In this document: in pieces, positions 1 to 26,858 of the stretch | How the letters are laid out: the number at the start of each line of letters is the position of its first letter | Numbering within the stretch: the first letter of the stretch is position 1 | Virus record (IMG/VR): IMGVR_UViG_3300006332_000040 | Location: 1 to 26,858 of that record | DNA from: a virus | Reading direction: 5' to 3' (one strand) | Length of the DNA stretch: 26,858 nucleotides | Program-made: the position numbers and the translations under genes | The notes under the pieces: model-generated | The model's database searches: none | Told to the model about the DNA's origin: nothing | What the model saw: only the letters and a program-made list of their open reading frames with translations

Positions 1-3000
1 TTCAAAATTATCAACAAAGAATCCAGATTTAAACCTATCCAACCCATCAGAATCAGGAACAAAGAAACTAGAAGTATTAACTTCAAGTAAAGATAAAGCC
101 GTATAATATTCTAAATTTTGAATTCTATTCTCCAATCTTTGGATATCTTTCATTTGATATCTCTTATATTCAAAGAAATTAATTACAGCATCAGTAACAT
201 TATATAAGTATGGAGGAAGTTGAGCAGTAGCCACTTCTATGGCATCATCAACGGGAAGAGGTCTTTCAGGTTTTTCTGCTGGTGTTCCATAAATTACTTG
301 GAAATTGCCTTCCTTAGTTAAGAAAATTCTATCAATTCTTCCTAAGTAGAAAGTAAAGTCAATAAGAATAGACTCATCAGAAGCAAGCATATTAGCCGCA
401 GAATTACCAGATCCATTAAAAGATCTTCCAGCAAAAGTAAGAGGTGAATTTCCACCAACAGTCACTGTATAATCAGACACTCTAGGTCTGATATCAATCA
501 TATCAGTATTTCTAACTCCATTAACACTTTGAATATCTGTTCCATAATTAAAAGTATTATAAGAATCTACGGTAGTAATATCACCTGTATCCGTAGAATC
601 ATAATGAGCACTTTCAAAATAAACCTTTACTTTCTTAACAGGTGCTTCTGCATTGTTATTTCTAAAAATAGATCCATAATTATAAATGGTACCCTCTTGA
701 CCATTATCAAATGAATAATTTTGAGTTATATCAAAACTACTATTATTCACAGTAGTAATTACTGCTTGGATATTGGATTCCTGTGATATAATAGTTTCTC
801 CTTCTTTAAATTCATCATCATTCTTATAAATGAATGATATAGTATCGGAATCTGATTTTGCTGCAACAATAGCAATAGCATTACTAGTTTGCCCAACGAT
901 TTTCTCTCCTATAATATATTCACTAGTAGTAGTGGTAGCACTATTAATGGAAGATAAATCCATTGTTGGTGCAGAAGGGGTTCCTTGTGTTTCCGTAGTT
1001 TCAAAGATTCCATGAACACGAATAACATCTGGAGTCCGAAGTGATATAGTTTCATCTTCAACTCTCGTTCCATATGGGAAATTACCGTACTCTAAACCAT
1101 TCTGTGTAGTAGTAGTTCCAATACCTGATCCTACAACAATCGACTTATCAACAATAATAGAATTTACACGATTTTTAATTTTAGTTTTTGAGGTTGGCTT
1201 TAATTTCTTTAAAGTAGTAACTATTTGAACATTACCATTATCTGTTATAGTAGGAAGACCAATAATATCCAAAGTACTCATTCCATTACCAAATACAAAA
1301 TTAGTAGAATTTACTTCTTCTGTAATTCCATCAGATCTAATAACTGCATATCTTTCCTCATCAAAAGGTAAGAAAGTTTTATTTTCGCCTGATGTTAATT
1401 GGTTTGCTACTCTATTAGCGGCAATTGTTTGATCAGAATAAACACTTCTTATAGAAAGAGAAGCATCGGTAAGATCAACATCAGATACATTTTCTCTAGG
1501 AAGGACGGTATAAAGAGTATTATCCAGAGAATTTTCTAAATTAGTTCTTACAACTCTGAAATCCGTTGCCGTAAATGGTGTAGTGGGTAATTTACCATCC
1601 ACAATATTAGTAACAGTCGCAACACCAGTTATAGTAATCTCACTAGTTCCCACACTAACAACCCGTCCCATCACAGGATCCCCTATGAGGTTTACATTCA
1701 TATCCCCATATTCAACAAGATCATTTATTCTAATAACATCACCAGTGCCCGGAAATAGATTATTAGGACTTCTAACAGTACTAATATAATTGGCACCTTT
1801 ACCAGGACTAATGGTAGCTATTCCAACATTGAAAGATGTCTCTTGGGTTGTATTAGCAGTAAATGTATTAATACCACTTATACCATTATTAGTAGCATAA
1901 ACGGACTTAACATTAGAAATACCATACTCAGTAACTGCTATTGCTACTCTTCCATTTTGAATTCCATTAAAACTAAGAGATTCATTTTTAATAAAATTAC
2001 CTGTTGTTTCAGTAACTGTTAAGGCGGTTCCAGCAGAAACTGCATATCTTAAAAAACCAGTTGCACCACTATTCTTTCCTTTAACAAACGTTCCTGCACT
2101 CCAAGTATCTGTTGCACTAGGAGCTTCATTAATAGCAAGATTAGTTATGGTTTGAACATCATAAAGAGATATATCCCATTGATTTACCGCATCATTATTA
2201 TTTTTTTCATAAGTACCAGATTCAAGAGTAATATCATAAACTCTTGCTTGACCTATTTCTTTTCCTGCAATAGTAGTAGAAGTAACTCCAAGTCTTTGAT
2301 CTCTGAGACTTAATACATAAGTATTTCCGATTCCGATAGTAGGATGTCCATATACAGAATTTAATCTTAAAGTAGGACCAGTATTATATTCCAATCCTTG
2401 GTTCTTTAACGTTTTAGTTGTTCTTGTTTTATCTGCATCAAGATATTCAGGAGCAATAGTTTCAATCTCATATCCTTTAACGAATGCCTTTCCTGGGGAA
2501 ACAAGATAAAGACCTAAATCCTCAGATGGAGTTGATCCTCCATATGTAAATTGACCTTCTTGGAAAATTCCTTGATTTCCAACATTATTATTCAAAGAAT
2601 TAACATATCTTACATCAAAAGGTTTTACATAATAATCACCAGATTCTGCATAAGTACGACGCGCTAATTCATCAGCAATTATATTATATTCAGTTGTATT
2701 ATTTTTACTTCTTAATTCACCAGTATTAACCGTGGCCAATTCAACAAAACTTTCATCATTAAAATCATCTAATTCTTTCTTAAATAATGAAAGAGTAATC
2801 TTTAATCTATCCGCTCCGGGTGCTGAGTAATTATTAAATCCTTGTGAATTATCATTTAGAGTTTCATCTAAATCTGGTGTAATAATTTCTTCTAAAATAT
2901 TAAAACCAACCCTATAAGAAGATTCATTACTATACTGATCTAATATAAGAGTTTCGGACTCCACCGCACAAAAATTTCCCCTTACAAAATATACACCATT

Positions 3001-3570
3001 TTCTACATGAAACGCAGATCCTGTGGCAGCAGCATTTTGAGATAAAGTAGCAGCAAATGGAGTACCAATTGATATTGAGGTATTACCCAATAATCCAGAT
3101 GTAATAGTAACACTAGAAGTTAAAGATTCAGCATCAGCAAAAATTTCAGTAGTATTATTTGTAGTACTTGATCCTAAGTAATTAATATAAAGAGTGAGAT
3201 TTCCATTTTCAGAATCTTCAGGAAGTAATATTTTATTAACTGTTGCTGTAACTCCGGATGTTTGTCCTGTAATAGTAGCACCAATTAATTGATCAGCATA
3301 AGCAGATACAGGAACCCCTTGAAAATTATTATTTAATTGAATACACTTATATTCCTGACTATATGATGTATTTCCAGGTATTACCTTAGTTCCTTCTTTA
3401 AAAAAATGCTGTCCAAACTTTTCAATCTGGTTTTGCAGCATTGACTGCAAACCACTTAATTCTCTTGCCTGTACTGGATATCCAGGTTTAAATAATACCC
3501 GATAGTAATCGTTATCCGCATCAAAGTCGTCAAAATATGGCGATACGTTTAAATTTGTTAGCTGCGACAT
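1..3570 (-). CDS. DUF4815-type virion structural protein, C-terminus cut by window edge
   Basis: The frame stays open from an ATG at 3570 to base 1, giving 1190 residues without a stop, so the C-terminus lies outside the window. The N-terminus (MSQLTNLNVSPYFDDFDADN, then a segment with KPGYPVQARELSGLQSMLQN and FGQHFFKEGTKVIPG) matches what I recall of the DUF4815 family found in T4-like cyanophage virions. The middle is rich in Thr, Ser, Gly and Asn with alternating beta-type stretches. Near the visible end, EYKRYQMKDIQRLENRIQNL looks like a helical or coiled-coil segment. The gene starts 6 bases after the gp8 stop, with no clear Shine-Dalgarno, so it is probably co-transcribed with gp8. Its place after gp25-gp6-giant-gp8 suggests a baseplate or proximal tail-fibre part. 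The exact role is not known to me. Confidence 0.88.
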   Translation of the reverse strand, partial: MSQLTNLNVSPYFDDFDADNDYYRVLFKPGYPVQARELSGLQSMLQNQIEKFGQHFFKEGTKVIPGNTSYSQEYKCIQLNNNFQGVPVSAYADQLIGATITGQTSGVTATVNKILLPEDSENGNLTLYINYLGSSTTNNTTEIFADAESLTSSVTITSGLLGNTSISIGTPFAATLSQNAAATGSAFHVENGVYFVRGNFCAVESETLILDQYSNESSYRVGFNILEEIITPDLDETLNDNSQGFNNYSAPGADRLKITLSLFKKELDDFNDESFVELATVNTGELRSKNNTTEYNIIADELARRTYAESGDYYVKPFDVRYVNSLNNNVGNQGIFQEGQFTYGGSTPSEDLGLYLVSPGKAFVKGYEIETIAPEYLDADKTRTTKTLKNQGLEYNTGPTLRLNSVYGHPTIGIGNTYVLSLRDQRLGVTSTTIAGKEIGQARVYDITLESGTYEKNNNDAVNQWDISLYDVQTITNLAINEAPSATDTWSAGTFVKGKNSGATGFLRYAVSAGTALTVTETTGNFIKNESLSFNGIQNGRVAIAVTEYGISNVKSVYATNNGISGINTFTANTTQETSFNVGIATISPGKGANYISTVRSPNNLFPGTGDVIRINDLVEYGDMNVNLIGDPVMGRVVSVGTSEITITGVATVTNIVDGKLPTTPFTATDFRVVRTNLENSLDNTLYTVLPRENVSDVDLTDASLSIRSVYSDQTIAANRVANQLTSGENKTFLPFDEERYAVIRSDGITEEVNSTNFVFGNGMSTLDIIGLPTITDNGNVQIVTTLKKLKPTSKTKIKNRVNSIIVDKSIVVGSGIGTTTTQNGLEYGNFPYGTRVEDETISLRTPDVIRVHGIFETTETQGTPSAPTMDLSSINSATTTTSEYIIGEKIVGQTSNAIAIVAAKSDSDTISFIYKNDDEFKEGETIISQESNIQAVITTVNNSSFDITQNYSFDNGQEGTIYNYGSIFRNNNAEAPVKKVKVYFESAHYDSTDTGDITTVDSYNTFNYGTDIQSVNGVRNTDMIDIRPRVSDYTVTVGGNSPLTFAGRSFNGSGNSAANMLASDESILIDFTFYLGRIDRIFLTKEGNFQVIYGTPAEKPERPLPVDDAIEVATAQLPPYLYNVTDAVINFFEYKRYQMKDIQRLENRIQNLEYYTALSLLEVNTSSFFVPDSDGLDRFKSGFFVDNFE

Positions 3571-3576
3571 AATTTT

Positions 3577-5130
3577 TTAGAATTGCAAGATAACTTTGAT
3601 ATCTTCTTTTTGGGTAGATGATCGAGTAATAGAAGGTCTATTATCAACATAAATTATATTTCCTGAATATTTTTTAACTTCAGGATTACCAATACCATCA
3701 GTAAATTCTTGACCCAAGTAGTATGTTTTATTATTTATTACGGTAGATACACCACTAAATGCAGTATCAATACCTAGATCAGACCCAGTTGAAGGTGTAA
3801 TAGTCAAACTTCCTCCACTCCCAGGATCCCCAGTAAAGGCATTAAGTTTAAACCCATACTGAGGTTGAGTAACACCAATTCCAGCGGTTGTAAATCCAGC
3901 AAGATCTCTATCTTGCCAGTATTTAAGAACACCAGTAGTTTGATTATAATTGACAACTCTTGCAACAGCGGTACTACCAGTGGCAACAGTTTGTGTAAAA
4001 TAAGAATCAGCAACAAAAGTAGCACTACTATAACCAGCACCTGCTAATCTTAATGCTCCTGTTGCTGTAGCTTTATCTAAACTTAGTAAAGATGTACTAT
4101 CAAATGATTGAGGATTGCATACTACACCAACCCTAGCAATTTGATTATCTGTAATAAAATCAGGATTTTCATTATCATTCTCAATTCTGGAATAAAGAAG
4201 CACATTATATGCACCTAATTCCCGATAGATATTTGCTCCATGTCCACCAGGTGGTGAAATAATAACATTAAATTCAGGGCGTGTAGTTCCCGTGGGTACC
4301 CCACCAGCAATTAAATCTAAACTACCGAAAGTATATCCCGATCCTTGACTGGAAACAGTAACATTCTTTACTTGTGATGCAGCATCCATAACAACAGTAC
4401 ATTCTGCACCTGAACCATTCCCTTTAATAGGAACCTTTGTATAAGTAGCATTTGCTGTCCCTAAACCTACACCAGCATCAGTTACAGTAATAATCTTAAT
4501 AGATCCATCTACTGCATTATCTCTTACAGGAGCATTATCACTGCTAGTCTCCCAATCAGCAGGAACAGGAATATAATCAGTAGATTCAAATTTTACAATA
4601 TCACTAGGTTTAATAGTATAAAGATATTTCCATATATACCCATCTCCACTACTACCTGCACTACGAGGCTCTAAATCAGTGAATGTTGGTTCATCCAATG
4701 AAGGTCTACCATTAGGATTTTCAGGGTCTATTCCATTATTAAGACATTCATAAATTCTATAATCACTGTTTATAACAAAATAGTTTGCCGAATATAAATT
4801 AGTTGCACCAGATACTTTTGCCGTATTTGTTCTGCTATAATCACTACGATACATATCGTAAGTAGTACCAGATGTCCATACCCTTCTAGGAACAACCTGC
4901 CTTACGTCAGAAGAAGTAATCTTCTTCATAGCAATCATATTATCCCAATAAGAATCTTCCTGTTCAAAATTATCCTTAGGTGAAGGGGGATCAGTATCCC
5001 AATCAGATTCATAATCAGTTGGATTAGGTAATCCGATGAAAGAATAATATGCATTATCAGTAGTTGTTACACCAGCAACAAAATTCTTCGCATTTAATAT
5101 TCTAATCTGATCGGTTATAATGGCAGCCAT
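3577..5130 (-). CDS. 8: baseplate wedge protein gp8
   Basis: This is the homologue of T4 gp8, a dimeric part of the baseplate wedge that contacts gp6, gp7 and gp10. At 517 residues it is much longer than the T4 protein (334). Blocks shared with T4 gp8 as I remember it are VVPRRVW at residues 79-85 (T4 VIPRRDW), GDGYIWKYLY at 162-171 (T4 GDGYVWEYLF), YIPVP at 186-190 (T4 YIVVP), and the C-terminus from 490, with GNIIYVDNRP then EDIKVILQF (T4 GEMIYMENRP, EEINILFTF). The extra length lies at about residues 205-485. It holds beta-type repeats such as VPIKGNGSGAE and SSQGSGYTFGS, which resemble repeats in the giant protein next door. The gene begins 42 bases after the giant stops and has its own late-promoter octamer. 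Confidence 0.93.
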   Translation of the reverse strand: MAAIITDQIRILNAKNFVAGVTTTDNAYYSFIGLPNPTDYESDWDTDPPSPKDNFEQEDSYWDNMIAMKKITSSDVRQVVPRRVWTSGTTYDMYRSDYSRTNTAKVSGATNLYSANYFVINSDYRIYECLNNGIDPENPNGRPSLDEPTFTDLEPRSAGSSGDGYIWKYLYTIKPSDIVKFESTDYIPVPADWETSSDNAPVRDNAVDGSIKIITVTDAGVGLGTANATYTKVPIKGNGSGAECTVVMDAASQVKNVTVSSQGSGYTFGSLDLIAGGVPTGTTRPEFNVIISPPGGHGANIYRELGAYNVLLYSRIENDNENPDFITDNQIARVGVVCNPQSFDSTSLLSLDKATATGALRLAGAGYSSATFVADSYFTQTVATGSTAVARVVNYNQTTGVLKYWQDRDLAGFTTAGIGVTQPQYGFKLNAFTGDPGSGGSLTITPSTGSDLGIDTAFSGVSTVINNKTYYLGQEFTDGIGNPEVKKYSGNIIYVDNRPSITRSSTQKEDIKVILQF

Positions 5131-5152
5131 CTTGATAGCATTATTTTTTAGT

Positions 5153-5160
5153 TATTTATT
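5153..5160 (-). promoter_or_regulatory. late promoter octamer AATAAATA before gp8
   Basis: The minus strand reads CTTAATAAATAA in the short gap between the giant gene and gp8, with the octamer ending 22 bases before the gp8 ATG. T4 late promoters are TATAAATA, and T4-like cyanophages use the looser NATAAATA. The same 12 bases occur before gp25, which makes chance less likely despite the AT-rich context. Confidence 0.65.
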
Positions 5161-5172
5161 AAGAAAAAGATA

Positions 5173-8100
5173 CTAATGTTCCTGATATCCCTTATATTTA
5201 AGAGGATTAAACCTTTCTACAATGAGAGATGTAGTAATACCAGTAATTCCACTTTGTGTATATGCAGTATAAGAATTTAACCCTGCTCTGGAAGTAAGGT
5301 CAATTCTACCCCAACTATATGTTCCCATATAATCAGAAGTTGATATTCCAGATGTAGTACTTAATCCATGCGGACCATTACCATCAACTTTTACAAAGAC
5401 TCGTCGAATAGTAGTTGTTCCACCACCAATTACTTTTTCAATTTCCTCAGTACTATTTACTTGATACACATTATCTACAAATGATGTTCCTATTCCGACA
5501 GTAGATCCTGCAACATCCAGTGAAGTAATAGAAGTAGATCCTGTACCCATATTGGAGTTACTTACAACAAAGTAATCATCAGTTCCTATTCCACTTACAG
5601 TAACTGCGGTTCCTGTCAGATTACCATCCCTCATGAATGAATCGAATGGAATAAAGAGATCAAATATTAATTGAGTTCCTGAAGCAATAGTTGTAGTTCC
5701 GAAACCAACAATATTTCCCTGATCACCGGCATATGTGCCTACGGGGTTATCCTCATCAGTTAATACAGGATGACTGATAAGCACAGAAGGAACATCAGTC
5801 CAAGTATATCCAACACCAGGATTAGTAATAGCAACCCCAGTTACAGTTCCTACACCGCTTAGGGTTACAGTTCCCATTGCTTGGGTAGTTGTACCCACAC
5901 CTACGGTAGAAGCAATACTTACAACCGCAGTAGTATATCCAACACCACCATCTGTAATATCAATAGAAGAAATAGTTCCAGCAGCAGAAACAATAGCAGT
6001 GGCAGCAGCTCCTGTTAGAGTTTCTTGTTTAATAAATTTCACTTTATCTTGGAAAGATAATTGAGTTTTATCTTCTTTTTCATTATAAGTATCAAATAAT
6101 GGTCTTAAAGAATCCACATAAACGGTAGTAGATCCGATACCCACTGTCTTAGTAATATATGCAAATGGATGAATTTGAGGTTCATAATGTTCTCTATCCT
6201 TACCAATAGGTAATTCGTTAATAATTTTATCCTCAGTTTGTCTACACCATTCAACAGGTCTTTCAAGTGATTCATCTGCGCTATTACCAGGACCATAATA
6301 TGGATTGGTAGTAACTAGATCAGTAGAATCTACACGCATAACAGTTCTTGGATCTTCTACTAAATGCTGTTGTTGATCTGGTAAACGTCCAATCTTTAAG
6401 GTATCACCTTTCTTAACTGTTTCAATAATTTCTCTATCAATAACATCAGCAGCACCACTTCCTTTATAGAAGATGACCTTGGAAGTATCATCTTTCTTCG
6501 GTGCTTCTGTGAAAGTAACTATACTACCACCATCAAATTTATATCCTTTACCAGGAACTTGAAGGATGTCATTAATCCAAATAAGAAGAACATCTTGAAC
6601 ATTAATTTGAGATCCTTTACGTGAACGAATTGAAATCAAATCTCCACCATTTTCAGTTAATTGGAAAGTAGTTGTATCACCATCAAAATCATCATCCCAA
6701 TTATCGAGTACTTGAAGAAGTCCAACAGACCATCCAGTAAATTCATCATTAAAGGTTTCTGTTATTTCAACAAGGAATTCTTCATAAGAAGAAGTAGTTG
6801 GAATACCGGTTGTTCCACCAATAGGAACAGTAAGGAATTCGCCATTTCCATAACCATATCCTGTTTCATCAACTCTAAAATTAACAATACTGGATCCTTG
6901 TCCTACCACTACATCAATAGTAGCAGCAGTTCCAATTCCACTATAACCAGAAGCATATTGTAGAGTCATATTGGAATAAGAAGTAGGATCGTCAAATACC
7001 ACATCCATTGATCTCTGTAAAGATCCACCTCTTGCATAGAAGTGTTCTAATGTCGAAACTCCTGTATTAATCTCAAAAGTCTTATTATCCAAAACTCTTA
7101 AAACAGTGGTTCCCCCCGAAGCAGGATCAGTCTTACTTGCAGAGAAGTTATTTGCCCTAGGAGCCATAATTGCTCCCTGAACAGAACCTAATCCCACATA
7201 ATAAGATGGAACAGTAGAGATACCAATATTAACTTCAAATTCAGTAGTACTATTAATAGCAGTAATATCTACACCACTATAAGTAGGATCGGGTTTTCTA
7301 GGATACCTATGAGTTGTAATTCCACCATCCTTAGCACAAGTAAATTTAAGAGATTCAGTAGCAATTTTAATACTATTTCCCTGACTCAGACCATGATCAC
7401 CAATTGTCATCGTCATGATACCAGTGCTAGGACTATAATCTGCAGCAGTTACATCATACTTGATTATAGTAGAGACACCTACATTTAAAGTAATAGTATT
7501 AGCACTAACAGTAGTAATTCCTAAGCAGGTACTAAATCCAGGATCACTATATCGTGGATAAGTATGCAGAGTCGCATAATCATCCATGGAACATCTAAAG
7601 GTTAAACTATCTTGTTCAACCTTCACAGATTCTCCCATCTTATGAAGTCCGCCAGCAGAAGCAGATACAAATGTATGAATTCCAGTGTAAGAAGAAGGAA
7701 TATTATCTAACACTTGAACTTCAAATGAGGTGCTACCTATACCTGAAATAGATCTCCACTTTCCACTAAATGGATCGGTAGTACTTCCTGAACCAGATCT
7801 TGGATATGTCTTATTAGCAGTATGTCCATCTAATGCACAAGTGAAGGTTAATGAATCATTATCAAAACGAACTTTATCTCCACTAGAGAATGAATTTGCA
7901 GTACCAACAAAGACCGTCATAATACCTGATACAGGATTATACTGAGCAGCAGTTACTGTGTGAGTACTTGGTCCAGTAAGACTATGATTACCAATAGTTA
8001 AAGCCAGTTGTCCACTAGATGCAGTATAACTAGCATCTGAAACATTATAGTAAGATAATGGAGATGAACCCACATTAACAGTAATAGTTGAACTTCCTAC

Positions 8101-11100
8101 CCCAGTAATTGCTGTAACTCCCATTCCTGTAATAGGATCACTGGAACGAGGATATGCATGAGCACTTGTATTTGAATCTAATGAACAAGTAAAGACTATG
8201 GCATTTGTAGAGAATCCTACAGTATCATCTGTGGTGTACGTATGACCTGCTCCAACCGTCAATACTAAATCACCAGTTGATGCATCATAAGAAGCAGCAG
8301 TAGGAGTGGTAGTACCTATTCCTGTTACCGTAACTCCACCACCAACAGCACTTACAAAAGTATGAGTGTAATTACCACCAGTAACTACGGCACTGCTTGC
8401 TGCACTTACAAATTGATGAGTGTAGTCCCCACCTGTAATTACTGCACTGGTTCCTACACCAACGAATGTATGAGCAAATTGATCAGCAGGACCACCATAA
8501 CCAACATTAACGGTAATCTTTCCATCATTAAGGGTAATACCATTTGTAGTCGATCCTACAAAAGTATGAGTACTTGTATTAGTTGAAGGTGTTACACTTA
8601 GAACTTGAATTCTAAAAGTATTAGTAGTCTTATTAGAAATCTCTACCCATTGTCCAGCAATTGGATCTGTCTCTCGTGGATAAGTATGAGTTGTTTCATT
8701 ATCATCTTTCGCACAAGTAAAGGATAATGAATTAAGTGCTAATTTAACCTTATCACCATTAGATAAACCATGAGAAGGGACTGTAAGCGTCATAACACCT
8801 GTGGTGGGGTTATATGAGGCATTTGTTACTGTACTCTTAGTTCCGTCTCCTGTAATAGCAACTGCGGTATCATATGCTAAGTCTTGACCTCGTGGATAAT
8901 AATGAGTAGATTCTCCATTATCTAAACCACAAGTAAATGCAAGTCCAGTAAAGATAACACGACTTGTTTTGCCAGTAGTATTATATCCATGAGGACTAGC
9001 AGTTGTAACTGTCATAATACCCGTAGCGGTATTATATCCTACGGCACTAATACCCAAACGTGGTGAATATGCACAAGTGAATGCAATACCAGAAAGATCT
9101 ATCTCATCTCCTAATGATAATTCATGAGGAAGATGAGTAGTAACTGTTGTAAGACCTTGAGCAGTGCTATAACCTACATGGGCAATACTCTTTGCCTTAG
9201 AGAATACATAAGGGTTAGTTACAGCAACACCAGTTATGTAACCATCACTAATTGCAGCAGTACCAATAGCAACAATATTTGTTCCTGTTAAACTTTCTTG
9301 TTGAATGGAAACATTAACTGTTTGAATACCTGATCTATATCCAGAACCAGTATATCCAAGACTAATAGAACTGACAGTACCAGCAGTGGAAACAATTGCC
9401 GTTCCACCCGCTGCCACTAGTGGTTGATATCCAAATCCTTCACTAGATCCAACACTAACAATAACTCCACCCATTGGAAGATTTGAACCGCCTGGATCTG
9501 AAGCAATAGAAGTCGCAGTTCCAGTAAAGGTTATAGAAGAAATGCCAGCACTTTCTGCAATAGTATACTGATAAGTACTTCCATTGGCCTGGAAAATATC
9601 ATTAACAAGAATGATAGAATCAGTTTGAATACCTGTTACATTTGCACCATTAGATTCTAAGGTAAAGGTATTATTAATTCCGTTAAATTGATTAGAAAGA
9701 CTGTCAAATATATAATTCTCTGTATAGGATTCATTACTACCCCCAGTCTCACCTGAACGCATAAAGGTTCTTCCTTGGAAATGAGATCCAGTTGATATTC
9801 CAACCCAATCCCTATCATCAGGTGGATTGGTAGTACTACTTATAGGAACATTCCCATAAGGTGCCTCAGTGAACGTTAGAAGGTTGTTAACGATGTTATA
9901 GTTACCAATAACCTTAGTTACTAGTGCATCGGTAGCATGACCCACCAGGGTCGTTCCTAACCACTCTCTACGCACTCTAATTTTATTGGTGCTACCAATA
10001 CCAACTCCTTCAATTTTCATAATCTCATCATCAATCTTAATGAGATCGGCACCAAAGAATGAGGTTATTCCACTAAATTCTGCAATATTCTGAACTCCCA
10101 AAAGTTCATTAGAAAGAGTAGTTGTAACAGCAGTAGAGACAACAGGTGACTGAATGATATTATCCAGTGCCATCAATACTTTTTGATTCTGTTTCTGAGA
10201 AATAAATCTATGAGAAGTACCAATACCCACGCTGGTAATATCTACTGTCTCTGGTACAATCTTTAATGCTTTTTCTGCTGTTTCAGCAATCTTAATAGTA
10301 TCATCATTAACTTTAACAACGAATACTTCTGAAGGTAAGAAGGTCGTTGTACCCACTCCAACAAATCCGTCAGTGGATGCTATTCCGATACCAGAATTAG
10401 AAGTTCCTACATGATTATAAGTAATTTTCTCACCAGTAACCCAGAAGTGATTAGGTACTGTAATAGTATTATCAGCCGTGTCTACTAGTCCACCATCATT
10501 TGCTAAGAAATATCTTTCAAAGATATTATAGTTCTTATGTGTTAAATTGAATGATCTCTTAATATCTCTTTCAGTACCAGTATAAGTCTCAAATCCACTT
10601 TCGATAGTTGCATTAGTAAAGTCAATTTCATCCTTAGATGCAACAACATTCTTTAATGCATTCATATAAGTCTTAACTTCTACCGCAATACTTGCATTAG
10701 GTTGGAAGTATAAAGAAACCGTTCCTAAACCACTAATTCCAGTAGACCAATAACCTAAATCAGAATGAGTGTTAACAGTTGCATATTCAGTATCATAAGT
10801 TTGAACGCTAACAGAAGGATCTTCAATATAATTATCAACAACAATAATTTCCGATGTTTGATAATGATTATTAGTTGTATCGGTAACTTGAACTAAGAAA
10901 TGTGCTCCCTCATAATCATTTGAATACTCAGCAACAGGTACTGCTATAGGAGTTCCAGAAGCAGCAATATCTTTTGTTCTGGCCTCTATTAAAGCATGGT
11001 TCATTTGAATAGTACCAATACCAGAAGAGGTCTGTGCTATTGCAACGTAAATTGTATTAACAACACAAGTTGTACCGATACCAGCATTAGGAACAAAATC

Positions 11101-14100
11101 AAGTTTTAAGTCAGTTCCATCGATATAAGGATAATAAGTTCCATAACCAGCTCCCGAATAACCACCAGGAACAGTAAGTAATTCTCCATATTCTAAAATC
11201 TGAACATCCGATCCATCATGAAGAAGATTAATTTCATCAAACTGCCATTCACTACTATTGATATCACCAGTACCACTGGCATCAGGGGTAATCTCAACCA
11301 ACACCTTCACAGAACGATATGTGCTTGCAATACCTACAATATTAGTTGTGGTGCCAGTAGGAACCTTAGTACTAGAAGATTGAATTATTGCAACATCACT
11401 TAAAGCAGTAGTTCCTATTCCTAAGAAATTATCATTTAAATTATAAGAAAGACATGTAATATCATAATCATTAACACTAAACTTATTAGGATACCATTGT
11501 AATTGTCCTAAATCACCACTAATGGCAAAATCAAAGGAACCTTGATCGTATTCAGTTTCAACTCTTCCATACTGGTTAATATATCCAAATGCCCCATCAT
11601 GTAAAAGATCAACAATCATTAATTGTCGTTCTTGGGTATATCTTTGATCTACCACATAAGTAATATATTTTTGTGCTCTTATATCTGCTAACTTAAATGT
11701 ATCTACGACACTATACTTGGTGGCCCGTGGATTACTATTGAAAGTCCCACTCATATCATCAATAGAAAGAACTCTGTTACCCACAGATTCCTGATAATCC
11801 ATCAAAATTCTATTTGAGAATATTATTTCATCAGAAACAATAGTAGGAAGATTTAATGAATTCTCCGTAACCAAATCAAAGTCTTGAACACAGTTGAGAT
11901 CACCATATCCTATTAAATCTGTTACAACTTCAAGAGAAGTTGTTTGAGTGGTTAATCCCACTCTCATTGAACTGTCTTTATTAGTTGTCTCCATCTGATA
12001 ATCGGAGAACTTCTTAAATCCAGCAGTATGATTTATAGAACTTACTACATCATTCCATTTTTCCTCTGCAACTCTTGATCTTAATGCATAAGAGAAATTT
12101 TGATAGTAATAACTATCTTGAACTCTTTGCATATTATAGTTAAGAACACCTGAATCAGTTTCCCATCCATGCAATACCTTAGATGTTGCATCTAAATTCA
12201 TAATAGAATTAAAGGATCTTATAGAAGTAGCAGTTCCTTGAGTATTAGATGAATCTCCACGAATGACTTCACCAACTTTAAAATCATCAGCAGATGATAT
12301 TTTTAATATTTCATTATTAAGATCCCATTGTTCTACTGTACCAGAAGCAGAAGCAGATGTAACTGTTTCTCCTTCTAGGTATTCCTGAGTTGTTAAATTA
12401 ATATCAAATACTGGGAAATATTTTTCTGGAATAATTCTACCAGAAGAATTAGCAACATCAAATGTACCAATATCTACACCCTCATCAATTAATGATGACA
12501 TGCTATATGTTATAGTAGCACCTACACCACCAATATTCTTATCAAGTGAAGTGACTGTGAAAAGTGCATGATTATAATCCGCTGAATTAAAGTTCTTTCC
12601 AGTAGATCCTACACCAACACTAATACCCTCTATAAGGAATTTGTCATTTATTTCAAATGGGAATATATTTGCCGTACTAAATCCTACTGATAATTTAACA
12701 AACGCATCTCTAGTAACAGTATTAAATCCAACAGTACTAATACCAACACCATTACTATTTTCTACAGGAATAATAGTTGGAGGATATGCTCTACTCAATC
12801 CAGTTGGATTTCTGTAAATAGTAACTTGTTGATCTCCTAATTTATAACGAATATCAACATTAGAAACTTGTTTCTTACTTTTACCATCAAAAACAAGAAG
12901 TTTAGGAGGTGCTTGATATCCTCTTCCTTGGGATGTTATTCCAATAGATTCAAAAGCAGCAAGATGATCTATATCAACAATTTGAGGAAGTAATATACTA
13001 GGTTGTAAAGTAGTATCAGATGGGAAATTATATCCAATATTATTAATCTCAGTCCTCTTAATAGAACCCACAGAAGTACTAGAAGGTTCGATAACTGCGG
13101 TAGTTCCTACAACGGAAGTAACAGTAGAAATTCCAGGAATAGTATAGTAATTTGCTCCCTTATCAATTACATTAAACTTCTTAATTGGTCCTAATGCACT
13201 ACTAGAAGTAGTGTCATATATTACAGTAGAAACAGTGGATGCATAAGAAGGTTGTTCAGGTAATTGAGCAATAGTATATGTAAAATCAGTTGTAGAAGAA
13301 GTTGTAATAACCTGTTCTCCATTATAAAGTGAATATTCAGTTATAATCTCATTTCCTGCATTAACATCTTCATCTACTACAATTTCTTTCTTAACATTAG
13401 GAAGATCACTTTCATAAGTATAATCCAATTTATAATACAGAGTGGGAGTATACTCATTAATACTTACATTAACCTTAGCACCCACAGCTCCTACTGTTCC
13501 TATTCTATCAATTGCAAAGTTAGGATCTGCGGGAGATTTATACCATAGATTAGTGAAATTCTTATCAGTATAGAAATTAAGTTCAAATGCAGGATAGGTT
13601 GTACCTTGGATTGTATAAGATAATGAAGAATCAGATACATCAAATGAAGCCGTTGAATCTTGATAGAATCTAAGTTGTGGATTTATGGAGTTAATATTTC
13701 CACTGGCTGTACTTGCAACTCCAACAATAGATGGTTTAGATAAAGTTGAATTATAATGGGTATCAGATAATTTAAAGTTATTCTCATCAGTTCTTACAAT
13801 ATAATATATTCCATTATTTTGTAATCCTTCTATAATAGAAGTATCCGCAGTATAAAGAACTTTTTGTCCTGTTACAAATCCATGATTGGTTATTGTAAAT
13901 GTATCAGTAGAAGTATTAACACCGGTGGCAATAAATGATTTGGGATTAACTAATAATCTTCTACTATAATCATTATACTTTAAGGTAATATCAGTTGTAA
14001 CTCCTGGATTTACATCAATGGTTACCTTATCATTATTTGTTAGACCGTGTGTAGACCCCCCAGAAACGGTTACAAGGTTCCTTGAAACTTCCGCAGTAAT

Positions 14101-17100
14101 TGGATCATAATTAGTCTTAAGACTATGGTATACATCCGTTCCGAGACCTGTGAAGAAGAACGTACTTGAAGCGGTAGTAGCAATTCCTACCCAAGTGCCT
14201 GTGGTACCCATTCCAACGGTAACACTGGATAATCCTATTAAAGTATCATTAATTTTAGCAACATAAAGAGTGTCACCATCAGACAATGTAGATATTCCAC
14301 TAGGATAAGAAGCTTCCTGACGTAGAACTACTAATCCACTTCCACCATTAGGAGAATAAGTGATTTTATCATTACTTTGTAAATTATGACCAGGAATATA
14401 AAGAGTTTTTGTAGGTACAAAGATCTCAGTAATTCCAGTTCCTGGATTTGAAAGAGAAATAGTAGTTCCAATACCAACAGCAGCAGTTGTACCTAATCCA
14501 ACTGTTTCAGATGGATTGAAATAAATCTGTCTATTCCTTCGAGCATTATAAGTGGTATTAAATCCAGCATTAATAGTTAAACGACGTTGATCTTGATATA
14601 AGAAAGAAGTAACAGTATGAGCTGCACCTATGGTACCATCAACTGCTCTTAAAACTCTAATCCTATCAAATTCTGGTTGTACATTAAGAACCTTTACTCT
14701 CTCAGAAGCAATCTTTAAAATATCATTAGGTTCAATAGCAGGATAAGAAAGATTACCACTCACATTGAAAAATGTTACAAATCCTGTTGTACCGGTAACT
14801 GCAATTCCTGTATTATCATAAGTTCCAATACCAGTTACAACAAATCTATTTGTAGAAACCCCTATATTATAAATTCCTCCAATATTAGAAGATGTTGTTG
14901 AAAGTCCACTAACAGTAACAGTATCAACATTCTTAAAATTATGAGGATTATCTGCTCTTAAAATATATTCTCCCCTAGTATTACCAGGATAAACCTGAAC
15001 ATTACTAATAGTACTAGATGCAACACTTATACTATTAACATCTTTACCACCAATAACAGAAACCTTTGCAACAGCTCCATATCCTTGAGTATCTGTATTA
15101 TCAAAAACAGCTGAATCTCCTACTTGATAAAGGGTACCGCCTGTTAAGATTCCTACATTTTCAATAACCCCAGGAGTTACAGATTTAATATCAATAGTTT
15201 GAGATAACTTATCAGGAATATAACAATATTCATATTGGAGATCACCTTCTATTAAATTATAAGGTGCAGTATTCCTCACCCATGAAGAATTATCTAAATC
15301 GATACTATCTTGATTTGATGCATAACTAAAGTTGAAATCATGAGGAATAGAATGATAATTAGCCCCTATTAAGTATGGGAAAACAGGTCTCTTATATCCA
15401 TTAAATACTCCACCTGAATCTGCGGATCCATTGTTAATAGTAGTAAAATAAGCATAGGTTCCTTTGGGGAATTCAGGAGTTATACAGAATCTTCCATTAT
15501 TCTCATCCAGAACAGTTGGATCTTCGACATCTTTATAAACATAATCTTCAACAAAGAATCCTTGAGGATATAAGGAAGTAGGTGGTCTTTGATCAGGTGA
15601 ATCAAGACTATAACCACTCTGCATTTGAGCAACTACTCCTCCCGACCTCTTGACATATCCATAAGGACCATATATTGGATTCCCATCATATGCCCATCCC
15701 AATATAGGAGAATGTTGATCGGATTCAACTTCTCTTCCACCTAGAATTTTTAAATCTTTATCTCCATATAACGTTACTCCTCCTTGATCGGTAGCATATA
15801 CCGACTCTCTAAGTTTTCTAGGTGCATATAAAGCAGAATACTGCAATCCTCTATCCACATTAAATTCTTGGGGAATATATCCATCATCAGCAGTAAAGTT
15901 GGCAAAATGTCTTTCAAATAAATTAATCGTCCAAGTTTGAACATCAGGATCAAATTCAACGCCACTTCCAGGAAATTCTACGTTAATACTCGTAGTTGAT
16001 TGAGAATATCCATTACCTCCATGAATTACATTAACAGCACTAATCTGGTCATTCACCATAACAGGAGTAATAACTGCACCTATTCCATCTCCATTAATAG
16101 TTAAAGTAGGAGGACAATTATATCTTTCCCCTGCTTTTAAAACTACTACTTCTGTAATAACTCCATTAGCTACAATGGGAGATAATTGAGCATCATCTCC
16201 TGATGATAATCGGACTAAAGGTTCTCTATTAAGATTAATAATCTCCGAATTTCCATATCCAACTCCACTACTCATTAAATGAACAGAAGTTATTTCTCCT
16301 CTGAATATGGGCTGAATATCACATTCAAATGTTTCTGTACCAGTAGATGCTATACCAACATTACCAATTACTTGTATAGAAATTTCTGGATAATTAAAAG
16401 TTTGTGTTCCTACACCAACAGAAGTAAAATCAATATACTGTTTTGACTTATAATAAAAATCTTTATTCGTTGTTCCTATACCCACAGATGATAGTTTAAA
16501 ATTATCACTATCAATAGCAGTTACATAATATTCAGTACTTGCAGAAAGACCTCCGATTACACTATCAGTAGTCTCTACATAATTGATAACTTCTCCTGAT
16601 TTATAATCATGATTACTAATATTAATTTGATTTAGAGCTGTATTAATACCTGCTGCACTTTTAACAGTTCTCTTTTTATTTTCATATCCAGAACCTGAAT
16701 TAAGTACATTAATACCTTCTACAATGGTTTTCTTATTATAAGACTGAATATATTGCTTACCTATTCCATGAGAAGTCAAGGAAATGGTGTTAATCCCTAT
16801 TAAAGCATCTCCTTCATTAGAATGTAATTTAACACTTGTTAATCCAACCAAAGAAACATAATAAGCAGAATCCGTAGTGATTCCGCCAATAGGTTGTTGA
16901 TTATTAGTGTCATAAATGACTCTTTCCCCAGAACTAAACTTATGATAAGTACCAAATCCAATAGTATCTAAATTTAAGTTAACTTCGGGATAAACTTCTC
17001 CACCTTGAGAATTAAAAGAGACTGAATGAGTTGCTTCCTTCATATTGGCAGAAGCTAATGCACCAGATCCATTACCCCCCTCAATTGTTATAATAGGAGT

Positions 17101-19542
17101 TCCTTGATAATCAAATCCCCCATCTAAAATACGAATATCTTTTAAATTTCCAGAAACTGCCACATATCCCGTTGCACCTATTCCAGTATTATCACTAATA
17201 TTCAACAAAGGTGGATTTATAATATCATAATCAATACCAGAATTTACAACATCAATTTTATTAATTTTTCCGTAATTAATAGAACTTCTAGACTTATAAT
17301 TACAAATCTGAACCCCATTAATTAACATGCCTGTCAATCCGGGCGCAGTTTCAGTTATATTACCATCTTCATCGGGAGAAACGAATTCTCGCAACAAATT
17401 TTGAGATTCTAAAATTTTATGCTTAAAACTAGATGGTAAAATCTTGCAATTGGTTACATCAATACTATTATCCAGAGAAATGAATGTACCAGTACTAATA
17501 TTTGTTCTATTTTGTGCTAATTTGATATTATTAGCATCTACACGATATACAAAATAAATTTTTTCATTTGGAGGGATTCTATCTTTAACTTCTTGCGATC
17601 CAACTAATCCTGTAACAATATATCCAATATCTCCAGCAAATAAAGAAGAATTAACCTTTACACCTGTTTTTTTCGTACCAGTAGAAGTGAAATATTCATA
17701 ATTAACCTTCTCAGGTATATAATAAACTATTTCTCCTGTATAAAATCCATGATCACTAAATGGACTTATATTCCATTCTTCTCCAATATAAGTTCCTGTA
17801 AAAGTAACAGTTTGGGAGTAAACATCAAGAGGTTGATTATCGTATGAAGGAAGAGAAGGAGAAGCAACTAAAAGTTTACTATTATTTTTATAAACATTCT
17901 GAATATTAGCTGTATATAAAGAAGAAGAAGGAAAACTACTAGAATTAACCGTTAAAATATTACGTTTAATATCCCAAGTTGTATTAAGATTTAAATTTCC
18001 TTGTCCTCTAATGACAATAGACTTCGCAGAAGGAATATTAATAATACTAGTAATCTTTTGTGCATCGTTAGCATCAATAAGAGTTGCAGCATCCCCTATT
18101 CTGAAATAATGATTTACACTAAGAGTAATTTCATAAGTTAAATCAGAAGAATCTAATAATTTAACACTTTTTACCTTATAACTAGGAGCAACATTATAAA
18201 ACCAGTTCTTAGATTTAAATTTAGTGTCTTCAACACCTAAAGTTCTTATTTTAGCAGTATCTCCTTTGGAATAATAATAAGTATTGTCTGTAATATCATA
18301 TTTACCTAAAACGGCGTTAATTCTAACCCTAATTGGATCATTTGGATCACTAAAAGACTGACCATACGCAAAAGTGTTGATTCCAATTGATGTTGCATTA
18401 GCAATAGTACTTGTAATATTATCCAAACCAAAGAATTGGTTTAAAGATTTGGATTTATAAGAAGCAATGCCTGTTGTACCATCCTTATACTCAATATAAA
18501 GGTCTCCAGTCGCTCCAAAACCCACTGTGGAGTCAACAATAAGCGAAGTAACACCAGATCCCACTTCCCCTATAAGACGAGTCTTTGGTGAAACGTTAAA
18601 TTCTCCATAAATTGCACCATCAACCCTAATATCTCTATTATATCCTGCATCAATACTTAATTTATAATAAGTTTGACCAAATCCAGCTTCAATGGGTTCT
18701 ACTGATGTAATAGGAGCATAGGCTTTATTAATATCACTTTCAAAAGGTTCTTGAAATAAGGTAGAATGTTCAAGATCTAATGGATTACCACTAATTGATT
18801 CTACTACAAGATCATTTGTAACTCTATAATTAGCATTTGAAGGTGTAAAGAGAAAATCTCTTGGTCTCACAATTCTTACATCTTCATTATATAATGCTCT
18901 AAATAAAATTTTAAAAGAGTTATCACTACCTTTACTTAAATAAAAATCCTTTGCTTGTTTAATAAAAATATTCTGATCTAAATCAGAATGAAGCTGTCTA
19001 TCATCAAATCCAGGAGTAAATTGACGTTTTGTTTTTAATAAGAATTGGTGTAAAAATAAAACACTTAAATTGGTAATCGTAGCACCGGCGTTATGAGAAC
19101 GTCGAGAGGTATCTTTAAAAACTAATTGATCAGACGCTGCATCTTTGTGATAAGATGTGACTCCACTAAAACCTCTTATACATCCACTAAAAGAAGAATC
19201 TGTTTTACTTGTATATGTAATAACCTCATCATCTATCTGTATTAAACCATAAGTATCAGGAAATCCTCTGGTTCCTGTGGGAGATTTTTCTAAATCAACA
19301 TTTATCGTCCTACCGTATGAAGTAAGACCATCATCTAAAATAACAGAAGTTTGAAGATTTGTCTGTTCCTGAACCTTAATATATTGATCAATATTTTGCA
19401 GTAGATCCAAAGGACCACTTTGATATTCTTGACCCTGATAATAAGATTTAAAGAACTCAGCAACTAAAGGAAAGTCCTCCTGCACATAAGCAGGAAGCTG
19501 ATTCTGAACTATGTTACTAAACTTAACTCTATTTTCTGGCAT
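5173..19542 (-). CDS. giant modular virion structural protein (4789 aa)
   Basis: One uninterrupted frame of 4789 residues (about 500 kDa), starting one base after the gp6 stop, so it belongs to the late baseplate operon. The start MPENRVKFSNIVQNQLPAYV and the following 300 residues look like the N-terminus of the large, poorly characterised structural proteins of T4-like cyanophages. Modules visible in order: an 'IDDEVITY...CIRGFSG' motif at 103-125, repeated at about 1604-1650 (RIRVLRAVDGTIGAAH) and 3171-3213 (VRREWLGTTLVGHATDA); GGxGY beta segments at about 760-1220; a YHYH-like core at 1281-1400; a less repetitive block at about 2490-2735 (LLHDGAFGYINQYGRVETEY); seven FTC...YPR repeats at about 3455-4125; and two 'ILVNDILQ' segments at about 3300 and 4310. 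It has few Cys, no signal peptide and no membrane segment. Its position between gp6 and gp8 suggests a baseplate-attached fibre or adhesin. Host-receptor contact is inference only. Confidence 0.9.
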   Translation of the reverse strand: MPENRVKFSNIVQNQLPAYVQEDFPLVAEFFKSYYQGQEYQSGPLDLLQNIDQYIKVQEQTNLQTSVILDDGLTSYGRTINVDLEKSPTGTRGFPDTYGLIQIDDEVITYTSKTDSSFSGCIRGFSGVTSYHKDAASDQLVFKDTSRRSHNAGATITNLSVLFLHQFLLKTKRQFTPGFDDRQLHSDLDQNIFIKQAKDFYLSKGSDNSFKILFRALYNEDVRIVRPRDFLFTPSNANYRVTNDLVVESISGNPLDLEHSTLFQEPFESDINKAYAPITSVEPIEAGFGQTYYKLSIDAGYNRDIRVDGAIYGEFNVSPKTRLIGEVGSGVTSLIVDSTVGFGATGDLYIEYKDGTTGIASYKSKSLNQFFGLDNITSTIANATSIGINTFAYGQSFSDPNDPIRVRINAVLGKYDITDNTYYYSKGDTAKIRTLGVEDTKFKSKNWFYNVAPSYKVKSVKLLDSSDLTYEITLSVNHYFRIGDAATLIDANDAQKITSIINIPSAKSIVIRGQGNLNLNTTWDIKRNILTVNSSSFPSSSLYTANIQNVYKNNSKLLVASPSLPSYDNQPLDVYSQTVTFTGTYIGEEWNISPFSDHGFYTGEIVYYIPEKVNYEYFTSTGTKKTGVKVNSSLFAGDIGYIVTGLVGSQEVKDRIPPNEKIYFVYRVDANNIKLAQNRTNISTGTFISLDNSIDVTNCKILPSSFKHKILESQNLLREFVSPDEDGNITETAPGLTGMLINGVQICNYKSRSSINYGKINKIDVVNSGIDYDIINPPLLNISDNTGIGATGYVAVSGNLKDIRILDGGFDYQGTPIITIEGGNGSGALASANMKEATHSVSFNSQGGEVYPEVNLNLDTIGFGTYHKFSSGERVIYDTNNQQPIGGITTDSAYYVSLVGLTSVKLHSNEGDALIGINTISLTSHGIGKQYIQSYNKKTIVEGINVLNSGSGYENKKRTVKSAAGINTALNQINISNHDYKSGEVINYVETTDSVIGGLSASTEYYVTAIDSDNFKLSSVGIGTTNKDFYYKSKQYIDFTSVGVGTQTFNYPEISIQVIGNVGIASTGTETFECDIQPIFRGEITSVHLMSSGVGYGNSEIINLNREPLVRLSSGDDAQLSPIVANGVITEVVVLKAGERYNCPPTLTINGDGIGAVITPVMVNDQISAVNVIHGGNGYSQSTTSINVEFPGSGVEFDPDVQTWTINLFERHFANFTADDGYIPQEFNVDRGLQYSALYAPRKLRESVYATDQGGVTLYGDKDLKILGGREVESDQHSPILGWAYDGNPIYGPYGYVKRSGGVVAQMQSGYSLDSPDQRPPTSLYPQGFFVEDYVYKDVEDPTVLDENNGRFCITPEFPKGTYAYFTTINNGSADSGGVFNGYKRPVFPYLIGANYHSIPHDFNFSYASNQDSIDLDNSSWVRNTAPYNLIEGDLQYEYCYIPDKLSQTIDIKSVTPGVIENVGILTGGTLYQVGDSAVFDNTDTQGYGAVAKVSVIGGKDVNSISVASSTISNVQVYPGNTRGEYILRADNPHNFKNVDTVTVSGLSTTSSNIGGIYNIGVSTNRFVVTGIGTYDNTGIAVTGTTGFVTFFNVSGNLSYPAIEPNDILKIASERVKVLNVQPEFDRIRVLRAVDGTIGAAHTVTSFLYQDQRRLTINAGFNTTYNARRNRQIYFNPSETVGLGTTAAVGIGTTISLSNPGTGITEIFVPTKTLYIPGHNLQSNDKITYSPNGGSGLVVLRQEASYPSGISTLSDGDTLYVAKINDTLIGLSSVTVGMGTTGTWVGIATTASSTFFFTGLGTDVYHSLKTNYDPITAEVSRNLVTVSGGSTHGLTNNDKVTIDVNPGVTTDITLKYNDYSRRLLVNPKSFIATGVNTSTDTFTITNHGFVTGQKVLYTADTSIIEGLQNNGIYYIVRTDENNFKLSDTHYNSTLSKPSIVGVASTASGNINSINPQLRFYQDSTASFDVSDSSLSYTIQGTTYPAFELNFYTDKNFTNLWYKSPADPNFAIDRIGTVGAVGAKVNVSINEYTPTLYYKLDYTYESDLPNVKKEIVVDEDVNAGNEIITEYSLYNGEQVITTSSTTDFTYTIAQLPEQPSYASTVSTVIYDTTSSSALGPIKKFNVIDKGANYYTIPGISTVTSVVGTTAVIEPSSTSVGSIKRTEINNIGYNFPSDTTLQPSILLPQIVDIDHLAAFESIGITSQGRGYQAPPKLLVFDGKSKKQVSNVDIRYKLGDQQVTIYRNPTGLSRAYPPTIIPVENSNGVGISTVGFNTVTRDAFVKLSVGFSTANIFPFEINDKFLIEGISVGVGSTGKNFNSADYNHALFTVTSLDKNIGGVGATITYSMSSLIDEGVDIGTFDVANSSGRIIPEKYFPVFDINLTTQEYLEGETVTSASASGTVEQWDLNNEILKISSADDFKVGEVIRGDSSNTQGTATSIRSFNSIMNLDATSKVLHGWETDSGVLNYNMQRVQDSYYYQNFSYALRSRVAEEKWNDVVSSINHTAGFKKFSDYQMETTNKDSSMRVGLTTQTTSLEVVTDLIGYGDLNCVQDFDLVTENSLNLPTIVSDEIIFSNRILMDYQESVGNRVLSIDDMSGTFNSNPRATKYSVVDTFKLADIRAQKYITYVVDQRYTQERQLMIVDLLHDGAFGYINQYGRVETEYDQGSFDFAISGDLGQLQWYPNKFSVNDYDITCLSYNLNDNFLGIGTTALSDVAIIQSSSTKVPTGTTTNIVGIASTYRSVKVLVEITPDASGTGDINSSEWQFDEINLLHDGSDVQILEYGELLTVPGGYSGAGYGTYYPYIDGTDLKLDFVPNAGIGTTCVVNTIYVAIAQTSSGIGTIQMNHALIEARTKDIAASGTPIAVPVAEYSNDYEGAHFLVQVTDTTNNHYQTSEIIVVDNYIEDPSVSVQTYDTEYATVNTHSDLGYWSTGISGLGTVSLYFQPNASIAVEVKTYMNALKNVVASKDEIDFTNATIESGFETYTGTERDIKRSFNLTHKNYNIFERYFLANDGGLVDTADNTITVPNHFWVTGEKITYNHVGTSNSGIGIASTDGFVGVGTTTFLPSEVFVVKVNDDTIKIAETAEKALKIVPETVDITSVGIGTSHRFISQKQNQKVLMALDNIIQSPVVSTAVTTTLSNELLGVQNIAEFSGITSFFGADLIKIDDEIMKIEGVGIGSTNKIRVRREWLGTTLVGHATDALVTKVIGNYNIVNNLLTFTEAPYGNVPISSTTNPPDDRDWVGISTGSHFQGRTFMRSGETGGSNESYTENYIFDSLSNQFNGINNTFTLESNGANVTGIQTDSIILVNDIFQANGSTYQYTIAESAGISSITFTGTATSIASDPGGSNLPMGGVIVSVGSSEGFGYQPLVAAGGTAIVSTAGTVSSISLGYTGSGYRSGIQTVNVSIQQESLTGTNIVAIGTAAISDGYITGVAVTNPYVFSKAKSIAHVGYSTAQGLTTVTTHLPHELSLGDEIDLSGIAFTCAYSPRLGISAVGYNTATGIMTVTTASPHGYNTTGKTSRVIFTGLAFTCGLDNGESTHYYPRGQDLAYDTAVAITGDGTKSTVTNASYNPTTGVMTLTVPSHGLSNGDKVKLALNSLSFTCAKDDNETTHTYPRETDPIAGQWVEISNKTTNTFRIQVLSVTPSTNTSTHTFVGSTTNGITLNDGKITVNVGYGGPADQFAHTFVGVGTSAVITGGDYTHQFVSAASSAVVTGGNYTHTFVSAVGGGVTVTGIGTTTPTAASYDASTGDLVLTVGAGHTYTTDDTVGFSTNAIVFTCSLDSNTSAHAYPRSSDPITGMGVTAITGVGSSTITVNVGSSPLSYYNVSDASYTASSGQLALTIGNHSLTGPSTHTVTAAQYNPVSGIMTVFVGTANSFSSGDKVRFDNDSLTFTCALDGHTANKTYPRSGSGSTTDPFSGKWRSISGIGSTSFEVQVLDNIPSSYTGIHTFVSASAGGLHKMGESVKVEQDSLTFRCSMDDYATLHTYPRYSDPGFSTCLGITTVSANTITLNVGVSTIIKYDVTAADYSPSTGIMTMTIGDHGLSQGNSIKIATESLKFTCAKDGGITTHRYPRKPDPTYSGVDITAINSTTEFEVNIGISTVPSYYVGLGSVQGAIMAPRANNFSASKTDPASGGTTVLRVLDNKTFEINTGVSTLEHFYARGGSLQRSMDVVFDDPTSYSNMTLQYASGYSGIGTAATIDVVVGQGSSIVNFRVDETGYGYGNGEFLTVPIGGTTGIPTTSSYEEFLVEITETFNDEFTGWSVGLLQVLDNWDDDFDGDTTTFQLTENGGDLISIRSRKGSQINVQDVLLIWINDILQVPGKGYKFDGGSIVTFTEAPKKDDTSKVIFYKGSGAADVIDREIIETVKKGDTLKIGRLPDQQQHLVEDPRTVMRVDSTDLVTTNPYYGPGNSADESLERPVEWCRQTEDKIINELPIGKDREHYEPQIHPFAYITKTVGIGSTTVYVDSLRPLFDTYNEKEDKTQLSFQDKVKFIKQETLTGAAATAIVSAAGTISSIDITDGGVGYTTAVVSIASTVGVGTTTQAMGTVTLSGVGTVTGVAITNPGVGYTWTDVPSVLISHPVLTDEDNPVGTYAGDQGNIVGFGTTTIASGTQLIFDLFIPFDSFMRDGNLTGTAVTVSGIGTDDYFVVSNSNMGTGSTSITSLDVAGSTVGIGTSFVDNVYQVNSTEEIEKVIGGGTTTIRRVFVKVDGNGPHGLSTTSGISTSDYMGTYSWGRIDLTSRAGLNSYTAYTQSGITGITTSLIVERFNPLKYKGYQEH
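7170..9190 (-). repeat. seven degenerate FTC...H-x-YPR repeats in the giant protein
   Basis: Seven copies of a unit built as 'YN/YSP-x-TG-x-MT-x-T-x-x-HGL-x-x-GD-x-(I/V)', then SLxFTCAxD, then H-x-YPR-x-x-DP, then a Thr/Val beta segment. The Cys-containing cores are FTCAYSPRLG, FTCGLDNGES, FTCAKDDNET, FTCSLDSNTS, FTCALDGHTA, FRCSMDDYAT and FTCAKDGGIT. The first is degenerate and lacks YPR. Units are 80-120 residues long with variable linkers, so these are protein-level repeats and not a tandem DNA satellite. Each keeps one Cys, and most keep one His before YPR. Confidence 0.85.
8330..8480 (-). repeat. three short HTFVSA-type repeats (about 18 aa each)
   Basis: Inside the FTC/YPR region the protein reads HTFVGVGTSAVITGGDYT, then HQFVSAASSAVVTGGNYT, then HTFVSAVGGGVTVTG, at about residues 3688-3738. 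The DNA units of 54-57 bases are recognisably similar (ATGAGTGTA followed by an accaccagtaa-like stretch on the plus strand). This looks like a recent local duplication. Confidence 0.75.
15320..15700 (-). other. YHYH-like conserved core inside the giant protein
   Basis: Residues 1281-1301 carry GWAYDGNPIYGPYGY, and residues 1346-1364 carry DENNGRFCITPEFPKGTYAY, followed near 1389 by FPYLIGANYHS. The 'DGxPIYGPxGY ... NGR ... TPEFPxGTYAYF' pattern is what I associate with the YHYH domain of cyanobacterial and marine phage structural proteins. It is the most conserved-looking part of an otherwise repetitive protein, so it is probably a folded functional core. I do not know its ligand. Confidence 0.65.
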
Positions 19543-19543
19543 T

Positions 19544-21484
19544 TTATGATCTTACTAATGTCCCGTTTTGATAACTTGATGTTACTGTATATGAGGATGC
19601 AGCGGGATCAAGTCCTGATGCAATATCATCAACAACCATTTCAAAATTACTACTACTAATATCTAGTTGCAAATAAAGATCCTGTAATCCGATAACATCA
19701 TTGGATTTAGGACATGCAGATATTTCAACAATACTTTGACCATCTTTTAATTTACCAGAAAGAATGTTAACTGGATTCAAGGTTACAATTCCACTCTTAT
19801 AATTAATAGTTCCCACATTTCTTCTAACAATAGTAGGACTAGTAGAATTTATAGTAGGAACGGTAAAGAAGAAAAGAGATCCGTTTTCTCCATTGGTATT
19901 GGGTAAATCAGAAAGGTAAATTTCTGTTGAAATACCCTGAATTCTAAAAGCCGTGGATTTTATATTATATCCACTCATACTTTTAATATGAAACTCATTA
20001 CCAAATCCAATTGAGTACTCTGCAAGGGAATTTAAAGCACATCTCATATTACGACGCATTTGAACTGTCGTAATATTAGAAGTAACTGCCTGATCACTCT
20101 CATCAATTACTTTTAAGAATTTACTATACTTAAATCGAGCACCATATCTATTTAATTCAGTAGAATCTGCATAGGAAGTAGCATTTTCTTGTACTAACGT
20201 AGAAACATACTCTCCTGAAGGTGCAAGATTGCTGTTATAATAGATTTTTGAGTCTACTTCCAGATAAAGATACTTTAAATCAAGTATTTCTGGAACAATT
20301 CCTGCTACTGCATACTTTTTAAGCTTAGTTTTAATGCTTTCCTTCATCAAATTAGGTAAAAAATCACCTGTTCGAGGTTTTATGCTGATAAAAACCTTTC
20401 CATATTGAGGTGGAACCAATTCTTCCCCTCCAAATACTGAAATTGACTCTGTTTCAGGATAAATTTTTGCAGGAATTAGCGTTTCATAGTCATTTGAACT
20501 TACTGCACGGTTTTGAGAAGCATAAACACGAGGTGCAAACTTTTTAACAGAGTCTACAGACTCAATATTCTCTCCACCCGACGATTGTGAGAGAGTAGTG
20601 ATTAAAGAAATCCCAGAAGTGACAGAATAACTTAAAGAATTTCTAATATAACTCAATTGTCCAGCAAAAGTGAAGGAATTAATACCATTTGCAGCATCTC
20701 CACTAGAAATAATGTAATCTACAGTGATATAATTCCCTTCTTCTATCTTTTTACCGAAAATATTATCCCCAAAAAAGATTTCATACTGTTCATCTTGAAT
20801 TTCTTGTAAAAAATAGACCTTTGAATCGCCCGTAATGTTAAAAAGATCATTTTTGGAACTATATTTTGTTCCTCCCGTAGAAGAAGAGTTACTTTTTACT
20901 GTTACAACCATTAAATCAGTGTCAATTCCGGCATTAGGTAAGATAAATTCCTGATTTGGATTTAATGAACTATATGTAAAGGCAGTATTTAAGAGTGTTC
21001 CTTCATAAACCGTAATATTATCAAAATTTGCAAAAGAATTTCCACTTGCATCTGTAACAATAGGTACAGTAATGTCTTCTAAAATAGAAAATATATAAGC
21101 ACTATTCCCAAAGGTTCCCGCAGTCGCTGCCACAGGACCTTTACTGAGGGTCAGAGTGGCGGGAGCAGGTGTTACACTAGTTACATCAATAAAGAAACTA
21201 ATAGTTGCTGTGGACGCTTTACGAGACCTTGGAAGGTATCCTATATTTCTTGCCAAAGAAACTACATTTTCTCTTAAAGTAGCACTATCAATGAATACTT
21301 CATTGGTCACCATATTTGCATTATATGATGAAATGTAAGTATTATATGCCATTAAATCAATTAAGGTCGATAAATTAGACCCCTCAAAGTCATAACCAGT
21401 AAAATTAGAATTTGATCTAACATAATCGGTTAAAGATGTCTTAATTTGATCAAAATTAAGATTAGAGAAATTAACTAATGGCAT
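19544..21484 (-). CDS. 6: baseplate wedge protein gp6
   Basis: 646 residues, close to T4 gp6 (660). In T4, two gp6 chains and one gp7 make the core bundle of each wedge, and the gp6 ring joins neighbouring wedges. The N-terminus MPLVNFSNLNFDQIKTSLTD, then YDFEGSNLSTLIDLMAYNTY and FIDSATLRENVVSLARNIGY, is the typical gp6/baseplate-J-like start. The stretch around residues 320-400 (KFAPRVYASQNRAVSSNDYE, then PPQYGKVFISIKPR) is the other characteristic block. Its ATG follows the gp25 stop directly with no gap, and its stop lies one base before the giant's ATG. This tight coupling suggests ordered translation of wedge parts. No separate Shine-Dalgarno is obvious. Confidence 0.95.
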   Translation of the reverse strand: MPLVNFSNLNFDQIKTSLTDYVRSNSNFTGYDFEGSNLSTLIDLMAYNTYISSYNANMVTNEVFIDSATLRENVVSLARNIGYLPRSRKASTATISFFIDVTSVTPAPATLTLSKGPVAATAGTFGNSAYIFSILEDITVPIVTDASGNSFANFDNITVYEGTLLNTAFTYSSLNPNQEFILPNAGIDTDLMVVTVKSNSSSTGGTKYSSKNDLFNITGDSKVYFLQEIQDEQYEIFFGDNIFGKKIEEGNYITVDYIISSGDAANGINSFTFAGQLSYIRNSLSYSVTSGISLITTLSQSSGGENIESVDSVKKFAPRVYASQNRAVSSNDYETLIPAKIYPETESISVFGGEELVPPQYGKVFISIKPRTGDFLPNLMKESIKTKLKKYAVAGIVPEILDLKYLYLEVDSKIYYNSNLAPSGEYVSTLVQENATSYADSTELNRYGARFKYSKFLKVIDESDQAVTSNITTVQMRRNMRCALNSLAEYSIGFGNEFHIKSMSGYNIKSTAFRIQGISTEIYLSDLPNTNGENGSLFFFTVPTINSTSPTIVRRNVGTINYKSGIVTLNPVNILSGKLKDGQSIVEISACPKSNDVIGLQDLYLQLDISSSNFEMVVDDIASGLDPAASSYTVTSSYQNGTLVRS

Positions 21485-21886
21485 TTATCTAGTTGGCTGC
21501 AAGGCGAATGATAGTTGTTGTGCAGGAGCATCGACTCCTATAATTTCATATACAATAACAGTATCAAATTCACCTGTATCAAAATTAGGTGTTACTGTCA
21601 GTTTAACTAAACTAACCCTTGGTTCATAATTTACAATAGAGGTTGTTATTTCATCTTCAATTTGAGAAGCAGTTAATACATCTAAATTTTCAAAAAGTAA
21701 CTTTGAAACATTTGATCCAAAATTTTCATTAAAGAATTTCTCACCAGGTAATGTAAGTACAATATTTCTGATAGAACGAGCAATTGCATTCTCATTTTTA
21801 ATGACAATAAGATCGTTATTAAGCGGATTTTGCTTAAATGTCATACTTATGTCCTTAAAACCTTGACTAACTCTTTCTACAGGCAT
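21485..21886 (-). CDS. 25: baseplate wedge protein gp25 (sheath initiator)
   Basis: 133 residues, matching T4 gp25 (132) and the GPW/gp25 family shared with the type VI secretion protein TssE. The protein binds the wedge core and forms the platform on which sheath polymerisation starts. The family's EPR motif is present at residues 88-90 (NYEPRVSL). The upstream pattern TLPGEKFFNENFGSNVSKLL (46-65) is also typical. It is the first gene of the gp25-gp6-giant block. A late-promoter octamer lies 31 bases before its ATG, in the gap to the 57-residue gene at 21933. Confidence 0.97.
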   Translation of the reverse strand: MPVERVSQGFKDISMTFKQNPLNNDLIVIKNENAIARSIRNIVLTLPGEKFFNENFGSNVSKLLFENLDVLTASQIEDEITTSIVNYEPRVSLVKLTVTPNFDTGEFDTVIVYEIIGVDAPAQQLSFALQPTR

Positions 21887-21916
21887 TTATTACAATAGTA
21901 TAAAGTTATTATATTT

Positions 21917-21924
21917 TATTTATT
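21917..21924 (-). promoter_or_regulatory. late promoter octamer AATAAATA before gp25
   Basis: The minus strand reads CTTAATAAATAA, identical over 12 bases to the site before gp8. It lies in the only gap between the 57-residue gene and gp25, correctly placed to start the long baseplate transcript. Confidence 0.65.
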
Positions 21925-21932
21925 AAGGATTG

Positions 21933-22106
21933 TTAGGTAATAATCATAGTATGGTCGTCATAATCTAGTCCATCGTCTTCATAAAGGTCATTTTGCACCA
22001 ATGTATCTCTTTTTTTAGGTATTATTCTATCATTTGAAATTTCACGAAGCATCTTTTGGTGTTGGTGGTTCGCTAAATTGTCTAAAAAATCATTAGATTC
22101 AGTCAT
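21933..22106 (-). CDS. small hypothetical protein, 57 aa
   Basis: Starts MTESNDFLDNLANHQHQKML and ends GLDYDDHTMIIT. It is acidic (Asp/Glu-rich in the last 20 residues), has no Cys, and is predicted soluble. It sits just upstream of gp25 and just downstream of an intrinsic terminator, so it needs its own promoter. The AATAAATA at 22149-22156 is the candidate, which would make it a late gene. I believe similar small proteins occur next to gp25 in cyanophages, but I cannot name a function. The Asp-rich tail could bind a basic partner, which is speculation. Confidence 0.7.
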   Translation of the reverse strand: MTESNDFLDNLANHQHQKMLREISNDRIIPKKRDTLVQNDLYEDDGLDYDDHTMIIT

Positions 22107-22128
22107 TTTACTACCTTAGTATTAAAAA

Positions 22129-22146
22129 AAGACCCTTTCGGGTCTT
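22129..22146 (-). terminator. intrinsic terminator (GAAA tetraloop, seven-T tract)
   Basis: On the minus strand, AAGACCC-GAAA-GGGTCTT is followed directly by more T (seven in a row counting the stem end). The 7-bp stem, GNRA tetraloop and U-tract make a textbook rho-independent terminator, 6 bases after the stop of the 50-residue gene. It should end the transcript carrying the glycosyltransferase and the 50-residue gene. Confidence 0.92.
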
Positions 22147-22148
22147 AT

Positions 22149-22156
22149 TATTTATT
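22149..22156 (-). promoter_or_regulatory. late-promoter-like octamer abutting the terminator
   Basis: The minus strand reads AAAATAAATAATAAG across the stop codon of the 50-residue gene. If this AATAAATA octamer works like other late promoters, the start would be near 22143, inside the first arm of the terminator hairpin. AT-rich sequence makes such octamers fairly common by chance. Confidence 0.4.
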
Positions 22157-22304
22157 TTCCTTGTCCTCGGTACTTTTTCTTTGCTTTGTTTCGAGAGGAA
22201 GCCGCAAACTTGGTATGTTTACCGCATCCTTGTCGAGTTTTCTTCGGGGTTGATTCTATAAATTCAGAAGTACCCCATGCACCCTGCTTAGTTTTTACTG
22301 CCAT
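22152..22304 (-). CDS. small basic conserved protein, 50 aa
   Basis: Begins MAVKTKQGAWGTSEFIESTP and ends KAKKKYRGQGK. It has about 15 Lys/Arg in 50 residues, plus CGKH in the middle, so it is strongly basic and probably binds nucleic acid or an acidic protein. I recall very similar proteins in many T4-like marine cyanophages, always without an assigned function. It lies 23 bases after the glycosyltransferase stop and ends 6 bases before a strong terminator, so it closes that short transcription unit. Its base composition is less AT-rich than the flanking intergenic DNA, which also supports real coding. Confidence 0.85.
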   Translation of the reverse strand: MAVKTKQGAWGTSEFIESTPKKTRQGCGKHTKFAASSRNKAKKKYRGQGK

Positions 22305-22327
22305 AATTTAATCGAGAAACGCTATTT

Positions 22328-23149
22328 TTAAATGATTCGAGTTTTTTCGTGACCCACTCTTATACGAGGATCGCACCATATATCCCATCCCTTCTCGATT
22401 GCATCGAGGCAGAATGAAACGTCTTCCCCACACATATCCTGAACTGCGCCAGATTCAAACTGTTGCATCTTAGGAGCAAACCAAGGATATTCAAGATCTT
22501 CAAATACTCCTTTCTTAATAAGAACCCAACCAAAACCAGTATAATCAACTGTGAAAGGTTTCTTTCTTTTCGAGATGCTTTCGACGGTTTCGTGATTCAT
22601 AACACCACCGTTCTTGCGGAATTCATCTTCCTCTAACCAATGAGCAACAGAGGTAGTGCTCCCATCCTCAGTGGCATACCAACCAGCAGTAATAGAACGT
22701 TGGTTAAGAAGTTCTTCGTTCCAACTTACAATATTCCCTGTCTCATCGGTTGTTGCTGCTTCTGCTGGAACTGAGACATCACATAACTGCCAGAATTTGT
22801 TTGTGTCAAAGACTATATCCGAGTCAATCCATAATTGATAATCATACTTTAACTTTCCGTCCCAAGGAATCTGATCAGGTCCTCTGAGAACATTTGCTCC
22901 AAGACACTTACATCTTGCAAAGTTAACCATTGAAGAGTAGTCCTGAGATATCTGGATAGACATACCATTCTGAACCATGTCAAAGCATAACTGCACAAAG
23001 TTTTTCAGAAAGATGTATGAGCATCCACGACCTGGAAGACAGAATACAATAGTCTTCCCTTTCATTCTTTTTTTAATTGCCTCTATATCCCATTCATCCT
23101 TCTTCTTAGGTTTGGGAGCATTGGCTTTAACAGTAAATCCTTTTGCCAT
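22328..23149 (-). CDS. GT-A-type glycosyltransferase-like protein
   Basis: 273 residues. After a basic N-terminal tail (residues 1-30), KGKTIVFCLPGRGCSYIFLK begins a Rossmann-like nucleotide-sugar fold. QLWIDSDIVFD at 105-115 carries the D-x-D metal/nucleotide-sugar motif (DSD, 109-111). GFGWVLIKKGVFE (205-217) and CGEDVSFCLDA (240-250, with the acidic ED pair of the acceptor site) follow the usual GT-A order, and VGHEK (265-269) supplies the C-terminal His often found as a metal ligand. I infer transfer of a sugar from a nucleotide donor. The acceptor (virion protein, DNA or host glycan) is unknown. It has a dedicated consensus sigma70 promoter (23173-23201) and a short leader with GAAGG before the ATG, suggesting expression before the late genes. 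No signal peptide or membrane segment is seen, so it is cytoplasmic. Confidence 0.75.
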   Translation of the reverse strand: MAKGFTVKANAPKPKKKDEWDIEAIKKRMKGKTIVFCLPGRGCSYIFLKNFVQLCFDMVQNGMSIQISQDYSSMVNFARCKCLGANVLRGPDQIPWDGKLKYDYQLWIDSDIVFDTNKFWQLCDVSVPAEAATTDETGNIVSWNEELLNQRSITAGWYATEDGSTTSVAHWLEEDEFRKNGGVMNHETVESISKRKKPFTVDYTGFGWVLIKKGVFEDLEYPWFAPKMQQFESGAVQDMCGEDVSFCLDAIEKGWDIWCDPRIRVGHEKTRII

Positions 23150-23172
23150 AATAGTTTAATACCTTCACTTCA

Positions 23173-23201
23173 ATTATAGAGTAATTATATCTATATGTCA
23201 A
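23173..23201 (-). promoter_or_regulatory. perfect sigma70 promoter (TTGACA-17-TATAAT) for the glycosyltransferase
   Basis: The minus strand has TTGACA at 23196-23201 and TATAAT at 23173-23178 with a 17-base spacer, a full consensus match. The start would fall near 23166, about 17 bases before the ATG. The TGA inside TTGACA is also the stop codon of the upstream 83-residue gene. Confidence 0.85.
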
Positions 23202-23449
23202 TAACTATCACCGCCCTCTGGTTCTTTCCAAGTAACCGAACCTCCTGATCCTCCTATACCTGCTGATACCTTCTCAAATGTTATATCTTTCTCAGCATAA
23301 TCTGTCCTCATCAACCCAACCAGTGCTTTCAATTGAGTAAATGTTTCCTTAAATTCTGATTCATTTAAACTGTGATATACGCATTCACCTTTAATGTATA
23401 TGTGATAAACTTCTTGGTCGCCCGTTATATTAGCGGTATATCCTGACAT
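23198..23449 (-). CDS. small hypothetical protein, 83 aa
   Basis: Begins MSGYTANITGDQEVYHIYIK and ends with a Gly-rich tail (GGSGGSV...PEGGDSY). The first 65 residues read as a small alpha/beta fold with HIYIKGECVYHSL and a helix ending LKALVGLMRTDY. The tail looks flexible. I recall similar cyanophage proteins beside the same glycosyltransferase, none with a known function. It sits at the end of a leader of about 190 bases, and TATATAAA 25 bases before the ATG could add late expression. There is no clear Shine-Dalgarno. Its stop codon lies inside the -35 box of the next gene's promoter. Confidence 0.8.
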   Translation of the reverse strand: MSGYTANITGDQEVYHIYIKGECVYHSLNESEFKETFTQLKALVGLMRTDYAEKDITFEKVSAGIGGSGGSVTWKEPEGGDSY

Positions 23450-23644
23450 ATTTTCTGGGGGAATTTTTTTTATATAGCAAACCTAAGAAGGTCAAAAAAT
23501 TTTTTCGTGATTTTTTTATATACAACTCGCACGTACCCACTTTTGTAGGTTAGGGACTTTCACTTTTTTTAAACGGGGGCAACGCGACGCGGCACGCTAA
23601 CAACGAAGGGGCGCAAATCACTGTCATATAACTGTCACTAACTC
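23450..23644 (-). other. long leader with a GC-rich island and A/T tracts
   Basis: Between a strong sigma70 promoter and the 83-residue gene lie about 190 bases. They hold a roughly 40-base island at 23574-23614 that is about 70% GC in an otherwise very AT-rich region, flanked by runs of seven or eight A/T, and then the palindrome AAAAAATTTTTT at 23494-23505. I find no convincing long hairpin in the island. It may be part of a regulatory leader or a small RNA. Confidence 0.45.
23550..23627 (-). CDS. possible 25-aa leader peptide
   Basis: An ATG about 11 bases after the predicted transcript start opens MTVICAPSLLACRVALPPFK and stops five residues later. It covers the GC-rich island, but no ribosome binding site is visible and I know of no relatives. 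It could be a leader peptide or chance. Confidence 0.2.
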   Translation of the reverse strand: MTVICAPSLLACRVALPPFKKSESP

Positions 23645-23673
23645 ATCATAACATATAAGGTATTAAGTGTCAA
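23645..23673 (-). promoter_or_regulatory. sigma70 promoter (TTGACA-17-TATGAT)
   Basis: The minus strand has TTGACA at 23668-23673, a 17-base spacer, and TATGAT at 23645-23650. It lies between the terminator at 23718-23746 and the long leader of the 83-residue gene, so it starts a new transcription unit. Confidence 0.78.
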
Positions 23674-23717
23674 CAACTGTGTAAACACTAAGTAACATTT
23701 TATAAGTGTATATTATA

Positions 23718-23746
23718 AAGGGCAGAGTGTTAGTAACTCCGCCCTT
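23718..23746 (-). terminator. hairpin terminator after the 42-aa gene
   Basis: AAGGGC pairs with GCCCTT and, after one A-C mismatch, GAGT pairs with ACTC around a 7-base loop. On the minus strand the stem is followed by TTTATAATAT, a modest U-tract. It begins 24 bases after the stop at 23770. The plus strand also has TTATTTG after the stem, so it could work in both directions. Confidence 0.65.
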
Positions 23747-23769
23747 ATTTGTCCTTTAATTGTTGTTAC

Positions 23770-23898
23770 TTATAGTGGGGTAGATTGCACCTCATAAAGA
23801 TCATCTAATACAGCAAGGATTTCATTACCATTTGATGCACTATCTAGAAGAAATTGTGCGAAGTTAGGTGATACAAACTGTGCGCTACTGTTTGACAT
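23770..23898 (-). CDS. small hypothetical protein, 42 aa
   Basis: Begins MSNSSAQFVSPNFAQFLLDS, continues ASNGNEILAVLDDLYEVQST and stops after Pro-Leu. It is soluble and acidic, with a likely helix over residues 25-37. AGGA lies 8 bases before the ATG, a good ribosome binding site, and a hairpin terminator follows the stop. Start signal, length and terminator together support a real gene despite its size. Upstream lies one of two exact copies of the 17-base TATAGT element. I do not recognise a function. Confidence 0.68.
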   Translation of the reverse strand: MSNSSAQFVSPNFAQFLLDSASNGNEILAVLDDLYEVQSTPL

Positions 23899-23901
23899 TT
23901 T

Positions 23902-23980
23902 AAGTGTCCTAATTAGGGTTGACATTGTGATACTTTACTCAGGCATAATTGCAAGAGTACTGTATACTATAAGGACACTT
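23902..23980. repeat. 9-bp inverted repeat bracketing the 42-aa gene's 5' region
   Basis: AAGTGTCCT occurs on the plus strand at 23902-23910 and on the minus strand at 23972-23980. In a minus-strand transcript the two arms could pair over 9 bp with a 61-base loop. The arm near the gene contains its AGGA ribosome binding site. Confidence 0.5.
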
Positions 23981-23982
23981 TA
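23966..23982 (-). promoter_or_regulatory. 17-base repeated element with TATAGT (copy 1)
   Basis: The minus strand reads TAAAGTGTCCTTATAGT, identical to 26322-26338. TATAGT is a fair -10 box, but neither copy has a recognisable -35 at 16-18 bases. It may be an activator-dependent promoter or an operator, about 68 bases before the 42-residue gene's ATG. Confidence 0.55.
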
Positions 23983-23998
23983 TCCGACCCCCACGTTA

Positions 23999-24172
23999 TT
24001 ACCAACTGACGGGATTTGACAGATCTTCAGTAATACTTTCTACGGACTCATTTGGTTCCAATTGTAATACTTTACGCCAGTCAATTTGCCTTGGATTAAA
24101 ATCATCTTCTACTGTAATATCCAACGTTATTCTATACCTTTGCTCTGTACGGTTGTAGTAAGAAACTGTCAT
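23999..24172 (-). CDS. small hypothetical protein, 57 aa
   Basis: Begins MTVSYYNRTEQRYRITLDIT, continues VEDDFNPRQIDWRKVLQLEP and ends NPVSW. It shows two beta-type stretches, then a helix and an acidic stretch (ESVESITED). No membrane segment and no known domain. A near-consensus sigma70 promoter ends 31 bases before the ATG, and no terminator is seen directly after the stop, so read-through into the 42-residue gene is possible. The codon pattern (many third-position A/T) matches its neighbours. There is no strong Shine-Dalgarno. Confidence 0.68.
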   Translation of the reverse strand: MTVSYYNRTEQRYRITLDITVEDDFNPRQIDWRKVLQLEPNESVESITEDLSNPVSW

Positions 24173-24202
24173 CGGATTAAAGGGGATGAGTGTTAATAAT
24201 TC

Positions 24203-24231
24203 ATTCTAACATACAGTATAATAACTGTCAA
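24203..24231 (-). promoter_or_regulatory. sigma70 promoter (TTGACA-17-TAGAAT)
   Basis: The minus strand has TTGACA at 24226-24231, a 17-base spacer and TAGAAT at 24203-24208. It precedes the 57-residue gene starting at 24172, with a predicted leader of about 25 bases. Confidence 0.78.
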
Positions 24232-24270
24232 TATGTGTCAGTTATTTATGTGTCTTATGTAACAATAATC

Positions 24271-24296
24271 GAACCTAAACTATCGGTTCTAGTTTA
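24271..24296. repeat. overlapping inverted repeats
   Basis: TAAACTA (24276-24282) pairs with TAGTTTA (24290-24296) across TCGGTTC. Alternatively, GAACC (24271-24275) pairs with GGTTC (24285-24289). The two pairings exclude each other. It could be a protein-binding site or a small switching hairpin. Confidence 0.4.
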
Positions 24297-24351
24297 TACT
24301 GAACTGGTTTGGTATTAGTGCTACAAAATATTACCGAGGGTCTTGTAATAT

Positions 24352-24380
24352 CGCTCGCTTCGTGTTATACTACGCTCGCT
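24352..24380. repeat. direct repeat CGCTCGCT spaced by 21 bases
   Basis: CGCTCGCT occurs at 24352-24359 and again at 24373-24380, start to start 21 bases, or two helical turns, so both would face the same side of the DNA. These GC-rich octamers stand out in AT-rich DNA and resemble a two-copy iteron. Confidence 0.5.
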
Positions 24381-24439
24381 AAGATAACAACAAAAAGTAT
24401 CATTTATCTGAGCATATTAGAGACAATTAATATCACCTT

Positions 24440-24615
24440 TTATCCACATATTATACAGTACTTATTAACACTTTCTCCACCGTATTACATAGGGTTTTAT
24501 ACAACATTGTGGAAAACGTTTAAATCGCTCATGTATATTTAATTTGCTATTTATTAGAGCAAAATAACATAAATTAAAGAGTTTTCCACAGGTTATGAAT
24601 ACTTTCTGTGGAAAA
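24440..24615. other. cluster of four DnaA-box 9-mers
   Basis: TTATCCACA at 24440-24448 (plus) is the E. coli consensus. TTTTCCACA, the form reported for cyanobacterial DnaA boxes, occurs at 24508-24516 (minus), 24582-24590 (plus) and 24607-24615 (minus). At this base composition, well under one match would be expected in 450 bases. The last two form the arms of the 13-bp hairpin. Confidence 0.6.
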
Positions 24616-24618
24616 CTC
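24579..24618 (-). terminator. 13-bp perfect hairpin after the 49-aa gene
   Basis: GAGTTTTCCACAG and CTGTGGAAAACTC form a perfect 13-bp inverted repeat with a 14-base loop, 4 bases after the stop at 24623. On the minus strand TTTAATTTATG follows, so it can act as the terminator of the small-gene operon. Because each arm contains a DnaA box, it may also be a protein-binding palindrome. Confidence 0.6.
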
Positions 24619-24622
24619 CCTA

Positions 24623-24772
24623 TTAGTTGTTGTTAGTTAGATCATGTAATTTGTCCTTATAATACTCTTTTTCCTCTTGGTTTATATGCGGACTATGTAT
24701 CATTATCTGACAGTAATCTATCCATTGTTTATTAGTCCAATCTCTCTTCGGTTTGTTATAATCTTTGAGCAT
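24623..24772 (-). CDS. small hypothetical protein, 49 aa
   Basis: Begins MLKDYNKPKRDWTNKQWIDY, continues CQIMIHSPHINQEEKEYYKD and ends KLHDLTNNN. It is mostly helical, charged, with Trp and Tyr residues and no membrane segment. AGAGAGGTAAT directly before the ATG is a good ribosome binding site, and a 13-bp hairpin follows the stop. It is the last gene of a run of four small genes (25252 down to 24623). I do not recognise a function, although phage proteins of this kind often bind host enzymes. Confidence 0.75.
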   Translation of the reverse strand: MLKDYNKPKRDWTNKQWIDYCQIMIHSPHINQEEKEYYKDKLHDLTNNN

Positions 24773-24789
24773 ATTACCTCTCTTATATG

Positions 24790-25023
24790 TTAACTATAGT
24801 ATATACGATTAACCTCTTTAATGTTTAAGTATTCAGGGTCATGTATCGGATCTGAGTTATCATCATTACATACAAATTCGTCCATAAAGTATTCACAACT
24901 AACACCAACTTCTTCGCATATTCTTAACAACTCACCGATCATTTCATTGTCTAGGTTTAACTCATCTATGCAATATGCGATGTCCTTTTTAATACTTTCG
25001 ATAACTGATTTAGGTGTTTTCAT
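24790..25023 (-). CDS. small acidic hypothetical protein, 77 aa
   Basis: Begins MKTPKSVIESIKKDIAYCID and has two or three predicted helices, the second including NEMIGELLRICEEVGVSCEY. It is rich in Asp and Glu (about 17 of 77) and has four Cys (18, 35, 42 and about 51) without a zinc-finger spacing I can defend. The ATG is 2 bases after the stop of the 29-residue membrane peptide and has no Shine-Dalgarno, which suggests translational coupling. Seventeen bases separate its stop from the next start at 24772. No known domain. Confidence 0.75.
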   Translation of the reverse strand: MKTPKSVIESIKKDIAYCIDELNLDNEMIGELLRICEEVGVSCEYFMDEFVCNDDNSDPIHDPEYLNIKEVNRIYYS

Positions 25024-25025
25024 TG

Positions 25026-25115
25026 TTAATAATGGGAATGAGGATTGTAGATAGAAAGTGTTATTAATGCTGATACAATTACACAGATTAATAATAATGC
25101 AAATAGGTGAATCAT
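25026..25115 (-). CDS. single-pass membrane microprotein, 29 aa
   Basis: The ATG overlaps the stop of the 45-residue gene as TAATG, and the stop lies 2 bases before the next ATG, so the frame fits exactly between two genes. The sequence is MIHLFALLLICVIVSALITL plus nine residues (SIYNPHSHY). Residues 3-22 form one strongly hydrophobic helix with a single Cys and no charge, followed by a polar tail with two His. Tight coupling and a complete membrane helix argue for a real gene. The function is unknown; candidates are a membrane-active peptide or an anchor for a neighbour. Confidence 0.55.
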   Translation of the reverse strand: MIHLFALLLICVIVSALITLSIYNPHSHY

Positions 25116-25252
25116 TAGTATAATTTAACCTCTGATTTTACTTCAATTTGTGAAAAGAACTCAACCATATTTAATGCTTCTTGATATGTTTTAAAGGTTA
25201 CATATCTGCATTGTTGAGTGTTAGGAAACCAATAACGAATAGTAGTGTTCAT
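25115..25252 (-). CDS. small hypothetical protein, 45 aa
   Basis: Begins MNTTIRYWFPNTQQCRYVTF, continues KTYQEALNMVEFFSQIEVKS and ends EVKLY. The pattern of a beta-strand pair (TIRYWFPN...CRYVTFKTY) followed by an amphipathic helix (QEALNMVEFFSQ) looks like a compact real fold. It starts 15 bases after the stop of the 121-residue gene and overlaps the 29-residue gene by TAATG. The start context TTAACAATGAA is the same as at the 77-residue gene, and neither has a Shine-Dalgarno. No function recognised. Confidence 0.72.
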   Translation of the reverse strand: MNTTIRYWFPNTQQCRYVTFKTYQEALNMVEFFSQIEVKSEVKLY

Positions 25253-25267
25253 TGTTAATTAAGGGGA

Positions 25268-25633
25268 TTAGTGTTGTTGTAAATGTGTAGGGTAATTTGT
25301 TTCATTGAACTTACCATAACTGAACTTACTATCTTTAACAATTTCCTTATAAAGATTCTCATCATAAGTATTCATTACTGTGTCCTTCTTATCTGTTACT
25401 TTATGTGCATAATCATTAAGTGTTAAACTACCTGCAAATTGTGTCTTATTTAATATACAAGTCTTATGAATTGCAAGGAGTTCGTTCATATCAACTCCCT
25501 CCCAATCAGTCCACTCTGATACATAATCTTCACAGTCAAAATCACCTGTTTCATCTACATTTAGTGGGCAAGATTTGAAGTCATAATTATCATCTACCCA
25601 GAACAATCTTCCGAATGATTCAGAACTATACAT
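25268..25633 (-). CDS. hypothetical acidic protein, 121 aa
   Basis: I place the start at the ATG at 25633, because AGGAGG lies 9 bases before it. The same frame extends to an ATG at 25708, but that would overlap the upstream gene by more than 80 bases with no ribosome binding site. The protein begins MYSSESFGRLFWVDDNYDFK and is acidic in the first half (DETGDFDCEDY, then EWTDWEGVD). The second half has a helix around NELLAIHKTCILNK. No known domain or membrane segment. The start overlaps the end of the upstream gene by 8 bases, so the pair is translationally coupled. Confidence 0.75.
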   Translation of the reverse strand: MYSSESFGRLFWVDDNYDFKSCPLNVDETGDFDCEDYVSEWTDWEGVDMNELLAIHKTCILNKTQFAGSLTLNDYAHKVTDKKDTVMNTYDENLYKEIVKDSKFSYGKFNETNYPTHLQQH

Positions 25634-25877
25634 GGCAATAATCCTCCTTTCTGATATACTGTGCTGGCATATATTCAGATGTAACATTATACTTACAGTC
25701 TTTAACATATTCCCTTACTTGATAATAAAACTCATCACGAGTTATTAACATTTTCTTTTGCTTATCTCCTCTAAATCTTAACACTTTGAGAATACGATTG
25801 TTTATCATTTCTCCATCCCAATTCTTTACAGGATAGAAATCAACAACCATATTACCATCTCTACTTGTTAGTTCCAT
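25626..25877 (-). CDS. hypothetical protein, 83 aa
   Basis: The chosen start at 25877 has GGAGGA 7 bases upstream. A longer reading from 25949 would begin inside a terminator-like hairpin and has no ribosome site. The protein begins MELTSRDGNMVVDFYPVKNW and continues with a basic middle (RILKVLRFRGDKQKKM), a helical stretch (DEFYYQVREYVKD) and an end reading RKEDYCHV. The basic patch could bind RNA or DNA, which is speculative. Its last 8 bases overlap the 121-residue gene, and the AGGAGG of that gene lies within its own final codons. Confidence 0.75.
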   Translation of the reverse strand: MELTSRDGNMVVDFYPVKNWDGEMINNRILKVLRFRGDKQKKMLITRDEFYYQVREYVKDCKYNVTSEYMPAQYIRKEDYCHV

Positions 25878-25920
25878 TGTGAAGTCCTCCGAATAAATGA
25901 TTAGTTTTGTAGAAAAGAAT

Positions 25921-25947
25921 GGGTCACTATGTATTAGATAGTAACCC
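25921..25947 (-). terminator. 10-bp hairpin terminator after the 115-aa gene
   Basis: On the minus strand GGGTTACTAT pairs with ATAGTGACCC (one G-U pair) around a 7-base loop, followed by ATTCTTTTCT. It begins 8 bases after the stop at 25955 and lies before the ribosome site of the 83-residue gene, so it could separate or attenuate the two units. Confidence 0.65.
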
Positions 25948-25954
25948 ACGAATG

Positions 25955-26302
25955 TTATGCAATTTGCAGGGAATCAGCATCTATAAGTATCATCCCATCC
26001 CAGAAACTTGCAGTCTGGTCGTTATAACTTACGAACCAATCCCACTGCTTTTGAAATACTCTGCAACCGTATTTTACCTCTTCTAGTATAGCATTAAGAC
26101 GACTCTTTGTAGTGTTTGTTTGATAACCACAGGAGTTAATCTTAACTGCTCTAGTTTCATGGCAAAAGGTCGCAATGTGATGACCATGTAGATAGATTTG
26201 ACTGCAATTTGTGTTTGAGTTGTAATTAACTTGAGTATTAGAACCTGACCAATCTGTTTTGTGAGTGATTGCCATGTTCATTTGTCTTTCAAGTTTTCTC
26301 AT
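25955..26302 (-). CDS. hypothetical protein of a cyanophage-type family, 115 aa
   Basis: The stretch NTQVNYNSNTNCSQIYLHGHHIA, roughly residues 22-44, followed by TNTTKSRLNAIL (about 62-73), is a pattern I recall from small cyanophage proteins of unknown function, often present in several diverged copies per genome. The fold looks like beta strands (SQIYLHGHHIATFCH, then AVKINSCGY) and then a helix. Three in-frame ATGs lie close together (residues 1, 8 and 10). The third gives MAITHKTDWSGSN, which best fits the relatives I remember, so the true protein may be 106 residues starting at 26275. The 17-base TATAGT element lies 20 bases before the first ATG, and a hairpin terminator follows the stop. 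It is probably a single-gene unit. Confidence 0.75.
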   Translation of the reverse strand: MRKLERQMNMAITHKTDWSGSNTQVNYNSNTNCSQIYLHGHHIATFCHETRAVKINSCGYQTNTTKSRLNAILEEVKYGCRVFQKQWDWFVSYNDQTASFWDGMILIDADSLQIA

Positions 26303-26321
26303 AAATGCTTTGTGTATCTAC

Positions 26322-26338
26322 ACTATAAGGACACTTTA
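26322..26338 (-). promoter_or_regulatory. 17-base repeated element with TATAGT (copy 2)
   Basis: Exact copy of the element at 23966-23982. Here TATAGT (26322-26327) would put the transcript start at about 26315, 13 bases before the first ATG of the 115-residue gene. CTGACG lies 15 bases upstream as a poor -35. Confidence 0.6.
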
Positions 26339-26357
26339 CTCGCGTCAGTTAGTGTCA

Positions 26358-26468
26358 TTATTCCTTTACTTCTAAATTGAATATAAACAACCAAACTATT
26401 GACAGAATCATTATACTTAAGATCCTGATATTCTCTCCATTAATTATTATCGTGCCTGTGTAATTCAT
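26358..26468 (-). CDS. possible membrane microprotein, 36 aa
   Basis: Begins MNYTGTIIINGENIRILSIM and continues with ILSIVWLFIFNLEVKE. Residues 17-31 form one hydrophobic helix, preceded by a single Arg and followed by an acidic tail. The only start signal is AAAGGG almost touching the ATG. The frame stays open upstream to about 26513 but offers no further ATG. It fills most of the gap between the 115- and 69-residue genes, but evidence is limited to hydrophobicity and position. Confidence 0.35.
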   Translation of the reverse strand: MNYTGTIIINGENIRILSIMILSIVWLFIFNLEVKE

Positions 26469-26531
26469 CCCTTTAAAGTAATATATAACTTCCCGAATAA
26501 CCCATACAAAGGTATGTATAATAATTGTAAT

Positions 26532-26741
26532 TTACAGACTATCTAAATCTTTACCATGTTTAATCCTTTTTGATTGTTTATAAAAATCGTCTGCGCGACT
26601 CGTATCACTTAAGACTGACAGTTTATCAAATAAATTATCATATTCTCTCCATTCTTTGGAAGATGATAACATTTCAATATTATACAATTTCAGGGAGTTC
26701 TTTATAATATCTGCCTGAAATTGTGTTAGACTTAATTGCAT
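26532..26741 (-). CDS. small helical hypothetical protein, 69 aa
   Basis: I choose the ATG at 26741, giving MQLSLTQFQADIIKNSLKLY at the start. GAGGA lies 7 bases upstream, and the ATG follows the upstream gene's stop by one base. The in-frame ATG at 26777 would overlap that gene by 35 bases with no better ribosome site. The protein looks all-helical (two or three helices, the second around WREYDNLFDKLSVL) with a basic end (KQSKRIKHGKDL). No known domain. It is co-transcribed with the gene upstream. Confidence 0.68.
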   Translation of the reverse strand: MQLSLTQFQADIIKNSLKLYNIEMLSSSKEWREYDNLFDKLSVLSDTSRADDFYKQSKRIKHGKDLDSL

Positions 26742-26742
26742 T

Positions 26743-26858
26743 TTAGTCCTCATTCTTACCATAGTATGTATCAACAACTCCTTCTAATTCTTTGAATATG
26801 TTATCAAGTTCTTTTGGTAAATCTGGGTCATTACTTGTATCATTATATCCTTCTAAGA
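26743..26858 (-). CDS. C-terminal end of a hypothetical gene cut by the window edge
   Basis: The last 38 residues are visible: an acidic stretch (DTSNDPDLPKELDNIFKELE) followed by GVVDTYYGKNED and a stop. The N-terminus lies outside the window. The stop is one base before the ATG of the 69-residue gene, and GAGGAC in its last codons serves as that gene's ribosome binding site. The function cannot be judged from this piece. Confidence 0.6.
   Translation of the reverse strand, partial: LEGYNDTSNDPDLPKELDNIFKELEGVVDTYYGKNED

Follow-up and report, generated by a model that had tools for sequence, protein, structure and literature searches.

A conserved cluster of DnaA-type boxes in a candidate origin-like control region of cyanomyoviruses

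A 450 bp gene-free element in a cyanomyovirus (Kyanoviridae) genome fragment carries a cluster of DnaA-type boxes, and its counterparts in related phages occupy the same genomic address. The sequence evidence suggests that it may be a conserved origin-like control region of cyanomyoviruses that is assisted by host DnaA and resembles oriE of phage T4, a reading that we hold to be finely balanced. That the boxes are of true DnaA type is well supported by their 9-mer identity, 9 bp unit, phasing and synteny, and host DnaA is likely to bind the element. Literature searches found no description of a cyanomyovirus replication origin and nothing relevant on DnaA boxes in cyanophages.

The window, meaning the whole stretch of DNA analysed here, is a virus record of 26,858 bp whose baseplate wedge genes are homologues of those of cyanomyoviruses. 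The element is flanked by a 57-aa gene (start 24172) on one side and a 49-aa reading frame ending at position 24623 on the other. Exact matches to TTWTCCACA number four in the whole window, all inside the element and spanning 176 bp, which confirmed the positions reported in a first-pass annotation of four DnaA-box-like 9-mers, in both orientations, within 176 bases of a 450-base gene-free gap (Table 1). The comparison with shuffled sequence proposed there also bore out the cluster: whole-window shuffles contained a mean of 0.93 matches and reached four in 2 of 100 cases, a count that leaves the clustering within 176 bp out of consideration, and no copy of the 9-mer lies elsewhere in the window. 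The same annotation had found the boxes and missed the phased inverted pair, the two divergent promoters and the elements of boxless relatives. Elsewhere in the window, positions 5173–19542 form a single, unusually long reading frame of 4,789 aa, followed by gp6 and gp25; this frame sits where cyanophage records have the baseplate wedge initiator.

Table 1. Features of the element and its adjoining gene, in window coordinates.
Feature	Position	Strand	Basis or remark
Whole element: box cluster, AT-rich stretch and divergent promoters	24173..24622		450 bp, gene-free
DnaA-type box TTATCCACA	24440..24448	+	Exact 9-mer search
DnaA-type box TTTTCCACA	24508..24516	-	Exact 9-mer search; kept in alignment of relatives
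DnaA-type box TTTTCCACA, left half of convergent pair	24582..24590	+	Exact 9-mer search
DnaA-type box TTTTCCACA, right half of convergent pair	24607..24615	-	25 bp start to start; pair phasing
13-bp inverted repeat enclosing both paired boxes, 14-bp centre	24579..24618		No T-run called as terminator
AT-rich low-stability stretch between boxes, possible unwinding region	24519..24580		Stability scan and alignment; NATAAATA late-promoter-like motifs
Predicted antisense sigma70 promoter TTGTAA-N17-TATACT, extended -10 (TGT before)	24343..24371	+	Points toward boxes
Predicted sense sigma70 promoter TTGACA-N17-TAGAAT, TG before -10	24203..24231	-	Upstream of 57-aa gene
57-aa gene (phrog_12516), adjoins element	23999..24172	-	Unrelated small gene instead in S-RIM50, S-RIM8, Syn9 and P-SSM7

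Relatives were gathered via the genes neighbouring the element, and nearly all TTWTCCACA matches in the gathered loci fell within the same gap. A profile search of these loci (nhmmer) identified element homologues in 144, including the isolates Bellamy, S-SM2 and SynMITS9220M01. Across 62 dereplicated elements, the most enriched 9-mer, determined with no prior choice of word, was TTTTCCACA, with 168 copies versus none in 449 kb of flanks of the same loci. A Markov model predicted ∼0.3 copies in the box-bearing elements and ∼5 in their flanks, so the elements hold several host-type 9-mers far above chance. A chance cluster was rejected on the shuffles, this enrichment and the Markov expectation. 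Most elements have three to five boxes, and for single boxes the conserved unit is exactly 9 bp, with nothing conserved beyond the 9-mer. Alignment across related phages, another check suggested by the first-pass annotation, showed the 9-mer kept at the same place. Read along the late-gene strand, the aligned elements start with the convergent box pair, followed by the AT-rich stretch with its NATAAATA motifs. Next come one lone box, boxes of degenerate sequence and a conserved block, after which a TATAAATA motif and a TTGACA-N17-TATAAT promoter lead up to the small gene.

The boxes are missing from 12 of the 62 homologous elements, which retain both promoters and the AT-rich stretch, and the use of DnaA would therefore be clade-specific and not universally needed. 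The box cluster was likewise not found in several isolates (Bellamy, P-SSM2, S-CAM9 and SynMITS9220M01). Some boxless elements feature TATCTG[TG]GG repeats, with eight copies in 4.1 kb versus none in 91 kb. Boxless loci include L029, L082, L084, L090, L091, L098, L100, L101, L110 and L115, and in several of these the repeats take the form TATCTG[TG]GG(TGTCT), perhaps the site of another protein; one further locus (L020:600-1164) has an array of CATTCGTGATTAGATAAGTTTCGT-like repeats at the element position instead of boxes. Three loci (L130:3037-3110, L145:949-1015 and L128:7545-7610) carry two tandem box pairs (> < > <) with long TTTTTGAGATTTTTGAG repeats nearby. Many IMG/VR contigs (L005, L007, L010, L014, L019, L026, L030 and others) end inside or beside the element, within their first 10–600 bases, as if assembly breaks occur there.

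The address of the element is also conserved. Viral contigs were scanned for convergent pairs, which gave a lower bound on the contigs that carry them; among the matches listed with both flanking genes recognisable on the contig, the pair keeps one orientation and lies upstream of gp25-gp6. This address holds, among the matches listed, down to a gp6 identity of ∼30%. The cultured isolates P-SSM7, S-RIM50, S-RIM8 and Syn9 all have the pair upstream of gp25-gp6, and boxes also occur in the corresponding region of P-TIM68 and DSL-LC02. The small gene downstream belongs to two unrelated families in different clades while the element stays, and the element is therefore more than a single gene's operator. 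In S-PM2, a site 7.6 kb upstream of gp25 (L663, S-PM2 19231-19264) has three boxes at DnaA-like spacings of 13 and 12 bp, in a stretch annotated as tRNA genes.

The distances between boxes follow the turns of the DNA helix. Convergent pairs peak at 13, 23–24, 34–35 and 55–56 bp, and direct pairs at 11–12, 21, 32, 42 and 52 bp, of which 11–12 bp is the commonest. With one pair taken per strictly dereplicated locus, phasing at 10.5 bp gave R = 0.76 for both direct (n = 79) and convergent (n = 134) pairs; the maxima in 20,000 random draws were 0.35 and 0.31, respectively. The convergent scans were confined to set distance ranges and direct pairs were never a selection criterion, and the two series are partly linked, as a + - - triplet gives both. 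For the reversed control word, one spacing of ∼19 bp dominates among the matches listed, with no periodic series. The count of inverted pairs across viral contigs was dropped as evidence, since the count for the reversed control word was likewise only a lower bound. Escherichia coli DnaA prefers a gap of 2–3 bp between boxes (PMC11317965), which corresponds to 11–12 bp from start to start and therefore matches the main direct peak; the spacing fits cooperative DnaA. Close direct pairs 2–3 bp apart also characterise the double DnaA boxes and datA-type loci of E. coli (PMC11317965), whereas the present element lies on a lytic phage genome and has convergent pairs at 13, 23 and 34 bp in addition. 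Similarly phased TTTTCCACA pairs occur in 77 dereplicated loci that are not cyanophage-like (among L135-L542, such as L397, L427 and L469). The contigs of these loci are viral and carry no cyanophage proteins, and phased DnaA boxes on phage genomes may be a wider phenomenon.

For comparison with the hosts, we sampled oriC in 80 cyanobacterial genomes as the sequence upstream of dnaN, located with a DnaN query that matched well. Upstream of dnaN in Prochlorococcus, TTTTCCACA is present in 13 of 18 loci, with 21 copies in the 450-bp regions versus one elsewhere, and arrays of TAGTAGTAG trios are also enriched. The phage word is therefore the Prochlorococcus one; the first-pass annotation had given the 9-mer as a form from cyanobacterial replication regions. 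The oriC boxes of marine Synechococcus and relatives are mostly TTTCCCCAG- or TTTTCCAC[CG]-like; by group, marine Synechococcus, Cyanobium and relatives mostly use TTTCCCCAG/TTTTCCCCA and Prochlorococcus uses TTTTCCACA. Box type in the phages does not track the host, as the Synechococcus phages S-RIM8 and Syn9 have TTTTCCACA. Host-specific switching, in the form of TTTTCCCCA boxes in Synechococcus phages, was rejected because the boxless elements contain none. Phage elements and Prochlorococcus oriC both have clustered TTTTCCACA boxes near AT-rich DNA, but the phage element differs from a bacterial oriC in lacking a trio array, dnaA and dnaN, in its spacing pattern and in being surrounded by phage genes. 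DnaA-trios, sought as (TAR)3, are not enriched in the elements although the host oriC has them, a departure from the oriC type, and the few data on host oriC box spacings do not mirror the phage peaks.

Both promoters of the element are predictions from consensus matches. The sense promoter was found in 59 of 62 elements. The antisense promoter, of the sigma70 type with an extended -10, is the conserved block read on the opposite strand; it was present in 47 of 58 elements versus ∼1% of shuffles, and in all 12 boxless elements. The predicted antisense RNA has no reading frame of at least 30 codons in 40 of 44 elements, and a coding function for it was rejected as unlikely on this count. Two direct repeats of CGCTCGCT (24352-24359 and 24373-24380), 21 bp apart, lie either side of the antisense -10 and could be an operator. 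Of the 50-bp segments in the region, the least stable ranks at the 99.6th percentile of instability within the whole window, where at least 12 other sites are less stable. No switch in GC skew occurs at the element in four complete cyanophage genomes, and skew in these is mostly driven by the coding strand.

To our knowledge, no described T4 origin involves DnaA, and T4-type phages are regarded as DnaA-independent. In the T4 GenBank record, oriE is annotated immediately upstream of gene 6 and its primer RNA is complementary to the late transcript; oriF is placed beside gene 25. T4 oriE uses an early promoter, and its iterons are conserved at syntenic sites, while oriF and oriG have a promoter and a downstream AT-rich element; the review that describes them makes no mention of DnaA (PMC3016281). 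Like oriE, which adjoins genes 5 and 6, the element is near baseplate gene 6, has an early sigma70 promoter that points into it antisense to the late genes, and has short repeated sites that are syntenic among relatives near baseplate genes. It differs from oriE in that the latter has 12-nt iterons with no known binder in place of DnaA-type boxes, and an early transcript that encodes RepEA and RepEB, whereas the antisense RNA of the element has no long reading frame, and so no RepEA or RepEB, in 40 of 44 elements. The succession of a promoter and an AT-rich stretch adjoining gene 25 recalls oriF/ori(uvsY), which instead relies on a MotA middle promoter and lacks initiator boxes. On paper the element resembles a T4-type origin, and it is a candidate member of that class.

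The most serious alternative, although an unlikely one, is that DnaA serves purely as a transcription factor at the element. The phased boxes would then be operators through which the divergent early promoters are repressed or timed, tying early phage expression to the state of host DnaA, while replication starts elsewhere. Regulation by DnaA at box pairs is known (PMC11317965), the two divergent promoters are near-consensus, the sense promoter of 16 of 62 elements has a box between its -35 and -10, and the element contains late-promoter-like NATAAATA motifs. However, most boxes surround the AT-rich stretch, 100–400 bp from the sense promoter, they persist while the downstream gene family changes, and the arrangement resembles T4 oriE/oriF.

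Titration of host DnaA is improbable. The first-pass annotation had offered, beside recruitment of host DnaA for early replication, a trap in which multicopy phage DNA would sequester DnaA and stop host initiation. The three to five boxes of most elements, multiplied by phage copy number, would suit a trap, as would the absence of TTTTCCACA from the rest of the box-bearing loci, but a trap needs neither a fixed conserved address nor promoters nor an AT-rich stretch, and boxless relatives exist. It is accordingly the less favoured of the two proposals. Slightly less probable again is a phage-encoded or other protein, such as an iteron-binding initiator or regulator, whose site equals a DnaA box by coincidence. 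The other repeats in some boxless homologues and the independence of box type from that of the host oriC are compatible with such a protein, yet identity at nine of nine positions with the host oriC word and the DnaA-like spacing of 11–12 bp would be two coincidences, and no candidate protein was found. An RNA hairpin, either an intrinsic terminator or a structured RNA, is very improbable and was rejected: the 13-bp inverted repeat folds with a z of -5.05 as a single strand, but it has no T-run following a GC-rich stem, no terminator call and no Rfam match, its arms do not vary beyond the 9-mer, in Syn9 just 9 bp are paired, and the helical-turn spacing of convergent and direct pairs alike, for which an RNA stem has no need, argues for a protein on double-stranded DNA.

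Recruitment of host DnaA for early replication has the best support of these readings, given the oriE-like context of promoter and AT-rich stretch in which the boxes lie; origin activity is what we infer from this context, and we give initiation of replication at the element an even chance. Early in infection, host DnaA would bind the phased boxes cooperatively, form an array along one face of the helix and help to open, or hold open, the adjoining AT-rich stretch. Host RNA polymerase starting at the antisense promoter would transcribe this stretch into a short non-coding RNA, which could persist in an R-loop and serve as primer for the phage replisome, following the logic of T4 oriE/oriF; such priming is a tentative proposal that we consider less likely than initiation itself. 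DnaA bound close to the sense promoter may also tune early transcription. It is conceivable, though we lean slightly against it, that host DnaA drives an oriE-like origin with an antisense non-coding primer in a large clade of lytic T4-like phages, and that some sister clades replaced the boxes and kept the promoters.

The syntenic phased element in the cultured isolates P-SSM7, S-RIM8, S-RIM50 and Syn9 provides a precise candidate for the start site of phage DNA synthesis. Many T4-like viruses of ocean cyanobacteria probably start or time the copying of their DNA at this element with help from the host. If so, cyanophage replication would be coupled to the initiator protein of the host and hence perhaps to the host's cell cycle and day-night rhythm.
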